From: Desulfovibrio sp. JY
Lineage (GTDB): Bacteria; Desulfobacterota; Desulfovibrionia; Desulfovibrionales; Desulfovibrionaceae
Assembly: GCA_021730285.1 (NCBI GenBank)
Contig: CP082962.1
Coordinates: 2,356,001 to 2,420,000 of the forward strand
Length of the DNA stretch: 64,000 nt
Reading direction: 5' to 3'
Made by a program: the position numbers and the translations under genes. Below are positions 1-64,000 of the stretch, piece after piece; position 1 is the first letter of the stretch; every line of letters begins with the position of its first letter. The notes under the pieces are model-generated. The model saw only the letters and a list, made by a program, of their open reading frames with translations, searched no databases and was not told where the DNA came from.

Positions 1-57
1 CGGATCAGGCCGCCCGGATCTGACGCCATGCCAACCCCAAGCGACAGCATGCCATGA
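1..57 (+). CDS. C-terminal end of an upstream gene (partial)
   Basis: Frame 1 is open from the window edge to a TGA at 55-57, giving about 18 residues that end in DSMP. The stop overlaps the ATG of the next gene in an ATGA arrangement, which is typical of translationally coupled bacterial genes. That overlap is the only support; the fragment is too short to identify and could be chance. Confidence 0.3.
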   Translation, partial: RIRPPGSDAMPTPSDSMP

Positions 58-2327
58 CGCCGGCCACGGACAACACCAAACCCTGGGAACGGGCGGCCCT
101 TTTCGCCGCCGGGATCATCCTGGCCTCGCCGTTGCTCTATCTGCTCGTCTTCGGCCCGGGAACGCCCCCGCCCAAGGACAGGCCGGCCGCCTTCGTCGGT
201 AGCGAAAAATGCCGGAAATGCCACGAGACGGAGTATAAGAAATGGCTCGGTTCCGACCACCGCCTGGCCATGGCCGAAGCCGGCGAGGACACGGTGCTCG
301 GCGATTTCGGCAACGTCAGCTTCACCGATCCCTACAGCCACGTCACGTCGCGCTTTTTCCGCAAGGACGGCAAATATTACGTCGAAACCGAAGGCCCGGA
401 CGGCAAGCCCGGGCAGTTCCGGATCGCCTACACCTTTGGCGCGCGCCCCTTGCAGCAGTACCTCGTGCCCTTTCCCGGCGGCCGGCTCCAATGCCTCAAC
501 ATCGCCTGGGACGTGGACAAAAAGACCTGGTACCGCCTGCCGCCCTATGACGTGGTCCCGCCGGGCGACTGGCTGCATTGGACCGGCGGCGGGCAGACCT
601 GGAACGCCATGTGCGCCGAGTGCCACTCGACCAACGTGACCAAGGGCTACGATCCCGAAACAGGCGACTACCAGACCACCTGGTCCGAGATCACCGTGGG
701 CTGCGAGGCCTGCCATGGCCCGGGTTCCAAACACCTCGCCTGGGCCGATCTGCCGCCTTTGGCCCGAAGCCGGACCGACAATTTCGGCCTCACCGTGCGC
801 ACGGGAAACGTCACCGCCGACGAGCAGATACGGCTGTGCGCGCCCTGCCATTCCCGGCGCTTCCAGCTCGGCGACAACCGCCATGTCCAGGGCGAGCTGC
901 TCGACCTCATGGTGCCGGAGCTTTTAAACGAAGGGGTCTACTACCCCGACGGCCAGATTTTGGCCGAGGATTACGTCTACGGCTCCTTTGCCCAAAGCAA
1001 GATGCACCAGCGCGGCGTTCGGTGCAGCGATTGTCACGACGTGCATAGCGGCAAGCTCCACAAGGAAGGCAACGCCGTGTGCACCCAGTGCCACCGGGCC
1101 GCTGTCTACGACACCAAGGAGCACCATTTCCATAAGGACGTGTACGAGGGAAAGCCGAGCGACGGGCACCTGTGCGTCAAGTGCCACATGCCCGGCCGAT
1201 ACTACATGGGCATCGACTACCGCCCGGACCACAGCCTGCGCGTGCCACGTCCGGACTTAAGCGCCAGGATCGACACCCCCAACGCCTGCATGGCCAAGGG
1301 CTGCCATGCGGACAAGAGTCTGGCCTGGAATATCGACGCCTGCACGAAATGGTACGGCGAGACGCGAAAGCCCCAGTACGGGACGGTCTTCGCCGCCGGC
1401 CGCGCCCGGAAGCCGGAGGCCGAGGCGGACCTGATCCGCCTGGCCGGGGACCCGCTGTTGCCGACCATCGTCCGGGCCACGGCCCTGGGGCTGTTGCGTG
1501 CCTATCCCAACCCGGCCAGCCATGACTGCCTGGCCAAGGGGCTCGACGACCCGGACGCCCTGATCCGCTACACCGCCATCCGCAGCCTGGAGTACTTCGA
1601 CCCCGAAACGCGGCTCAGGCGCATCGCGCCCAAGCTTTACGATCCGGTCAAGGCGGTGCGCATGGAAGCGGCCATGATGCTCTCCGCCCTGCCGGAAGAC
1701 CGCCTGCGCCCGGACGACCGGGAGGCCTTTCGCCAGGCCCTCGGCGACTACCGGCAAGCCATGCGGTACAACGCCGACCTCGCTCCGGAGCGCTACAATC
1801 TCGGCAACCTGGCCGCCAACCTGCACGATGTGCCGACGGCCATCCGCGAGTATGAAAAAGCCATTGCCATCGATTCCCAGTTCTACCCGGCCCAGGTCAA
1901 TCTGGCCATGCTGTTGAACGGGCAGGGGAAAAACAAGGAAGCCGAACGGCTCTTGAAGGAAGTCCTGCTGCAACATCCCGAACTGTATGAAGTGTCGTAT
2001 TCGCTGGGACTGCTGCTGGCCGAGATGGGCAAGTACAAGGAAGCGGAGCACTATCTGGAGCGCGCCGCGATGGGCATGGACTACGGCCGCGCCTCCTACA
2101 ATCTGGGGCAGGTGCTGCTGGTGCTTAGGGAGCCAACGCGGGCGGAGCGGGCGTTTTCGCGGGCTTTGGAGCTTACCCCCGGGGACCGGCAGGCCTTCGC
2201 CGCCCTGGCCGGGCTTTACCTGCGCACGGGGCGGACGGACAAGGCCAGGGAGCTGGCCGAGCGTCTCCTGCGTCTTGCCCCGGACCACCAGGAAGCCCGA
2301 CAACTGTTGCGTCGTCTGGAGAATTAG
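54..2327 (+). CDS. Membrane-anchored multihaem cytochrome c with TPR domain
   Basis: The 757-residue protein has an N-terminal membrane segment (about residues 14-33) without a clear cleavage site, so it is probably anchored and periplasmic. The first 430 residues hold seven CxxCH haem-binding motifs (CRKCH, CAECH, CEACH, CAPCH, CSDCH, CTQCH, CVKCH) and one expanded CMAKGCH site. A helical HEAT-like stretch (about 440-580) follows, then TPR-type repeats from about 590 to the end. This organisation matches cytochrome c554-like TPR proteins of anaerobes. An electron-transfer role on the outer face of the inner membrane is inferred; the partner is unknown. The ATG at 54 overlaps the preceding stop. 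Confidence 0.85.
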   Translation: MTPATDNTKPWERAALFAAGIILASPLLYLLVFGPGTPPPKDRPAAFVGSEKCRKCHETEYKKWLGSDHRLAMAEAGEDTVLGDFGNVSFTDPYSHVTSRFFRKDGKYYVETEGPDGKPGQFRIAYTFGARPLQQYLVPFPGGRLQCLNIAWDVDKKTWYRLPPYDVVPPGDWLHWTGGGQTWNAMCAECHSTNVTKGYDPETGDYQTTWSEITVGCEACHGPGSKHLAWADLPPLARSRTDNFGLTVRTGNVTADEQIRLCAPCHSRRFQLGDNRHVQGELLDLMVPELLNEGVYYPDGQILAEDYVYGSFAQSKMHQRGVRCSDCHDVHSGKLHKEGNAVCTQCHRAAVYDTKEHHFHKDVYEGKPSDGHLCVKCHMPGRYYMGIDYRPDHSLRVPRPDLSARIDTPNACMAKGCHADKSLAWNIDACTKWYGETRKPQYGTVFAAGRARKPEAEADLIRLAGDPLLPTIVRATALGLLRAYPNPASHDCLAKGLDDPDALIRYTAIRSLEYFDPETRLRRIAPKLYDPVKAVRMEAAMMLSALPEDRLRPDDREAFRQALGDYRQAMRYNADLAPERYNLGNLAANLHDVPTAIREYEKAIAIDSQFYPAQVNLAMLLNGQGKNKEAERLLKEVLLQHPELYEVSYSLGLLLAEMGKYKEAEHYLERAAMGMDYGRASYNLGQVLLVLREPTRAERAFSRALELTPGDRQAFAALAGLYLRTGRTDKARELAERLLRLAPDHQEARQLLRRLEN

Positions 2328-2371
2328 GGCCGTGCCGCCGTTACTTTTGAGAGGAACAACGGCGCCGCATA

Positions 2372-2400
2372 TTGACTTTGCCGCGAGGCGGCAGGATAAC
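2372..2400 (+). promoter_or_regulatory. Putative sigma-70 promoter of the solute-binding protein gene
   Basis: TTGACT at 2372-2377 is separated by exactly 17 bases from GATAAC at 2395-2400. It lies in the 100-base gap between the cytochrome gene and the next start at 2428. Confidence 0.5.
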
Positions 2401-2427
2401 TTCCTCTACTTCCCTCAAGAGGACGCA

Positions 2428-3432
2428 ATGCGACGCATAGTGCAGTTTTTCTGTCTGTTGTGGCTCATGGCCGGCACGGCCATGGCCGGTGAAACCCTGG
2501 ACTCGGTCAAATCCTCCAGGCTGGTGCGTTGCGGCGTCAGTACCGGCATCCCGGGTTTTTCCGAAAAGGACGCGCAGGGCCGTTGGAGCGGCGTGGATGT
2601 GGATTTTTGCCGCGCCGTGGCCGCCGCGGTCGGAGAGGGAACGCGCGTCTCATACCAGGCCTTACCGACGCTGGCCCGGTTCCCCGCCCTGATGAGCGGG
2701 GAAGTCGACATCCTGGCCCGCAACACCACCTGGGCCCTGGGGCGCGAGGTGCGTCTCGGCATCGTGTTCACGGGCCCGCTCGTCTACAGCTCCCAGGGCG
2801 TTTTGGTCAGGGCGGAAAGCGGCATGGCGGACATCGCCGCTCTCGACAACACGAAAATCTGCGTGGTCAAGGATTCGACCCAGGACGCGTCCCTGCTTTA
2901 CTGGGCCATGCGCTGGAAACTGCATATCGACAAGGTCGGCTTCGACAGCGACGAGCAGGCGCGCGAGGCCTTTTTGCGGGGCGAGTGCCAGGGCTACGCC
3001 AGCGATGCCGTGCTCCTGGCCTCCATGCGCCTGGGCGCCCCCGGGGGGAAGGATGCCTATGGCATTATCGAGGACGACTCCACCATGGCCCCGCTTTCCC
3101 CGGCCGTGTGCCAGGGGGACGACGCCTGGCGGCAGCTCGTGGAAACCATCTGGGCGACCCTGCTTCTGGCCGAGGAATTCGGCCTCGGGCAAGCGGATTT
3201 CACGCCCGGCGCGCCCATGTCCTCGGCCAAGGAAGTTTATCTGCGCAAATCCGACATCCTGGCCAAGCCGCTCGGCATCGAGCCCGGCTGGGCCGCACGC
3301 GTCGTGGCCGCGGTCGGCAACTACGGCGAGATGTTCGCGCGCAATCTGGGACCCGACAGCCCCCTGCATTTGGAACGGGGGCCCAACCGCCTCTGGTCCC
3401 AGGGGGGCCTGATGATTCCACCCAATTTCTGA
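2428..3432 (+). CDS. Periplasmic amino-acid-binding protein (AapJ-like)
   Basis: The 334-residue product starts with a Sec signal peptide (hydrophobic stretch ending TAMA-GE, about residue 20). It continues with a type-3 solute-binding fold: VRCGVSTGIPGFSEKD, then GVDVDFCRAVAAAVG, typical of general L-amino-acid ABC receptors such as AapJ/BztA. The length fits that family. No ABC permease or ATPase genes lie next to it, so it is an orphan receptor or serves a transporter elsewhere. The open frame extends upstream to 1987, but the ATG at 2428 was chosen because the signal peptide starts there, GAGG lies just upstream and a promoter-like site precedes it. Confidence 0.85.
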   Translation: MRRIVQFFCLLWLMAGTAMAGETLDSVKSSRLVRCGVSTGIPGFSEKDAQGRWSGVDVDFCRAVAAAVGEGTRVSYQALPTLARFPALMSGEVDILARNTTWALGREVRLGIVFTGPLVYSSQGVLVRAESGMADIAALDNTKICVVKDSTQDASLLYWAMRWKLHIDKVGFDSDEQAREAFLRGECQGYASDAVLLASMRLGAPGGKDAYGIIEDDSTMAPLSPAVCQGDDAWRQLVETIWATLLLAEEFGLGQADFTPGAPMSSAKEVYLRKSDILAKPLGIEPGWAARVVAAVGNYGEMFARNLGPDSPLHLERGPNRLWSQGGLMIPPNF

Positions 3433-3475
3433 TCGCCATCCATCTCCTCAAACGCCAAACGCCGGAAACCCCGCC

Positions 3476-4819
3476 ATGCTGGATGCGCAAACGCTTGTCA
3501 TCACCGTCGTGTTCGGGCTGGTCATCGTCTGCATCGCACTCGGCGTCGCGGACATGACGCTGATCGCGCTCCTTGGCCTGTGCGTGCTGACCGTCGGCGG
3601 CCAGCTCACCCACGCCGACGTCCTGAGCGCCGTCAAGTCCTCGTCCGGCTCCCTGGCGCTTTTGTTCGGCGGCATGGTGGTGGCCCGGGTGCTTGCGCCG
3701 ACCGGCGTCTTCGAAAACCTGGGCACGCGCTTTCTCATCCTGACAAGGGGCAGCGGACGTCGCTTCCTCCTGCTTTTGACCGCGCTGACCTCCCTGGTCT
3801 GCGCCATTTTGCCCAACGCCACGGCGGTCATCCTCATCGCTCCCCTCGTCATACAGGTTTGCGAGGAACTGGACGCGGATTTTACCGGGCCGCTCATTCT
3901 CACGGCCATCATCAGCAACGCGGCCGGCCTCCTCACCCTGGTCGGCGATCCGGCGACCTTTCTGGTCGGGCAGGCGGCCGGCCTGTCCTTTCTGCGTTAC
4001 CTCCAAAAAATCAGCGCTGGCGGCTTGCTGAGCATCCTTATCGTGATTCCGCTCATGCCGTGGCTGTTTAGGCCGCTCTGGAAGACGCGCCGGGACCTTT
4101 CCCCAAACCTGCGGCCCAAGCCCGTCGCCCGTCCGGGATTCTGCCTTCTGTCCCTTGGCGCCCTGGCGGTCATGGTCCTCCTGTTTCTCGTCGGCGAGTT
4201 CCTGCCCGTTGCCATCATTGCGCCAAGCGCGGCCATCATCGGCGCGAGCCTGGCGCTTTTGGCGCTGCACATCTCCCGCTACGAACCCACGGAAGCCGTC
4301 TTTCGGGACATCGACTGGCGCACACTGATTTTTATTTTCTGCATGATGTGCTTTGTCGAGGAGATTACCAAAACCGGCCTCATGAGCGGCCTGTCCCGGG
4401 CGCTGTACGCCGCTTTGGGCGACCATATCCTGGAAGCGGCCCTCGTGCTGCTCGCGTCCATCGGGCTGCTTTCCGGGTTTTTGGCCAATATCCCTGTCGT
4501 TGCCGCGGCGATCCTTTTGGCCAAAGGCTATCTGGTCATGGCCAAGGTGGTTCCCGAGCTGGCCCTGGGCTACGGCTATGCCGATTGGCCGCCGGCGTCG
4601 CTGCCCATCTTCGCGGGGATGATGTTCGGCGGCACCCTCGGCGGCAATGCCACCCTCATCGGCTCCTCGGCCACACTCGTGGCCGTTGGCATCAGCGCCA
4701 GCTACGGCAAGCCCGTGCCGTTCGTCTCGTTCATGCGATACGGCATTCCCATCGCCGGTTGCCAACTTGCGGTCTCGGCTCTGTATATTTGGCTGCTGTC
4801 GTTGTTCGTCGCGCCATGA
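3476..4819 (+). CDS. SLC13/ArsB-NhaD-type anion permease
   Basis: The 447-residue protein is almost entirely hydrophobic, with about 11-12 membrane segments. It resembles the ion-transporter superfamily (CitMHS/ArsB/NhaD, Pfam 03600): an N-terminal half with GGMVVARVLAPTGVFENLG and NATAVILIAPLV, and a C-terminal half with the repeat-like FGGTLGGNATLIGSSATLV. The paired N-A-T signatures mark the two inverted halves of the fold. The substrate (dicarboxylate, sulfate or metal oxyanion) cannot be read from sequence. It follows the binding protein by 43 bases and ends before a good terminator, so the two may share a transcript. Confidence 0.8.
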   Translation: MLDAQTLVITVVFGLVIVCIALGVADMTLIALLGLCVLTVGGQLTHADVLSAVKSSSGSLALLFGGMVVARVLAPTGVFENLGTRFLILTRGSGRRFLLLLTALTSLVCAILPNATAVILIAPLVIQVCEELDADFTGPLILTAIISNAAGLLTLVGDPATFLVGQAAGLSFLRYLQKISAGGLLSILIVIPLMPWLFRPLWKTRRDLSPNLRPKPVARPGFCLLSLGALAVMVLLFLVGEFLPVAIIAPSAAIIGASLALLALHISRYEPTEAVFRDIDWRTLIFIFCMMCFVEEITKTGLMSGLSRALYAALGDHILEAALVLLASIGLLSGFLANIPVVAAAILLAKGYLVMAKVVPELALGYGYADWPPASLPIFAGMMFGGTLGGNATLIGSSATLVAVGISASYGKPVPFVSFMRYGIPIAGCQLAVSALYIWLLSLFVAP

Positions 4820-4886
4820 AAAACGGCTCCCGGCGAGGATTGCCCATCGTGGCGCGTCGTTTCCACTGGGGACGTCAGCCAAGTTC

Positions 4887-4922
4887 AAGGGCTCACCGCC
4901 AAAAAAGCCGTGAGCCCTTTTT
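4887..4922 (+). terminator. Rho-independent terminator
   Basis: A perfect 10-bp stem (AAGGGCTCAC at 4887-4896 with GTGAGCCCTT at 4910-4919) is followed by a short T run. It ends the rightward permease transcript. Confidence 0.85.
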
Positions 4923-4965
4923 CTCGCCCAACATGTATCCCGCGACGCGGGTATCGCCCCACGCG

Positions 4966-7023
4966 TTACAGCGCGCCGCGAATGGCCTCCAGGTCCAGGC
5001 CGCAGCGCTTGATGCGCGCGTAAAGCGTCACCCGCGACACCCCCAGCTCCTTGGCCGCGGCCCGTACGTTCCCCTTGGCCGCGCGAAGCGCATCGGCCAG
5101 GCCCTGCGTGCCCGTATCGCCCCCAAGGCCGGATTCCGGGGCTTTCCCGGCCGGCGGGCATGATGCGCCCCGGAGGCATTCCGGTGGCAGGTCCGCCAGC
5201 TCGATGCGCGCCCCCTCGGCCACCACCGTCATGCGCTCCACCAGGTTTTCCAATTCCCGCACATTGCCGGGCCAGGAGTAGGACAGGAGCCATTCCATGG
5301 CCTCGGGGGCGAATTTGGTCACCTGCCTGTGCAGGCTCTTGGCGGTTTTTTGCAGGAAGAAGCGGGCCAGGGCGGCGATGTCTTCCTGGCGGCGACGCAG
5401 GGGCGGAACGGTGATGACCAGGATGTTGAGGCGGTAATAGAGATCCTGGCGGAAGGTGCCGTTCTTTACGGCGGCGGTCAGGTCGCGATGGGTGGCCGCC
5501 ACGACCCGCACATCCACCCTTGTCGGGCGTTTCCCGCCGACACGGGTCACTTCGCCCTCCTGGAGCACCCGCAAGAGGCTCACCTGGGCGGACAGCGGCA
5601 TGTCGCCGATCTCGTCGAGGAAGAGGGTGCCGCCGTCGGCCAGTTCGAACTTGCCCGGCGCGCCCTGCCGGTTGGCTCCCGTAAAGGCTCCGGCCTCGTA
5701 GCCGAACAGTTCGCTTTGCACCAGGTCGCGGGGGATGGCCCCGCAGTTGACCACGACAAAAGGCTGGTCGCGCCGGGAGCCGCCGTTGTGGATGGCCTGG
5801 GCGAAAAGCTCCTTGCCCACGCCGGATTCGCCGAGGATCAGGGTGGTCATGGCATTGCCGCTGGCCACCCGGGCCAGACGCAGGGCCTGCTCCATGGCCG
5901 GGGCGTCGCCTTTGATGTCCGAAAAATCGTAGACCGCCTTGCCGCCGGTGATGCGCCCGGCCAGTTTGTGCATGCGCCGGCTTTCGCGCAGGGTCACGCA
6001 CAGGCCGCCCTCGGGCGTGGGCGAGGTGGAGAACAGGCAATGCTGCGGCGTGCCGTCGGCCAGGCGCAGGGAACATTCGCCGTCCTTGACGCTTTTGCCG
6101 AGGACCAGCATGGGGTCGCCCCCCGTGACCGTGGCGATGGCGGACATGTCCCGGCCCGTGACATCCTCCCGGACGTGGAACAGGCGCTTGGCATAGCGGT
6201 TTATCAGGCGGATCGCCCCGTTGGCGTCGACCATCACCACGGCCTCGCCCAAGAGCTCCATCAGGGTCTGGACTTCCTGGAGCAGGCGGCGCAGGCGCAT
6301 CTGTTCGGTGATGGCCCTGGCCGCCGCGATGACCAGGCCGAAGGTGTGCTGGTGGAACGTGTCGCGTTCCAGGGTCAGGGACAGGCTGCCGACCAGATGG
6401 CCCTTGTTGTCGAAGATGGGTGCGGCCGCGCAGGACCAGCCGTCGAAATGGGAATTGTAATGCTCGCAGCCGAGCACGCACACAGGGGCCTTTTCTTCCA
6501 GGCAAAGGCCCATGGCCGTGGTGCCGTCCACGGTTTCCCGGCTGATCAGGCCGCGCAGGGGGCAGGTCGTGCCACGGCCGAAGCCTTCCCCGGCGCCGAT
6601 GGTATGCAGGTACACGCCGTCGGCGTCCGTCAGGATGATGCAGCTTTTCGACGGCAGGATGTTTTCCAGAAGTTCGTCCATGATGCGCGCGGCGATGGTG
6701 ACGAAAAACTCGTTTTTTTTGATGATTGTCTGAAATTCATGGTGATCGAGAAGCACCATCGGCACGCCGACCGACGGGACGCGGGCCGCGCGCGACCTTT
6801 GCCAGGAGCGCATGATGCTCGGGCGGATGGAGGGGGAGTGGGTGAGCTCGCCACGGTGAAATTGGGCGCGGGTGGTGCTTATCTTGTCCCAAAACAGGGA
6901 ATTGAGCCCATTGAGGATGGAAAACGGGCCGCTGTAGTAATTGCTGATCGTCGGCTCTTCATATTCGGATAATATCCGTTCATCAATATAGCGGGATGAC
7001 CCCAAGGACGCCAAGGCTTGCAT
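4966..7023 (-). CDS. Sigma-54 activator, AcoR-like (GAF-PAS-AAA-Fis)
   Basis: The 685-residue protein begins with an AcoR-like sensory region: a GAF-type domain (about 60-200) with SRETVDGTTAMGLCLEE, then a PAS-like domain (about 215-320). The AAA+ domain (about 350-590) has Walker A GESGVGKE, the sigma-54-contact motif GAFTGA and Walker B TLFLDEIGDMP. A Fis-type helix-turn-helix (GNVRAAAKELGVSRVTLYARI) ends it. Such proteins activate sigma-54 promoters, often of acetoin, alcohol or aldehyde genes. The neighbouring alcohol dehydrogenase and mop genes, with a -24/-12 promoter and dyads at 11.9 kb, are likely targets (inference). The start has a strong GGAGGAGGTGA ribosome-binding site. Confidence 0.9.
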   Translation of the reverse strand: MQALASLGSSRYIDERILSEYEEPTISNYYSGPFSILNGLNSLFWDKISTTRAQFHRGELTHSPSIRPSIMRSWQRSRAARVPSVGVPMVLLDHHEFQTIIKKNEFFVTIAARIMDELLENILPSKSCIILTDADGVYLHTIGAGEGFGRGTTCPLRGLISRETVDGTTAMGLCLEEKAPVCVLGCEHYNSHFDGWSCAAAPIFDNKGHLVGSLSLTLERDTFHQHTFGLVIAAARAITEQMRLRRLLQEVQTLMELLGEAVVMVDANGAIRLINRYAKRLFHVREDVTGRDMSAIATVTGGDPMLVLGKSVKDGECSLRLADGTPQHCLFSTSPTPEGGLCVTLRESRRMHKLAGRITGGKAVYDFSDIKGDAPAMEQALRLARVASGNAMTTLILGESGVGKELFAQAIHNGGSRRDQPFVVVNCGAIPRDLVQSELFGYEAGAFTGANRQGAPGKFELADGGTLFLDEIGDMPLSAQVSLLRVLQEGEVTRVGGKRPTRVDVRVVAATHRDLTAAVKNGTFRQDLYYRLNILVITVPPLRRRQEDIAALARFFLQKTAKSLHRQVTKFAPEAMEWLLSYSWPGNVRELENLVERMTVVAEGARIELADLPPECLRGASCPPAGKAPESGLGGDTGTQGLADALRAAKGNVRAAAKELGVSRVTLYARIKRCGLDLEAIRGAL

Positions 7024-7776
7024 CGGTCACCTCCTCCCATGCGTCAAACAAGAAATGCGTCTCTTTGCCGCTGCAACGCGCTCCCGGTTTTTTTCTAGGC
7101 AGCGCGTTCGATTTCCCGGCATGGAATACAACTCCAGGATACGCCTCTTGTGGCACGCCTGCAAGGCATTCCGTGATAGTTGCCGGTGTCTCGCGCTGCT
7201 GTCGCGGGTGGTTTGCACAATGTCTTTGCGGGGATAGCGCAAAAAAAGCTGTCTGGCCCGCATCTGGCCGGCATCGGCGGCAAAGCGGCGTGACCAGGCG
7301 GCAGTCATTGCCAGGGAGCGGTATTGGAACCAGCGGGGAAATGAGGGGGGACGCGCGCCACTGGGGGAGCGGGGCGCGTCGACGCAGCTAGCGACCGGGG
7401 AGATCCGGCGCGTCAAGGCCCTCCGCCGCGAGCCCAGGGGCTTTTGCAGGAGAGCCTTGCTTCGCGCCGGGCGGCCGGCCGCCCCGTCCAGGTCGTATCC
7501 GCGCCGGAGGTGAAGGAGTAGTCGCCGGACACGAAGCAATCCTTGGTCAGGTCGTTACTGGCGTGAAATTCCACGTTGGCGATGTGTTCCAGCTAGGCCT
7601 TGTCGGCCAGCCGCTTGCCCACGGCCAGCTCCTGCTTGAAGGACCAGCGGTTGGAGTCGGGATTGACGATGCTTTCCCGTTCATACGCCTTCCTCCTGTC
7701 CGAAGCGCCGCCTCCCTCCCTGCCGGAGAGGCGGGAGGCGGCTTTCATGGGGCCGTTCGCGCACGGCCCGGCACAG
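7024..7776. other. Long intergenic region between the activator and adh
   Basis: This 753-base gap holds no convincing intact gene. Several overlapping frames are open on both strands, as expected at this GC content, but none has a family resemblance and a good ribosome-binding site. The right part carries a possible decayed coding stretch (separate entry). The left part must contain the activator's promoter; I could not identify it. Confidence 0.5.
7479..7690 (-). pseudogene. Possible decayed gene remnant
   Basis: Read on the minus strand, the frame gives a protein-like stretch including NRWSFKQELAVGKRLADKA, a TAG stop at 7593-7595, then in the same frame LEHIANVEFHASNDLTKD and CFVSGDYSFTSGADTTWTG. 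The composition is balanced, unlike the arginine- and proline-rich shadow frames around it, and it continues smoothly across the stop. No start or ribosome-binding site was found, and I do not recognise the family. It may be a gene fragment interrupted by a nonsense mutation, or chance. Confidence 0.3.
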
Positions 7777-8946
7777 CTACCAGCACTGTTTGTAGAGCGC
7801 CTCGACATCGGCCAGGGTCGGCACCCTGGGAGTGGTGATGGTCGAGAGCTCGTTGAGCGCGTCCTTGGACATGGGGCCGATGTCCTTGGGGTCGATCCTG
7901 GCCCCGATACGGGCGGCGGCCTCGGTGACGCTGGCCGGGATGCGCACATCGGCGCTTAAGCGCCGGATGGCGTCCACGGCCGTGTCTTCGGGGTAGGGGC
8001 CCAGGTCGGTGAGCCCGGCCGCCCGGGCGATGTCGGCCATCTTTTCCCGACAGACGATTTTGTTGAATTCCAGGCAGGTAGGCAGGGCCAACGCGTTGGC
8101 GTCGCCGTGGGAGATGCCGTAAAAGGCGCTTAACGGGTGGGCCAGGGAATGGACAATGCCGAGGCCCGCGTTGGTGAAGGCCATGCCGGCCATGGTCTGG
8201 GCATAGGCCATCTTTTCCCGGGCCTCGAGATCGTTGCCGTTGCCCGTGGCCCGGCGCAGGTATTTGAAGATGAGCCTTATGGCGCCGATGGCCAGGGCAT
8301 CGGTGTATTCCATGGCGCCGATGGAGATGTAGGCCTCGATGGCGTGGGTCATGGCGTCCATGCCCGTGGAGGCGGTGATGTGGGGCGGCAGGCCCATCAT
8401 GAGCAGCGGATCGATGATGGCCGCCTTGGGCAGAAGCCGGCCGTCGAGGATGACCATCTTCCAGTGGTGGTCGCCCCGGGTGTTGGTGATGATGGAGGCC
8501 GAGGTCGACTCGGAGCCGGTGCCGGCCGTGGTGGGGATGGCCACGAAAAAGGGCAGCGGCGCTTTCAGCAGGCCCATGCCCCGGTACTGGTCGATGGGGC
8601 CGCCGCTGGTGGCCAGGATGCCGCAGCCCTTGGCCGTGTCCATGGAGCTGCCGCCGCCAAGGCCGATCAGGCCGTCGCAGCCTTCCTTGCCGTAGAGGGC
8701 GAAGGCTTCGTCGACGTTGTCGTCGGTGGGGTTGGCCACGGTGCCGTCATACACGGCATAGGCGATGCCGGCCGCCGTCAGCACGTCTTCCACCCGCTTG
8801 GCCAGACCGGCCTTCACGATGCCCTTGTCCGTCACGACCAGCGGTTTTTTCACCCCGGCCGCCTTGAGCGCGTCCGGCGTTTTTTCCAGGGCTCCGGCAC
8901 CGGTAAAGAGCATGTCGGCCAGTTGAAAAGCGGTGACGTTGGACAT
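7777..8946 (-). CDS. Iron-containing (type III) alcohol dehydrogenase
   Basis: The 389-residue protein is a group III NAD-dependent alcohol dehydrogenase that interconverts primary alcohols and aldehydes in the cytoplasm. The nucleotide-binding loop GGGSSMDTAK lies near residue 98, and PTTAGTGSE follows. Metal-binding candidates are the Asp of DGRLLPKAAIIDP/GMDAMTHAIEAY and the His residues in GIVHSLAHPL and YGISHGDANA. Length is usual. It lies 155 bases downstream of mop on the same strand, so alcohol to aldehyde to acid oxidation is the probable joint function. The ATG at 8946 has AGGAGG about 8 bases upstream (8953-8958 region) and gives the family's normal N-terminus. Confidence 0.93.
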   Translation of the reverse strand: MSNVTAFQLADMLFTGAGALEKTPDALKAAGVKKPLVVTDKGIVKAGLAKRVEDVLTAAGIAYAVYDGTVANPTDDNVDEAFALYGKEGCDGLIGLGGGSSMDTAKGCGILATSGGPIDQYRGMGLLKAPLPFFVAIPTTAGTGSESTSASIITNTRGDHHWKMVILDGRLLPKAAIIDPLLMMGLPPHITASTGMDAMTHAIEAYISIGAMEYTDALAIGAIRLIFKYLRRATGNGNDLEAREKMAYAQTMAGMAFTNAGLGIVHSLAHPLSAFYGISHGDANALALPTCLEFNKIVCREKMADIARAAGLTDLGPYPEDTAVDAIRRLSADVRIPASVTEAAARIGARIDPKDIGPMSKDALNELSTITTPRVPTLADVEALYKQCW

Positions 8947-9101
8947 GAAAAGCCTCCTTTGGCTTGGTTGTCGTCGGCGGCCGCTATTTGCGCGCGACCG
9001 CGAAGCGTCGTCTGGCGCGATCCCGCGCCGTACATTTCCCTTTCGCTCCCGCGCCGGGGGCCGGCGCATATCGCCCCCGACGCAGGGATGGGACCGCTGC
9101 G

Positions 9102-11846
9102 TCAGTTGGCGGCGGCCATGGCGGCCAGCACCGTTTCCGGCCTGGCCGGCAGCGTCGTCACGCGCGCGCCGCAGGCGTGGCGGATGGCGTTGATGATGGC
9201 CACGTGGGGACTGACCATGGGGCCTTCCCCGGAACCGGCCGCGCCGAAGGGACCCCACTGGCGCGGATGGTTCTCGAAGTAGACGATCTCCAGATCGTCC
9301 GGCACGCCCTGGATGTAGGGGAAGCCGGCCCCGGCCAGGGTGGAGTGCTTTTTCACGTCCTCGAAGTCCTCGGACAGGGCCAGCCCCACCCCGATCTCCA
9401 TGCAGCCGTATATCTGGCCGTCGGTGGCCAGCCGGTTGTTGATCCTGCCGATGTCGGCCATGCAGCGCATGCGGTCCACGGTCACCTTGCCGGTGGCGGT
9501 TTCGACCGAGACCTCGGACATGTGGATGACGTACATGTAGACCAAGAAGGGGCTGCCAAGCCCGGTTTCGGGATCGCAGGGCACGCCGGGGATGGTGTAG
9601 ACGCCGTCGAATCGCGTGGGCTTGTCGGCGGCGGTCATTTCGGCGTGGGTCCTGTACGTGCCGTCCTCCTTTTTGGCGGCGGCGAGCAGGGCCTCGCAGG
9701 CCACGCGGATGGCCCCGCCGACCACGACCTGGGAACGGGAGGCTCCGGCCGGGCCGGCCGGGGGCTGCTTGGCCGAATCGGGCCAGCTGAAACGGATTTT
9801 TTCCGGCGGGACGCCCATGGGGCGCAGGGCCTCGTGGGCCGTGCCCACGGCGCCGATGTCCGCGCCCTGGCCGTGATCCTCCCAGGAGGCGCCGACCGTG
9901 ACGCCGTCGTCGGGATCGAGCCGCACGAAGACCTCGGCCCGCTCCACGCCGTCGCCGCCGGCCCCGTAGACGCCGACCGCGATGCCCACGCCCTTTTTCA
10001 CGGCCGGGGTGGATTCCTTTTCGGCCCGCGCCTTGGCTTCCCGGTACAGCGGCCGCAGGGCCTCGAACATCTCCGGCAGGCAGTAGACGTCGGGCTCCTG
10101 GCCGGTGGGGGTGGTGGAACCGGGCCGGTAGCAGTTGGCCAGCCTGAATTCCAGCGGGTCCTGGCCGAGTTTGAGCGCCAGTTCGTCCATCAGGGATTCG
10201 CCGGCGAAAAAGGACTGGGGACCGCCGAAGCCGCGAAAGGCCGCGCCCCAGCAGTGGTTGGTGGCCACGGTGCGGCCCATGCCCCGGATGTTCGGGATAT
10301 CGTAACCCGCGCCGATGAATTCGATGCCGCGAAAGGTCAGCACGTCGCCCATCTCGCAGTAGGGGCCGTGGTCCACGGAGTAATCGTGCTCCAGGGCCAC
10401 GATCTTGCCGGTTGCCTTGTCCGCCGCCATCTTGGCCTTGATGTGAAACGGCGAGCGCTTGCCGGTGTAGGTCATCTGCTGGAAGTAGTCGTAGCGCAGA
10501 TAGGCCGGGCGTCCGGTGGCCAGGACCGCCACGGCGAGCAGGGCCTCGGTGGTGGGGCTCAGCTTGTAGCCGAAGGTGCCGCCCATGGGGTTGGAGGCCA
10601 GGGCGATCTTGTCCGGGGTGAGCCCGATGCCTTCGGCGATCATGAGGGCGTGCAGGTGCACGGCGATGGACTTGCTGTGGATGTGGAGCAGGCCGTCCTC
10701 GCCCATGTAGGCGAAGCCGACGTCGGGTTCGATGGGCATGTGGGGCTGGCGGCTGGTGTGGAATTCGCCCTCGGCCACGGCCACGTCGTCGCGCGCGAAG
10801 AGGGGAGCCGTCTCCTCGCCTTTGACCAGCGGCTGGGTGAAATAGACGTTGGGGGTGCCGGGGTGGATCTCGATGGCGTCCGGGGCCATGGCCTCGGGCA
10901 GGGTCAGGTAGGCCGACAGCTCCTCCAGGTCGAGGCGCACCTTGGCCGCGGCCGCCTTGGCCTGGGCGGCGGTGTCGGCGCAGACGATGGCCACGGCGTC
11001 GCCGAACTGGAAGATCTTGGCGTCGCACAAGATGGGCCGTTCCCAGCCGTCGCCCTTGTGGCGCGGGTGGTTGACCAGGCCGAAAATGCGGTTTTTGCCC
11101 TTGACGTCCTTGGCCGTGAGCACCCGGTACACGCCGGGCATCTTCTCCGCTTCGGTCGTGTCGATGCCCCGGATCATGGCATGGTGGACCGTGGCCTGGA
11201 CCAGGGCCAGGTGCAGGGTGCCGTCCGGCATCTTGATGCCGAGGTCCGCGCCGTAATCGAGGGTGCCCGTGACCTTGGCCTCGGCCGTGGGACGCGGGTA
11301 GGACGAGCCCCAGATGCGCCGGTCGGCGGGCATGACGAAATCGAGGCTCGTCTCCGGGGCCTCGCCGCGCATGACGCCCGCCGCTTCCATGACCGCGTCC
11401 ACGATGGGCTTGTAGCCGGTGCAGCGGCAGGCGTTGCGGTGCTTTTGAAACCAGTCGCGCACGTCTTCGCGGCTGGGGCTCGGGTTTTCGTCCAGGAGCC
11501 CCTTAGCCGAGACGATAAATCCCGGGGAGCAAAAGCCGCACTGGGCCGCCCCGTGTTTGACCCAGGAGCGTTGCAGGGGATGGAGCTCCCCGGGCTGGCC
11601 GATGCCCTCGATGGTGGTGACCAGGGCTTTTTCGGGAACGCGGCTCATTTTGGTGATGCAGGAGCGCACGACCTTTCCGTTGATGATGACCGAGCAGGCG
11701 CCGCATTGTCCCTGTGCGCAGCCGATCTTGGTGCCTGTCAGATGCAATTGCTCGCGAAGAATGTCGGCCAGAAAGGCATTGGGGTCGGCTATTATGTTTT
11801 TCTCAACACCATTGACGATGAGTATCTTTTGCTCGAGTTGTTCCAT
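9102..11846 (-). CDS. mop: Molybdenum aldehyde oxidoreductase (Mop)
   Basis: The 914-residue enzyme oxidises aldehydes to carboxylic acids with a molybdopterin cytosine dinucleotide cofactor. It follows D. gigas Mop closely. The plant-type [2Fe-2S] domain has Cys 43, 48, 51 and 63. The second domain has Cys 103, 106, 140 and 142 (AQCGFCSPGF, NACRCTGY). The molybdenum domain shows NPMGGTFGYK, a WGAAFRGFGGPQ-type segment and the catalytic Glu near 874 in GSGEGPM. A GTG at 11873 in the same frame was rejected: the sigma-54 promoter lies at 11877-11891, so that codon is upstream of the expected transcript start, whereas the ATG at 11846 has GGAG nearby. A hairpin (9079-9103) touches the stop codon. 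Confidence 0.95.
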   Translation of the reverse strand: MEQLEQKILIVNGVEKNIIADPNAFLADILREQLHLTGTKIGCAQGQCGACSVIINGKVVRSCITKMSRVPEKALVTTIEGIGQPGELHPLQRSWVKHGAAQCGFCSPGFIVSAKGLLDENPSPSREDVRDWFQKHRNACRCTGYKPIVDAVMEAAGVMRGEAPETSLDFVMPADRRIWGSSYPRPTAEAKVTGTLDYGADLGIKMPDGTLHLALVQATVHHAMIRGIDTTEAEKMPGVYRVLTAKDVKGKNRIFGLVNHPRHKGDGWERPILCDAKIFQFGDAVAIVCADTAAQAKAAAAKVRLDLEELSAYLTLPEAMAPDAIEIHPGTPNVYFTQPLVKGEETAPLFARDDVAVAEGEFHTSRQPHMPIEPDVGFAYMGEDGLLHIHSKSIAVHLHALMIAEGIGLTPDKIALASNPMGGTFGYKLSPTTEALLAVAVLATGRPAYLRYDYFQQMTYTGKRSPFHIKAKMAADKATGKIVALEHDYSVDHGPYCEMGDVLTFRGIEFIGAGYDIPNIRGMGRTVATNHCWGAAFRGFGGPQSFFAGESLMDELALKLGQDPLEFRLANCYRPGSTTPTGQEPDVYCLPEMFEALRPLYREAKARAEKESTPAVKKGVGIAVGVYGAGGDGVERAEVFVRLDPDDGVTVGASWEDHGQGADIGAVGTAHEALRPMGVPPEKIRFSWPDSAKQPPAGPAGASRSQVVVGGAIRVACEALLAAAKKEDGTYRTHAEMTAADKPTRFDGVYTIPGVPCDPETGLGSPFLVYMYVIHMSEVSVETATGKVTVDRMRCMADIGRINNRLATDGQIYGCMEIGVGLALSEDFEDVKKHSTLAGAGFPYIQGVPDDLEIVYFENHPRQWGPFGAAGSGEGPMVSPHVAIINAIRHACGARVTTLPARPETVLAAMAAAN

Positions 11847-11876
11847 GCTTTTCACTCCAGTGTTTTTATCCACTTA

Positions 11877-11891
11877 GCAATAGGCATGCCA
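11877..11891 (-). promoter_or_regulatory. Sigma-54 (-24/-12) promoter of mop
   Basis: On the minus strand the site reads TGGCATGCCTATTGC, with the invariant GG and GC separated by exactly ten bases. The transcript would start near 11865, leaving a leader of about 19 bases before the mop ATG. This fits the sigma-54 activator encoded nearby. Confidence 0.75.
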
Positions 11892-11962
11892 CGTTTTGTG
11901 GAGAGCAATCTTCCGATTTTAGAGGGAGTTGCTTGGAAGCAACAGACGAAAAAGACCTGTGC

Positions 11963-12014
11963 CATGTAAAGGTGCGCCTTACATGTTAAGACGACATGTA
12001 AAGGAGCAACATGT
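11963..12014 (-). promoter_or_regulatory. Tandem dyads, likely enhancer sites of the sigma-54 activator
   Basis: Two inverted repeats share the half-site ACATGTAAAGG. The first spans 11963-11985 (arms CATGTAAAGG and CCTTACATG); the second spans 11994-12014 (ACATGT at each end). They lie about 100-150 bases upstream of the predicted mop start, where AcoR/NtrC-type activators usually bind. Binding by the 4966-7023 product is inferred. Confidence 0.55.
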
Positions 12015-12246
12015 CTGATGAAATCGTCTGTTTCAGCCGGGAAGCGGCCGTAGGGCGGACAGCGGACGCGGCGGCAAGGCCGTGAGGGGAAGAGCGGGGC
12101 GAACGTCGGACAGGCGGCGCGGCGCGTGGCCGCCCCTGGCGAGAGGCGGTTGAGGCAGGCCGGTTACCGTGTCGCGGCAGCGCGGCCAGGGGGAATCGCC
12201 AAACAGCCGGGTCGTGGGTCGCGCGCTGCGGCCGGGCAGCGCCGCC
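12015..12246. other. Remainder of the mop/DUF1980 intergenic region
   Basis: GC-rich sequence between the enhancer dyads and the end of the next minus-strand operon. I see no gene, clear terminator or repeat in it. Confidence 0.4.
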
Positions 12247-13047
12247 TCAATAGTTATAGGGCTCGGCCGGTCGCCATTCGAACACGCAGACCTCCTCGGG
12301 CACGACGGCGGCTGGCGCGACGCGGTCGGCGACGAACAGCGCATCCGGGGAGATGGACGTGAAGCTCATGCCGGGCGGCGCGTACGCGCCGCGCTGGTCC
12401 TCGGGCATGGCGGCCAGATGGCCGTAGGCCACCTGCCAGCTCTTGTCGGGCGGCAGCGGCGTGCCGGGGGGCAGCTTGACCTTGAAGCCGGTGGCCGTGC
12501 TGTCCGCGAAGCAGCACCAGATGGCCAGCCGCCACAACACGAATTCCCCCTTGGCGTCGAGGACAGGATCGCGTTTGACGAAGCCGCGCATGGCGTAGGC
12601 CAGCGTCCATTTCCCTGCCGGCTTGTTGTGGGCGAGGTCCAGGAGTTCCACGGTGTTGATGGGGATGTAGGCCTTGCCGTCGACCGTCATGCGGGTCAGC
12701 GCGGGGGCGGGCTTTGGCGGCGCGGGCAGCCTTGGCGGCAGGGCGAAGACGTCGACGTCGGGGGAGGCGGCGGAAAACGGCAGCCAGTTTTGGCTGATGA
12801 CGACCATGGCGGCCAGGGCCAGATAGGCCAGAGCCCGGGCAAAGCTCGGCTTGGCCACGGGGCGCAGCAGGGCCCAGACGGCCAGGGCGGCCAGCACCAC
12901 GGCGGCGCTTAGGGTCAGGGGCTTGAACTTGGGGTTGAGGTAGTGCCAGTAGTCGCCGGCCAGGGCGAGGTAGGCCATGAAGGCGGCCATGGCCAGCCAG
13001 GCCAGTCCGTCCAGGCGGGCGAGCAGGGCGCGCGGGCGGATGGTCAC
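12247..13047 (-). CDS. UPF0703/DUF1980 protein (YcgQ-like, TIGR03943)
   Basis: The 266-residue protein has two N-terminal membrane segments (about residues 15-35 and 45-65), a third near 75-95 and then a soluble domain outside the membrane. It ends with the conserved block VEPxx-like FVADRVAPAAVVPEEVCVFEWRPAEPY. It is the usual genomic partner of UPF0718 permeases (B. subtilis YcgQ/YcgR); the family's function is not established, though metal-related roles have been suggested. The start is a GTG at 13047 that overlaps the permease stop as GTGA, indicating coupling. The frame is open further upstream, but that part lies inside the permease gene. Confidence 0.8.
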   Translation of the reverse strand: MTIRPRALLARLDGLAWLAMAAFMAYLALAGDYWHYLNPKFKPLTLSAAVVLAALAVWALLRPVAKPSFARALAYLALAAMVVISQNWLPFSAASPDVDVFALPPRLPAPPKPAPALTRMTVDGKAYIPINTVELLDLAHNKPAGKWTLAYAMRGFVKRDPVLDAKGEFVLWRLAIWCCFADSTATGFKVKLPPGTPLPPDKSWQVAYGHLAAMPEDQRGAYAPPGMSFTSISPDALFVADRVAPAAVVPEEVCVFEWRPAEPYNY

Positions 13048-14057
13048 GACGCGCCTCCGGTGGCCAGGCCGAAGGCGACGCAGGCGGCGAAGACCACCGC
13101 CGCCGGCAGGATGGCCAGCCGGCGCACCAGCCGTGGCGTGAATACCTGCCGCCACATGAGCACGAGCTTCACGTCGAGCATGGGGCCAAGGGCCAGAAAG
13201 GCCAGCCGCGCGGCCATGGGGAAGGTGGAAAACGAGGCGGCCACGAAGGCATCGGCCTGGGAGCAAAGTGAGAGCCCCACGGCCAGGGCCATCATACCCG
13301 GGATGGCCAGGGCCATGTCGTTTTCCATGGCCATGACCACAGGGGCCGGAATATAGGCCTTGAAGGCCGCCGCGGCCATGGCTCCGAAAACGAGCACCAT
13401 GGCCATGTTGAGGAAATCGGCCATGGCGTGGGTGAAGGCGCTGGCCGCCTTGTCGCGCCGGGCATGCTGGGCCATGGCGGCGACGGGCAGCGCGTCGGCC
13501 AGGGAGCCGAAGGGCGTGCCCGGGACCGTGGCGGGCGCATGGTCGTGGTGGTGCCCTGGGCCGTTATCGCCGTGGTCATGGCCGCAGCCGCAGGCGGGCG
13601 CGCCCCCGGCCAGGGGTTTTACAAGCGCTTCGGCCTTTTCCCCGCCGGCCAGAAACCCGACGCCGAGCGCGGCCGTGGCGACGATCAGGCAGCGCCATAT
13701 TGCCATGGTCGGGTCGCCCCGAAAGGCCACCAGCGTGGCCAGGATGGAGACCGGATTGATGACCGGCGCGGCCAGCATGAAGGTGACGGCCGCCCCGGCC
13801 GGCACGCCCTTGCCCATGAGGCGTCGGGCCAGGTAGACCACGCCGCACTCGCAGCAAGGCGTGGCCGCGCCAAGGGCCAGGCCGAAGAGCGTGGCGGCGA
13901 TGCGCCCCTTGGGCACAAGCCGCTCCACGCGTTCGCGCGGCACGTAGGCCTCGACCAGTCCCGAGGCCACCGATCCCAAAAGTAGGAAAGGCAGCGCCTC
14001 CATGACGATGGAGAGTGTCGCCTGGGCGAAAAGGCCTATCGCGCCGGTTGGGTTCAT
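13044..14057 (-). CDS. UPF0718 (DUF318) permease, YcgR-like
   Basis: The 337-residue membrane protein has about eight hydrophobic segments in two halves. It carries the family's cysteine signature as TPCCECGVVYLARR near residue 67, and PVINPVSILATL. A His/Cys-rich cytoplasmic loop (CGCGHDHGDNGPGHHHDHAP, about 175-195) separates the halves and looks like a metal-binding loop. Substrate is unknown; related ArsP proteins export organoarsenicals. It overlaps the ABC gene upstream by ATGA and the DUF1980 gene downstream by GTGA, so the three form one operon. Confidence 0.82.
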   Translation of the reverse strand: MNPTGAIGLFAQATLSIVMEALPFLLLGSVASGLVEAYVPRERVERLVPKGRIAATLFGLALGAATPCCECGVVYLARRLMGKGVPAGAAVTFMLAAPVINPVSILATLVAFRGDPTMAIWRCLIVATAALGVGFLAGGEKAEALVKPLAGGAPACGCGHDHGDNGPGHHHDHAPATVPGTPFGSLADALPVAAMAQHARRDKAASAFTHAMADFLNMAMVLVFGAMAAAAFKAYIPAPVVMAMENDMALAIPGMMALAVGLSLCSQADAFVAASFSTFPMAARLAFLALGPMLDVKLVLMWRQVFTPRLVRRLAILPAAVVFAACVAFGLATGGAS

Positions 14058-15802
14058 GCCGGAGCCGATTGTGGCGCGGCCAGCGCGGTTTCGTCCAGCC
14101 TCCAGGTCGCTCCCTCTCCGGCCGGCACGAACCGGGCCACCCGGTGATGGAAGGCGGCCAGGGCCGGGCGGTGGGCGATGCTCAAAATGGCCGTGTCCGG
14201 CAACCGGTCGACAAGCAGGCCGTACAGGGTCTTTTCGGAAGCCTCGTCCAGGGCCGAGGTAGCCTCGTCACAAAAAAGCCAGCGTGGCTTCAAGAGGATG
14301 GCCCGGGCAAAGCCCAGGCGCTGCTGCTCGCCCACGGACAGCTCCTGGGACCAGTGGCGCTCCTCGCCGATCCGGTCGACCAGATGGGGCAGGCCGCATT
14401 CCGCCAGGGTCGTGGCGATCATGTCCGTGCCGTAGCGTTCGGGCGGGTCCGGGTAGGCCACCGCCCCGGCCAGAGTGGCGATGGGCAGGTAGGGGCGTTG
14501 GGGCAGAAAGAGCGTCCGTTCGTGCTCGGGCATGGCCAGTTCCCCGGCGGCATAGGGCCAAAGGCCGCCGATGGCCCGAAACAGCGTGGACTTGCCGCAG
14601 CCGGACGGCCCGGCCAGCATGACGCGTTCCCCCGGCGGCAGGGTCAGCGAGGCTCCGGCCAAAAGCGTGTCGCCGTCCGGCAGGCGCAGGCTCACGTCGC
14701 GAAGGGCCATGCCCGCCCCGGCCGGCGCGGTCTGCCGGGTCAGCCCCGCCTCGGCATGGGTGGCAAGGTCTTCCAGGGCCGCCTCGAAGCCGGTCAACCG
14801 GTCCACGGTGGCTTTCCATGCGGCCAGACGCGTGTACGCGTCGATGAACCAGGACAGGGCCGACTGGACGTGGCCGAAGGCCGAGACGGTCTGCATGAGC
14901 CCGCCCAGGTGGATGGCCCCGGAAAAATAGCGCGGCGCGGCCACCAGGAAAGGAAAGATGATGGCCGCCTGGGAATAGCCGGCGGAAAACCAGGTCAGGC
15001 GCTTTTGCCGGCGCATGATGCCCCACCAGTTGGCCACCACGTGGCTGAAGCGTTCGCCGAGTCCCCGGCCTTCCTGCCCCTCGCCGCCGTAGAGCCCGAT
15101 GGCCTCGGCGTTTTCCCGCACCCGCACCAGGTTGAAACGGAAATCGGCCTCGTAGCGCTGCTGGAAGAAGTTCAGGCGAATGAGCGGACGGCCGATGTAA
15201 TGGGTCAGCAGCGAGCCCACGCCGGCGTAGACCAGGGCGGCCCAGAGCATGGAGCCCGGGATGGGCAGGTTCAGGATATGGATGTCGCCGGAGAGATTCC
15301 AGAGAATGACGGAAAAGGAGACGAGCGACACCACGGATTCGAGAAACCCGAGCGTCAGCGACAGGGTCTGCTCCACGAAGCCGTTGATGTCCTCGCTGAT
15401 GCGCTGGTCGGGGTTGTCGGTCAGCCCCCCCTCGAAGCGCAGTCGGTAGGCGTTATGCGGCGTGAGCCAGCGTTCGGTATAGCGCTGGGTCAGCCAGCGC
15501 CGCCAGCGGATTTGCAGCATCTGACGCAGGTAGATCTGGTAGACGGCCACGATGATGAACATGGTGGCCAGGATGGCGAACCGGCCGAAGAGCCGGAAAA
15601 AGGCCTGGATGTTTTTTTCCTGGAGGGAATTGTAAAAGAGGTTGTTCCATTCGTTGAAAAGCACGTTGAGGTAGACGATGCCGAGGCTCATGGCGACGAT
15701 GACGGCCAGGAGCAGACCGGACTTGAGCCGTTCCTCGCTTTTCCAATAGGGTTTGGTGAGCTTCCACAAATCGGACAGAAAGCGCCGCTTGGCTGCGGGC
15801 AT
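14054..15802 (-). CDS. ABC transporter, fused permease-ATPase (SbmA/YddA type)
   Basis: The 582-residue half-transporter has an N-terminal ABC_membrane_2/SbmA-like domain (about 1-330; FNEWNNLFYNSLQ, and DNPDQRISEDI). A C-terminal ATPase follows: Walker A GPSGCGKST, signature LSVGEQQRLGFARA, Walker B WLFCDEATSALDE. E. coli YddA and peroxisomal ABCD proteins share this layout; likely substrates are peptides, acyl-CoA-like or cobalamin-like molecules, not decidable here. The frame is open to 15880, but the ATG at 15802 has AGGAGT upstream and starts the normal N-terminus. It is the first gene of a three-gene operon with the YcgR/YcgQ-like pair. Confidence 0.85.
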   Translation of the reverse strand: MPAAKRRFLSDLWKLTKPYWKSEERLKSGLLLAVIVAMSLGIVYLNVLFNEWNNLFYNSLQEKNIQAFFRLFGRFAILATMFIIVAVYQIYLRQMLQIRWRRWLTQRYTERWLTPHNAYRLRFEGGLTDNPDQRISEDINGFVEQTLSLTLGFLESVVSLVSFSVILWNLSGDIHILNLPIPGSMLWAALVYAGVGSLLTHYIGRPLIRLNFFQQRYEADFRFNLVRVRENAEAIGLYGGEGQEGRGLGERFSHVVANWWGIMRRQKRLTWFSAGYSQAAIIFPFLVAAPRYFSGAIHLGGLMQTVSAFGHVQSALSWFIDAYTRLAAWKATVDRLTGFEAALEDLATHAEAGLTRQTAPAGAGMALRDVSLRLPDGDTLLAGASLTLPPGERVMLAGPSGCGKSTLFRAIGGLWPYAAGELAMPEHERTLFLPQRPYLPIATLAGAVAYPDPPERYGTDMIATTLAECGLPHLVDRIGEERHWSQELSVGEQQRLGFARAILLKPRWLFCDEATSALDEASEKTLYGLLVDRLPDTAILSIAHRPALAAFHHRVARFVPAGEGATWRLDETALAAPQSAPA

Positions 15803-15951
15803 GGGGAGACTCCTTTTGGGGTTGCGCGCGGTCCGCAGGGCGGACCGTACCCCTCTAGTCACTTGGCCTTGCCGACGCAACGCCCGACTCCCCGGAAGTT
15901 CATGAAAAATGGTTCATATGGGGGGAGAGAGAGGAGAAGAAGGGAGAAGAT

Positions 15952-16118
15952 GCGAGAGGGGAACCCTTTTTGAAAAAAGGGTTCCCCTCTCGCGCTCTCC
16001 CCTCCCCAAAACTTTTAAAGGGTTACAAATGGTGTAACGCCAACATGCTGTAACTGTTAAAAGTCTTTGGAAAGGGGGTCCGGGGGGAGAACCTTTCTAC
16101 AGAAAGGTTTCCCCCCGG
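15952..16118. repeat. Tail-to-tail pair of terminator-like hairpins
   Basis: Two strong hairpins (15952-15993, arms beginning GCGAGAGGGGAACCC; 16080-16118, arms CCGGGGGG-AACCTTTCT) flank an AT-richer spacer. Their tails face each other: CCCCTCCCCAAAACTTTTAA after the first and the related complement of CCCCCTTTCCAAAGACTTTT before the second. The right hairpin follows the porin stop and probably terminates it. This pair occupies most of the 326-base gap 15803-16128; I see no gene there. Confidence 0.75.
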
Positions 16119-16128
16119 TTCTTCATTT

Positions 16129-17607
16129 CTAATAGCGATAGGTGAAGCCCAAGGAGAACTTCCAGGTGTCGTTGCCGTTGCCCTGGCTGGCCAGGCGGTG
16201 GCCCCAGACGCTTTCCTGGAAGTGGCCGTGGGCCCAGCCGGTTTCCATGCGCAGGGCCAGGTTTTCGTAGAGCATGTACTGGCTGTCGAAGTTGACGCCC
16301 AAGGCGGACTCGTTCCAGGTGAGGTCGCGGCCCATCTCGAAGTAGGGATTGGAGCCGAGCGCCGCATTGAGGGACCGAATGGCCCGGGGCGAGTTGTTGC
16401 CGCGCAGGTAGGTGAAGGTCACGCGCTGGGACAGCTTTTCCATGAAGGTGATGTTGTTGAGCGACACGCCAAGGCCCATGGCCCCGACCGGGTCCATGCC
16501 CATGTTGGAGTTGCGGGCGAAGACGGCGCTGTCGTCGAAGAGGAACGAGCCGCCCGGGCCCCAGTTGGGACGCGTGTGGGGCATGCGCTCGGAACCGTTG
16601 GCCGTGGAGCCGTCCTCGCCGGTGGACCACCAACCCCAGACCTGCGGCGTGAGCAGGTCGAAGCCGGTGTATTCCGCGCCCGCGTCGAGGAACCAGCCCT
16701 GGCGACGGCTTTTCTTGCGGTCGGACAGGGCGCCGCCGCCGTTGATGACGTCGGCGTAGAACTTGACCGGATCGAGGGCGTCGACCTCGAACGCGCCACC
16801 GACCCAGTAATAGGGATTCTGGTTGTTCTTCCAGCCCGTCGCGCCGACCAGCGTTCCGGCCGAAAGCAGGTCCTCGGCGTAGGAGGCTTCGGCGAAGGAC
16901 GAGGCATAGCTGGTGAAATAGCCGGCCTTGGACCCGGCCATGGAGAAAACGCCCCAGGGCGTGACCTTGAAGCCCGGCGTGGTGACGGGCAGGGTCAGGA
17001 TGTAGAAGTCCAGCTCGTCGCCGACCTGGGTGGTGGTGGTGTCATAGGTCCGGTTGGTGTCGATGAGGCGGGCGAAACCGGCCGTGACGCGCAGGGTGTC
17101 GGGAATGAGCGGTGCATTGACGAGCAGTGCGGCGGCCCAGTCGGTAAAGACGATGCTGTCGTTGAAAAGCGCGCTTTGGGGCAGGGCCGTGGGCTGGAGC
17201 CCGGCCGTGACCTCGATGTCGGTGCCCGGATATTTGAACTGGAGGAAGGCCTGGTAGACCTGGATGGCCGCGGACGGGTTGGCGGCGGTGTAGGTGCCGT
17301 TGCCCCAGGTGTTGTCCACCTTGGTGCCCAGGCGGAACTTCAGGTTCTCGCCCGCAATGAAATCGGTGCGCACCCGGATGCGCTCCCATACTTCGAAGGT
17401 GTCTTCCGTTTTCGTGCCGGCTGCGGTCCAGGTCGGGGCGTTGGAGGTCCAGGCCGCATCGTTCCAGCCGGTGAAGTTGTGTCCGCTGAAAAAGACGCCG
17501 TAGATGCGGGAGTCACCGGTGATCCGTACCTCCGTCGTGGCCCGGGCCAAGCCGGCCGTTCCCGCCAGAAGCGTCGCCAGCAGGGCCAGCACGGTAAAAC
17601 GTTTCAT
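16129..17607 (-). CDS. Outer-membrane porin, Desulfovibrio homotrimeric type
   Basis: The 492-residue protein has a Sec signal peptide (MKRFTVLALLATLLAG-TAGLARA, cleavage about residue 23) and alternating, aromatic-rich beta strands to a C-terminal GFTYRY. A C-terminal Tyr/Phe is what the Bam machinery recognises. Length and the WERIRVRTDFIAGENLKFRLG segment fit the abundant Desulfovibrio porin family, which forms diffusion channels. The ATG at 17607 has GAGGAAGG upstream and starts the signal peptide; the frame is open 40 codons further. The hairpin at 16080-16118 follows the stop directly. Confidence 0.88.
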   Translation of the reverse strand: MKRFTVLALLATLLAGTAGLARATTEVRITGDSRIYGVFFSGHNFTGWNDAAWTSNAPTWTAAGTKTEDTFEVWERIRVRTDFIAGENLKFRLGTKVDNTWGNGTYTAANPSAAIQVYQAFLQFKYPGTDIEVTAGLQPTALPQSALFNDSIVFTDWAAALLVNAPLIPDTLRVTAGFARLIDTNRTYDTTTTQVGDELDFYILTLPVTTPGFKVTPWGVFSMAGSKAGYFTSYASSFAEASYAEDLLSAGTLVGATGWKNNQNPYYWVGGAFEVDALDPVKFYADVINGGGALSDRKKSRRQGWFLDAGAEYTGFDLLTPQVWGWWSTGEDGSTANGSERMPHTRPNWGPGGSFLFDDSAVFARNSNMGMDPVGAMGLGVSLNNITFMEKLSQRVTFTYLRGNNSPRAIRSLNAALGSNPYFEMGRDLTWNESALGVNFDSQYMLYENLALRMETGWAHGHFQESVWGHRLASQGNGNDTWKFSLGFTYRY

Positions 17608-18125
17608 AACAAATCCTTCCTCGTGTTGCGGGTTGATGAGCACTTTCCATGGGGCGGCACCGTGGCGCGGGCACGGCGAACGACCCCTGACGCGTTGGCG
17701 AAACGTGTCGTTTCCATAGGAGGGCATCCATCACCGGGCCCTTATTTCAATCGGTTAGCCGGCTGCGGGAGACGGCCTGGCATCCGGGAGGGACGCGCAT
17801 GACGGCTGTTACGCCGTCCGGCCGGGGCAATGCGTTTTGGGGAGGAATGTGACTGCAACGTGACAGATACTTTCCCGTCAACATTGTTTATATTCCAACC
17901 TATTTCGCGCCCATTGCAATGGCTGGGGAGGAATACTCAAGAAAACGGCCCGAGTAAAGCATCGGGCACAAGCGTGCGGCGCTGCGCAGCCAAAGAGGCC
18001 GCAATCGGGCGTGGCGCGATCGTCGCACGGCCGTCACGGTGGACGGGACGTTCGTTGGAGAGGACGCAACCCTAGGGTCAGGCAAAACCCCTTGCCGCGG
18101 GTCCGTCCGGAGCGCAAGGCGGGGG
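17608..18125. other. Intergenic region between hydB and the porin
   Basis: This 518-base gap contains no supportable gene. An AT-rich stretch near 17870-17905 is the best place for the porin promoter, but no -35/-10 pair with correct spacing was convincing. A weak 6-bp stem (near 18090-18120) followed by GGTTTTG on the minus strand may end the hydAB transcript. Confidence 0.4.
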
Positions 18126-18500
18126 TTACTGGAAGGGATAGGGCTCTTTTTCGAATTCCTTGGCCCGGGGCGTGGGGTAGAGTCCCTTGGCCTTGAGCGC
18201 CGCCAGGTCCTTGGAGCGGTCCACCCACTTGGTGTGGAGCAGGTGCTCGGACTCGTGGGACAGGGGCTCATGCAGGAACTTCTTGTAGAGCGTGATGACC
18301 TGGGCGTTGTCCTGGGAGGCCCGGACCTTGAATTTGGCGTCCGCGCCATAGACGGCGTTTACACGGTCCATCATGTACTCTTTGAGTTGCTTGGCCGCGG
18401 CAACGGCCTTGCTGGTCAGGCGCAGGCCGATCAAGGCGCCGCCGGTCAGCACGCAGGCGGTTTTCATGAAGCCGCGCCGGGTGGTGGCAAGTATCGACAT
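18126..18500 (-). CDS. hydB: Periplasmic [FeFe] hydrogenase small subunit
   Basis: The 124-residue protein matches D. vulgaris HydB in length and sequence ([19 protein letters not shown]). It starts with a twin-arginine signal (TTRRGFMK, then a hydrophobic stretch to AVAAAKQ near residue 36) that carries the folded HydAB complex across the membrane. The mature part wraps the large subunit. It lies 103 bases downstream of hydA. The ATG at 18500 has AGGAGG 5 bases upstream. Confidence 0.95.
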
Positions 18501-18603
18501 AGATCCTCCTGGGGCGCGTTTCCTCGAAACCGCTTGTGCGGGTTTCGAAGTGCACACGCCTGGGTCGTTATTTCTGCAAAAATACTACCGTATTTTTTAT
18601 GCG

Positions 18604-19869
18604 TTACGCCTTTTGCGCGTCGTAGAGGGCCAGACGCTTTTTGAGCGAAGCGTAGAACTTCGTGGTGGTCCGGTTCATGGATTCGAGCACGGTCGGCATG
18701 ATGGGCTGGCCGCCGCCCATGACGCAGCCGCCGGGGCAGGCCATGAACTCGATGAAGTGGTAGGGCGATTTGCCGGCCTTCACATCGTCGCAGACCTTGG
18801 CGAAGTTCTTGCCGCCGTTGACTACGGCCACTTTGACGTCGGTGCCGCCGATGTTGATCGTGGCTTCCTTGATGCCGTTTAAGCCGCGCACGGCCTTGAA
18901 GTCCCAGCTCTGGGGCGGTTTTTTGGTCAGGGCCTGGTAGGCGAAGCGCAGGGCTGCTTCCATGACGCCGCCGGAGACGCCGAAGATGGTCGCGCCGCCG
19001 GTGGATTCGCCCATGACCGCGTCGCGCTTGCCGTTGGCGATCTTGGGCAGGTCGATGCCGGCTTTTTGCAGCATGTAGGCCAGCTCGCGGGTGTTGATGG
19101 TGGCGTCGATGTCGCGGAATCCGCTGGCGTCCATTTCCGGCCGCATGCCTTCGAACTTCTTGGCCGTGCAGGGCATGATGGACACGGTGTAGATCTGCTT
19201 GGGCTCGTAACCGAGTTCCTTGGCCCCGTAAGTTTTGGCCAGGGGACCCATCATGCCGATGGGCGACTTGCACGAGGAGAAGTGCAGCAGCAGCTCGGGA
19301 TAGAAGGTCTCGGCGTACTTCTGCCAGCCGGGGCAGCAAGAGGTGAACTGGGGCAGGGGCTTGTCGAGCTTTTTGGTGATGCGGGCGAGAAGCTCGGAGC
19401 CCTCTTCCCAGATGGTGACGTCGGCCGTGAACTCGTTGTCCCAGACATTGGAGAAGCCAAGCTTATTGAGCGCCGTGAGCATGTGCTCGGTGGTGACCGC
19501 GCCGAGCGGCAGGCCGAAGGGATCGCCCAGGGCGTAGCGCACGGCCGGGGCCGGCATGGCGATGACCTTGACGTTCTTGTCCTTGAGCTTGGCCTCGATC
19601 TCCGGGACGAAGGACACGGTCTCGTAGATGGCCGCAACCGGACAGTGGGTGAGGCACTGGCCGCAGTTGATGCAGGCGGCCGGGTCGACCACCTTGTGTG
19701 GCTCGCCGGATTCGCCGGTGATGGCCCCGGTCGGGCAGTAGCCCATGCAGGTGTCGCAGCCGATGCATTTGGTCTCGTCGACCTGGACGATATAGGCCTT
19801 GTCCAGGTTCGTGCCCGGAGGCGGCACGCTTTGTTCGTAGAAGATTTTTTCCATCTCGATGCGGCTCAT
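18604..19869 (-). CDS. hydA: Periplasmic [FeFe] hydrogenase large subunit
   Basis: The 421-residue enzyme interconverts protons and H2, in this group mainly oxidising H2 and passing electrons to periplasmic cytochromes c. Two [4Fe-4S] ferredoxin motifs ([24 protein letters not shown]) precede the H-cluster motifs: [16 protein letters not shown] and [18 protein letters not shown]. It has no signal peptide; export depends on the Tat signal of HydB. Length equals that of D. vulgaris HydA. An in-frame TTG at 19875 was rejected in favour of the ATG at 19869, which has GGAGG at proper spacing. Maturases HydEFG are not recognisable in the window, apart from a divergent HydE-like protein at 53 kb. 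Confidence 0.96.
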
Positions 19870-20031
19870 ACGCAACCTCCAACGGTTAGATGGGTTACCC
19901 TTGCGGGCGGGTTTTCAGGAAAGCGGGGGGACGGCGCGTTCCGAAGGGTTCGCGTTTTCCCCCGGCGGTGGTGCCCAGCTTGCAGGAAAGGATTGCTGCA
20001 CATATGTTAAAAAATAGTTTACTTAAAATAG

Positions 20032-20063
20032 TATGAAATAATATTTCATAACACGAAATCGTG
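20032..20063. promoter_or_regulatory. Two palindromes in the hydAB promoter region
   Basis: TATGAAATA-A-TATTTCATA (20032-20050) and CACGA-AA-TCGTG (20052-20063) are both perfect. They lie side by side in an AT-rich block about 165-195 bases upstream of hydA. They look like operators for dimeric regulators. The regulator is unknown. Confidence 0.45.
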
Positions 20064-20219
20064 ATACTTCATATTTCCGTATGGAGCAAGCCCCTTTGCG
20101 GCAAAGTGGGGTTGTCCGCGCAATTTTTCACGAGGGGAGGAAAGGCGCGAGGGATGCGAGGGGGCGCTTTAGGGGAAGGGTCGGGTTTGTCGCCCAAGGC
20201 GAGGTGAGGGAAGGCGAGT

Positions 20220-20280
20220 AGGTCGGTCGGCGGGTTGGTCGGTCGGCGAGTCGGTCAGCCGGCGGGTTGGTCGGTCGGCG
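20220..20280. repeat. GGTCGG tandem repeat
   Basis: About four degenerate copies of a 16-base unit close to GGTCGGTCGGCGGGTT lie head to tail. The last copy merges into the left arm of the hairpin at 20273. Slippage could change the copy number. Confidence 0.7.
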
Positions 20281-20354
20281 GGGCAGTGGCGCGGCCGCGT
20301 GCGGCGCATATTTGAAGAATACGCCTTCGCGTCCGCGCCACTGCCCCGCCGACC
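20273..20354 (+). repeat. Long hairpin with conserved 31-base core, copy 1
   Basis: Perfect 22-bp arms (20273-20294 and 20333-20354) enclose a core that includes a 31-base segment at 20301-20331. That segment is identical, in reverse complement, to 56061-56091. The core itself can fold (GGCGCATA... with ...TACGCC). See the matching entry at 56 kb. Confidence 0.8.
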
Positions 20355-20588
20355 CTGGTCATACGTCTCTTGGCCGGAAATACGTTGGAGAGGGATTCTC
20401 TCCCATCATGGCAGGAAGGTGGTCAGGCGTTTTGGGGCGAACACGGTTTGGGGAAAGGTTTTTCCCGCCGGAAGGGGGCCTGCGTTCGCGACTGGCGACG
20501 CTCCATAAAAGGATTCGTTGTCCTTGAGGGCCACGCCGATCAGAAAAGAACCCTCACCATGCCCCTTGAAAAGTTTTTGAAGAGGGGT

Positions 20589-20626
20589 CCAGGGGGGAAA
20601 CTTTTTTCAAAAAGTTTCCCCCCTGG
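20589..20626 (-). terminator. Terminator-like repeat unit
   Basis: Arms CCAGGGGGGAAACTTTTT and its complement form a strong stem just 3' of the CoA-disulfide reductase gene. On the minus strand it is preceded by ATGCCTCCGGCGGCC and followed by GGACCCCTCTTCAAAAACTTTT, the same flanks as at 34042 and 55838. Confidence 0.7.
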
Positions 20627-20650
20627 CCGCCGGAGGCATTCTTCCCCTCT

Positions 20651-22357
20651 TTACACCTCAATGCCGGCGGCGTTCACGGCGGCCATGCCGCCCTCGACGC
20701 TGACGACCTGTTTGAAGCCCATGTGGGCGAGGGTGATCAGGGCTTCGTAGGAGCGCGCCCCGGTATTGCACATGAGCACGATATTTTTGTCGCGGGGCAC
20801 TTCGGCCAGGCGTTCGCGCAGCTGGCCCTGGGGAATGTTGTGCCAGCGGCCGGGGTATTTCTCCACCAGCGGCTCGCCCTGGAGCGTTTCGCGGCAGTCG
20901 AGGATATAGGCGTCGCCGAGGTCGGACTGCTTCCAGAGCTCGCCGAATTCGTTGACAGTGATGCCGCTGTTGCGGCCGGAAAGGATATTGTCGGCCACGT
21001 TGCCGACGGTGTTCAAGATGTCCATGGCCGCGGCGAAAGGCGGGGAGTAGGCCACTTCCACGTTGGAGATGGCGGACACCTGGGGTTTGTCCGGCAGCAT
21101 GGCGGCCACGGTGTTGACCTTGCCGACCACGGCGTCGCCGTTGACGCCGAGGGCCTGCAAGCCCAGCACCCGCTTGGTGCCGCGCTCGGCGATGAGCTCC
21201 AGGGACATGAGGCCGTGCTCGGGGTAGAAATGGGCCCGGTCCACGGCCGTGATGTGGGTGGATACGGCGTCGATGCCGGCCCGTTTGGCCGCGGCCAGGG
21301 TGAGGCCGGTACCGGCCGCGCCGAGGTCGAAGAGCTTGACGCACCAGGAGCCGACCACACCGGCGAAGCTGGAGTCGCCACCGGCCAGGTTGTCGCCGAT
21401 GACCCGGCCCTGCCGGTTGGCCATGGACCCGAGCGGCAGGAACATGGGCTGGTCGGTGACCAGGTTTTTGACCACCACGCAGTCGCCGCCGGCGTAGATG
21501 TCCGGGTCGGAGGTGCGCATGCGCTCGTCCACGATGATGCCGCCGCGCGGGGACACGTCGAGGCCGGCCGCCTTGGCCAGGGCGTCGTTGGGGGTGACGC
21601 CCACGGACACGATGACCATGTCCGCCTCGACCACGCCCTTGTCCGTGACCACTCGCTGGGCCTTGCCGTCGCCCTCGATGGCCTTGACCTGTTCGGCCAG
21701 GCGGAAGACGACGCCCTTTTCCTCCATGTGCCGCTGGGCCATGCCGGCCAGGGTCGGGCTGGTCACGCCCGGCAGGATCTGGTCAAACAACTCGATGACG
21801 GTGACGTCGAGGCCCCACATGTCGGCGAAGGCCACGGCCATTTCCAGGCCGATGAATCCCGAGCCGATGATCGCCACCGACCCGACCGAACCGGCGGTCA
21901 CGGCGTTCTTGATGGCTTCGGCCGCGTCCAGGTTGTTGACCGCGTGCACGCCCGGCAGGTCGAGGCCGGGAATGGGGAGCTTGCGCGTGGAGCTGCCCGT
22001 GGCGATGACGAGCTTGTCGTAGGGGATGGCCTCTTCCTTGCCGGTCGGCAGGTGCCGGGCGGTCACGGTCTTGGCCTTGCGGTCGATGGCGGTGACCTCG
22101 GTTTCGGGGCGGGCCTCCACGTCCTTGACTTCGCTAAAGAATTCGGGCGTGCGCACCATGTGGAAGGCCGTGGCCTGCAGGGCCGAGACTTCGCTGACCT
22201 CGCCGGAAACGTAATAGGGAATGCCGCAGCCCCCGTAGGAGATGCGTTTGCCCCGGTCGAGCATGATGACCTTGCTGTCCGGGGAAAGACGCTTGAAGCG
22301 GCAGGCGGCCTTGGGGCCCAGGGCCACGGCTCCGATGATGACGACCTGTTGTGGCAT
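20651..22357 (-). CDS. CoA-disulfide reductase-like flavoprotein fused to rhodanese
   Basis: The 568-residue protein is a pyridine-nucleotide-disulfide oxidoreductase of the CoADR/Npsr type with a C-terminal rhodanese domain (about 470-568). The FAD-binding start is IIGAVALGPKAA, the redox Cys is in SYGGCGIPYYVSG (near 43), the second dinucleotide site is VAIIGSGFIGLEMA, and FAD is also bound by ADIYAGGDC-like DIYAGGDCV. The rhodanese Cys is near 530 in MCNTGARS. Relatives reduce CoA-disulfides, persulfides or polysulfide with NAD(P)H, fitting sulfur metabolism in this organism. The gene stands alone, with a terminator-like unit behind it. Confidence 0.88.
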   Translation of the reverse strand: MPQQVVIIGAVALGPKAACRFKRLSPDSKVIMLDRGKRISYGGCGIPYYVSGEVSEVSALQATAFHMVRTPEFFSEVKDVEARPETEVTAIDRKAKTVTARHLPTGKEEAIPYDKLVIATGSSTRKLPIPGLDLPGVHAVNNLDAAEAIKNAVTAGSVGSVAIIGSGFIGLEMAVAFADMWGLDVTVIELFDQILPGVTSPTLAGMAQRHMEEKGVVFRLAEQVKAIEGDGKAQRVVTDKGVVEADMVIVSVGVTPNDALAKAAGLDVSPRGGIIVDERMRTSDPDIYAGGDCVVVKNLVTDQPMFLPLGSMANRQGRVIGDNLAGGDSSFAGVVGSWCVKLFDLGAAGTGLTLAAAKRAGIDAVSTHITAVDRAHFYPEHGLMSLELIAERGTKRVLGLQALGVNGDAVVGKVNTVAAMLPDKPQVSAISNVEVAYSPPFAAAMDILNTVGNVADNILSGRNSGITVNEFGELWKQSDLGDAYILDCRETLQGEPLVEKYPGRWHNIPQGQLRERLAEVPRDKNIVLMCNTGARSYEALITLAHMGFKQVVSVEGGMAAVNAAGIEV

Positions 22358-22576
22358 GGCGTGTCCTTGCGTTTCGAGTTGTTGTCCGAACGTTATACGG
22401 GATCGCTCCTTGGAACGATGTCGACTATGCCATACGGGCAGGGTCGGAAAACAGCCTGTTGCAGCCGTTTTCCCCCGGCGGCGACGGTATTGAAATGCAA
22501 GTAAGGTAGTCCAAAGCCGGACCTTGTCAATGCCCCGGCCCAGGCTGTACCAGAACGGGGAGGCAAGGAGGCCGGT

Positions 22577-23416
22577 TTGACGGATACGCGCGCGGCAACG
22601 CTTTTCGTGGTGGCGACGCCCCTGGGCAATGTCGCGGATGTCTCGCCCCGGGCGGCTTCGGTTTTGGCCGGGGCCGAGGCCGTGTTGTGCGAGGACACGC
22701 GGCGCACGGGGCTGTTGCTCAAATCGCTCGGCATAACGGCCCGGCGGCTCGTGAGCTTTCACGAGCACAACGAGGAGGCGAGGCTGCCCCAGGTGCTGGC
22801 CTGGCTGGACGCGGGCCAGGATCTGGCCCTGGTTTCCGACGCCGGCACGCCGCTTCTAGCCGATCCGGGCTACCGGCTGGTGCGGGCCGCCCGGGAAGCG
22901 GGCCACGCCGTTTCGCCCGTGCCCGGTCCGTCGGCCATCCTGGCGGCCCTTTCGGCGGCCGGCATCGCGCCGTACCCGTTTTCCTTTCTCGGCTTTCCGC
23001 CCCGCACCGTGTCCGAGGCCAGGGAGCTTTTCGCCCGCTTCGGCGCGACGGGCGCGACGCTGGTTTTTTTCGAGCGCAAAACGCGACTGCGGGCCACCCT
23101 CGCCGTCGCGCTGGAAGCCCTGGGCGATCGGGAATGCGTGCTGTGCCGGGAGCTGACCAAGACCTTCGAGGAATTTCTGCCCGGCACGCTGGCCGGATTC
23201 GCCGGGCAGGAACTGGAACTCCTCGGCGAAGTGACGGTGGTGGTCGGCCCGGGCCGGACGATGCGCTCGTCCGAGGAAGAGGCGGCGCGCGTGGCCCAGG
23301 AGGAGGCGGCGGCGGGAGGCAAGCCCCGCGAGGCGGCGAGACGCGCCGCGGCGCGGCTTTCGGGATGGACCGTCAAAGAGGTTTATGCGATGCTCGAAAA
23401 CCGGAAACACGATTGA
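22577..23416 (+). CDS. rsmI: 16S rRNA (cytidine-1402-2'-O)-methyltransferase RsmI
   Basis: The 279-residue protein is a SAM-dependent tetrapyrrole-methylase-fold enzyme that methylates C1402 in the 16S decoding centre. Family motifs are LFVVATPLGNVADVSPRA, CEDTRRTGLLL, VSDAGTPLLADPG and VPGPSAILAALSAAG; the C-terminal helical extension contains GWTVKEVYAML. The start is a TTG at 22577, chosen because AAGGAGG lies 5 bases upstream and no better in-frame start exists. The gene ends 18 bases before the histidine kinase start. Confidence 0.93.
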   Translation: MTDTRAATLFVVATPLGNVADVSPRAASVLAGAEAVLCEDTRRTGLLLKSLGITARRLVSFHEHNEEARLPQVLAWLDAGQDLALVSDAGTPLLADPGYRLVRAAREAGHAVSPVPGPSAILAALSAAGIAPYPFSFLGFPPRTVSEARELFARFGATGATLVFFERKTRLRATLAVALEALGDRECVLCRELTKTFEEFLPGTLAGFAGQELELLGEVTVVVGPGRTMRSSEEEAARVAQEEAAAGGKPREAARRAAARLSGWTVKEVYAMLENRKHD

Positions 23417-23434
23417 CCCGGAGGGTATGGCCGC

Positions 23435-24940
23435 ATGGTGGACGGTCCGCGCGCCGCACGGGAAGGGTATTGCGTTCTCGACGCCGAGGAACGGGAGTAT
23501 CTCGTCGGCGTGGTGGGCTGCGGCCCCGGATTCGACACCATTCTTGAAATCGTGGCCGGAGAGGAATTCCGCGAGTTTCTGCCGCCCATGCGGTTGGCCG
23601 GCGTGTGCGGGCTGGCCCCGGACGACCCCAACCGCCAGGCCCCGCTTCTGGCCGGCGTGCCGCTCTATCCCACACCCAGCGAACTCTTTGCAGCCAACCC
23701 CGGCATCAACCTCGTGGTGGAGCTGCAAAGCGGCTGCGACTGCCGGGCCCTGGCCGCGTCCATGCCGCCCGGCGCCTCGCTGATCGACAGCACGGCCTCC
23801 TTTTTTCTGTGCGCCCTGTCCAACGCCGTGTCCGTGGGCGCCCATTGCCGCCGCCGTCTCGACCACCAGAAGCTTTTGCTCGAAGCCATCGTGGACGAGG
23901 TCCAGGAGGACATCGCCCTGGTCTCGGCCGCCGGCAAGGTGGTGGATTTAAACCGCAACATCGTGGCGCGCCTGGGCAAACCCAAGGACTCGCTCCTTGG
24001 CCGACCCTGCCAGGAACTGCAAAGCGGCCCCGACGACCCGCCCTTTTGCGATCCCGACGATTCGCAGTCCCCCTTCCGCACGGCCCTCGAAACCGGCGTC
24101 AAGGCCGAACGGCTGCAGACGGCCATGGCCGCCGACGGCCGGCTGCGCTACTTCCGCACCTACGCCTATCCCATCAGCAACGCCGCCGGCAGGGTCGGGC
24201 ACGTGGTGGTCTTTCGCCGCGACATCACCGACCGCACCCAGGGAGAGATCAGCGCCCGGCAGGCCGAACGCATCGAGACCGTGGGCCGGTTGTCGTCGTA
24301 TCTGGCCCACGAGATCAGAAATCCGCTCTTTGCGGCCAGCGGCTTCGCCAGACGGCTTTCGGCCATGACCGACCTGCCCGAGTCGGCCCGGGAAAAGGCG
24401 TCCATCGTGGTGGAGGAGCTGGCTCGCATGGAAGCGCTGCTCACCCAGTTCCTGGAATTCGCCCGGCCGGTCGGCGGGGTGGAGGGAAAGGCGGATGTGG
24501 GGCTCGCCGTCCGGGAGGCGGTGGAGGCGGTGCGCAACGAGGCCGATGCGCGCCGGGTGGGCTTGGTGGTGGACATCGCCTCGGAACTGCCGGCCGTCGC
24601 CCTCGATCCGGCACTGCTCAAGCAGTGCCTGGTCAACCTGCTGCGAAACGCCGTGGAATCCCTGCCCCATGGCGGTCTGGTCGCGCTGGCCGCCGACCGG
24701 GACGAGGCGCAGGTGCGGCTTCGGGTCACGGACAGCGGGCGCGGCGTGACCAGGGAAAACCTGGAAAACATGTTCAGCCCCTTTTACAAGGGAGACCAGT
24801 GCGAATACGGCCTGGGGCTGGCCATGGTCAAAAAGGTGGTGGACGATTTCGGCGGTTCGGTGGATGCGGCCGGACAGCCGGACGGCGGTTGCGCCATAAC
24901 GGTTCTCCTGCCGCCGGTGCTGGCCGGCGCGGCGCATTGA
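23435..24940 (+). CDS. PAS-domain sensor histidine kinase
   Basis: The 501-residue protein has an unusual N-terminal domain (about 1-140) that resembles a NAD-binding, dehydrogenase-like module (GVVGCGPGFDTILEIV). A PAS domain follows (about 145-270, with VSAAGKVVDLNRNI and VVFRRDITDR). The kinase core has an H-box SYLAHEIRNPLFAA (phospho-His near 291), an N-box NLLRNAVESLPHGG and G-boxes DSGRGV and YGLGLAMVKKVV. No membrane segment is seen, so it should be cytoplasmic. No response regulator is adjacent, but an HPt protein follows at 25069, suggesting a phosphorelay. Confidence 0.87.
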   Translation: MVDGPRAAREGYCVLDAEEREYLVGVVGCGPGFDTILEIVAGEEFREFLPPMRLAGVCGLAPDDPNRQAPLLAGVPLYPTPSELFAANPGINLVVELQSGCDCRALAASMPPGASLIDSTASFFLCALSNAVSVGAHCRRRLDHQKLLLEAIVDEVQEDIALVSAAGKVVDLNRNIVARLGKPKDSLLGRPCQELQSGPDDPPFCDPDDSQSPFRTALETGVKAERLQTAMAADGRLRYFRTYAYPISNAAGRVGHVVVFRRDITDRTQGEISARQAERIETVGRLSSYLAHEIRNPLFAASGFARRLSAMTDLPESAREKASIVVEELARMEALLTQFLEFARPVGGVEGKADVGLAVREAVEAVRNEADARRVGLVVDIASELPAVALDPALLKQCLVNLLRNAVESLPHGGLVALAADRDEAQVRLRVTDSGRGVTRENLENMFSPFYKGDQCEYGLGLAMVKKVVDDFGGSVDAAGQPDGGCAITVLLPPVLAGAAH

Positions 24941-25068
24941 TGCCGCATTCCCGGAACCCGGCTCGCCGCATTCCGGGGGAACGCTGTGCGACGATTTGTT
25001 TTTTCTGCTAATATCTCAATATTTCAGGGGATGTCACACTGACGCCCGCGCCCAGGAGGATGCCCTCT

Positions 25069-25434
25069 ATGTCCGATATGCCCGATGCCGACGACGCGAC
25101 GCAGGAGCTGGTGGATCTGGCCCGTTTGCGACAGCGGTTCGATGATGACGAGGAACTGCTGGCCGAGATTTTCCGGGTGTTTCAAAGCGAGACCCCCGGG
25201 CGTCGGAGCGGATTGGAGCGGGCCCTGGCCGCCGGAGACATGAACGCCGTCACCCATCTGGCCCATTCCCTCAAGGGCGTGGCCGCGACAATGTTCGCCG
25301 AGCCCCTGCGCCAGGCGGCCTGTGACCTGGAAATGGCCGGACGGGCCGGGGATGCGGCCGCCGCGTCCCGGCTGGCCGTGGTCATGTTGCGACTGCTCGA
25401 GGCCACGAGCCGTCACGTGGCGGGGGTGATCTGA
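25069..25434 (+). CDS. HPt phosphotransfer protein
   Basis: The 121-residue protein consists of a single histidine-phosphotransfer helical bundle. The phospho-acceptor is the His of LAHSLKGVAATMFAEPLRQ (near residue 63). It would relay phosphate between a receiver and a response regulator, perhaps with the kinase 128 bases upstream. Two ATGs compete: 25060 lies directly on the AGGAGG, so the ATG at 25069, nine bases after it, was chosen. Confidence 0.82.
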   Translation: MSDMPDADDATQELVDLARLRQRFDDDEELLAEIFRVFQSETPGRRSGLERALAAGDMNAVTHLAHSLKGVAATMFAEPLRQAACDLEMAGRAGDAAAASRLAVVMLRLLEATSRHVAGVI

Positions 25435-25608
25435 GTCGGACGGCCAGGCGAATGCGCAGGGGGAATCTTTGAGAAAGTTTTTTTCCTTCGCGCTTCGCAG
25501 TCGATCATGCGCAGGGTAAACTGAAAAAGTATTGCTGCTGCACGCTCATCCCAGGCGTTTGTTGCACCTTTGTATCTCCCCATTTTCCATAAAAGGCCTG
25601 ATAGTATT

Positions 25609-26859
25609 ATGCGGAAGCGTATCCGATTTCTGGTGTATTTCTGTATGTTGTGTATAATAGCTGTCCCTGTTGCATTTGAAGTATATATTCGCCTGACGTC
25701 GAAGTATGAAACTCCAATAAACTATGCTTTTCATGAAAAGATTGGTTTTTTATACGATCATAAAACATGTCCAGAGAAAGTGAATGAATTCGGATTTGTC
25801 GATAAACACCGAGACATCGCGGGCGGCGCAAAAAAAAGAATTTTGCTTGTTGGCGACTCGTTTGTAAGTGGCACAAGTTTGGCTCGAGATATAGAAGATG
25901 CTCTTCAAGAAAAAGTTCACGGAGCGCAATTTGAGGTCATTCCGATGGGATTCCCAGGGATTGGTCTCGGTAACATGTATGCATTCGTGAAATATATAGG
26001 CTTGCAATTCCACCCTATTGCGGTGATCGCTGTTTTTAATTCGTCGACATTTGCCAATGACTCCCGTGTGCTGGAGTCCATGAAGTTGAGAGGAGATCCT
26101 GATCACCCCATGCGGTTATTTTTTGAGGAGCAGAATGGAGAATGTGTCCAGGTGCCGGCTGATAGTGATTTCAAAAAGTATTTGCTGAAAGAATTGCCTG
26201 ATGAGCATAGGCATACGTTAAATACTATTTTTGAGTCTTGGCTGGAAAAACTTTTTAGTCGTTTCTATGTCTATAATTGGCTAAAAAATATTGTTGCCCA
26301 AGGTGGAGAGAAACAATTTTTGAGGGGGGACAGAGAATCCGCCTATCGATATTATCAAGTGAAAGCGAAGCCTGCATACACCAGTTTGCTTTCTGGGTGG
26401 TTATTTCCCGATGACCTCGATATGAACAGTATGTTTTGGGTGCCAACGGATACACTGCCACCTGTTTTCCAAAGCGCATTATCCGCTACAAAATGTGCGC
26501 TGTTTGCATTTAATATGCTTGCAGCGGAGTATGATTTCAAATTTTTTTTAGTGATTTCCGATGACTGCTCTGTGCAAAACGATATGTTGCAACAGGAATT
26601 CAAGTTCAGATCGAAAGCAACCGGACGAATTTTCTCCGATAAATCATATAAAAATAAAATTGTATTACTTGCAAAAGAAACGAACACAAGATTTATTGAT
26701 CTCTATGGCGGCTTTGGAGACCATCCCCTCTCACTGCACCACCTGAATGATATTCATTGGAATGAAAATGGATTTCGCCAAGCCGCTGCATCAATAAGCG
26801 ACTTCTTGCTGAAACAACCAAACTTTCTACAGGAAAATCCTTCGAGGAATACGCAGTAG
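25609..26859 (+). CDS. Membrane-anchored SGNH/GDSL-type protein, AT-rich
   Basis: The 416-residue product has an N-terminal signal anchor (MRKRIRFLVYFCMLCIIAVP) and an SGNH-hydrolase fold outside the membrane. The nucleophile block is VGDSFVSGTSL (about residue 80) and the Asp/His block is HHLNDIHWNENGFRQ near the end. Such proteins often add or remove acyl groups on exported polysaccharides. Its codon use is far more AT-rich than any neighbour, suggesting recent transfer. The frame is open from 25570, but the ATG at 25609 starts the anchor; neither site has a strong ribosome-binding site. Confidence 0.7.
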   Translation: MRKRIRFLVYFCMLCIIAVPVAFEVYIRLTSKYETPINYAFHEKIGFLYDHKTCPEKVNEFGFVDKHRDIAGGAKKRILLVGDSFVSGTSLARDIEDALQEKVHGAQFEVIPMGFPGIGLGNMYAFVKYIGLQFHPIAVIAVFNSSTFANDSRVLESMKLRGDPDHPMRLFFEEQNGECVQVPADSDFKKYLLKELPDEHRHTLNTIFESWLEKLFSRFYVYNWLKNIVAQGGEKQFLRGDRESAYRYYQVKAKPAYTSLLSGWLFPDDLDMNSMFWVPTDTLPPVFQSALSATKCALFAFNMLAAEYDFKFFLVISDDCSVQNDMLQQEFKFRSKATGRIFSDKSYKNKIVLLAKETNTRFIDLYGGFGDHPLSLHHLNDIHWNENGFRQAAASISDFLLKQPNFLQENPSRNTQ

Positions 26860-26899
26860 AAGAGTATTCCATCGTCCTCCCATGGGGATCGGGTGCCTT

Positions 26900-26929
26900 C
26901 TTTGGGGCGCTGACGTCATGCGCCCAAAG
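26900..26929 (+). terminator. Hairpin downstream of the AT-rich SGNH gene
   Basis: CTTTGGG(G)CGC pairs with GCGCCCAAAG, nested inside outer arms CCTCCC (26876) and GGGAGG (26931). There is no T run, so termination is uncertain. Confidence 0.45.
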
Positions 26930-27355
26930 AGGGAGGCTGAATGCTGGCGGAACTAATTCACCGGCGATGGGGCGCAATGCCCTGGTTTTTCCAGCTTTTC
27001 CTCTTGTACACGCATTTTTTTGTTTTATCACACTGGAATAAATCACTTTTATTTTGATTTGTGGGCTTGATTACGATTACGTAATCGAGTGGGCAATTTT
27101 CGTAACCAGCCGCGTCTTTCTCCCTTCCCCGGTCCGCCAATTCCCTGTCTTCCCGGCCTTTGCGGCTATGGCACGCGTGTTGCTTAATGGTTCCCGCGAT
27201 CCGTTCGGCCATACGGGGTTCTTGGATGTTTCAACAAGAATTTCGGAATGTTGCCGGATGAACACGAAATTTGATCCGTATCGCCGCCGCTTACGGGTGC
27301 CGGGTGGCGGGTTCGAAAAAGGGCGAAACAACGCCCATACCAGGAGAAGGGAACC
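26930..27355. other. Promoter region of the glycan-synthase fusion gene
   Basis: The gap between the SGNH gene and the fusion gene is 496 bases. Its middle (27000-27110) is AT-rich and is the likely promoter. A perfect 14-bp palindrome, CGATTAC-GTAATCG, lies at 27074-27087 and may be an operator. I see no gene. Confidence 0.5.
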
Positions 27356-30106
27356 ATGTTCCAGATCGAAGAAGGGCTGGCTGGCGTAAAAACGCTGCCG
27401 CGCGTGCGCGCCAAGGGCCGTTATCTGTTCGCCGGCGAGGACAAATTCTTCATCAAGGGCGTCACCTACGGGCCGTTCCCGGAGAACTCCCGGGGCGAAC
27501 AGCTGCCCGAGGACGAGACCGTCAACCACGATTTCGAACTCATGCGCCGGGCCGGCGTCAACGCCATCCGCGTGTACTACGTGCCGCCGCGCCGCTTCCT
27601 GGATATCGCCGCCCGCCATGGCATCCGCGTCATGATCGGCATTCCCTGGCCCGAGCACCTGTGCTTCCTCGACCAGTGGGAAGTGAAGGAAGACATCAAG
27701 AAGACCGTGCGCGAGGCCGTCGCCTCCCTGGCCGGCCATCCGGCCGTCCTGGCCTGGCTGATCGGCAACGAGATCCCGAGCCACATCGTGCGCTGGCACG
27801 GCGCGGGCAAGGTGGAGAAGTTCCTGGCCAAGCTCGCCGCCATCGTGCGCGAGGAAGACCCCGAGGGCATGGTCACCTACGCCAACTATCCCTCGACCGA
27901 ATATCTGCGCCTGCCGTTTTTGGATTTCCTGTCGATCAACGTCTACCTGCATGACAAGAAGGCGTTTCGTTCCTACGTCAAGCGGCTCCAGAACGTGGCC
28001 GGCGAACTGCCGCTGGTGCTGTCCGAGTTCGGCATGGATTCCATCCGCAACGACGAGGAGCACGTGGCCGAGACCCTGTCCTGGCAGCTTCATTCCGCTT
28101 TCGAGCTCGGCGTTTCCGGGACCATGGTCTTCGCCTGGACCGACGAATGGTACACCGGCGGCCATCTGATCGAGGATTGGAAATTCGGCATCGTGACCGA
28201 AACGCGCAAGCCCAAGCCCGCCTACCAGGCCGTGGCCGACGTCTACCGCCAGCGCCTGCCCATGCTGCCGGAAAATCCGCCGTTTATTTCCGTTGTCGTG
28301 TGCGCCTACAACGCCGCCTCCACCATGGACGGCTGTCTGGCCTCCTTTGCCCATGTGGACTACCCCGGCTTCGAGGTCATCGTGGTTGATGACGGCTCCA
28401 CCGACGACACGGGCGCGATTTGCGACCGCCACGCCGCCGCCGCGCCCTACATCCACGTTATCCACCAGCCGAACCTGGGCCTTTCCGCCGCCCGCAACGT
28501 GGGCATGAACGCCGCCCAGGGCGAGATCGTGGCCTACACCGACTCCGATTGCTACGTGGACCCGCACTGGCTCCACTACATGGCCTGGGCCTTCACCGAC
28601 GAACGCTTCGTGGCCGTCGGCGGCCCCAACCTGACCCCGGTCGAGGATAACCGCACCGCCGCCTGCGTGGCCGTGTCCCCTGGCGCGCCGACCCATGTGC
28701 TTTTGACCGACGAGATCGCCGAGCACATCCCCGGTTGCAACATGGCCTACCGCAAGGAGCATCTGGCCGGCATCGGCGGTTTCGACGCCACCTATCGCGC
28801 GGCCGGCGACGACGTGGACGTGTGCTGGCGGCTCCAGGACCAGGGGCACCTCATCGGTTTTTCCGCGGCCATGACCGTGTGGCATCACCGCCGCAACACC
28901 GTCTCGGCCTACCTCAAGCAGCAGAAGGGCTACGGCCGGGCCGAAGCGCTGCTTCTTCCCAAGCACAAGAACCGCTTCAACATGCTCGGGAATTCCCGCT
29001 GGGCCGGCCGCATCTACGGCGACATCTCCGGCGCGCTTCTGGCCGCCCGCCCCATCGTCTACCACGGTGCCTTCGGCATGGGGCTGTTCCAGACTCTTTA
29101 CGAGCCCAAGGGAAGCCTTACCGCCTACCTGCCGCTGTCCATGGAATGGATGATCCTGGCCGTGGCCTGCATGATCGCCACGCCGTTTAGCCTCATCGCC
29201 GGAGGTCTGGGGCTGGCCATGGCCGCCATGACCATCGCCTTCGTGGCCTACCGGGTGAGCAAGGCCCGGCTGCCCGAGCAGTACGACAACATCACCGCGC
29301 GGCTCATCATCGCCGGGCTGACCGTGGCCCAGCCGGTGCTGCGCGGCTGGACCCGCTACAAGACGGTCTGGACGCTTAAGCGCGGGGCCGGCGTCAACGC
29401 CTGTCCGCTGCCCCTGGCCGACACCACGGCCTGCGACGAGTCGAGCCTGCCGCGCGTGGGTCTGTTTCGCCGCCTGGCCGCAACCGGCAGCATTCTGGCC
29501 CATCGCCTGTCCTTCCACCGTTTCTTCTGGAACAACAAGAGCCTGGAGCGCGACGAGCTGCTCGCTTCCATCATTGGCCTGCTCCGTACGCTCGGCGTCT
29601 CTTACGCCCTCGACAGCGGGTTTGCCGCCTCGTCGTCCACCCCGCCCTGGGACCTGGCCGCCAAGGCGGGTAAGCTGACCACCGCGCGTCTGCGCGTGAC
29701 CGTGGAGAACCACGGCGGCGAGAAGCGGTTCGTGCGTCTGGCCGGTTCGGTCCTGCCTTCCGGCGCGTCGTTTGTGGCTTTGGTCGCCTGCCTGGGTGCG
29801 GCCGCCGGCTGCTTCCTGCTCCATCCGGTCCTGGCCCTGGCCTTCGGCGCCGCCGCGGTCGGCCTGGCCGGCTGGATGACCGTGGGGCTTTTCCGCGCCG
29901 CCTCGCTTGTGGCCACCATCATCCAGTATGTCATGGTCACCCGCCCCGGCTGCTCCATGAACGAGCCGGTGGAAGAACGCGTGACCCGCGTGGTCAAGCC
30001 GCGCACGGCCGAGACCGTGGCCGAGGCCATGCCTGAGGAAACGGTTGCAGCCGTATCGCCGGTCGTCGAGTCCGAGCCGGTGGTCGTCGAGACCGAAGCC
30101 GCGTAA
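27356..30106 (+). CDS. Glycoside-hydrolase-like / family 2 glycosyltransferase fusion
   Basis: The 916-residue protein begins with a clan GH-A TIM barrel like the GH2 catalytic domain (about 20-300). It keeps both acids: acid/base Glu139 in IGNEIPS and nucleophile Glu224 in LSEFGMD. A GT2 domain follows (about 309-560) with VVVDDGSTDD, DSD at 396-398, RAAGDDVDV near 485 and QQKGYGRAE near 522, the last being the processive-type Q-x-x-x-x-W variant. Several hydrophobic segments follow (about 575-650 and 750-800). There is no signal peptide. Coupling of a transglycosidase-like barrel to a synthase recalls NdvB-type glucan synthases, although domain order and families differ. An ABC exporter follows. 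Start: AGGAG before the ATG. Confidence 0.85.
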   Translation: MFQIEEGLAGVKTLPRVRAKGRYLFAGEDKFFIKGVTYGPFPENSRGEQLPEDETVNHDFELMRRAGVNAIRVYYVPPRRFLDIAARHGIRVMIGIPWPEHLCFLDQWEVKEDIKKTVREAVASLAGHPAVLAWLIGNEIPSHIVRWHGAGKVEKFLAKLAAIVREEDPEGMVTYANYPSTEYLRLPFLDFLSINVYLHDKKAFRSYVKRLQNVAGELPLVLSEFGMDSIRNDEEHVAETLSWQLHSAFELGVSGTMVFAWTDEWYTGGHLIEDWKFGIVTETRKPKPAYQAVADVYRQRLPMLPENPPFISVVVCAYNAASTMDGCLASFAHVDYPGFEVIVVDDGSTDDTGAICDRHAAAAPYIHVIHQPNLGLSAARNVGMNAAQGEIVAYTDSDCYVDPHWLHYMAWAFTDERFVAVGGPNLTPVEDNRTAACVAVSPGAPTHVLLTDEIAEHIPGCNMAYRKEHLAGIGGFDATYRAAGDDVDVCWRLQDQGHLIGFSAAMTVWHHRRNTVSAYLKQQKGYGRAEALLLPKHKNRFNMLGNSRWAGRIYGDISGALLAARPIVYHGAFGMGLFQTLYEPKGSLTAYLPLSMEWMILAVACMIATPFSLIAGGLGLAMAAMTIAFVAYRVSKARLPEQYDNITARLIIAGLTVAQPVLRGWTRYKTVWTLKRGAGVNACPLPLADTTACDESSLPRVGLFRRLAATGSILAHRLSFHRFFWNNKSLERDELLASIIGLLRTLGVSYALDSGFAASSSTPPWDLAAKAGKLTTARLRVTVENHGGEKRFVRLAGSVLPSGASFVALVACLGAAAGCFLLHPVLALAFGAAAVGLAGWMTVGLFRAASLVATIIQYVMVTRPGCSMNEPVEERVTRVVKPRTAETVAEAMPEETVAAVSPVVESEPVVVETEAA

Positions 30107-30195
30107 CCGGGGTATTCGCCATGCCGCCCCGGGGCGCTTCGGCCTCGGGGCAGCGTGATTGGTTATACGTTTTATTTCTCCCCGGTATGGGGGGA

Positions 30196-30277
30196 TCGGG
30201 GGGCCCTCGGCCCCCCGACGGGGTGCAGGGGCGGAGCCCCTGCCGGTGAGGTCCAGGAGAGGCGCCGCCTCTCCTGG
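30196..30277. repeat. Three successive GC-rich hairpins
   Basis: Perfect stems lie at 30196-30218, 30225-30243 and 30253-30277, between the glycan-synthase and exporter genes. The first two belong to the same GC-rich element (GGGGTGCAGGGG-GGAGCCCC) that appears inside the cobB coding region near 45.5 kb. They may attenuate transcription between the two genes. Confidence 0.7.
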
Positions 30278-30291
30278 CAAGGAAAATCGCC

Positions 30292-32097
30292 ATGAGCATG
30301 TTCCGCATACTGTTGGGGTACCTCAAGCCCTACAAGTACCTGTTTATCCTGGGGCTTGGGCTGGTCGGTCTGGCCAGCGCCATGGAGCTCCTCAAACCCT
30401 GGCCGCTGACCTTGGCCGTGGACCAGATCATCGGCCACAAGTCCCTGGAAGTCATGGGCTGGAAGCCCGATCTGGCCGCCATTTCCGTCAGCGTCCAGTT
30501 GCTCGTCGTGGTCGGCATGCTGGTCGGCGTGCATTTCCTGGTGGGCTTCGTGCAGCTCCTCAACAACTACCTGACCATCCGCATGGGCCAGGACATGGTC
30601 CAGGACCTGCGCTGCGACCTGTTCGACCATCTCCAGCGCCAGTCGTTGCGCTTTCACCAGAACTGGCCCACGGGCGACCTCATCTACCGCATCATGGGCG
30701 ATACCTACGCCGTGCAGGCACTGCTCATGAACGGCGTCTTCACCACGGTCACAAGCACCGCGCTGCTGTGCGGCATGCTGGTGGTGTGCGTCCAGATGGA
30801 CGCGGAACTCACGTTTTACGCCCTGTGTGTCATTCCCTTCCTTTTTATCGCCATCTCGCGGGTGTCGCGCAAGATCGGCGACCTGACCACGGAGACGCAT
30901 CTCAAGGAATCCCAGGTCTACACCACGGTGGAGCGCATCTTTTCCTCCATCACCCTGGTCCAGGCCTTTGGCCGCGAGGACGAGGAACGCCGCAAATTCG
31001 TGTCCGAGTCCCAGCATTCCTTCGACCGGAAACTGTCGCTCTATGCCTTGCAGACGGTCTACGGCTGGCTGGTTTCCGGCATCACCGCCGCCGGCACGGC
31101 GCTGGTCCTTTACATCGGCGTGCGCCACGTCATCGACGGCCTGCTCTCCACCGGCGAGCTGCTGGTTTTTATCGCCTACCTGGGATCGCTCTACACGCCG
31201 CTCAATAACCTGAGCGTCACCGTGGGCGGCATCCGTGGCTCCCTGGCCCAGGCCAAGCGCGTCATGGACGTCCTGGCCGTGGACGAGGCCGTGCCCGAGG
31301 TGCCCGATGCCCCGGCTTTGGTCGTGAAAAAGGCCGAGGTGCGCTTCGATGCGGTGTCCTTCGGCTATACCCCGGAAAAGATGGTCCTAAATGACCTCGA
31401 TTTCACCTGCCGGGGCGGTTCCACCGTGGCCGTGGTCGGCCAGACCGGAGCCGGCAAGACCTCGCTTATAAGCCTGCTGCTGCGCTTCTATGATCCCCAG
31501 AAAGGGGCCATCACCATCGACGGCCAGGATCTGCGTGCGGTGGGCCTCAAAAGCCTGCGCGACCAGATCGCCATCGTGCTCCAGGAAACCCAACTCTTCC
31601 CCATGTCCGTGCACGACAACATCGCCTACGGCAAAAAGCAGGCGACCCGGGAAGAAGTGGAACGCGTGGCCCAGCTGGCCAATGCCCACGAGTTCATCAT
31701 GGGCCTGCCCAAGGGCTACGACACCATCCTCGGCGAAAAGGGTTCCAACCTGTCCGGCGGCCAGCGACAGCGTTTGGCCATCGCCCGGGCCCTGCTCAAG
31801 GACGCGCCGCTTCTCATCCTCGACGAGCCCACTTCGGCCCTCGACGCCGAGACCGAAGCCCTCATCATGGAAGGCCTGGAGCGGCTCATGGAAAACCGCA
31901 CCACCTTCGTCATCGCCCACCGCCTGTCCATGATGCGCCGGGCCGACGTCATCCTGGTCATCAAGAACCAGCGCATCCACGAAATGGGCTCCTACGACGA
32001 GCTGATGGCCAGAAACGGCGAATTCGCCCGACTCCACGCCATCCAGATGGGCAAGGGACGCCCCGAAAAGTTGCCGCCGCACCCCTTGGTAGCTTAA
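30292..32097 (+). CDS. MsbA-like ABC exporter (fused TMD-ATPase)
   Basis: The 601-residue half-transporter has six N-terminal membrane segments (about 1-320) and a C-terminal ATPase: Walker A GQTGAGKTS near residue 380, Q-loop VLQETQLFP, signature LSGGQRQRLAIARA, Walker B LLILDEPTSALD and switch IAHRLS. It should act as a homodimer exporting a lipid-linked or free glycan. Its position after the glycosyltransferase fusion parallels NdvA after NdvB in cyclic glucan producers, so export of that glycan is the best inference. Confidence 0.88.
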   Translation: MSMFRILLGYLKPYKYLFILGLGLVGLASAMELLKPWPLTLAVDQIIGHKSLEVMGWKPDLAAISVSVQLLVVVGMLVGVHFLVGFVQLLNNYLTIRMGQDMVQDLRCDLFDHLQRQSLRFHQNWPTGDLIYRIMGDTYAVQALLMNGVFTTVTSTALLCGMLVVCVQMDAELTFYALCVIPFLFIAISRVSRKIGDLTTETHLKESQVYTTVERIFSSITLVQAFGREDEERRKFVSESQHSFDRKLSLYALQTVYGWLVSGITAAGTALVLYIGVRHVIDGLLSTGELLVFIAYLGSLYTPLNNLSVTVGGIRGSLAQAKRVMDVLAVDEAVPEVPDAPALVVKKAEVRFDAVSFGYTPEKMVLNDLDFTCRGGSTVAVVGQTGAGKTSLISLLLRFYDPQKGAITIDGQDLRAVGLKSLRDQIAIVLQETQLFPMSVHDNIAYGKKQATREEVERVAQLANAHEFIMGLPKGYDTILGEKGSNLSGGQRQRLAIARALLKDAPLLILDEPTSALDAETEALIMEGLERLMENRTTFVIAHRLSMMRRADVILVIKNQRIHEMGSYDELMARNGEFARLHAIQMGKGRPEKLPPHPLVA

Positions 32098-32116
32098 GAG
32101 ACCTTTAGGAATGGTG

Positions 32117-32313
32117 CTGGGGGGAAACCTTTCTGGAGAAAGGTTCTCCCCCCAGGCCCCCTTTCCAAAGACTTTTAGCTATAATAGGATGTTATATCTG
32201 TAAGTTCTTTTGGGAAAAGTGAAAATTTCTGTCTATCTCCCGTTAAAGTTTTTCGGGAGGGTGGGGGCTCGGGGGAGGGAACCCCTTTTTGAAAAAAGGG
32301 GTTCCCTCCCCCG
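32117..32313. repeat. Tail-to-tail pair of terminator-like hairpins
   Basis: Hairpins at 32117-32155 (CTGGGGGGAAACCTTTCT arms) and 32270-32313 (CGGGGGAGGGAACCCC arms) flank an AT-rich spacer. Tails CCCCCTTTCCAAAGACTTTT and TAAAGTTTTTCGGGAGGG face each other, as at 15952 and 39562. The left hairpin follows the exporter stop. Confidence 0.75.
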
Positions 32314-32344
32314 ATTCCTCTAACACACGCTTCAAGGAGTTCGG

Positions 32345-34006
32345 ATGGCGGTTCGTGGCGGGCGCAGGTGGCTGTTCGTCTTGTGTGTGGTGCTGGTCAA
32401 CGTGGCGCTTTTCGCCTTGCTCGAGTGGGGCGCGGGGCTGATCCTGGCCCACCTGGAAGGCGGCGAGCGGCAGACCCGGATTTTCAACGCCGAGAATGGC
32501 CGCGACGCCGGCTTTGTCGTGCAGTACGACGAGCGCCTGGGCTACCGCCTCGTGCGTCATGACGCCGACCCCAGCCGTTTCGAGGACTCCGCCGGCAAGA
32601 CCGTGCCCGTGGCCAAGGCTCCGGGCGTCTATCGCATCCTGTGCCTGGGCGGCTCCACCACCTACGGCGTGGGCGCGGACAAGACCAATTCCTTCCCGGC
32701 CCAGCTCGAGGACCTGCTGACGCGCGTCTACGGCGGCTGCAAGGTCCGCTTCGAGGTCTTGAACCTCGGCGTCATGGGCTACCACAGCTGGCATTCCCGC
32801 ATCCGCTTCCGGACTGAGCTGGCCAAGCTCAAGCCCGATCTCGTCATCGCCATGGACGCGGTCAACGATCTGGCCGCCAGCACCCTGGCCGACGACTCGG
32901 CCGCCTTCGCCAAGGAAAAGAACAAACTTTTGAGCCTGGCCAATGCCGGACGGCAGGGCGGTTTTCTCGAGCGGACGGATCGGTCTCTGGACACCCACGT
33001 CAGCCTCTACGCCCTGGTCAAGCGTTTTGCCGCCAAGATCGGCAGCGCGGCCGGGCAGGGGAAAAAGACCGATGATCCGGCCATATTTCGCAAGAAAATC
33101 GAGCTGTTCGGCTACCGCGACAACATGAAGGCCCTGGCCGGCTTGGTGCGCAAGGACGGCGGGGAATTCGTGCTCGTGGACTATCCCTGGCTGGCCATGG
33201 ACCCGTTGCCGGGGAATGCGCCCAAGGTGGTTCGCGACGCCTCCACGCCGCTGTACCGGTTCGGCAAGACCTACTTTCCCGAGGCCAACGCCGCGGTCGC
33301 CCGGCAGGATGGTGCATTCGTGGTCAATCCCCAGCCCGATTTCGACGCGGCCGTGGCCGCCGACGTGGCCCGGGCCGGGCAGTATTATTTCGACGAGATC
33401 CACCTGACCAAGCTCGGCAACCAACTGCTCGCCCGGGATATCGCCGCCGGGTTGCCGAACGTGCCGTCCTTTGCCCGGGCTGTTGCCGGCTGTTCTCCGG
33501 CCGATCCGGAAGCGGCGCTGGCCAATGCCGTGAAGCTCGACGACCCGCGCGTGGATTTTAGAAACGGCTGGCCGCGTCCGGGCGAAACCGCCATCCCCCT
33601 GGCCGTGGCCGCCACGGACAACGTGGTCATCGGCCAAAGCGACGAGTACCCCGGCCATGCCGTGGCCCACTGCCTCGATCCCGCCCGGCCCGGCTCCATC
33701 ACCTTGCGCGCCGGGGCCGCCTTTGCGCCGCATCCCATGGCCCATACGCGCTACCCGGCCTTCTGGTATCCGCGTCTGGCCTGCGCCGCCGACAGGGTGG
33801 AAGCGGAAGCGGCCGGCCGCACGATTTTCACGCTGGCCGGCGTAACGCCCTGCCGCTTCACCGACGCTTCCGCCCGGTTCGGCCTCGACCTGCCGGCCCT
33901 GACCGCCGGCGATACGGTGACGGTGCGCCTTTTCGGCCATGCCCAGCTCTGGTTGACCGGCGGCAATATGGTTTTTACCGGCGACGTCACGCCGCCTGGC
34001 TTTTAG
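32345..34006 (+). CDS. Membrane-anchored SGNH/GDSL hydrolase-like protein
   Basis: The 553-residue protein has an N-terminal signal anchor (about residues 8-35). The SGNH domain (about 90-370) shows block I LCLGGSTTYGVG, block II LNLGVMGYHS, block III AMDAVNDLA and block V YFDEIHLTKLGN, so the Ser, Gly, Asn and Asp/His positions can all be assigned. A C-terminal region (about 400-553) looks like beta-sandwich and has no recognised family. It probably modifies the exported glycan, for example by O-acyl transfer or removal. AAGGAG precedes the ATG. It is the second SGNH protein of the region; its base composition matches the genome. Confidence 0.8.
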   Translation: MAVRGGRRWLFVLCVVLVNVALFALLEWGAGLILAHLEGGERQTRIFNAENGRDAGFVVQYDERLGYRLVRHDADPSRFEDSAGKTVPVAKAPGVYRILCLGGSTTYGVGADKTNSFPAQLEDLLTRVYGGCKVRFEVLNLGVMGYHSWHSRIRFRTELAKLKPDLVIAMDAVNDLAASTLADDSAAFAKEKNKLLSLANAGRQGGFLERTDRSLDTHVSLYALVKRFAAKIGSAAGQGKKTDDPAIFRKKIELFGYRDNMKALAGLVRKDGGEFVLVDYPWLAMDPLPGNAPKVVRDASTPLYRFGKTYFPEANAAVARQDGAFVVNPQPDFDAAVAADVARAGQYYFDEIHLTKLGNQLLARDIAAGLPNVPSFARAVAGCSPADPEAALANAVKLDDPRVDFRNGWPRPGETAIPLAVAATDNVVIGQSDEYPGHAVAHCLDPARPGSITLRAGAAFAPHPMAHTRYPAFWYPRLACAADRVEAEAAGRTIFTLAGVTPCRFTDASARFGLDLPALTAGDTVTVRLFGHAQLWLTGGNMVFTGDVTPPGF

Positions 34007-34041
34007 AAAAGAGGAGAGGGGAGGGGGGATGCCTCCGGCGG

Positions 34042-34313
34042 CCAGGGGAACCTTTTTGAAAAAAGGTTCCCCTGGACCCCTCCCAAAACTTTTGGCGGCC
34101 TTGGCGGGCGGAGGTGACATAGGTTGCGGGTGAGGTCGGTCCGATTGGCGGACTGGCGGGCTTGCGCCCGCATGTGTGGGGACATCATCGTCCCTTTGGG
34201 ACGAAGCGGACAGACAATATAGTATTATCCCGTCCCCCCGTGAAAAGTTTTGGGGGAGGGTGGGGGCCCGGGGGAGGGAACCCCTTTTTTCAAAAAGGGG
34301 TTCCCTCCCCCGG
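34042..34313. repeat. Two facing terminator-like hairpins
   Basis: Hairpins at 34042-34075 (CCAGGGGAACC arms, preceded by ATGCCTCCGGCGGCC) and 34268-34313 (CCGGGGGAGGGAACCCC arms) have facing tails CCCCTCCCAAAACTTTT and AAAAGTTTTGGGGGAGGG. They fill most of the 328-base gap 34007-34334, which holds no gene. Confidence 0.72.
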
Positions 34314-34334
34314 TTCCTCAAAGGACGCCGTATC

Positions 34335-35519
34335 ATGCAAAAGCGCACCATTATCGTGTCGGGGCTGGCCGCAACCTATCCGCTTGGCGGCGTGGCCTGG
34401 GACTATATTCAATATCTGCACGGGTTTTATCGTCTCGGCCATGACGTGTATTATCTGGAAGACACCGGCGGCTGGGCCTATGATCCGTTCAACGTCACGT
34501 TCGTGGATGATTTGACGTATCATACGAAATACCTGGGCGATTTTCTGGCCAGGCTCGATCCCGGTCTGGCCAAGCGGTTTTGCGTCATCGGCCCGGACGA
34601 CCGGCATTGGGGCATGTCCGCCGAGGACTTGGCCGCGGTGGTTGGGCGCGCCGACGTCTTTTTTAATATCTCCACCACCTGCCAGTTGCGCGACGCCTAC
34701 GCGAAAATCCCGGTCAAGGTGCTCATCGACTCCGACCCGCTCTACACCCAGTCGAGTTTCCCGGATTATCTGGCCGGCACGGCCTCGGACGAGGAGAAGA
34801 AGAACATCGAGAACATGTGCCGCCATGACGTGTTCTTCTCGTTCGGGGAGAACGTGAACGAGGATTTCTGCACCGTGCCCAAGGGCATTTTCGACTGGAT
34901 TCCCACCCGTCAGCCCATTGTGCTCGACTCGTGGGCCGGCGCGCCGGCAAAGCCCGCTCGCGACGTGTTCACCACGGTGCTGTCCTGGCAGCCGACCCAG
35001 AAGGGGCCGCTGGTCGGCGGCGTGCAGTACGGCGGCAAGAACATGGAATTCGAGAAGATGCTCGACCTGCCCCAGAAGACCCCGGCCACTCTCGAGCTGG
35101 CCCTTGGCGGCGGCAAGCCGCCGCGCGAGCTTCTGGAGGAAAAGGGCTGGAAGCTGCGCGACGGGTTTTCCATGTCCCAGACGCCCTGGGTCTACCGGGA
35201 CTACATCTGGGACAGCCTGGCCGAATTTTCCACCGCTAAAAACGCCTACGTGGCCACGCGTTCGGGCTGGTTTTCCTGCCGCACGGCCTGCTACCTGGCT
35301 TCCGGCCGACCGGCCGTGGTCCAGGACACGGGCTACTCGCGCTTCATGGACGTAGGCGAGGGTGTTTTGGCCTTTGACGACGAGGCCGGAGCCCTGGCCG
35401 GCATCGAGGCCGTGCGGTCCGACTGGGTGCGCCACTCCAAGGCGGCCAAGGCCTTTGCCGCCCGCTACTTCGATTCCGACACGGTGTTGGCCAAGCTGCT
35501 GGCCGATGCGTTGCGCTGA
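34335..35519 (+). CDS. GT-B-type glycosyltransferase
   Basis: The 394-residue cytoplasmic protein has an N-terminal Rossmann-like start (TIIVSGLAATYPLGGVAWDYIQYLHGF) and a C-terminal nucleotide-sugar-binding half (about 200-394) with YVATRSGWFSCRTACYLASGRPAVVQDTG, which resembles the donor-binding region of GT4-like enzymes. The acceptor and donor are unknown. It sits in the glycan region, and the open frame extends upstream to 34176 through a repeat hairpin; the ATG at 34335 starts the conserved fold and was preferred. Confidence 0.7.
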   Translation: MQKRTIIVSGLAATYPLGGVAWDYIQYLHGFYRLGHDVYYLEDTGGWAYDPFNVTFVDDLTYHTKYLGDFLARLDPGLAKRFCVIGPDDRHWGMSAEDLAAVVGRADVFFNISTTCQLRDAYAKIPVKVLIDSDPLYTQSSFPDYLAGTASDEEKKNIENMCRHDVFFSFGENVNEDFCTVPKGIFDWIPTRQPIVLDSWAGAPAKPARDVFTTVLSWQPTQKGPLVGGVQYGGKNMEFEKMLDLPQKTPATLELALGGGKPPRELLEEKGWKLRDGFSMSQTPWVYRDYIWDSLAEFSTAKNAYVATRSGWFSCRTACYLASGRPAVVQDTGYSRFMDVGEGVLAFDDEAGALAGIEAVRSDWVRHSKAAKAFAARYFDSDTVLAKLLADALR

Positions 35520-35537
35520 GGCGTCAAGCGCTCAATT

Positions 35538-35559
35538 GTACGAATTGACTTTTTCGTAC
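35538..35559 (+). promoter_or_regulatory. Operator-like inverted repeat of the toxin-antitoxin pair
   Basis: GTACGAA (35538-35544) and TTCGTAC (35553-35559) form a perfect dyad with TTGACT, a possible -35 box, between them. It lies about 36 bases upstream of the antitoxin ATG, where Phd/YefM-type antitoxins autoregulate. Confidence 0.6.
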
Positions 35560-35594
35560 GGAGTGACCATCTTTCGGGAAACAAGGAGCCAGCC

Positions 35595-35867
35595 ATGCCA
35601 GCGACGGATAACGAGAGCCGGATGAGCGCGGCCGATGCCCGGGAGCGCTTCGCCGAGGTGGTCAACCGGGCCGCCTACGGCAAGGAGCGCATCATCGTGT
35701 CCAGGCGCGGCAAGCCAGTGGCGGCCGTGGTCCCGATGGACGACCTGCTGTTGCTTTTGGGACTTGAGGAGCGGGGCGATATCGAAGCCGTGCGGGAAGC
35801 CGAGGCCGAAGCGGTGCGCGATGGCACCGTTGCGTGGGAAACGGTCAAGCGGGAATGCGGGCTGTAG
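35595..35867 (+). CDS. Type II antitoxin, Phd/YefM family
   Basis: The 90-residue protein has the family signature MSAADARERFAEVVNRAAYGKERIIVSRRGKPVAAVVPMDDL, covering the DNA-binding N-terminal fold, and a charged C-terminal tail (REAEAEAVRDGTVAWE) expected to wrap the toxin. It should neutralise the downstream toxin and repress the operon through the dyad at 35538. The toxin start is 9 bases after the stop. Confidence 0.88.
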   Translation: MPATDNESRMSAADARERFAEVVNRAAYGKERIIVSRRGKPVAAVVPMDDLLLLLGLEERGDIEAVREAEAEAVRDGTVAWETVKRECGL

Positions 35868-35876
35868 CGCTGCGAT

Positions 35877-36140
35877 ATGGCCTATCGCATCGAACTGACG
35901 CCGGCGGCCGGGCGGGATTTCAAGAAGCTGCCCGGTGCCGCCGCCAAACGCCTTGCGCCCCGCATCGATGCCCTGGCGCAAGAACCGAGGCCGGCGGGGG
36001 CCCTGCCCATGACCGGCATGCACGGGTATTATCGGCTGCGCGTCGGCGATTATCGAATCATCTACAAAATCGAGGATGAGCGCCTGGTTGTGCTGGTCAT
36101 TCGCGTGGCCAACCGCCGCGAAGCCTACCGCGAGCGCTGA
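35877..36140 (+). CDS. Type II toxin, RelE/ParE family
   Basis: The 87-residue protein shows the RelE fold signature: YRIELTPAAGRDFKKLP, then YYRLRVGDYRIIYKIEDERLVVLVIRVANRREAYR. The basic Arg residues of RLRVGDYRIIY and the C-terminal NRREAYR are those RelE-type ribosome-dependent nucleases use for mRNA cleavage. It follows the Phd/YefM antitoxin and ends 7 bases before the secreted glycosidase gene. Confidence 0.88.
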   Translation: MAYRIELTPAAGRDFKKLPGAAAKRLAPRIDALAQEPRPAGALPMTGMHGYYRLRVGDYRIIYKIEDERLVVLVIRVANRREAYRER

Positions 36141-36147
36141 TGCGTCC

Positions 36148-38061
36148 ATGAAAATGATTTCCCGACTCTTGTGCTGGGTTCTGCTTTGGCTTGTGATCCC
36201 GGTTGCGACGTGTCCGGCCGCCGGCTTCGGCGTCGCGCGCGACAACGGCGTTTCCTGGCTGACGCTGCCCGGCGGGCCGCGCTTTTTCTCCATCGGCGCG
36301 GATACGGTCAACGGCGGCGACGTCAATTACAAGGACCACGGCTACTATTATAAAAACGCCTACCCCGATGCGGCGGCCTGGGCGGCGGATACCCAGAAGC
36401 GCCTCTACGCCTGGCGCTTCAATACGCGCGGCGGCTGGTCCGATCCGACGACGGCCATGACCCTGCCGCTGGTCGCGGAAATCGACCTTGGTCGCAACGC
36501 GCGCCTGCACTGGTTCGATCCCTTCGCCCCGGACGCCCTGGAAAAGACCATCGCCACGGCGCGCCGGCTCGTCGCGCCCTACAAGGACAATCCCGCCGTC
36601 ATCGGCTACTTCACGGACAACGAGGTGGGCTGGTGGAACGCGCCGCTTTTCCGCTGGTACCTCGGCAACGAGTGGGCCGTGTATACCAAGCGCGTTCTCT
36701 GGCGCATGATCCATGACCACTACCAGGGCAAGTGGGACCGGCTGCTGGCCGATTTCGTTCCCGGCGAAGGCGTCGCCTCCTTCGAGGACCTCAAGAAGGG
36801 CGGGGCGGTGCTGCACCTGCGTCCGGGCGGCCAGGGCATCCATCTCATCCAGCAATTCACCGCCACCTGCGCCGGCCGGTATTACGAGCTGGTCTACAAG
36901 GCCCTCAAGACCGTGGACCCGGACCGGCTGGTCATGGGCGACCGGCTGCCGCTCTACTACAACCAGGACGCGGTGCTGGCCTCGCGCGGCTATCTGGACG
37001 TCCTTTCCACCAACTACAACGTGGACACTCCGGACGGCTGGGTCGCGCCGTATTATTTCGACGGCCTGGCCAAGCTGACGCCCGCGCCGGTGCTTATTTC
37101 GGAGTTTTTCTTCGCGGCCAACGAGAACCGGTCCGGCAACGTCAACAACGGCCACCTGATGCACGTGCAGACCCAGGCCGAGCGCGCGGCCGGCGCGGCG
37201 GCGGCGGTGCGCCATTTCGCGGCCTTCAAGAATATCGCCGGCATCCACTGGTTCCAGTATTACGACGAACCCTCGGGCGGACGCGGCGACGGAGAGAATT
37301 TCAACATGGGGCTGGTGGACATCCACAACAAGCCCTACGAACGCCTCACCGCCGCCCTGGCCAAGGCCAACGCCGCGGTCCCGGCCATCCATGCCGCAAG
37401 TGCCGCGACCCGCACCCCGTCCCAGCCGGCGGTGATCCCCATCCATCCGGCCAAGGCGGCCGTGAACGTGACCGACGATTCCCTGGCCGACTGGTCGGAC
37501 AAGGCCGAAACGCGCCTGCCCTGGTTTCACGTGCCCGCGCCGCATGTGCCCTTTGGCGACGTGCATCTTTCCTGGAGCTCGGGCAGCCTCAACCTGTTCA
37601 ATCTGGCCCAGAACTACGCCGACCTGTTTTTACTGGCCCACAACGGCGACTTTCCGATGTCCGAGACCTACCAGATCCACCTGGAGGTCGACGCCGGAGC
37701 CGGTCTGAAACATTTCGCCGCCTGCCTCGAGCCGCGCCCCCATTCCAAGTACAAAGGCCGCTTCGAGCTCGTGCCCCGGCTTTTCGCGGTGGACGACCAG
37801 GGGAGGCTCACGGAGATCCCGGCCAAGGGCATCGTCCAGGTCCTGGACAAACCCCTGCCGCACATTGCCGTGGAGATGCGGCTGCCGGCCAGACTGCTCG
37901 GCGTGGACAAGCTTGCGCCCGGCATGCCGCTTAAGATGACGATTTACGCAACGACGTTTTACAGGGAAATGACCATGACCCTGGGCGCCGCGCCCACAGG
38001 CCACGGCAAGCGCGGCGCGGCCCGGATTCTGCCCGCGGCTGCCGTCCTTTCGGGGAACTAG
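36148..38061 (+). CDS. Secreted glycoside hydrolase, clan GH-A (agarase/GH42-like)
   Basis: The 637-residue protein has a Sec signal peptide (cleavage about residue 25, PAAG). A TIM-barrel domain follows (about 30-400): FNTRGGWSDPTT, acid/base Glu159 in GYFTDNEVGWW, and nucleophile Glu319 in PVLISEFFFAANE. This pattern recalls agarase- or beta-galactosidase-like GH families. The C-terminal part (about 440-610) resembles a beta-sandwich carbohydrate-binding module of the CBM9/DOMON type. It may trim or recycle the glycan made by this region. The open frame begins at 36076 inside the toxin gene; the ATG at 36148 begins the signal peptide. Confidence 0.78.
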   Translation: MKMISRLLCWVLLWLVIPVATCPAAGFGVARDNGVSWLTLPGGPRFFSIGADTVNGGDVNYKDHGYYYKNAYPDAAAWAADTQKRLYAWRFNTRGGWSDPTTAMTLPLVAEIDLGRNARLHWFDPFAPDALEKTIATARRLVAPYKDNPAVIGYFTDNEVGWWNAPLFRWYLGNEWAVYTKRVLWRMIHDHYQGKWDRLLADFVPGEGVASFEDLKKGGAVLHLRPGGQGIHLIQQFTATCAGRYYELVYKALKTVDPDRLVMGDRLPLYYNQDAVLASRGYLDVLSTNYNVDTPDGWVAPYYFDGLAKLTPAPVLISEFFFAANENRSGNVNNGHLMHVQTQAERAAGAAAAVRHFAAFKNIAGIHWFQYYDEPSGGRGDGENFNMGLVDIHNKPYERLTAALAKANAAVPAIHAASAATRTPSQPAVIPIHPAKAAVNVTDDSLADWSDKAETRLPWFHVPAPHVPFGDVHLSWSSGSLNLFNLAQNYADLFLLAHNGDFPMSETYQIHLEVDAGAGLKHFAACLEPRPHSKYKGRFELVPRLFAVDDQGRLTEIPAKGIVQVLDKPLPHIAVEMRLPARLLGVDKLAPGMPLKMTIYATTFYREMTMTLGAAPTGHGKRGAARILPAAAVLSGN

Positions 38062-38215
38062 GTTGCAGGGATGGGGAAAAACGTGCGGGAGTGGCAAACC
38101 CTTTCAAAAGTGTTCTCTCCTCTCGCGCTCTCCCCTTCCTCAATTTTTCAGGGTGTTAGTGACAACTTCTCTTCCATGGGACAACGTCAGATCTTAACGT
38201 GAAGGAACACCGAAC

Positions 38216-39220
38216 ATGGCCACGAACATTCTCGTTACCGGGGGCGCCGGCTACATCGGCTCCCATACCTGCAAGGCGCTCAAAGCGGCCGGGTTCACCC
38301 CCGTCACCTTCGACAACATGGTTTACGGCCACGACTGGGCCGTCAATTGGGGCCCGCTGGTGCGCGGGGATATCCTCAACAAGGGTGAACTCGACGAGGT
38401 CTTCGCCGAATACAAGCCCGTTGCCGTGCTCCATTTCGCCGCTTTTGCCTATGTCGGCGAATCCGTGACCGATCCCGAGAAGTATTACCGCAACAATGTG
38501 GCCGGATCGCTGTCGCTATTATCGGCCATGCGCCGGGCCGGCTGCAAGCATATCGTCTTCTCCAGCACCTGCGCCACCTACGGCGCGCCCGAGCGGGTGC
38601 CCCTGACCGAGGATCATCCCCTGCGCCCCTTGAGCCCCTACGGCACGAGCAAGCTCATGATCGAGCAGATGCTGCGGGACTTCGACGCGGCCTACGGCAT
38701 GACCTACACGGCGCTTCGCTACTTCAACGCGGCCGGGGCCGACCCGGACGGCGAGATCGGCGAGGACCACAATCCCGAGACCCACCTCATTCCCCTGGTC
38801 ATTGCCGCGGCGCTCGGCCGCATCCCCCGGGTGGAGGTCTTCGGCACCGATTACCCCACGCCCGACGGCACGGCCGTGCGCGACTACATCCACATCGCCG
38901 ACCTGGCCGAGGCCCATATCCTGGCCGTCAAAAAGCTGCTCGATGGCGGCAAAAGCGCTATCTACAACCTGGGCACCGGCACGGGCAATTCCGTGCGCGA
39001 GGTGATCCGGGCCGTGGAGAAGGTGTCGGGCAAGCCCGTGCCCATGGTGGAAGGGCCGCGCCGGGCCGGAGACTCGCCGGGGCTGTATGCCGATTCCGGG
39101 GCGATCATCCGCGAGCTCGGCTGGCAGCCCAAGTATATGAATCTGGAAGCCATCGTGGAGACGGCCTGGCGCTGGCATGTTGCCCACGTGCCCGGCAAAA
39201 TCAGTTGCAATATCCGCTAG
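38216..39220 (+). CDS. galE: UDP-glucose 4-epimerase
   Basis: The 334-residue extended SDR protein interconverts UDP-glucose and UDP-galactose. It has the NAD-binding GGAGYIGSHT near residue 9, the catalytic S-x-Y-x3-K set (Ser of FSSTCATYG, and YGTSK near 142), and the sugar-binding RYFNAAGADPDGEIGE and RDYIHIADLAEAH. Length is normal for GalE. GAAGGA precedes the ATG. It likely supplies nucleotide sugar to the neighbouring glycosyltransferases. Confidence 0.92.
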   Translation: MATNILVTGGAGYIGSHTCKALKAAGFTPVTFDNMVYGHDWAVNWGPLVRGDILNKGELDEVFAEYKPVAVLHFAAFAYVGESVTDPEKYYRNNVAGSLSLLSAMRRAGCKHIVFSSTCATYGAPERVPLTEDHPLRPLSPYGTSKLMIEQMLRDFDAAYGMTYTALRYFNAAGADPDGEIGEDHNPETHLIPLVIAAALGRIPRVEVFGTDYPTPDGTAVRDYIHIADLAEAHILAVKKLLDGGKSAIYNLGTGTGNSVREVIRAVEKVSGKPVPMVEGPRRAGDSPGLYADSGAIIRELGWQPKYMNLEAIVETAWRWHVAHVPGKISCNIR

Positions 39221-39263
39221 GGCAGGTACAGAAAAAGAAAACTGTACTTGAAGGGGGGGCGGC

Positions 39264-39539
39264 ATGGACTACGTTGCGCTGGGCATCGATTTTCATTCCA
39301 TCCGCAACAAGAACGAGGAACGGGTCATCGACCTCCTGCCCGAGGTGTTGGCAGAATTCCCCGATTGCCGCCCCACCCGGACCAATGTCGAGGACATCTA
39401 CGCCCTGACGCTGAACCTGCTCCCGGCCCGCTATACCCAGTCCGTGACCCTGGTCATTGACGAGCCCGTTACCGACGACGCCATCCGCCTGCGGCTGCGC
39501 GAAGCCATCCGCACCGTCCGCGCTCGACCGAATTTGTGA
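39264..39539 (+). CDS. ComFB-domain protein
   Basis: The 91-residue protein matches the late-competence ComFB family: RNKNEERVIDLLPEVLAEF, then DIYALTLNLLPARYTQS. In other bacteria ComFB-like proteins bind cyclic di-nucleotides and act as small receptors. A link between c-di-nucleotide signals and the adjacent glycan genes is plausible but inferred. The gene lies 43 bases after galE with AGGGGGG before the ATG and is followed by a terminator-like pair. Confidence 0.78.
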   Translation: MDYVALGIDFHSIRNKNEERVIDLLPEVLAEFPDCRPTRTNVEDIYALTLNLLPARYTQSVTLVIDEPVTDDAIRLRLREAIRTVRARPNL

Positions 39540-39561
39540 GAGAAGAGTTTTTAAAAAGCTG

Positions 39562-39727
39562 CCGGGGGGAAACCTTTCTAAAGAAAGGTTCTCCCCCCGG
39601 ACCCCCTTTCCAAAGACTTATAACGGTTACAGAGTGTTATCGCTGTCACACCTGTAACCATTGAAAGTTTTGGGGAGGGGAGAGCGCGAGAGGGGGACAC
39701 TTTTTTCAAAAAGGGTCCCCCTCTCGC
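39562..39727. repeat. Tail-to-tail pair of terminator-like hairpins
   Basis: Hairpins at 39562-39600 (CCGGGGGGAAACCTTTCT arms) and 39686-39727 (GCGAGAGGGGGACAC arms) flank a spacer with GGTTACA and TGTAACC. Facing tails are CCCCCTTTCCAAAGACTTAT and AAAGTTTTGGGGAGGGG. They would end the ComFB transcript (plus) and the YjbQ transcript (minus). The unit is an inverted version of the one at 15952. Confidence 0.78.
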
Positions 39728-39746
39728 ATTCTCTTTTCCTCTCCAC

Positions 39747-40142
39747 CTATTGACCGAGCCACTGGGCCCAGACCTTGCGGTTCCTGGGGCCGTCCCATTC
39801 GCACAGAAAGATTCCCTGCCAGGTGCCGAGCATGATGCGGCCGGCTGCCACGATGAGCGTGAGCGACGGGCCGACCAAGGTCGCCTTGACGTGGGCATCG
39901 CTGTTGCCCTCGACGTGTCGGTAGCCGGCGTCCCGGGGCAGCAGCCGTCCCATGGCCGCGACCATGTCGGCGGCCACGTCCGGGTCGGCGTCCTCGTTGA
40001 CGGTGAGCCCGGCGGTGGTGTGGGGACAGAAGACGACCAGCGCGCCGTCGCGCCAGCCCCTGGCGTCCACGAGTTCCTGCAGGGCGCTTGTCAGGCGGAT
40101 GAGTTCTTCGCGGCGAGTGGTGTGCACCTCGAAGGTTTCCAT
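39747..40142 (-). CDS. YjbQ/UPF0047 family protein
   Basis: The 131-residue protein shows the family signature FCPHTTAGLTVNEDADPDVAADM, HVEGNSDAHVKATLVGPS and LGTWQGIFLCEWDGPRNRKV. YjbQ proteins have weak thiamine-phosphate-synthase activity; their main role is not settled. The conserved His and Asp residues form a small acidic pocket. It starts 14 bases after cobM on the same strand, with AGGAGG upstream, so it ends the cobL-cobM operon. Confidence 0.88.
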   Translation of the reverse strand: METFEVHTTRREELIRLTSALQELVDARGWRDGALVVFCPHTTAGLTVNEDADPDVAADMVAAMGRLLPRDAGYRHVEGNSDAHVKATLVGPSLTLIVAAGRIMLGTWQGIFLCEWDGPRNRKVWAQWLGQ

Positions 40143-40156
40143 ATGGTGAACCTCCT

Positions 40157-40942
40157 TTAGCCGTCGTCGCGGACCGGACGGAATCCGTGACCGAAGGACG
40201 GGTCGTAGAGTTTGGAGCATGTCCCCTGGCCGAGCCCGGGCAGCACCAAGAAAAGGGTTTGCCGGTCGACGCCGGCCTGACGCACCGTTTCGGCCAGGGT
40301 GGCGACGGTGGCCCACAGGCGTTTTTCCCCGGGCCAGCCCAGGCGGTGGGCGATGGCGACCGGCGTGGCCTCGGGCAGTCCCGCCTCGCGCAGGGCGGCG
40401 GCCACGCCCTCGGGATCGCCGGCCGAGAGGTAGATGGCCAGGGAGGTTTTGTGCGCGGCCAGCGCGGCCAGGGATTCGCCCGGCGGCATGGGCGTGCGCC
40501 CGGCGAGCCGGGTCAGGATCAGGCTCTGGGTCGTCTCCGGTTCGGTTACGGAGACGCCGAAGGCGGCTGCCGCGGCCGAGGCCGAGGTGACGCCGGGAAT
40601 GACCTGATAGGGGATGCCCGCGGCGGCCAGGAGCCGGGTTTGTTCGGACAGCGCGCCGTACAGGGCCGGGTCGCCGGTATGCACCCGGGCGGCGATGCCC
40701 CCGGCGCGCACGGCGTCTACGAGCAGGGCATGGGTCTCGGCCAGGGTCAGCGGCGCGGAATCGACCACCCGCGCCTCTTTTTTGGCCAAGGCCACCACGG
40801 CCGGCGACACCAGCGAGCCGGCGTAAAGGACCAGATCGGCCCGGCCGATGATCCGGGCGGCCTTGACCGTGAGCAGGTCCGGGTCGCCGGGGCCGGCTCC
40901 GATGAAATAGACGCCGCAAGGGACGTCGGGCGCGTCAGTCAT
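40157..40942 (-). CDS. cobM: Precorrin-4 C11-methyltransferase (CobM/CbiF)
   Basis: The 261-residue SAM-dependent enzyme methylates C-11 of (cobalt-)precorrin-4 in corrin ring synthesis. Motifs are YFIGAGPGDPDLLTVKA, LVLYAGSLVSPAV, RVHTGDPALYGALSEQ and VIPGVTSASAAAAAFG. Desulfovibrio uses the anaerobic route, so cobalt-precorrin-4 is the probable substrate. The gene overlaps cobL by 8 bases. Confidence 0.93.
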   Translation of the reverse strand: MTDAPDVPCGVYFIGAGPGDPDLLTVKAARIIGRADLVLYAGSLVSPAVVALAKKEARVVDSAPLTLAETHALLVDAVRAGGIAARVHTGDPALYGALSEQTRLLAAAGIPYQVIPGVTSASAAAAAFGVSVTEPETTQSLILTRLAGRTPMPPGESLAALAAHKTSLAIYLSAGDPEGVAAALREAGLPEATPVAIAHRLGWPGEKRLWATVATLAETVRQAGVDRQTLFLVLPGLGQGTCSKLYDPSFGHGFRPVRDDG

Positions 40943-42164
40943 GGCAGGATTCCTTGACGGCGGTCAGGACGAAAACGGGGTTGTCGGCGCAAAGGCGCAG
41001 GTCCCCGGCCAGGGGCACGGCTGTTTCCGCCCGCATCTGCGTGAGCGTTACGGGCCAGCCCAGGGCGCGAAGCGTTTCCAGGGCGCTGTGCAGGCTGCCG
41101 AGCAGCACGCAGTTGGCGACCAGCCTGCCGCCGGGGCGCAGCCGCCGGCACAGTCCGGGCAGCAGATCCGGCGCGCCGGTCAGGCCGCCGCCGATGAAAA
41201 TGCGGTCCGGGTCCGGCAGCCCGGCCAGGACGTCCGGGGCTTCGCCGGCAACCGGTGTCACGGTCAGCGCGCCGGTGCGGCGGATGTTGTCCATAAGCAG
41301 CGCATGCCGGGCCGGATCGCGCTCCACGGCGAAGACCGGGCCGCCGACGTTTAAAAGAGACGCTTCCAGGGCCATGGCCCCGGTTCCGGCTCCCACGTCC
41401 CAGACGACGTCCCACGGGCGCGGTGCGAGCCCGGCCAGGGACACGGCCCGCACCGGGATTTTGGTGAAGACGCGGTCGTGGCGCAAAAGGGCCTCGTCGG
41501 CGAGGCCCAGGCTGAGCGCGATTTCGGGCGGGCGCGTACGTTCGACAATCACGAGGTTGAGCGGGGAACATTCGAGTCTGGCGGCGTCGGCGAGAGGCAG
41601 GCTGTGGCGGCGCTCTCCGGGCAGGCCCATCTCCTCCAGCACGTGCAGCGTAAAGGCGTCGCCGCCGCGCGCAAGGAGCTCGCCGGCGATGACGGCCGGG
41701 GTGTTGACGGCGTCGGTGTAGACCGCTGCCGCGCCGTGGCGGACGAGGGCGGCGAAAAGGGGCGTCAGGTCGTTGCGGCCATGGAGCGAGACGGCCGGGA
41801 GATCCTGCCAGGGCCGGCCCAGGCGGGCGGCGGCGGCTCCGACGGCGGTGACGCCCGGGTAAAAGGTCAGGCGCTCGGACCCGAACCGCTCGACCAGCAG
41901 GCGGCCGATGCCGAAAAAAAGCGGGTCCCCGTCGGCCAGCACGCAGACCGCCTCGCCGCTGTCGGCTGCGGCCATAATGGCGTCGCATACGGCGGCAAGG
42001 GAACCGGTAATGGGGATGCGGCGTGCGGGATGGTCCGGGAAAAGGGCAAGCTGGCGGGCGCCGCCGACCAGCACGTCGGCCCCGGTCAGGGTGTTGGCCG
42101 GTTCCGGGGCCAGCCATGGCCGGCCGATGCCGCAGCCGATGACGGCGATGCGCTTCGGGGTCAT
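40935..42164 (-). CDS. cobL: Precorrin-6Y C5,15-methyltransferase, CbiE-CbiT fusion
   Basis: The 409-residue protein joins a CbiE-type methyltransferase (about 1-205; VIGCGIGRPW, ADGDPLFFGIG, FYPGVTAVGAAAARLG) to a CbiT-type C15-methyltransferase/decarboxylase (about 215-400; WDVGAGTGAMALEASLL, FIGGGL). It carries out the C-5 and C-15 methylations and C-12 decarboxylation of the corrin pathway. The frame extends 19 codons upstream, but the ATG at 42164 starts the conserved fold and has GGAGAGGA upstream. Confidence 0.92.
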   Translation of the reverse strand: MTPKRIAVIGCGIGRPWLAPEPANTLTGADVLVGGARQLALFPDHPARRIPITGSLAAVCDAIMAAADSGEAVCVLADGDPLFFGIGRLLVERFGSERLTFYPGVTAVGAAAARLGRPWQDLPAVSLHGRNDLTPLFAALVRHGAAAVYTDAVNTPAVIAGELLARGGDAFTLHVLEEMGLPGERRHSLPLADAARLECSPLNLVIVERTRPPEIALSLGLADEALLRHDRVFTKIPVRAVSLAGLAPRPWDVVWDVGAGTGAMALEASLLNVGGPVFAVERDPARHALLMDNIRRTGALTVTPVAGEAPDVLAGLPDPDRIFIGGGLTGAPDLLPGLCRRLRPGGRLVANCVLLGSLHSALETLRALGWPVTLTQMRAETAVPLAGDLRLCADNPVFVLTAVKESCHD

Positions 42165-42285
42165 GCCGGGTCCTCTCCAAACGTCATGCCCCCCTGTACG
42201 CGTGCGGGGGGCCGGGGTCAAAAGGGTGTTGCCCTTTTTGTGGCGCTGGGTCAGAAAAGTGCCATTGCGAAAAAAAGGAGGTGGT

Positions 42286-42990
42286 ATGCTCGATCAACGC
42301 GTTGGCGTCAGGTTCACGGGCGGGGCGATGGCGTCGCTTGGCTATACGCTGCTGTGCGCCGTGCTGGCGCTTTTCGTCATTCCGGCGGCCTGGGGCGTGG
42401 TGGCCTTTGCGGCCTGGTGGTGCGGCAGCCTTGTCTTTTCCGACGGCACCCGGGCGGAATTCACCGGCCGGGGCGGCAGCATCTGGCCGCTTTTTGCCGT
42501 GACGGTGTTCCTGGCCATTTTGCCCAGCTTCGTGACGGCGGGCATGGAACATAACATCAGGACAACTTCCGTTCAGTTGCTGCTCGTGTTGGCGCTGGTG
42601 CCGTTCGACGCGGCGGTCAAGTTGCCCATTTACCGCTGGCTGTTCGCGAACATCCGACTCGAACCCGGCGGCGCGCCCCGGTTCCACGGAAAATACCTGC
42701 CCTATCTCGGCTGGGTGCTGCTTTTATACGTCACGGCCCTGACCGTGGTGTTGTGGCCCTGGGTGGCCACGGGGCTCGTGCGCTGGTTTTGCGACAATCT
42801 CGAGGGCGACGGCTACGATGTCATGTTTGTGGGCACGGGCTGGGGGCTTCTCTGGCGCTCCGTCGTCTGGTTCGTCGGTTCCCTTTTCCTGATCCCCATT
42901 CCCTGGGTGCTGCGCTCCATGTACCGCTGGTGGACGGACAACCTCGAGCTTGTCCGCCATCCTGCCGACGTAACCTCCTTTCCCGCCTAA
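42286..42990 (+). CDS. Multi-pass membrane protein of unknown function
   Basis: The 234-residue protein has about five membrane segments (about 18-45, 62-80, 92-110, 140-165 and 195-215). A short motif, RAEFTGRGGSIW, is reminiscent of DUF898/YjgN-like proteins, but the match is too weak for a family call. It is the only plus-strand gene between the two corrinoid operons and converges with cbiD, 7 bases away. The ATG has AAGGAGG 6 bases upstream. Confidence 0.68.
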   Translation: MLDQRVGVRFTGGAMASLGYTLLCAVLALFVIPAAWGVVAFAAWWCGSLVFSDGTRAEFTGRGGSIWPLFAVTVFLAILPSFVTAGMEHNIRTTSVQLLLVLALVPFDAAVKLPIYRWLFANIRLEPGGAPRFHGKYLPYLGWVLLLYVTALTVVLWPWVATGLVRWFCDNLEGDGYDVMFVGTGWGLLWRSVVWFVGSLFLIPIPWVLRSMYRWWTDNLELVRHPADVTSFPA

Positions 42991-42997
42991 TCTTCCG

Positions 42998-44098
42998 TTA
43001 AAGGGGGCCAGGGGAGGCAGCGCCTCCCCTGGTCAGCATGACGCCGTCGAAGTCGAACACGACCAGCGTGATGGCCGGGGCGTCGCCGGCGAAGCGGCGC
43101 ATGTGGGCCAGCGCCTCGCCGGCAAGCAGTTCGGCCAGGGCGCGCTTGGCCTGGGGCGAGGGGGCGATCTCGAAGGCATGGCGGGCGGTATTGGCCGTGG
43201 CCGCCTGCCGCGCCAGATCCTCTGGCCAGCCGGCCAAGGCGCACCAGTCAGCCAGGGCGGAAAAATCGGTTTCCCCTTTATGGGCGTGGGTGTTGGCCAG
43301 CCCCTGGGCCATCTTGACCAGCTTGCCGGGGAAGGCGGCCCAGACGATGGCCGCGAAATCCCGTCTGGCCGCTTCCTCAAGGGCGAAGGCGAAGAAATCC
43401 GCCGCCTGGACGCAGGCCGTTTCCGGCAGATCGGGGTAAAGGCCCCGCAGATAGGCCTCGCTGCGCCGGCCGGTGGAAAAGCCGACCGTGCCATGGCCAA
43501 GCGCTTTGGCCACGTCGAGGGCTTCGGCGATGGAGGCCTTCCAGGCCTCATGGCTGAAGGGCCGCACGATGCCGGAGACGCCGAGGATGGAGATGCCGCC
43601 GACGATGCCCAGGCGCGGATTGAGCGTCCGCTTGGCGATGGCCTCGCCGCCTTCCACCGTGACCACGGCCGCCAGCCCGCCAGTATAACGGCATTCGTGC
43701 GCCGCCTCGGCCAGGGCGTCGAGGATCTGCCGGCGCGGCGCGGGATTGATGCCCGCCTGCCCGACCGGCACCGGCAGTCCCGGCAACGTTACCCGGCCAA
43801 CGCCCTCGCCGCCGTCGAGGCTGATCCCCGCTTCGGCCCGGCGCGTCACCCGGCAGCCGATGCGCGCGCCATGGGTCGCGTCCGGGTCGTCGCCGCCGTC
43901 CTTGATGACGTAGGCTGCGGCCCCATCCCCTTCGCGCCGCGCTTCGGCCACGGCCAGGGTCAGGCGGGAACCGTTCGGCAACGGCACGTCGATAGTCTCG
44001 GGCGTCCTGCCGCCCAGGAGCGTGAGCGCCGCCGCCTTGGCCGCGCCGGCCGCCGCCGTGCCGGTGGTGAAACCCTCGCGCAGTTTTTCCCCGGCCAT
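42998..44098 (-). CDS. cbiD: Cobalt-precorrin-5B C1-methyltransferase
   Basis: The 366-residue enzyme methylates C-1 of cobalt-precorrin-5B in the anaerobic corrin pathway. Motifs are LREGFTTGTAAAGAAKAA, DDPDATHGARI, YTGGLAAVVTVEGGEAIAKRTLNPRLGIVGGISILG and GFSTGRRSEAY. Its ATG overlaps the cobB stop (TGATG), so the two are coupled. The last residues (about TRGGAASPGPL) are encoded by a perfect hairpin at 43008-43032, suggesting that a repeat inserted at the gene's end. Confidence 0.92.
   Translation of the reverse strand: MAGEKLREGFTTGTAAAGAAKAAALTLLGGRTPETIDVPLPNGSRLTLAVAEARREGDGAAAYVIKDGGDDPDATHGARIGCRVTRRAEAGISLDGGEGVGRVTLPGLPVPVGQAGINPAPRRQILDALAEAAHECRYTGGLAAVVTVEGGEAIAKRTLNPRLGIVGGISILGVSGIVRPFSHEAWKASIAEALDVAKALGHGTVGFSTGRRSEAYLRGLYPDLPETACVQAADFFAFALEEAARRDFAAIVWAAFPGKLVKMAQGLANTHAHKGETDFSALADWCALAGWPEDLARQAATANTARHAFEIAPSPQAKRALAELLAGEALAHMRRFAGDAPAITLVVFDFDGVMLTRGGAASPGPL
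43008..43032 (-). repeat. Hairpin inside the cbiD 3' end
   Basis: CCAGGGGAGGC pairs with GCCTCCCCTGG around a 3-base loop. The hairpin lies within the coding region, just before the TAA at 42998-43000. Confidence 0.7.
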
Positions 44099-45603
44099 CA
44101 GTCCCTCCCTTTGGCGCAGCTGGCCACGAAATGGGCCGCCGCCCGGGGGGTGCCGCCGAAATGCAGATGCACGTAGCTGCCGAGCGTGTTGCCGCGCAGA
44201 AACCCTTCCGGCGCGTCGATGGGCCCCTTGCGTCCGGTCAGGGCATAGACCGCCGGGACCTGGCCCGTATCGCCTTCCAGGCGCGAATAATGGAACTCGT
44301 GCCCCCGCAGCCGGGTTCCGGCCGGGCCGAGCGGCGTGTCCGCCCGGGTGGTCGCCTCCCGGTAGCCCAGGGCCGAAAACCGCTCGCCCATGGTCGCCCG
44401 AAACGGAAACACCCCGGCCATGGCCTGCTCCCGGCCTTCCTTGTCCACCAGCGACTCCATCAGATACATGAACCCGCCGCACTCGGCCAAGACCGGCCGC
44501 CCGGCGGCGCAAAATGCCCGCACTGCCTCGCGCATGGCCGCGTTTGCCGCAAGCTCTTGCGCGAAAAGCTCGGGATAGCCACCGCCCAGGTACAGCCCCC
44601 CCATACCCTCGGGCAAGGCCGTGTCCGTCAGCGGCGAAAAATACGCCAGCGTCGCTCCGGCCGCTTCGAGCAGCCGCAGGTTTTCCGCATAATAAAAACA
44701 GAACGCCGCGTCCCGGGCGACGCCGATGATGGGCGAGGTGGAGGAGGTGGAGGATGTGGAGGATGTGGTGGAGGGGGATGTGCCTCCGGCGGCCAGGAGG
44801 GGCTCTGCCCCTCCTGGACCACCCCGCCGGGGGACCACGGCTCCCCCGGACCCCCATAATGGGGGGAGAGATTGTATGCGCGCCGGAAGGTCGAAAGAGT
44901 TCTCCACCCAGTCGGCCAGGGCGTCGAGGCGGGACAGCGCGTCGCTATCGGTCTCGGCCGTGACGAGCCCCAGGTGGCGCGACGGCATGGCAATTGCCGG
45001 CCGGCGTGGCAACACGCCCCAAAGCGACGTCTCTGGGAGCGAGGTGGCCATGACCTCGGCCAAAAGTTCACGGTGGCTGTCGCTGCCGGCATTGTTGAGC
45101 GCCACGCCGCAAAAATGAAGCTCCGGATCGAATTGCGTAAACCCGGAGACCATGGCCGCGGCCGACCTTGCCATGGACGCGGCGTCCACCACCAGCAGCA
45201 CCGGCAATCCAAGCGTCTTGGCCAGTCGGGCCGTGCTGCCGGCGTCGTCCCTGGCCGAAAAGCCGTCGAAAAGCCCCATCACACCCTCGACCACCACCAC
45301 GTCCGCATCGGCCGCGTACCGGGCGAAGATCTCCCGCACGACGTCCGAACCGCACATCCAGTTATCGAGATTGTGGCTCACCCGCCCCGTGGCCAGCCCA
45401 TGATGTCCCGGGTCGATGAAATCCGGCCCGACCTTGAACGCCTGCACCCGCAGCCCGCGCCGCGAAAGCGCCCGCATCAGCCCCAGCGCCACCGACGTCT
45501 TGCCGCAGCCGCTACGCGTGCCGGCCACGACGAGGCCGCGCCCGGCGGGGCGCTGCCCCGGCCCCCGGCGGGGCTCCACCCCTGCACCCCGCCGGGAGGC
45601 CAT
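44098..45603 (-). CDS. cobB: Cobyrinate a,c-diamide synthase with in-frame repeat insertions
   Basis: The 501-residue protein (CobB/CbiA) uses glutamine and ATP to amidate the a and c side chains of cobyrinate. The N-terminal dethiobiotin-synthetase-like half has the P-loop VVAGTRSGCGKTS and KVGPDFIDPGHH. The C-terminal glutaminase half has the Cys of LAECGGFMYLMESL and the His of LGSYVHLHFGG. Residues about 245-289, between the halves, are Gly/Pro/Ser/Thr-rich and encoded by a palindromic repeat plus a short tandem repeat; related proteins lack such a linker. The N-terminus is also repeat-encoded. The start is uncertain: ATG at 45603 lies in a repeat, and the frame is open to an ATG at 45801. 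Confidence 0.88.
   Translation of the reverse strand: MASRRGAGVEPRRGPGQRPAGRGLVVAGTRSGCGKTSVALGLMRALSRRGLRVQAFKVGPDFIDPGHHGLATGRVSHNLDNWMCGSDVVREIFARYAADADVVVVEGVMGLFDGFSARDDAGSTARLAKTLGLPVLLVVDAASMARSAAAMVSGFTQFDPELHFCGVALNNAGSDSHRELLAEVMATSLPETSLWGVLPRRPAIAMPSRHLGLVTAETDSDALSRLDALADWVENSFDLPARIQSLPPLWGSGGAVVPRRGGPGGAEPLLAAGGTSPSTTSSTSSTSSTSPIIGVARDAAFCFYYAENLRLLEAAGATLAYFSPLTDTALPEGMGGLYLGGGYPELFAQELAANAAMREAVRAFCAAGRPVLAECGGFMYLMESLVDKEGREQAMAGVFPFRATMGERFSALGYREATTRADTPLGPAGTRLRGHEFHYSRLEGDTGQVPAVYALTGRKGPIDAPEGFLRGNTLGSYVHLHFGGTPRAAAHFVASCAKGRD
44735..44867 (-). repeat. Palindromic repeat and microsatellite inside cobB
   Basis: 44735-44776 is a short tandem run based on GGTGGAGGA and GGATGTGGA. 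44781-44867 is a palindromic element with an inner hairpin (CCAGGAGGGGC / GCCCCTCCTGG) and an outer CCCCCGG-rich stem. It carries GCCTCCGGCGGCC, the flank of the terminator-like units, and is read in frame by CobB. Confidence 0.7.
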
Positions 45604-45628
45604 GGGCCCCCCGGACCCCCCGTCCGGC
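45541..45628 (-). repeat. GC-rich palindromic repeat at the cobB 5' end
   Basis: On the minus strand it reads close to the 30196-30243 element (GGGGGGCCC, then CGGGGTGCAGGGG, GGAGCCCC). It overlaps the chosen cobB start codon and encodes the Arg/Gly/Pro-rich N-terminus. Confidence 0.65.
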
Positions 45629-45834
45629 TTTGGCTGGGCGGAGGATGGGTTGGTTGGCGGAAGGTCGGTGGGGGGAGGAAGATGGAGTCGGCATTTGCCG
45701 GGACGTTGCCGCCGCTTCGCGGCAGGCTCGTCCCGGGCAAATTCCGACTCCACCGCGCCGTCGCCCCTGCGGGGCGACAATGATGAAGCAGGTTTTTGCA
45801 TCGCCTTCCGCTTTGCGGCCCCTTTAAAGTTTTT

Positions 45835-45857
45835 GGGGAGGGTGGGGTTCCCTCCCC
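45835..45857 (-). terminator. Terminator-like unit after the Csd4-like gene
   Basis: GGGGAGGG pairs with CCCTCCCC over a 7-base loop; on the minus strand the tail is AAAAACTTTAAAGG. It lies 12 bases after the stop of the peptidase gene and has the same tail as the dispersed repeat family. Confidence 0.55.
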
Positions 45858-45869
45858 CGGCGCTTCAAG

Positions 45870-47267
45870 CTACCGGCCCAGTTCGAGAGCGCCGCTTTTT
45901 TTGAGGCGCGTTAGCAGCGTGTCGTTTGGGGCTTTGGCCATGCGGGGGGATTCGGCCTGTTGGAAGGCGGCCAGGATCATGCCGCAGAACTTGTCGCCCC
46001 TGTAGACTTCCACGCGGAAGATGGAGCCGTCCTTATCCACGGAGTAGCCGGATTGGAGGTCGGCGCGGGCGAGGGTGATGCCGGCTTCGTCGTCGTGGCC
46101 GGGCTTGGCGTAACCGATGACGTTGACGCGGTAGTCGTGGGTTGGTTCGACGGCAAAGGAGTTGGCCACATTGACCACGCTGCCGAAGGGCACGGTGCGC
46201 TTCGTGCCGTCGATGGTCATGGGCACGGCGTCGAGGCTGGTGTCGTAGTCGAAGTATTGGGGGTCGAGTTCGGTCACGTTCTTGTTGCCGAAGTAGACCT
46301 TGAGGCTTTTGTCGGCCGAGACCAGGGCCATGATCGGGCTGCCGGGGCGGTATTCCACGGCGCTGCCCTTTTTGAGCGGGATGTAGCGCAGGCGGGCGCG
46401 GGCGTTTCGCAGGTCCAGATAGACCTTGTTGTCGAAAAACGAGACGTCCACGTTGCTTTGCAGGGCTTCGGCCACCTGTTTGGTGTCCAGGGGAAAGGTG
46501 CGCTCGAATTCGATGCCGAAGGATTTGAGGAAGCTCTCGACCACGGCCAGGTGGTAGTAGGCGGACATGAAGGGGGTGATGTTCTTGCTGCCTTCGATGC
46601 CGAAGGCCGGCTTGCCGTGGTTGATGGCGAAGTAGGTGAGCGTCTTCGACATTTCCTTGGCGGTTTCGTCGCTCAAGTCGTGGGTGTGGGTGTTTTTGAC
46701 GTGGTAGGCGTGCAGTTCCTCGTAGAGGTGCTGGTTGGCGTCGTCCACGGCCTTTTGGGCCAGCGCCTGGAGATCGCCGAAGCGCGCGCCGGGAACGCTG
46801 GTCTGGTCGATGATGACGGACTGGCCCCAGCGCGCCGGGCACTGCCAGTCGGAGACGTAGGTGGGGCTGTAGTAGCCCCAGCCGTCGTGCAGGTGGAGCA
46901 CGACGTCCACGCGCTTGTCGGTGATGATGGCCTTTATTTTCTGGATGGCCTCGTATTCCGGGTCCTTGGGGTCGAGGTCGGCGAACTTGCGGTTCATGTC
47001 GCCGTGCATGCCGCGCGAGTTGTGGATGATGGACAGGAAGTTGAGGTTGGGCACGACCCAGACCGCGCCGGTTTTGATCTTGTAGTGCGACACGAGCAGG
47101 GCGGCGGTGTAGAAGCCGCCGGGCTCGTCGCCCTGGATGCCGCCGATGACGAGTATGGTCGGGCCGGGGCGGCCGGATTCGAGCTTGTGGAGCGTAAAGT
47201 CGAGATTGCCGCCGAAGGCGGTCGATGCGAAAGCCGAGAGGAGAAGCGCGATCAGGATGGAACGCAT
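45870..47267 (-). CDS. Csd4/Pgp1-like peptidoglycan D,L-carboxypeptidase (M14/M99)
   Basis: The 465-residue protein has a Sec signal peptide (cleavage about residue 19-20) and a zinc carboxypeptidase domain. The zinc-ligand motif is GGIQGDEPGG, with Gln45 and Glu48 in place of the usual His-x-x-Glu, and His127 in LHLHDG. NSRGMHGDMNRKF and FGIEGSKN (catalytic Glu) follow. A Gln ligand is the hallmark of Helicobacter Csd4 and Campylobacter Pgp1, which trim tripeptides to dipeptides in peptidoglycan and set helical cell shape. A C-terminal beta-rich part (about 270-465) matches that layout. It may help give the vibrioid shape (inference). Confidence 0.82.
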   Translation of the reverse strand: MRSILIALLLSAFASTAFGGNLDFTLHKLESGRPGPTILVIGGIQGDEPGGFYTAALLVSHYKIKTGAVWVVPNLNFLSIIHNSRGMHGDMNRKFADLDPKDPEYEAIQKIKAIITDKRVDVVLHLHDGWGYYSPTYVSDWQCPARWGQSVIIDQTSVPGARFGDLQALAQKAVDDANQHLYEELHAYHVKNTHTHDLSDETAKEMSKTLTYFAINHGKPAFGIEGSKNITPFMSAYYHLAVVESFLKSFGIEFERTFPLDTKQVAEALQSNVDVSFFDNKVYLDLRNARARLRYIPLKKGSAVEYRPGSPIMALVSADKSLKVYFGNKNVTELDPQYFDYDTSLDAVPMTIDGTKRTVPFGSVVNVANSFAVEPTHDYRVNVIGYAKPGHDDEAGITLARADLQSGYSVDKDGSIFRVEVYRGDKFCGMILAAFQQAESPRMAKAPNDTLLTRLKKSGALELGR

Positions 47268-47393
47268 GGGACCTCGACGTGGCGTTGTTTTCGCCTTGCT
47301 TACGGCAAGGCGGGACGCCGTATTCTTTAACCGAATCGGCCTTGAAAGTCATCCCGGCGCCTGCCGCCGCCTCGCTGCCGTGTAGCTGGCCGC

Positions 47394-47422
47394 TTGACGC
47401 GGCATGCGTGAAAGACGATATT
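47394..47422 (+). promoter_or_regulatory. Putative sigma-70 promoter of the phasin-like gene
   Basis: TTGACG at 47394-47399 and GATATT at 47417-47422 are 17 bases apart. The phasin-like ATG is 33 bases downstream of the second box. Confidence 0.45.
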
Positions 47423-47454
47423 ATAAAGATGAACAACCCCAAGGAGCGTGTCGC

Positions 47455-47733
47455 ATGAAACCGGTCGATCTGCTGTATATGGGACTTGGCGCGGCCTTTT
47501 TGGCCAAGGACAAGTTCGAGGAATTCGTGGATGAAATGGAAAAGCGCGGCGAGATGTCGCGCACCGAGGCCAAAAACTTCCTGGAAGACGCCAAGGCCCG
47601 GGCGCAACAGGAAGAAGAGGCCGTCAATGCCCGCATTCACAAGGAGCTGCAGAAAGTCCTGGAAGGCATGGGCCTTGCCACCAAGGAGGACATTGCCGAG
47701 CTCAAGGCGCTTATCGAGAAAAAGTCGTCCTGA
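47455..47733 (+). CDS. Phasin-like coiled-coil protein
   Basis: The 92-residue protein has a short hydrophobic start (DLLYMGLGAAFLAKDKFEEF) and a long charged coiled coil (about 25-90; EKRGEMSRTEAKNFLEDAKARAQQEEEA). It resembles small phasin/PHA-regulator-like proteins (DUF1490/phasin superfamily), which coat lipid or polymer surfaces. Function is unknown. Its stop overlaps the kinase start (TGATG), so it probably works with the ABC1 kinase. AAGGAG precedes the ATG. Confidence 0.75.
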   Translation: MKPVDLLYMGLGAAFLAKDKFEEFVDEMEKRGEMSRTEAKNFLEDAKARAQQEEEAVNARIHKELQKVLEGMGLATKEDIAELKALIEKKSS

Positions 47734-49283
47734 TGCCGTCCGGATTCGCGCCGCGCCGCGTCTGGCTGGCTTTCCGGTTTCTCCATACGGTCTTCGTGCT
47801 GGTGCGGCGCAAGGAGCGGTTTCTCTTTTTGCGCCCTTTGCCGCCGCGCCAGCTCAAGGAAGCCATTTTGACGCTCGGCGTCAGCTTCATCAAGCTGGCC
47901 CAGGTGCTGGCCACCCGGGCCGATTTTTTTACCGAGGACTACCTGGTCGAACTGCGGGGCATCCACGACGAGGTCGCCCCCATGCCCGAGGCCGATTTCC
48001 GGACGGCCTTCGCCCGGGCCTTCGGCGACGCACCGCCGTTTGCCTCCTTTGAGACGCTGCCGCTGGCCAGCGCGTCCATCGGTCAGGTGCATGAGGCGTA
48101 CCTTGCCGACGGGAGCAAGGTGGCGGTCAAGCTGCGCCGGCTGGGGGTGCAGCGGCTGGTGCGGGCGGATTTGCGGCTGGTGCGGAGCATGCTGGCCGTT
48201 TTCACGCCGTTTTTCTCCCGGGCCACGAAAAATTCCGTGGAAGCCGTGCTGGCGGAATTTTCCGCCATGATCGTCAAGGAAGCCGATTTGTCCGTGGAGC
48301 TGGCCAACCTGCGCAAGTTCACCGACGCCTACGGCGATGGCGCGGTGCGTTTTCCGGTGCCGGTGCCGGAGCTTTCCAACGCCGACGCCCTGGTCATGAG
48401 CTTCGAGACCGGGTTTCGCATCGACGACAAGGCCTCACTGGCTGCTGCCGGCATCCCTTTCCGCAAGGTGCTCGACGACCTGATCGCCTTTTATATCGAA
48501 CAGATGCTGGTGCGGGGCTATTTCCACGCCGACCCGCATCCCGGCAACATCCTGGTGCGGCCGGACGGGGGCATCACCCTGCTCGATTTCGGCATGGTCA
48601 AGCGGCTGCCCGCCGACACCCGGGTGGCCATGATCGAGGTGGCCAAGACCGCCCACGACCGGGACTACGAGGGTTTCATCGTGGCCTGCAAGCGTCTGGG
48701 CATCGTGGCCGCCGGGGCCGAGCCCACCGAGATGATGGAATTTTCCGAACGCATGTTCGACATATTCGGCAACGCCAGCCTGTCCGCCGCCTCCATGCAG
48801 GCGCTGGCCTTCTCGGTGCTCGATTCCATGAAGGACCTGCCGTTCAAGGTGCCCCAGGACGTGGTCTACGTCATGCGGGCGAGCACGCTGATCGAGGGCC
48901 TTGGCACCACCTACATCGAGAATTTCAACGGCGTGAAGGACATCCTGCCGCTGCTGCGTCGCAATCTGGCCCGGGCCATGGGCGCGGAAGCTGGGCTTTT
49001 TCCCACCTTGCGCTCGGAGCTGACCAGCCTGCCGCTGACCTTGCGCCGGGCCAAGACGGTGCTGACGGATCTAAGCGAATCCAACCTGCGGGTGAAGCTC
49101 TCGCCCGAAACACTGGAATACGCCGGTGAATGCCTGCGTCCCTATCTGCGCCGCGTGGCGTTGGGCATTTTGCTGCTTGTCGCCGCCTTTCTCGTGGCCC
49201 TGACGCGGCCGCCCCATGCCGGGCCCATTGCCTGGGCGCTTTTCGTGGCCGGGGCGGTACGCATCTGGCTAGCCTTACGCTAG
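47733..49283 (+). CDS. ABC1/UbiB-family atypical kinase
   Basis: The 516-residue protein is an ABC1/COQ8/UbiB protein kinase-like ATPase. It has an A-rich loop (ASASIGQVHEA), the VAVK lysine, HADPHPGNI and LDFGMV, and a C-terminal pair of membrane segments (about 470-510). The diagnostic KxGQ motif reads KLAQ (FIKLAQVLATR), which removes the glycine that normally closes the pocket. UbiB proteins support ubiquinone or other isoprenoid-lipid metabolism. Here a quinone or lipid role is inferred. It is coupled to the phasin-like gene and converges with the operon at 49296. Confidence 0.87.
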   Translation: MPSGFAPRRVWLAFRFLHTVFVLVRRKERFLFLRPLPPRQLKEAILTLGVSFIKLAQVLATRADFFTEDYLVELRGIHDEVAPMPEADFRTAFARAFGDAPPFASFETLPLASASIGQVHEAYLADGSKVAVKLRRLGVQRLVRADLRLVRSMLAVFTPFFSRATKNSVEAVLAEFSAMIVKEADLSVELANLRKFTDAYGDGAVRFPVPVPELSNADALVMSFETGFRIDDKASLAAAGIPFRKVLDDLIAFYIEQMLVRGYFHADPHPGNILVRPDGGITLLDFGMVKRLPADTRVAMIEVAKTAHDRDYEGFIVACKRLGIVAAGAEPTEMMEFSERMFDIFGNASLSAASMQALAFSVLDSMKDLPFKVPQDVVYVMRASTLIEGLGTTYIENFNGVKDILPLLRRNLARAMGAEAGLFPTLRSELTSLPLTLRRAKTVLTDLSESNLRVKLSPETLEYAGECLRPYLRRVALGILLLVAAFLVALTRPPHAGPIAWALFVAGAVRIWLALR

Positions 49284-49295
49284 CAAAATCACGCG

Positions 49296-50501
49296 TTACG
49301 CGCCGAAAAGCGCCTGCTCGAAATAGGCGTAACCCTTTTCCACGGCGTACTCGTAGGGCATGTCCCAGTTGAACCGGGCGCTTAGGGCGATATGCGGCAC
49401 CGGGACGAAGCGCGCCTTGCGGGTGAGCAGGGCTTCGTAGCACGGGTCGGCGACAATGAAATCCACGGCCGGATCGTTTACGCGCTCGGCAATGGCCTGC
49501 TCGGCGTCGGTGTCCAGGTCGCGGGGACCACGGGCGGCGAGAACGCCCCGGCAACCGGGCGCGTCGGCAAAAAGCGCTTCGGACGGCGTCACGGACACCA
49601 CGTCCACCTCGGGCAGGCCGAAATCATGGCGCATGCAGTGTTTGATGCCGTAGCTGACGACCGGCTCGCCGACGACCAGGGCGCGACGAAACGGCGCGGG
49701 ACGCGCCGGGGGCGTCGCCGGGGTTGGGGAACGTCCTTCCAGCAGGGCCAGGACGTCGGCCAGTCCCTGCCGGCCGACCGGCAGGCCGACCACATAGGGC
49801 GTGCCGTAGGCGGCCTGCATGCGCGCGGCCAGGGCCAGGCCGCTGGCCGAGACCACCAGGTTGACGGCCGCTTCCGGGGCCTCGCGTACGGCCTGGAGCG
49901 GATCATCTTGGCCTGGGCGGGCCACGGAAAAGACGCTGACCAGGGCATAGCCGGCTTGTTCAAGGGCCGTGAAAAGCGGCTGGATATGTTCCGGCTTGCC
50001 CGTGGACAGGTGGATGGCCCCGAGCACGTTCAGGCTTTTTTCCCGCTTCCTTGTCGGCGGGACCATGAATTTGTCGGCCAGAGCCAGAAACGCCTTGGAC
50101 GCGCCCTCGGGGTAGGGTTCCGAACCGGCCGTCGGCACCATGAAGACCGGCAGCCCGGTGCGGGCTTCCAGGGTGCGGGCGAACCCCTTGAGGTCCGTGC
50201 CGATGATCTCCGAGATGGGCGTGCCGGCCAGGGCGATGAATCGGCGGTCGAGCTCGGTCGCCACCTTGGCGATGTTGTCGATGAACTTGTCCTCGTTGCC
50301 GAGGATGACGTCCATCTCCAGCAGTCCGGCCCCGACCACGGTGGCCGGTCCGCGGTACCAGCGCGGCTCGTCCTCGATATTGATGTGCCAGGCCCCGCCG
50401 GCCGGGCCGTAGATCACCACCAGCCCATCGAAATCGTACAGGGCCGAACTGACGCCGAAATAGCCTGTGGCCAGGGGCAGAAGCTTGTGGAAGATTTTCA
50501 T
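49296..50501 (-). CDS. Nitrogenase component 1-like protein, NifK-like
   Basis: The 401-residue protein belongs to the NifD/K/E/N-BchB superfamily. An early GVSSALYDFDGLVVIYGPAGGAWH corresponds to NifK around its second P-cluster Cys, and LAGTPISEIIGTDLKGF to the region of its third. Both cysteines are absent (GPAGGAW and GTPISE), so this subunit seems unable to supply thiol ligands for an interface cluster. A central Rossmann half follows (LNVLGAIHLSTGKPEHIQPL), then a second (RRALVVGEPVVSYGIKHC). It is the last gene of the operon, 24 bases after the NifD-like gene, with GGAG before the ATG. Confidence 0.82.
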   Translation of the reverse strand: MKIFHKLLPLATGYFGVSSALYDFDGLVVIYGPAGGAWHINIEDEPRWYRGPATVVGAGLLEMDVILGNEDKFIDNIAKVATELDRRFIALAGTPISEIIGTDLKGFARTLEARTGLPVFMVPTAGSEPYPEGASKAFLALADKFMVPPTRKREKSLNVLGAIHLSTGKPEHIQPLFTALEQAGYALVSVFSVARPGQDDPLQAVREAPEAAVNLVVSASGLALAARMQAAYGTPYVVGLPVGRQGLADVLALLEGRSPTPATPPARPAPFRRALVVGEPVVSYGIKHCMRHDFGLPEVDVVSVTPSEALFADAPGCRGVLAARGPRDLDTDAEQAIAERVNDPAVDFIVADPCYEALLTRKARFVPVPHIALSARFNWDMPYEYAVEKGYAYFEQALFGA

Positions 50502-50525
50502 GTCTCCATCCTTGCGCTGTCGGGC

Positions 50526-51824
50526 TTAAATGAGGAACTGGCGCCGGTAGATCCAATCGTGATTGCTGACCGGATGGGCCATCGCCTGCCGGGTCTCCTC
50601 GAGCATCCACACGGCGTTTTCGTAGCCGTAGTGCTGCTCCTGGTAGCGCGACAGGGGCACGTTGACCGCCTTGGCGCAAAACATGCCGGCGTCCACGCCG
50701 TAGGCCACGTCCACATGGTCGAAGGCGGCCGTCTCGCCGCACAGGTTCGGGTGGGAGACGTTGTAGACCCGGATGTGCGGCGCGACCTCGCGCAGGCGTT
50801 CGATGAGCTTCCATTCGTAGGGCTTGAAGGTGCCGCGCCCGAAGATGGTGTCCACCGTGAGCCCCGCGTCCACGAAAGCCAGGGCCAGCTCATAGGGGCT
50901 GCCGTTGATCGCGCCGCCGATGGCGATGGTCTTGCCGCGAAGGGCGTCGAGGAGCGGTCCGGCAGCTTCCCGGGCGGCCTTCTCGGCGGCGGTCGTGTCC
51001 AGGTCGCGGCCGAGGGCCTCGCCGATTTTGGCGTACTGGGCGGCGATGGCCCCGAAGCCGTAGGCCGTGGGCACGAAGAGCGACGGGATGCCCAGCTCCT
51101 TTTCCATGCGTCCGGCCATGCCGTTGGCCAGCGGATGCAGCACCAACGAATGCCCGGCCGAAGCCATGCGGGAGAACTCCGCAAGGTCGGCGCAAAGGGG
51201 AATCTGGGTGAGGCGCGACACGCCGGCCGCCCGCAGCACGTCGTAAAATTCGCCGTCCGGGGAAAGCGGCATGAAGGTGCCGAGCAGATTCACGGCGTCG
51301 GGATCGGGATGACGCGGCGCGTCCTTTAAGAACTCGTAAAACGAGGTGTAGGCCGAGGTGAAGGGCGATTCCTTGAGTCCGATGGTGATGGGGGCCATGG
51401 CCCCGAGGATGACGCGGCGACCGGTCGCGGCCGTGAGCCGTTCGAGCACGCCGGTGAAATCCGTGCCCAGGATGTAGTCCGGACAGCCGACGATGAGGAA
51501 AATGGCCTTTTCCGGCCGGGTGGCCGCGATGTCCCGCACGGCCTTCTCTATCTTTTCCAGGTGCCTGCCCATGGTCATGTCCACTTCCTCGAGGCACAGC
51601 ATATAGAAGCGGTCGCCGAATCCTCGGGCATGGGCCATGAAGGCCGAGTGGCGCAGACAGGCCGAGGGCCCGGCCATGATGGAAAGCGACTCGGGCAAAA
51701 GGAGCGAGGTCTCGATGACGCCCCAGCCGGCCAGGTTGGGGCCCACGCCCTCCAGCGGCGCGAAGGGGAAATCCTCCCGTCGCGTGAGCCGCGCCATCTC
51801 GATCGAGGCTTGTGTTGCGCGCAT
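50526..51824 (-). CDS. Nitrogenase component 1-like protein, NifD-like
   Basis: The 432-residue protein belongs to the same superfamily. MAGPSACLRHSAFMA (Cys56) aligns with the NifD segment HGPVGC, and IVGCPDYILGTDF (Cys114) with the third P-cluster Cys. The first P-cluster Cys is missing; Cys77 (YMLCLEEVDM) could substitute. With its NifK-like partner lacking cysteines, a cluster held mostly by this subunit is likely, recalling BchNB, where one subunit gives three Cys. C-terminal motifs include GGAINGSPYELALAFVDAG and VYNVSHPNLCGET. The frame is open to 51932; the ATG at 51824 has AGGAGA upstream. Confidence 0.82.
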   Translation of the reverse strand: MRATQASIEMARLTRREDFPFAPLEGVGPNLAGWGVIETSLLLPESLSIMAGPSACLRHSAFMAHARGFGDRFYMLCLEEVDMTMGRHLEKIEKAVRDIAATRPEKAIFLIVGCPDYILGTDFTGVLERLTAATGRRVILGAMAPITIGLKESPFTSAYTSFYEFLKDAPRHPDPDAVNLLGTFMPLSPDGEFYDVLRAAGVSRLTQIPLCADLAEFSRMASAGHSLVLHPLANGMAGRMEKELGIPSLFVPTAYGFGAIAAQYAKIGEALGRDLDTTAAEKAAREAAGPLLDALRGKTIAIGGAINGSPYELALAFVDAGLTVDTIFGRGTFKPYEWKLIERLREVAPHIRVYNVSHPNLCGETAAFDHVDVAYGVDAGMFCAKAVNVPLSRYQEQHYGYENAVWMLEETRQAMAHPVSNHDWIYRRQFLI

Positions 51825-51908
51825 GGCGTTCTCCTGCGGATGTGGAAAGGTCGGTTGCATGATTGTTGCGAGGAAATAGTCGGTTAAAAAGTTTAGGAAG
51901 GGGAGAGC

Positions 51909-51950
51909 GCGAGAGGGGAGAACCCTTTGCAAAAGGGTTTCCCCTCTCGC
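51909..51950 (-). repeat. Terminator-like hairpin inside the nitrogenase-like operon
   Basis: GCGAGAGGGG-AACCC arms form a strong stem between the NifH-like stop and the NifD-like start. On the minus strand it is followed by GCTCTCCCCTTCCTAAACTTTTT. It is the same unit as at 15952 and 63685. It may lower expression of the last two genes relative to the NifH-like one. Confidence 0.7.
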
Positions 51951-51963
51951 ATCGCTCCTTTCC

Positions 51964-52710
51964 CTATAATCCCATCATGGTCCGGGCGAGGTTGCGGAAT
52001 TCGAGGGACGTCGGCAGTCCGGGGTCGCCTTCCACGATAGTCTTGCCTTCTTCCTCGAAGGTATGGATGGCCCGGTCGCGGGGGATGACGCCGAGGATGG
52101 TGGTGTCCATTTTCGCGGCGAAATCCTCCACCCGGGCCTTCTCGTCGGCCATGTCGCGGCAGTTGAGGATCAGGCCGCCGAGCTCGGCGTAGTGGCGGTC
52201 GGCGAAATGGCGCAGGGCCAGGATGATGTTGCGGGCGGCGAGCAGGGCCATTTTCTCGCCCGAGGTGACGATGGCCACCTTGTCGGCAAAGCCTTCGCGC
52301 ATGGGCACGGCGATGCCGCCGCAGACGATGTCGGCCAGGATGTCGTAGAGCACCACGTCCGGGGCGTAGGTCGCGTAGGCGTTCATTTCTTCCAGCAGCT
52401 CGAAGGCGGTGAGCATGCCCCGGCCGAAGCAGCCGACGCCGGGCGTGGGGCCGCCGACCTCCAGGCAGGTGGCGCCGCCGAAACCGGTGCGGGCGATCTC
52501 GTCGAGGCTGGCCGGCCGGCCGTGTTCCTGGAGGTATTGCAGGATGGGCGGCGGGGTCAGGCCGCGCAGCAGATTGATGGTGGAGTCGGTTTTGGGGTCG
52601 CAGCCGATCTGCATGACCTTGCGGCCCTCGAGGCTCAGGGCGGCCGAGAGGCTCGAGGTCACGGTGGATTTGCCGATGCCGCCCTTGCCGTAGATGGCGA
52701 TCTTAATCAT
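51964..52710 (-). CDS. NifH-like iron-sulfur ATPase
   Basis: The 248-residue protein is a NifH/BchL/CfbC-type reductase that hydrolyses ATP to pass low-potential electrons to component 1. It has P-loop [14 protein letters not shown] (residue 8 on), DPKTDST, Cys94 in PGVGCFGRG and Cys130 in [17 protein letters not shown]; the two cysteines of each monomer bind a [4Fe-4S] cluster between subunits. It is shorter than NifH (about 290) because the C-terminal extension is missing. The ATG overlaps the radical SAM gene by 8 bases and AAGGAG is upstream. Confidence 0.93.
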
Positions 52711-53716
52711 GCGCCGCTCCTTGCATCTTGAGGGAATCGCCGCGACTGGAGCCGATCGTGCGCCCGGCGCGGGCCAGCACGCTTTTCGCCTCGTCGACGG
52801 AGACGTACCGTTTCTTGGTGGTGATCTGGAATTCGTATTCGATCTTGTCTTGCCTGCTTTGCACGAAGGGGTTGCAGTTGGGCATGATGACGTTGGCCCC
52901 GCCCTGGACGAGCGCCCGGTACTGCCCCTGGTCGGGGTCCAGGGTGGCGACGGTATTGGCCGCCGCCAGATGGGTGTTTCGGGTCACGATACGGGTCAGG
53001 GCGAAGACGCGCAGCATCAGCTCGATGTCGCCGGCCGGCTCGTCCCCGAGCGGCGTGCTCCCGTCCGGAATGAACGGCCCGATATTGACCATGTCCGGCT
53101 GGAATTCCTGGAAAAAGAGGATGTCGTCGGCCAGATCGTCCAGGGTCTGGCCGGGCAGGCCCACGATGTTGCCGACGCCGGTCTGATAGCCCAGGGCGCG
53201 GATTTCCTTCAGGGCGCGAAGCCGCGCGTCGAGGCTGCGGCCGGGGCGCATCCGGGCGTAAAGCTCCGGGTTCATGGTCTCGTGCTTCATGAGGTAGCGG
53301 CCGGCCCCGGCGTCCCGGAAGGCGCGCAAATCGTCCGTCGAACGCTCGCCGAGGCTCAGGGTGACGGCCACGTCGGCCTTATCGAGAATCCGGCCCAGGA
53401 TGGAGCAGACCCGCTCCCGGGTGTAGTAGCCGTCCTCGCCGGATTGGAGGACCACGGTGCGCAGCCCGGCGGCGGCGATGGCCAGCGCGGTCTCCACGAC
53501 CTGGTCCTCGGACATGCGAAAGCGCTTGATGGTGCGGTTGCTTTTGCGCAGGCCGCAATAGAGGTCGTCGCACGAGCAGTGGTTGGAAAAATGCACCACC
53601 CCGCGCAGTTGGGCCTCGTCGCCGCAATACTCCCGGCGCACGCGGTCGGCTTCGGCAAAAAGCGTTTCCCCGGCCGCCGGGTCGCGAAGGGCGTCGAGAA
53701 TATCCCGTTTGTTCAT
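52703..53716 (-). CDS. HydE-like radical SAM protein with CxCx4C motif
   Basis: The 337-residue protein is a radical SAM enzyme of the HydE/BioB branch: [50 protein letters not shown] and [18 protein letters not shown] match HydE closely. In HydE the cluster motif is Cx3Cx2C; here the middle position is Asp51 and an extra Cys lies at 49, giving Cys47-x-Cys49-x4-Cys54. The nucleotides (TGC TCG TGC GAC GAC CTC TAT TGC) are unambiguous. HydE makes part of the H-cluster, but no HydF or HydG is adjacent, so it may build a cofactor for the operon's own proteins. Confidence 0.88.
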
Positions 53717-53738
53717 GGCCGCATCCTTTGTCCCCCGC

Positions 53739-55400
53739 TTATTTCACGTTGCTGCTTACCACGCGTCCGGTGTCGCCGTCCTCGATGCGCAGCACGCAGG
53801 CGTTGCAGGGGTCGAATGTGTGAATGACGCGCGTGAGTTCCAGGGGATTGGCCGGGTCGGCCAGCGAAATGCCCCGCAGGGCCAGTTCCAGGGGGCCGAG
53901 GGTCCCGTCGCCGCTTCGGGGGGAGAAGTTCCAAAGCGAGGGCACCAGCGCGTCGTGGGCCACGATCCGCCTGTCCCGCAGGCGGATGCGGTGCACGAGC
54001 GCCCCCCGGGTGAGTTCCGCCAGGCCGATGCCCTCCCCGGCGTCCGGCAGCGTAAAGGCGGCCTGCAAGGCCGCGTTCCCCTGATCCAGGCAGCGGTCGA
54101 GGTCGCCAAGCCAGGTCGTGGCGGAGCGGATGCAGGCCACGGCCTCGAGCCCCCGGGCCAGCACGCGGCCGATGGTGGAATTAAGCGCCGCAAGCGGCAG
54201 ACCGAGCGTCGCCAGGGCCGCGTCCGCAAGCTCCCGGACCATGGCGTTGCCGCGTCCGTAGGCTCCGACAATGCGGGCCACGGGGCCGACCTCGCAGGCC
54301 CGTCCGGCATGGCGGGGCGCGCTGAACCAGCAAAAATCCTCGTTTCGCCAGTGGTAGGTCGTTTCCCCCGGGCCGAAGCGCAGCCGGTAGCGGTCCTTGT
54401 CCGGTTCGGCCCAGCCCGGGTCCGTCTCGTCGGAGACCGCTTCCGGGCTGGCCGGCCCGGCCTGGACGGTGTCTTTAACCGTGAAGACGCCGCCCGGGAA
54501 AAGGGCGTCGCCGCCCTCCGGGCCGGGGAACTCCCCCCAGGACAGAAAGGCGTCGGAGCGGCCCACGGCGGCCCAGTCCTTATAGATGCCGCCCACGAGC
54601 AGGACATCGGGCAGCAAGGTGTCTTCGATAAATTGCCGGCACTCGTGCAAAAGCGCCGCGCACTCGGCCCGCGCCGCCGGGGACAGGTCGGGATTGCCGC
54701 CGCCAGTCAGGCTGGCGCTTTGGGGAAGCCCTCCGACATGCCAGGTGGCGCTGGCCGCCAGGGTGCCTTGCAGGATCGCCTGGGCCCGGCCCAGCTTCGT
54801 CCGGATTTCCATGGCCGGCTGGACATGGCTCAAAACGAGCAGACAAGCTTCGGGGGAGGCGGCATAGGCCGGGTGGTCGCCGCCCGCTGTGGAAAAAGGC
54901 GCGCCTTTCTCCGCCGAAGCCAGGGCGGCGAGACGCTTTTGCGCCTCGTCGAAAAACCGGGCCTCGGCCGTGAGGCTGGGGTTGCTTTCGCGGGCAAGCG
55001 CGGCAGTCTTTTCGGGCGTCGCCCGCAAGGCGGCGGCCAGGCTCAGCCAGTCGCCCGCATAAAACAGGTAGAAGAAGGTGAGGTGGTCGAGGAGAAACTG
55101 CAACGCGTGGGCGATGTTGCGAACCAGGAGGGCGGATTCGGGCAGGCGTATGTCGATAAGCTGTTCCAGGGCCCGGGTGGCGGCCAGGGCATGGCCGGCA
55201 TTGCACAGGCAATGGGGGCGCTGGGCAAAGAAGGATTCCTCCCCGGACAGCGTCGCTCCCAGCAGATAATTCATATTCTGGATCATCTTCCCCGTGCTCC
55301 AGGCCTCCACCACCCGTCCCTGGCTCAAAAGGACGCTGATGATGAAAAGATTCCCGTCACACTGGGCGATGTCGGCGTTTTTTTCGGAGGGTAGCGACAT
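53739..55400 (-). CDS. [NiFe]-hydrogenase large-subunit-like protein, divergent
   Basis: The 553-residue protein follows the [NiFe] large-subunit fold. The N-terminal motif RxCGxCxxxH appears as RPHCLCNAGHALAATRALE: Cys66 and His70 keep their places, but the first Cys is His63 with Cys64 beside it. The C-terminal motif is DPCNACVLR (Cys532, Cys535), followed by a 15-residue tail as in unprocessed precursors. TRGALVHRIRLRDRRIVAH matches the conserved RGLLxH segment, but the RIEGH motif is lost. No small subunit or hyp gene is near. It heads the operon, 22 bases before the radical SAM gene. The start is uncertain (GTG at 55442 also possible). Confidence 0.8.
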   Translation of the reverse strand: MSLPSEKNADIAQCDGNLFIISVLLSQGRVVEAWSTGKMIQNMNYLLGATLSGEESFFAQRPHCLCNAGHALAATRALEQLIDIRLPESALLVRNIAHALQFLLDHLTFFYLFYAGDWLSLAAALRATPEKTAALARESNPSLTAEARFFDEAQKRLAALASAEKGAPFSTAGGDHPAYAASPEACLLVLSHVQPAMEIRTKLGRAQAILQGTLAASATWHVGGLPQSASLTGGGNPDLSPAARAECAALLHECRQFIEDTLLPDVLLVGGIYKDWAAVGRSDAFLSWGEFPGPEGGDALFPGGVFTVKDTVQAGPASPEAVSDETDPGWAEPDKDRYRLRFGPGETTYHWRNEDFCWFSAPRHAGRACEVGPVARIVGAYGRGNAMVRELADAALATLGLPLAALNSTIGRVLARGLEAVACIRSATTWLGDLDRCLDQGNAALQAAFTLPDAGEGIGLAELTRGALVHRIRLRDRRIVAHDALVPSLWNFSPRSGDGTLGPLELALRGISLADPANPLELTRVIHTFDPCNACVLRIEDGDTGRVVSSNVK

Positions 55401-55837
55401 ACGGATGTCCCATGAAGCGCCAGGCTGCACGGCATGTTTCACGGCCTTCGCTTGCGCCCCGGGCGGGCGTGTTGCCTTGGCCGTATGGATAAAAAAACAA
55501 AAAATGTGTTACCGTTCTGAACAAGCCCTTGTCACGTGAAAAATAAGCGTTTTCCTAGATGGTATGCATTACCCGTGTGGCAGCGGGCAAGAAAGGCCGG
55601 AATTGCTTGTGGCGAACCGGCCGATGGCGGCGATGCGGATCAGGCGGTAAGGCAATCGTCGCGAAATCCGTGCAGGCTGCGTGGCGAGGGTGCGGGCAAA
55701 TGGGCATCACCAGCTTTACGCAAGGAAGCGCGATACGCGTTATTGGTTTCTCTTATCGTTGCAGACGTAACCACTTGTTTTTTAGACCTCTCCCAGATCC
55801 CTGTCAAAAGGAAAAGGGGGAGGGATGCCTCCGGCGG

Positions 55838-55871
55838 CCAGGGGAAACTTTTTGAAAAAAGTTTCCCCTGG
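55838..55871 (+). repeat. Terminator-like repeat unit
   Basis: CCAGGGGAAACTTTTT arms form the stem; ATGCCTCCGGCGGCC precedes it and GGACCCCTTCAAAAACTTTC follows. No plus-strand gene ends just before it, so here it may be a repeat rather than a working terminator. Confidence 0.7.
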
Positions 55872-56038
55872 ACCCCTTCAAAAACTTTCAAAGGGGTGGA
55901 GGGGGAACTGCTTGACCGTTGCAAGGGGATTGGATTGAAGCGCGAAGGCATCCATACCGAGCGGGTGCGCTGCCAGGAAATCCCAGACCATTTCACGCGT
56001 GAGGCCAAGGCGCTTCCCCATATGGGCTGCCTGGCCTG

Positions 56039-56118
56039 GGCCGGGGGAACGGGTGGCGTCCGCGAAGGCGTATTCTTCAAATATGCGCCGCGCGCGGACG
56101 CCACCCGTCCCCCCGGCC
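56039..56118 (-). repeat. Long hairpin with conserved 31-base core, copy 2
   Basis: 26-base arms (56039-56064 and 56093-56118, 25 of 26 paired) enclose a core sharing 31 identical bases with copy 1 at 20301-20331. The outer arms differ in sequence from copy 1 but still pair, as expected for selection on structure. It lies directly 3' of the MFS gene on the minus strand. Confidence 0.8.
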
Positions 56119-56142
56119 AACCAGTCAAGGGAAACGCAACGC

Positions 56143-57342
56143 CTAGGCGTTGGCGATGCTGTGGCCGGCATCCACCTTGCGGCTGGTCAGCAGAAAGCAC
56201 AGTCCGATGCCGACAAGACAGCAACCGGCGTTGCACAAAAACAAATCCGCGTAGCCGACGCGCTGCATGACCCAGGCGCCGTAGACCGGACCCACGAAGT
56301 TGCCGATCTGCAGGGACAGCATCATCAGGTTGGAATTGACCGCCTTGAAGCGCGGCGACGAGATGGTGAACATGAGTCCGTAAAGCGCCGGCGAGCTGAC
56401 CCCCATGCCGATGCCCATGAGCAGCGACGAGGCGTACAGCCCGACAAGGCTGTAGGACACGGCCATGAGCGCGAAACTGGCCGACGAGATAAGGAAGCTG
56501 AACATGATCAGCCGCACTTTATGGACTTTGTCGAAAAGCCGGTTGCCGAGCAGGCGGATGATGATCATGCAAAACATCTGGATGGTGAAGTACGAACCAA
56601 CGGTGCTGTAGCCGCGCGAGTGGAACAGTCCCTGGGCCATGAAAAAAAGCGAGGCAAAGGTGATGATATAGAGGACGTTGAGGATCAGCACCAACGCGAT
56701 ACGGGGCGACAGGGCGTTTCGGTACATGTCGCCCAGCGACATGGCCGACTGGGGCGTTTCGCCGCCCGCGCCCCGTCGCCGCCGCCGGCTGATGACGTAG
56801 ATCATGGCCAGTCCGGGCACGAGCAACAGCGACATGTCGCGGTAGGTGTAGGCCACCGACGGGAGGTGGGGAGTGATGACGTCGCACACGGACGGGACCA
56901 GGGAGTAGGGCAGGAGCAGGGCGATGGAATAGAGGCTGAAGGCCTGCCCGCTGTGCTCCGGCGCGATGCGCGAGACCATGAGCGTCATGCAGGCGGCGGA
57001 CAGCAGGTACACCGCCGCCCCGTTGGCCAGACGCACCACGAGGAGCGCGGCGACGCTTTGGGCGTACAGGTAGCTTATGCCGCAGCCGATGAGGATGAGC
57101 GCGCCGGCCAGGGCGCAGGGGATGGCGTTCCTGACGGTCAGATAGGGGCTGGCGAACAGGAAGAAGGCGATGGTGGACAGCGAGGAGCAGCCGATGAGAA
57201 AGCCGCGCCAGTTGGCCCCAATGTGTATTTCCTGGAGATAGAGATACAGATTGTAGAAGACCGTGATATTGCAGTAGGCCAGGAAGATGAGCAGACAGAT
57301 GAAGATGAAATCGATGGTCAGAAGTTTTGTTTGCTGGGACAT
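56143..57342 (-). CDS. Major facilitator superfamily transporter
   Basis: The 399-residue protein has about 12 membrane segments with a cytoplasmic loop rich in Arg (SRRRRRGAGGE, about 195-205) between the halves, the usual MFS layout. Features such as VRLANGAAVYLLSAACMTLM and GIGMGVSSPALYGLMF fit drug or metabolite efflux proteins, but the substrate is unknown. The gene overlaps the TetR gene by 25 bases, so it is the likely target of that regulator: an efflux pump induced by its ligand. Confidence 0.85.
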   Translation of the reverse strand: MSQQTKLLTIDFIFICLLIFLAYCNITVFYNLYLYLQEIHIGANWRGFLIGCSSLSTIAFFLFASPYLTVRNAIPCALAGALILIGCGISYLYAQSVAALLVVRLANGAAVYLLSAACMTLMVSRIAPEHSGQAFSLYSIALLLPYSLVPSVCDVITPHLPSVAYTYRDMSLLLVPGLAMIYVISRRRRRGAGGETPQSAMSLGDMYRNALSPRIALVLILNVLYIITFASLFFMAQGLFHSRGYSTVGSYFTIQMFCMIIIRLLGNRLFDKVHKVRLIMFSFLISSASFALMAVSYSLVGLYASSLLMGIGMGVSSPALYGLMFTISSPRFKAVNSNLMMLSLQIGNFVGPVYGAWVMQRVGYADLFLCNAGCCLVGIGLCFLLTSRKVDAGHSIANA

Positions 57343-58034
57343 GGCGGCAAGGCTTCGTTTGTTTCTTGGGGTTGGAGCAGGCCGTTTTTCACGAACCGGG
57401 CCACGACACGACTGATGGTCTCGATATCCTCAGGCGAATAGGCATCCTTTTCGATGAACCGCAAAAAGGTGTTCCTGTTGCGCTGAAAGGCGCTGGTCAT
57501 GATGAAAAGCGAAAAGGCCAGTACCTTGTTGCCCATGGACGATTGCGGTTGCCCGTTCATTTCGTGCACCAGCGCCGCAAGGGCCGTGAGCGTCGGCTCG
57601 ATGGTGCTTTCGTAGATGATGTTGAAAAAGGGCGTCGGGGTGATGAATTCGCGTTGCAGCAAAAGCGTCATCCAGCGTGAGCGGTTGGACGTCAAAAGCC
57701 GGGTGATGAGGTCGGTGACGATGCGCTGGGCGCGTTTCCCGGCATCCTCGCCGGCGGCCGCGCTTTGGGCCGTGGCCGTGGTGATGGCGGCCTGGTGCAG
57801 GCGGGCCAATTCTCCGGCCACCTGCTCGATGACCGCCCGGTAGAGCCCTTCCTTGCTGGAGAAGTGAAAGGCGATGGAGGCGATGTTGGTTTCCGCCGCC
57901 GCCGCCACCTCCCGGATGCCGACACCGGCATAGCCGCTTTTCGCGAAAAGCCGCAGCGCCTCGGCCAGGAGCTTCTCCCGGGTCAGCCGGCCTTTGGTCA
58001 GGCGTTTATCTGTCTTTGCGGGAAGTTGGGGCAT
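57318..58034 (-). CDS. TetR-family regulator (CecR/DUF1956-like)
   Basis: The 238-residue protein has an N-terminal TetR helix-turn-helix (about 18-65; TREKLLAEALRLFAKSGYAGVGIREVAAAAETNIASIAFHFSSKEGLY). The ligand domain resembles CecR/YbiH (DUF1956; MTLLLQREFITPTPFFNIIYE). It probably represses its own operon, which includes the MFS pump, through the 16-bp palindrome at 58101. The ATG at 58034 has GGAACA upstream. Confidence 0.9.
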   Translation of the reverse strand: MPQLPAKTDKRLTKGRLTREKLLAEALRLFAKSGYAGVGIREVAAAAETNIASIAFHFSSKEGLYRAVIEQVAGELARLHQAAITTATAQSAAAGEDAGKRAQRIVTDLITRLLTSNRSRWMTLLLQREFITPTPFFNIIYESTIEPTLTALAALVHEMNGQPQSSMGNKVLAFSLFIMTSAFQRNRNTFLRFIEKDAYSPEDIETISRVVARFVKNGLLQPQETNEALPPCPSKQNF

Positions 58035-58075
58035 GGTGTGTTCCTTGGCCTTGCGCTTGGCGCGAGGTGCGGGGA

Positions 58076-58104
58076 GGTATGCGCCTGTCCGGCAAAGTTG
58101 TCAA
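58076..58104 (-). promoter_or_regulatory. Sigma-70 promoter of the tetR-MFS operon
   Basis: On the minus strand TTGACA (58099-58104) is 17 bases from CATACC (58076-58081). The -35 box overlaps the operator palindrome, fitting repression by TetR. Confidence 0.6.
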
Positions 58105-58116
58105 TCGATCGATTGA
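58101..58116. promoter_or_regulatory. TetR operator palindrome
   Basis: TCAATCGATCGATTGA is a perfect 16-bp palindrome, overlapping the tetR -35 box, 67 bases upstream of its start codon. Confidence 0.7.
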
Positions 58117-58209
58117 TAATATTGATGGTGGCGGAAACGCCGGGCCATGGCTTTGGCCGGAGGCGGGATTTTACCCGGGGAATCGACGGTACATCGGGGC
58201 GGCGACCGG

Positions 58210-58240
58210 AACCAATTGTTTCGGTAGAAAACAATTGGTT
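58210..58240. promoter_or_regulatory. 12-bp inverted repeat in the tetR/glp intergenic region
   Basis: AACCAATTGTTT (58210-58221) and AAACAATTGGTT (58229-58240) are perfect complements separated by 7 bases. It may be an operator of the SorC-type regulator, which shares the CAATTG core with a palindrome at 58419, or a hairpin. The 456-base gap 58035-58490 holds no gene. Confidence 0.5.
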
Positions 58241-58403
58241 TAATTATTCTGGTTCATTTTCGATGGGATGTATGTTGTGGGCTGATTCAAAAATACTTGA
58301 AATTATTCTCTATTATTTCAAAATGGATGGACATTTTTGTGAAAAAGGCTCTTTGCGCCCCGGACGGCGCATGAAGGGTTGGTCACGAATTTGCGCCGGA
58401 CTG

Positions 58404-58432
58404 TTGACACATTCGTTTTACAATTGTATTTG
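58404..58432 (+). promoter_or_regulatory. Putative promoter of the glycerol operon
   Basis: TTGACA (58404-58409) is 17 bases from TATTTG (58427-58432). The perfect palindrome TACAATTGTA (58419-58428) lies in the spacer and could be the operator of the first gene's product. Confidence 0.5.
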
Positions 58433-58490
58433 AGCCGACACAAAGATCACAGCACCAGGCGTCCCGAACGCCAACAGGCCGGAGGCTCCC

Positions 58491-59438
58491 ATGACCGGGT
58501 TCGACGAAGAGGAAAACCAGCTCATCTCACGCGTCGCCTGGCTCTATTTTCACGAGGAGCTTACCCAGGGGGATATCGGCGAACGCCTCGGGCTCACGCG
58601 CCTCAAGGTCAACCGCCTGCTCCAGGCCGGACGCGAGGCCGGGCTCATCCGGGTCGTCATCAACACCGCCTTTCGCGACTGCGTCGCCCTGGAAGCCGAC
58701 CTCGTCCGCGAATTCGGCCTGACCCGGGCCATCGTCGTGCCGACCCCCGAGCGCGCCGGACAGCATTACTACGAAACCATCGGCCGCCCGGCCGGCGAAT
58801 ACGCCTCCCGCGAACTGACGGACGGCCAGCGTCTCGGCGTCGGCTGGGGCAACACCATGCGCGCGGCCATAAACGGCCTGGTCATCCGCACCGTGCGCGG
58901 CCTTTCCGTCACCTCCCTCTACGGCGGCGTGCCCAGAAGCCCGGTCAATCCCTTCGATTCCACGGCCATGTTCGCCAGAAAGCTTTCGGCCGAGGTCTGC
59001 AACCACCTGCCCGCGCCCATGTTCGTTTCCACCCCGGACGTGCGCGAGACCATCGCCGCCCAGCCCTTTTTCCAGACCTTCTACAAGGAGGCCCTGGACG
59101 TGGACATGATCCTCACCGCCGTTGGCGACATGACCGCCCAGGCCACCAACATCGCGCTGGGGGCCATAAGCCTGGACCAGCGCCGCGATCTGGCCCGGGC
59201 TGGCGCGGTGGGGGAGTTTTTCGGCCGCTTTCTCGACGCCGACGGCAACGTGCTGGACCACGGCATCAACCAGTGCAGCATGTCCCCGGATTTCGCGGGA
59301 CTGTGCAAGGTCCCCCATATCATTCTGGTCTCCGGCGGCATGGCCAAGGTGCCCATCCTGCAAGCCGTGTTGCGCCGCGGCTATGTGCATGCCTTTGTCA
59401 CGGACGCGAGCACGGCCCGCAGTCTGCTCAACCCTTAA
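58491..59438 (+). CDS. SorC/DeoR-type sugar-binding regulator of the glycerol operon
   Basis: The 315-residue protein has an N-terminal helix-turn-helix (EELTQGDIGERLGLTRLKVNRLLQAGREAGLIRV, about residues 22-55). The rest is a SorC-type phosphosugar-sensing domain (GVGWGNTMRAAINGLV, SGGMAKVPILQAVLRRGYVHAFVTD). As the first gene before glpD, glpF and glpK, it should respond to glycerol 3-phosphate or a related phosphate ester. GlpR of other bacteria is a DeoR protein, so a SorC member is unusual here. GGAGG precedes the ATG. Confidence 0.88.
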   Translation: MTGFDEEENQLISRVAWLYFHEELTQGDIGERLGLTRLKVNRLLQAGREAGLIRVVINTAFRDCVALEADLVREFGLTRAIVVPTPERAGQHYYETIGRPAGEYASRELTDGQRLGVGWGNTMRAAINGLVIRTVRGLSVTSLYGGVPRSPVNPFDSTAMFARKLSAEVCNHLPAPMFVSTPDVRETIAAQPFFQTFYKEALDVDMILTAVGDMTAQATNIALGAISLDQRRDLARAGAVGEFFGRFLDADGNVLDHGINQCSMSPDFAGLCKVPHIILVSGGMAKVPILQAVLRRGYVHAFVTDASTARSLLNP

Positions 59439-59453
59439 AGCCAAGGCGGAGCC

Positions 59454-61181
59454 ATGGACAGACAGGAACAGCTCGCCCGTCTGCAGGACGGGGAAACTTT
59501 CGACCTACTCGTGATCGGCGGCGGGGCCACCGGCTGCGGCATCGCCCTGGACGCGGCCACCCGTGGCCTTCGCGTCGCCCTGGTGGAACGCGACGACTTC
59601 GCCCAGGGCACCAGCAGCAAAAGCACCAAGCTGGTGCACGGCGGCGTGCGCTACCTGGAAAAGGCCATCCTCAAATGCGACAGGGAGCAGTTCAACCTCG
59701 TGCGCGAGGGGCTGCGCGAGCGCGGCTGGCTGCTGAAAAACGCCCCCCATCTGGCCCATTCCATCCGCCTCATGACCCCGGTCAAAACCTGGTTCCAGGC
59801 CGCCTACATCTTTGCCGGCCTGGTGCTCTACGATCTCCTGGCCGGCCGGCTCTCCCTGGGACACAGCCGCATCGTCACCCGGGCCAAGGCGAAAAAGCTT
59901 TTTCCCCAGCTCAACCTCGACGGCTACAAGGCCGCGGTCATCTATGCCGACGGCCAGTTCAACGACGCGCGCATGGCCGTGACCCTGGCCCGGACCGCCG
60001 CAGCCTACGGCGCCGTGTGCGTCAACCACGTGGAAGTGACCGGGCTCGTCAAGGAAGGCGGCCGCGTCCGGGGCGCGCACCTGCGCGACCGGCAAAGCGG
60101 CCGGACCTGGACCGTGGCCGCCAAGGGCGTGGTCAACGCCACCGGCCCCTTTGCCGACGCCATCCGGCGCATGGACGACCCCGAAGCGCCGGGCATGCTC
60201 AAGGTCAGCTCCGGCATCCATATCCTGCTTGAGGCCGGCACCGTCCCCGACGACCTGTCGCTCATGATTCCGCGCACCGAGGACGGCCGCGTGCTCTTCA
60301 TGATCCCCTGGCAGGGCCACGTCCTTTTCGGCACCACCGACGAGCCGGCGGACATCGCCGTCGATCCGGCCCCGGATTGCAAGGACGTGGACTACCTGCT
60401 GCGCTATGCCAGCGCCTATCTGCGCAAGCCCGTGACCGGCCGGGACGTCCTGGCCGTGTGGAACGGCCTGCGGCCGCTGGTCTTCGACCCCAAGAAGGGG
60501 AGCACCCAGGAATTGGCCCGCACCCACGTCCTGACCAAGAGCCCGTCCGGGCTTTTGACCATGGCCGGCGGCAAGTGGACGAGCTACCGCGCCATGGCCG
60601 AGGACGCCGTGGACGCGGCCTGCGCCGCCTTCGGCCTTTGCGGGGATCGCTCCTGCGTCACCCGCGATCTGCGCCTGATCGGTTCCCGGGCGTTCTATCC
60701 CGGTGCCTGGCGGGATCTGGCCGCCCGGGAAAACATCGCCCCGGAGCTGGCCCGCTCGCTTTATTCCCTCTACGGCGACGAGGCCGGCGCGGTGCTGGCC
60801 CTTGGCCGGGAACTTGATCTCTTGACGCCCATTCATCCGGATCATCCCTATATCGGCGCGGAAGTGGCCTTTGCCGTGCGCCGGGAAATGGCGGTTTGCC
60901 TTGGCGACGTGTTGCTTAGGCGACTGCCGCTTGGACTTGTGGACATGCGCCATGCCGAGGAAGCGGCCCCGGTCGTGGCGACGATCATGGGACGGGAACT
61001 CGGCTGGGACGAGGACCGTCGCGTTCGTGAAGTGGAGAGCGCCCGCCGGCTGCTTGCGACCTGGTTTTCCGGGCAGGAAGCGTCGAACGCCGGGCGGGCG
61101 GACACATTGGTGGAGGAAGGCCTGGGCAAACAGCCCTGTTCCCGCCCGGAAGGGAAAGGGCCAACGGTCGAAGCGCTGTAA
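59454..61181 (+). CDS. glpD: FAD-dependent glycerol-3-phosphate dehydrogenase
   Basis: The 575-residue enzyme oxidises glycerol 3-phosphate to dihydroxyacetone phosphate and passes electrons to the quinone pool at the inner membrane. It has the FAD-binding VIGGGATGCGIALDAATRG near residue 20, SSKSTKLVHGGVRYLE, FNDARMAVTLARTAAAYGA, and GGKWTSYRAMAEDAVD. Length is within the family range. It starts 15 bases after the regulator and ends 12 bases before glpF. Confidence 0.95.
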   Translation: MDRQEQLARLQDGETFDLLVIGGGATGCGIALDAATRGLRVALVERDDFAQGTSSKSTKLVHGGVRYLEKAILKCDREQFNLVREGLRERGWLLKNAPHLAHSIRLMTPVKTWFQAAYIFAGLVLYDLLAGRLSLGHSRIVTRAKAKKLFPQLNLDGYKAAVIYADGQFNDARMAVTLARTAAAYGAVCVNHVEVTGLVKEGGRVRGAHLRDRQSGRTWTVAAKGVVNATGPFADAIRRMDDPEAPGMLKVSSGIHILLEAGTVPDDLSLMIPRTEDGRVLFMIPWQGHVLFGTTDEPADIAVDPAPDCKDVDYLLRYASAYLRKPVTGRDVLAVWNGLRPLVFDPKKGSTQELARTHVLTKSPSGLLTMAGGKWTSYRAMAEDAVDAACAAFGLCGDRSCVTRDLRLIGSRAFYPGAWRDLAARENIAPELARSLYSLYGDEAGAVLALGRELDLLTPIHPDHPYIGAEVAFAVRREMAVCLGDVLLRRLPLGLVDMRHAEEAAPVVATIMGRELGWDEDRRVREVESARRLLATWFSGQEASNAGRADTLVEEGLGKQPCSRPEGKGPTVEAL

Positions 61182-61193
61182 GAGGGGTGTTCC

Positions 61194-61994
61194 ATGAACG
61201 AGTCGTCACTGGGCAAGGAGATGTTCTCCGAATTTCTGGGGACCATGATCCTCATCATATTCGGAGCCGGATGTGTGGCCATGAAGGTCTTTTTCGGCGA
61301 GGCGTTGAACATATCATGGGACACGATCACCTTCGGTTGGGGCTTGGGCGTCTTTTTCGGCGTACTGGCCAGCCTGCGCTCCGGCGCGCACATCAACCCC
61401 GCCGTGACCCTGTCCCTGGCCGTCACCGGCCGGTTTCCCTGGGGCAAGGTGCTGCCCTACACCCTGGCCCAGACCGCCGGCGGCTTTCTCGGCGCGGCCA
61501 TCGTGTTCCTTGATTTCAAGGCCAAATGGCTCATGGCCGACCCGACGCTGGTCAAAACGGCCGGCATCTTCTGCACCTTCCCGGCCGTGCCCGGGTTCTG
61601 GCCGGGCTTTATCGACCAGGTCATCGGCACCGCCGTGCTCATGTTCGGCATCCTCTCCATCGGCGACTTCGGGGCCAAGAACAAGGTGCCCTGGATCGGC
61701 CCCGTGGCCGTGGCCATGCTGGTCATGGGCATCGGCATGAGCCTTGGGGCCATGAACGGATACGCCATCAATCCGGCCCGCGACTTCGGCCCTCGCTTTT
61801 TCGCCCTGCTGGCCGGGTTCACCCAACCGAACCTGATGGATATGAGCATCGTGCTCGTGCCCATCCTCGGACCCTTCGTCGGCGGCTCGCTCGGTGCGCT
61901 TATCTACGACAGGACCACCGGAGCGCTTAACAGGGACCCCAATGCCGATTTTTGCGAAGACGGCGCGCAGGAATGTGAGGAGTGTAAGTCATGA
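61194..61994 (+). CDS. glpF: Glycerol uptake facilitator (aquaglyceroporin)
   Basis: The 266-residue protein has six membrane segments and the two NPA boxes of the aquaporin pore (HINPAVTL near 68, [12 protein letters not shown] near 191). The Asp after NPAR marks the glycerol-transporting subfamily. The C-terminal tail ends in a Cys/Glu-rich ECEECKS. It overlaps glpK by ATGA. Confidence 0.95.
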
Positions 61995-63484
61995 GCAAGT
62001 ACATTCTGGCCCTTGACCAGGGCACGACCAGTTCCCGGGCCATCCTTTTCACCCGCGAAGGCGACATCAAGCAGATCGCGCAAAAGGAGTTCACCCAGAT
62101 TTATCCCCAGCCGGGTTGGGTGGAGCACAACGCCAACGAAATCTTCGACACCCAGTCCTTCGTCATGGGGGAATGCCTGAGCCAGGCCGATGCCGACGCC
62201 TCGGATGTGGCGGCCATCGGCATCACCAACCAGCGCGAGACCACCGTGGTTTGGGAAAAGGCCACCGGGTCCCCCATTTGCAACGCCATCGTCTGGCAGG
62301 ACCGCCGCACGGCCGGCTTTTGCGACGAGCTCAAAAAACGCGGCCTGGAAGATACCTTCCGCTCCAAAACCGGCCTGGTCATCGACGCCTATTTCGCCGG
62401 CACCAAGATCCGCTGGATGCTCGACAACGTCCCCGGAGCCCGGGCCAAGGCCGAAAAGGGCGAACTGCTCTTCGGCACCATCGATTCCTGGCTCATCTGG
62501 AACCTGACCAAGGGCGCGGTCCACGTCACCGACACGTCCAATGCCAGCCGGACCCTGCTCTACAACATCCACACCGGCCAGTGGGACGACGAGCTGCTCG
62601 ATATCATGGGCGTGCCCCGTTCCATGTTGCCCCGCGTGAGCCAGTCCTCGGAAGTGGTCGGCGAGGTGCATCCCGAATTCCTGGGCCGGGCCCTGCCCAT
62701 CGCCGGCATCGCCGGCGACCAGCAGGCCGCCACCTACGGCAACGCCTGCCTGCACGAGGGCATGGCCAAAAACACCTACGGCACCGGCTGTTTCATGCTC
62801 ATGAACACCGGCACGACCCCCCGCCCCAGCACCAACAACCTCCTGACCACCGTGGCCTGGGGCACGCCGTCGGGGCGCTATTACGCCCTGGAAGGCAGCG
62901 TGTTCATCGCTGGCGCGGTGGTGCAGTGGCTGCGCGACGGCCTCGGCATCATCAAAAGCGCCCCCGAGGTGGAACAGCTCGCCCTGTCCGTGCCGGACAA
63001 TGGCGGCGTCTTCCTGGTGCCGGCCTTTGTCGGCCTTGGCGCGCCCCATTGGGACCAGTACGCCCGCGGCACCATGGTCGGCATCACCCGCGGCACGACC
63101 AAGGCCCATATCGCCCGGGCGGCCATCGAATCCATCGCCCTGCAGACCTACGACATCATGGGCTGCATGCAAAAGGACGCCGGCATCAAGCTGGAAACCC
63201 TGCGCGCCGACGGTGGGGCCACCCGCAACAACCTGCTCATGCAGTGCCAGGCGAACGTGCTGGGCGTGCCTGTCGAGCGGCCCAGGGTGACCGAGACCAC
63301 GGCCCTTGGCGCGGCCTATCTGGCCGGCCTGGCCGTCGGCTTCTGGCAAAGCGAGGAGGAGATCGCCGCCATGTGGCAGCTTGACCGCCGCTTCGAGCCG
63401 AACAAGTCCCCTGAAGAGCGGGAAAAGCTGATCTACGGCTGGCAGCGGGCCGTGGAACGCTGCCGCAACTGGATCGAATCCTAG
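61991..63484 (+). CDS. glpK: Glycerol kinase
   Basis: The 497-residue FGGY-family kinase phosphorylates glycerol to glycerol 3-phosphate, trapping it after entry through GlpF. It has [12 protein letters not shown] at the start, [32 protein letters not shown] and the [20 protein letters not shown] segment. Length is normal. It completes the operon and is followed by terminators. Confidence 0.97.
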
Positions 63485-63618
63485 GAGAGAGGCCTTCCGC
63501 CGTATTGCCCTCGAAATCCCTGCCCACGCATTTCGAGGCTGCGGCGCGGAGTGAACATATTGCCCGGTCCCTGCGGTTTGCCCGAAGACGAACCGGACCG
63601 TAGGGAAAACATGCGCGC

Positions 63619-63651
63619 GGCGGCATGGCTTCGGCCATGCCGCCTTATTTT
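63619..63651 (+). terminator. Rho-independent terminator of the glp operon
   Basis: A perfect 11-bp stem (GGCGGCATGGC with GCCATGCCGCC) and a TTCG tetraloop are followed by TTATTTTAT. Confidence 0.92.
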
Positions 63652-63684
63652 ATGGGGAAGAGGGGAGAAATGGGGAAAGAGGAT

Positions 63685-63725
63685 GCGAGAGGGGAAACCC
63701 TTTAAAAAGGGTTCTCCCCTCTCGC
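63685..63725 (+). repeat. Terminator-like repeat unit
   Basis: GCGAGAGGGGAAACCC arms with tail GCTCTCCCCTTCCTAAATTTT, the same unit as at 15952 and 51909. It backs up the glp terminator. The remaining parts of the 460-base gap 63485-63944 hold no gene. Confidence 0.72.
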
Positions 63726-63841
63726 GCTCTCCCCTTCCTAAATTTTATAATGGGGACATTGTCTGAGCAGGCCACTTTAAAGGCATTTCGTTTGAAAGGC
63801 ATGGGCAAGCGGCCTTTGGTGGTTGCTGTGCCGGCGGCTAG

Positions 63842-63944
63842 TGTGGCGTTCTCTAAAAAATATGACAATATTTTTTAGAGAAAAAATAATTATTTAAATA
63901 TATTATTCTCAAAATTCGTATGCACGAATTTCGAGAACGCGACA
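63842..63944. mobile_element. MITE-like AT-rich element with terminal inverted repeats
   Basis: TGTGGCGTTCTC on the left and GAGAACGCGACA on the right are inverted repeats (11 of 12), and each is flanked outside by CTAG, which looks like a target duplication of the IS5-group kind. Inside are a perfect 15-bp stem (63849-63882, loop GACA) and an 8-bp stem (63912-63931). The 103-base body is AT-rich and codes for nothing. Related full-length elements are not present in the window. Confidence 0.5.
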
Positions 63945-64000
63945 CTAGCCGATGGCGGCGGTAAGGATGGCCGCCAGTTCCTCGGACGACAGTTCCACGG
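63945..64000 (-). CDS. C-terminal end of a minus-strand gene (partial)
   Basis: On the minus strand the frame reads VELSSEELAAILTAAIG and stops at a TAG (63945-63947). The composition is that of a real helix, but the fragment is too short to identify. The stop codon lies in the CTAG next to the MITE-like element, so the insertion may have altered the gene's end. Confidence 0.45.
   Translation of the reverse strand, partial: VELSSEELAAILTAAIG

Follow-up and report, generated by a model that had tools for sequence, protein, structure and literature searches.

A nitrogenase-like operon with a HydE-family protein in Desulfobacterota, a candidate HydG-independent route to the [FeFe]-hydrogenase cofactor

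What would hold together, in one operon, a nitrogenase-like reductase, a relative of the radical SAM protein HydE and a homologue of the large subunit of [NiFe]-hydrogenases? The question is raised by positions 49296-55400 of the window, the whole stretch of 64,000 nucleotides of Desulfovibrio sp. JY analysed here. Its minus strand carries there five intact genes, coding for the large-subunit-like protein (LS*), the HydE-family protein (HydE*), a NifH-like ATPase and NifD-like and NifK-like proteins (Table 1). The preliminary description had proposed this layout: open reading frames and gaps match it exactly, and Pfam supports the families it named (NiFeSe_Hases, Radical_SAM, Fer4_NifH and, twice, Oxidored_nitro).

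Table 1. Features of the operon, with positions in the window
Feature	Position	Strand	Remarks
LS*, [NiFe]-hydrogenase large-subunit-like, 553 aa	53739..55400	-	Pfam NiFeSe_Hases, E 3.5e-103
LS* N-terminal metal motif H63-C64-L65-C66	55203..55214	-	Corresponds to C72-G73-x-C75 in D. fructosovorans
LS* C-terminal motif C532-N-A-C535	53796..53807	-	Corresponds to C543/C546
LS* to HydE* spacing		-	22-base gap
HydE*, 337 aa	52703..53716	-	Pfam Radical_SAM, E 4.9e-18
HydE* radical-SAM motif C47-x3-D51-x2-C54	53555..53578	-	Canonical form C-x3-C-x2-C
HydE*/NifH-like overlap		-	8 bases
NifH-like ATPase, 248 aa	51964..52710	-	Pfam Fer4_NifH, E 5e-77
Intergenic region nifH-like/nifD-like	51825..51963	-	139 bases; perfect long hairpin
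NifD-like component-1 subunit, 432 aa	50526..51824	-	Pfam Oxidored_nitro, E 5.9e-27
NifD-like to NifK-like spacing		-	24-base gap
NifK-like component-1 subunit, 401 aa	49296..50501	-	Pfam Oxidored_nitro, E 8.4e-26

A conserved unit and its proteins

All five genes are under purifying selection, with dN/dS values of 0.08-0.37 against a neighbour genome where NifD is 97% identical. The order LS*-HydE*-NifHDK was found at 11 loci including that of the window, one being cut by a contig end. This recurrence at ten other Desulfovibrionales-type loci bears out the earlier view of a conserved unit, and the arrangement is therefore not due to chance. Three of the 14 carriers have HydE*-NifHDK without LS* (G123, G124 and G125, from the Desulfofervidaceae and a Desulfobacterales metagenome-assembled genome, MAG), and a distant variant in genome G475, its NifD 25-29% identical, also has no LS*; this rules LS* out as a core part of the system. 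The deepest members lack LS*. Distribution of the operon is patchy: at E 1e-10 it is matched in six of 119 relatives, in one case by a partial match of only 27% identity, and in a phylum sample seven of the 395 genomes have it. The hairpin in the gap between the nifH-like and nifD-like genes is stable (-50.1 kcal/mol, z -4.87), its motif occurs once within the window and its stem is retained in the sister genome; Rfam and tRNA scans of the window gave no match.

HydE* passes the cut-off of the NCBIfam HydE equivalog TIGR03956 (276.2 bits for 254.6 required), as do its counterparts in all 12 carriers tested. Its nearest solved structure is Thermotoga maritima HydE (E 1e-78), and the HydE* sequences make up a single monophyletic clade, with a support of 100/100. 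The middle residue of the radical-SAM motif is aspartate in 14 of 14 HydE* sequences, and cysteine in every canonical HydE compared. As judged from its sequence, HydE* belongs to the HydE family but departs from a standard HydE in its motif, where C-x3-D-x2-C replaces the canonical arrangement.

The NifH-like ATPase displays a P-loop and both [4Fe-4S] cysteine motifs (GVGC and DIVCGG), its closest solved structure being NifH (1cp2). The predicted fold of the NifD-like subunit matches VFe, FeFe and MoFe proteins, NifEN, the protochlorophyllide reductase DPOR and MarD with Z scores of 24-27; it has few P-cluster ligand matches and no recognisable FeMoco ligand match. The NifK-like subunit has no N-terminal cysteines, and in the alignment a GGAWHIN-EDEPRWYR block is invariant. 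By curated cut-offs, supplemented with profile searches of the PDB and comparison of folds, the component-1 proteins lie outside every curated nitrogenase-superfamily family tested, a point in favour of the first interpretation. None of the NCBIfam curated cut-offs is passed by the NifH-, NifD- or NifK-like proteins. For nitrogenases of Groups I-III, NifH reaches 277 of 394 bits and the NifK-like protein 16 of 427, the NifD-like protein has no NifD match, and nifB, nifE and nifN are absent from the operon. NifEN acting with NifH is a parallel in using a component-1 homologue as an assembly site, and NifE is the best, weak, HMM match of the NifK-like protein; however, the operon has neither NifB nor NifD/K partners and scores 30-52 of 505 bits. 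CfbCD (Group IV) and DPOR (BchLNB) likewise employ a NifH-type ATPase, in order to reduce a biosynthetic precursor instead of a nutrient. Yet the operon falls far below their cut-offs (274 of 402 bits for CfbC and, among BchL/N/B/X/Y of the DPOR/COR Group V, at best 187 of 345 for BchL and 30 of 420 for BchN), it has two component-1 genes against a single CfbD, and no tetrapyrrole context was recognised at the operon. A comparable organization is that of MarHDK and IsrHDK (Group IV Nfl), which associate NifH, a heterodimeric component 1 and a radical SAM partner; searched with the NifD-like profile, MarD scores best among solved structures (E 4e-19, with only 78-326 aligned). That partner is NifB-like (MarB) or BciD-like (IsrB), whereas that of the operon is HydE-like, and the passages covered give no hyd or hyp context for these methylthio-alkane and isethionate reductases.

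The predicted model of LS* has the overall fold of [NiFe]-hydrogenase large subunits (Z 37.5, 475 residues aligned, rmsd 2.9), and no small subunit gene lies in the vicinity. Three of the four cysteines of the L1 and L2 motifs are kept (C66, C532, C535). The position of the terminal nickel ligand C72 varies among H, C, A and S across eight homologues, in which C64 and C66 (C75 in D. fructosovorans) are invariant. Ligand mapping further establishes that the iron-bridging cysteines and cyanide-pocket residues are retained, and that one nickel ligand, the proton-gate glutamate and the cleavage-site histidine have been lost, the C-terminal extension remaining. LS* is the first gene of the operon at every Desulfovibrionales locus where this is visible and the fastest evolving of the five, with 34-52% identity versus 62-84% for HydE*, NifH, NifD and NifK. 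Since the iron and cyanide sites are kept while the nickel ligand, proton gate and cleavage histidine are gone, the pattern fits a putative carrier of an Fe(CN)2CO unit, for which HoxV/HupK provide a precedent (PMC12134894). These are also large-subunit homologues with iron and cyanide ligands, not expected to hold nickel and associated with HypC/HypD. LS* differs from them in its full length with retained C-terminal extension, in its new invariant cysteines C14, C64, C254 and C369, and in going with [FeFe]- rather than [NiFe]-hydrogenase genes.

Neighbours of the operon and the hydrogenase maturases of its carriers

The most constant neighbour is hydF, which adjoins HydE*-NifHDK in six genomes (G033, G119, G120, G121, G123 and G124) as well as the G475 variant. 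We know of no role for HydF other than assembly of the H-cluster, the cofactor of [FeFe]-hydrogenases. Random placement would put hydF within 5 kb in about 0.5-0.8% of cases per genome; it was seen in seven genomes, from several lineages and with differing gene orders. Frequent additional neighbours at these loci are aspA, hydA/hydB and hypC/D/E/F, and the TM1266 regulator is also found. As cases in point, the order is aspA-hydF-LS*-hydE*-nifHDK-hydA-hydB in G120, hydA-hydB-TM1266-hypE-hypC-aspA-hydF-hydE*-nifHDK-hypF-hypD in G123 (labels confirmed against curated cut-offs) and hydA-hydB-TM1266-hydE-hydF-nifHDK-nifHDK-hypF-(hypC)-hypD-hypE in G475, with no hydG there. A linked pair of NifHEN-like copies, as in G475, has been reported by Dos Santos et al. 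2012 (PMC3464626) for the gut Lachnospiraceae Coprococcus catus and Dorea longicatena. In the window genome and its sister, the operon is located away from hyd and hyp genes.

Genes of the hyp family adjoin the operon at eight loci. They are also required for [NiFe]-hydrogenases, which exist in the same genomes, so that this proximity is not exclusive to the operon. The idea that the operon-linked hypD is always a special paralogue was discarded: the Desulfovibrionales copies resemble the ordinary one, and only G475, which has a second hypD-hypE pair elsewhere in its genome, supports the idea.

Among the 12 carrier genomes tested, all have HydA and HydF (11 HydF sequences exceed the cut-off; in the remaining genome a contig end truncates the gene), and just two have an intact HydG. 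The ten others include G033, 99% complete, and G060, a single contig 100% complete; in G037 about 320 codons of hydG have been deleted in frame. Several carriers are draft MAGs whose completeness is uncertain. In eight of the 12, HydE* is the sole HydE. The window genome and G011 combine the operon with intact HydEFG, and the window genome and its sister encode complete HydE, HydF and HydG elsewhere. Two members of a single genus contrast in this respect: G020 encodes hydG-hydE-hydF without the operon's NifD, and G060 shows the opposite; in G475, no HydG was found in the 1.26 of 2.9 Mb searched. The operon resembles the HydE/HydF/HydG system in that, in carriers, it adjoins the genes for HydF, AspA, TM1266 and HydA/HydB and includes a member of the HydE family, but it differs from it by the loss of HydG in most carriers, with NifHDK-like, hyp and LS* genes instead.

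Absence of HydG alone does not mark the system: this was ruled out by 12 HydA-bearing relatives lacking both HydG and the operon, three of which have HydE and HydF, and nine none of HydE, HydF and HydG. A gene of about 680 codons following TM1266 in HydG-less relatives was considered as a maturase and set aside, its product resembling, by eye, a TonB-dependent outer-membrane receptor.

A possible route to the H-cluster, and its rivals

Linkage to hydF, hydA, hydB, aspA, TM1266 and hyp genes, seen for the most part where an intact HydG is lacking, leads us to think that the operon is probably an accessory or alternative route to the [2Fe] part of the H-cluster, doing the job of HydG. In the standard pathway HydG provides CO and CN, reduction and dimerisation being the task of HydE (PMC12752695). 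From the neighbourhoods and co-occurrences seen in the genomes we infer the following chemistry. Starting from carbamoyl phosphate, Hyp proteins would build an Fe(CN)2CO unit, which LS* might hold as HoxV does; the NifH-like ATPase would push low-potential electrons through the NifDK-like pair, and this pair could reduce the iron and/or supply or exchange CO. HydE* would subsequently reduce and dimerise the units, before HydF, with ammonium derived from AspA, completes the cluster and passes it to HydA. Alongside the HydEFG of the window genome, the operon would serve there as a second route, meant for a particular condition or hydrogenase. That the route combines all three elements, Hyp-made Fe-CO/CN, an ATP-driven nitrogenase-like complex for the low-potential step that is normally left to HydG/HydE chemistry, and a HydE variant with an Asp-ligated C-x3-D-x2-C cluster, is a tentative proposal, somewhat less than an even bet. 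The H-cluster has one CN per iron and the Hyp iron has two, a stoichiometry with no simple fit that counts against the proposed route; HydEFG in the window genome and its sister, the loss of HydG in operon-less relatives, the draft state of several carriers and the absence of LS* from the deepest members weigh in the same direction.

Involvement of a metallocofactor, as first surmised, is very likely. The preliminary description had an enzyme in mind, with HydE* building a new metallocofactor on LS* or the NifDK-like pair, used to reduce an unknown small molecule; on such a view, proximity to hyd and hyp genes would only reflect a common need for hydrogen or iron chemistry. The complete fold and nucleotide and cluster motifs retained by the NifH-, NifD- and NifK-like proteins suit this view, as do Mar and Isr, which show that an Nfl enzyme working with a radical SAM protein can be catabolic. 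However, LS* is missing from three of the 14 carriers and from the variant, no gene adjoins the operon more constantly than hydF where HydG is absent, and no substrate-specific gene was recognised alongside the operon. We hold this reading to be unlikely, cofactor assembly for [FeFe]-hydrogenase being the better one. A little less unlikely is a role of HydE*/NifHDK in activating, repairing or re-reducing the H-cluster or its HydF-bound precursor; where HydG is absent, CO and CN would then have some unrecognised origin. NifH-type ATPases do re-reduce or activate other low-potential centres, the operon coexists with intact HydEFG in two genomes, and the operon-less relatives with HydE and HydF suggest that another source of CO and CN may exist; yet where HydE* is the only HydE it must be at least the HydE, and such a role leaves the hyp genes without a reason.

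HydE* and NifHDK might also be dedicated to LS*, maturing it as a modified [NiFe]-type enzyme with no small subunit through alteration of its Fe(CN)2CO centre. The leading position of LS* in Desulfovibrionales operons, its iron and cyanide ligands and the adjoining hypC/D/E genes would agree, but HydE*-NifHDK goes without LS* in Desulfofervidaceae and Desulfobacterales, and LS* evolves fastest and has lost its nickel and proton-transfer residues, making this explanation improbable. Finally, patchiness of distribution and the remoteness of the window copy from hyd genes could evoke a mobile operon clustering, by chance or selfishly, near hydrogenase genes of Desulfobacterota. We give this hardly any credence, in view of the frequency of hydF linkage relative to random placement.

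To our knowledge, the CO and CN ligands that the [FeFe]-hydrogenase cofactor carries come from HydG alone. In the open-access literature searched, no paper relevantly connects HydE/F/G to nitrogenase-like proteins or to NifH/NifD, and the place of these genes beside those for H-cluster assembly, usually where HydG is missing, suggests an undescribed mode of synthesis of the cofactor. If true, a second route drawing on the [NiFe] pathway and on a motor of nitrogenase type would connect three families of metallocofactors so far regarded as separate, and account for HydA and HydF in HydG-less sulphate reducers, Desulfofervidaceae included. It would also assign a role to a nitrogenase-like group that is as yet uncharacterised, and provide a new set of enzymes for producing [FeFe]-hydrogenases. 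Escherichia coli has Hyp proteins and no Hyd maturases, a background that makes the proposed route testable there. Aspartate within the radical-SAM motif would by itself be a surprise for that superfamily.

The operon and its relatives

The five open reading frames and the spacing attributed to them proved exact on re-examination, and Pfam and NCBIfam bore out the family label of each protein, that of the HydE-like radical SAM protein being an understatement, since the curated HydE cut-off was passed. The NifH-, NifD- and NifK-like proteins passed no curated NCBIfam cut-off. The predicted structure of the NifD-like protein (mean pLDDT 84.5) has a whole component-1 fold, about equidistant from V, Fe and Mo nitrogenases, NifEN, DPOR and MarD (Z 24-27, 12-20% identity). 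Against the nearest genome (the sister), all five genes are under purifying selection, weakest in the large-subunit-like gene (dN/dS 0.37; 0.08-0.18 in the other four). The gap between the nifH- and nifD-like genes holds a perfect, very stable hairpin (-50.1 kcal/mol), a possible processing or attenuation element, of which the sister keeps the stem with a different loop.

A search for the gene order in other genomes had been called for; whole-locus comparison found all five genes in the same order in eleven genomes, including the window's own and one (L024) in which a contig end cuts the large-subunit-like gene. Two Candidatus Desulfofervidaceae and one Desulfobacterales MAG have the order without that gene. 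NifD-like matches are rare: six rows at E 1e-10 among 119 relatives, window genome counted, and seven in a sample of 395 genomes from the phylum. One of the six, in G009, is a partial match at 27% identity and belongs to another nif-like locus. Nine loci, two of them already in the set, came from scanning 84,980 species genomes for two exact peptide patterns only.

Linkage to [FeFe]-hydrogenase genes and the place of HydG

In Desulfofervidaceae, hydA, hydB, a TM1266 regulator gene, aspA and hydF precede the operon's hydE-nifHDK, with hypE/hypC before and hypF/hypD after, and curated cut-offs confirm every label except hydB. Similar associations recur in Desulfovibrionales (see table). In G125, hydA-hydB-aspA then hydF end one contig and the operon's hydE-nifHDK then hypC open another. 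By chance, hydF would fall within 5 kb of these genes with a probability of some 0.5-0.8% in each genome. The preliminary description, in which the radical SAM protein served a metallocofactor for reduction of some substrate, was partly right: from the observed linkage to hydF, hydA and hyp genes, the likelier function is H-cluster maturation. The operon is most likely a HydG-independent module for this process, absent from the literature searched.

Features and gene orders (LS, large-subunit-like gene; hydE(op), HydE gene of the operon)
Genome	Position (strand)	Feature or order
Window	49296-55400 (-)	Five-gene operon
Window	51825-51963	nifH-like/nifD-like gap with hairpin
Window	18604-19875 (-)	Full-length catalytic gene of an [FeFe]-hydrogenase, 423 aa, with motifs (25 protein letters not shown); 30 kb from operon
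Window	45870-47267 (-)	Peptidase_M99 (Csd4-type cell-shape carboxypeptidase) gene adjoining ABC1/UbiB-like kinase gene, in a sulphate-reducer-type genome (Pfam)
G060	C1:2335459-2336610 (L096)	Divergent HydF-family protein, the second in this genome (355 bits), distant from the other hyd genes
G037	L090 2697-3158	HydG remnant, 153 aa
G513	L131 8778-9544	nifH-like gene split over two overlapping frames (real frameshift or possibly sequencing error)
G120		aspA-hydF-LS-hydE(op)-nifHDK-hydA-hydB
G121		hydA-hydB-TM1266-aspA-hydF facing LS-hydE(op)-nifHDK-hypC-hypD-hypE
G119		aspA-hydF-LS-hydE(op)-nifHDK
G033		aspA-hydF-LS-hydE(op)-nifHDK-hypD-hypE
G400, G513		LS-hydE(op)-nifHDK-hypD(-hypE)
G475		hydA-hydB-TM1266-hydE-hydF-nifH1D1K1-nifH2D2K2-hypF-...-hypD-hypE

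Curated models for HydG, HydE, HydF and [FeFe]-hydrogenase were run on twelve carriers, several being drafts of unknown completeness. All twelve have [FeFe]-hydrogenase (PF02906), with H-cluster cysteines kept in the sequences inspected beside maturation loci, and all have HydF (the G125 copy, cut by a contig end, at 323.5 vs 325.55 bits). Of the twelve, the window genome and its sister alone have HydG above its cut-off, and in eight carriers the operon HydE is the only HydE. G033, without HydG above cut-off, is 99% complete; G060, a single contig 100% complete, has a canonical HydE, and its best HydG match (372 aa) was rejected, lacking the HydG C-terminal part and resembling ThiH. Opposite sets occur within one genus, G020 having hydG-hydE-hydF without the NifD-like gene and G060 the operon without HydG. 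The G037 remnant, which has intact aspA, hydE and hydF as neighbours, joins the first ~139 HydG residues in frame to the last ~16, with ~320 internal codons deleted.

To be sure, 15 of the 49 relatives with a PF02906 match have no HydG above cut-off, and only three of these have the operon. Three others (G024, G046 and G054; L117, L118 and L120) have canonical HydE and HydF with neither HydG nor NifHDK-like proteins. In the remaining nine, namely G015, G026, G056, G057, G066 and G118 (L107, L108, L110, L111, L112 and L115) with G109, G039 and G068, HydE, HydF, HydG and the NifHDK-like proteins were all undetected, HydA keeping its H-cluster cysteines where checked. Several of the nine show hydA-hydB-TM1266 followed by a TonB-dependent-receptor-like gene. 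With twelve HydG-less relatives free of the operon, HydG loss alone is thus not diagnostic; the case for a maturation module rests on the hydF/hydA/hyp linkage and on the operon HydE as only HydE. The window genome retains HydEFG, so its operon may act as a reserve route or for a single hydrogenase.

Metal ligands and a proposed route

The operon HydE forms one clade (support 100/100) in which all 14 members carry aspartate where the radical-SAM motif has its middle cysteine; an extra cysteine adjacent to this aspartate is not conserved, and C281 (MPNCNPF) is a new invariant one. Aligned with the D. fructosovorans large subunit, whose numbering is used for the shared positions, the large-subunit-like protein is invariant at C75, C543, C546, R476 and S499, varies at C72 (H/C/A/S), lacks E25 and the cleavage-site histidine, and has new invariant cysteines C14, C64, C254 and C369 (its own numbering). 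In the established structures, C75 and C546 are the bridging ligands to iron, C72 and C543 the terminal nickel ligands, and R476 and S499 the residues holding the cyanides. Thus the large-subunit-like protein looks capable of binding Fe(CN)2CO, though not nickel in the normal way, a predicted likeness to HoxV, a large-subunit homologue shown by experiment to hold this unit (PMC12134894). NifD-like proteins have invariant C56, C114 and C383, with cysteine at position 77 in Desulfovibrionales only, and NifK-like proteins have no cysteine in the N-terminal part, so that any cluster would have to be ligated in an unusual manner, perhaps like that of DPOR.

HydG converts tyrosine to Fe(CO)2CN(Cys), HydE reduces and dimerises this product, and HydF adds the dithiomethylamine bridge (PMC12752695), the ammonium coming from AspA (PMC11736057); HypC-F make Fe(CN)2CO (PMC12130793, PMC12134894). 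For the carriers we infer every chemical step: Hyp would provide the iron-diatomic unit, the large-subunit-like protein, where present, would carry it, the NifHDK-like proteins would perform an ATP-driven low-potential step (iron reduction, CN-to-CO exchange or CO2-to-CO reduction), and the operon HydE with HydF would complete the cluster. The open literature yielded nothing relevant joining HydE/F/G with nitrogenase-like or NifH/NifD proteins; Clostridium acetogens without typical HydG are reported and left unexplained (PMC9431212), and uncharacterised NifHEN-like clades, some as two linked copies, are described by Dos Santos 2012 (PMC3464626).

A distant variant

G475 has two nifHDK sets, whose component-1 proteins share just 25-29% identity with the NifD-like protein of the window. 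Its HydE, HydF and HypE exceed curated cut-offs, a weak hypC match adjoins hypD, and its HydE has the normal C-x3-C-x2-C motif. No HydG was found in the 1.26 of 2.9 Mb searched. Another hypD-hypE pair is encoded elsewhere, as is a [NiFe] large subunit of group-4 type, so the operon's hypD/E pair looks dedicated. The association of NifHDK-like proteins with HydA/E/F and Hyp is therefore independent of any one sequence clade.
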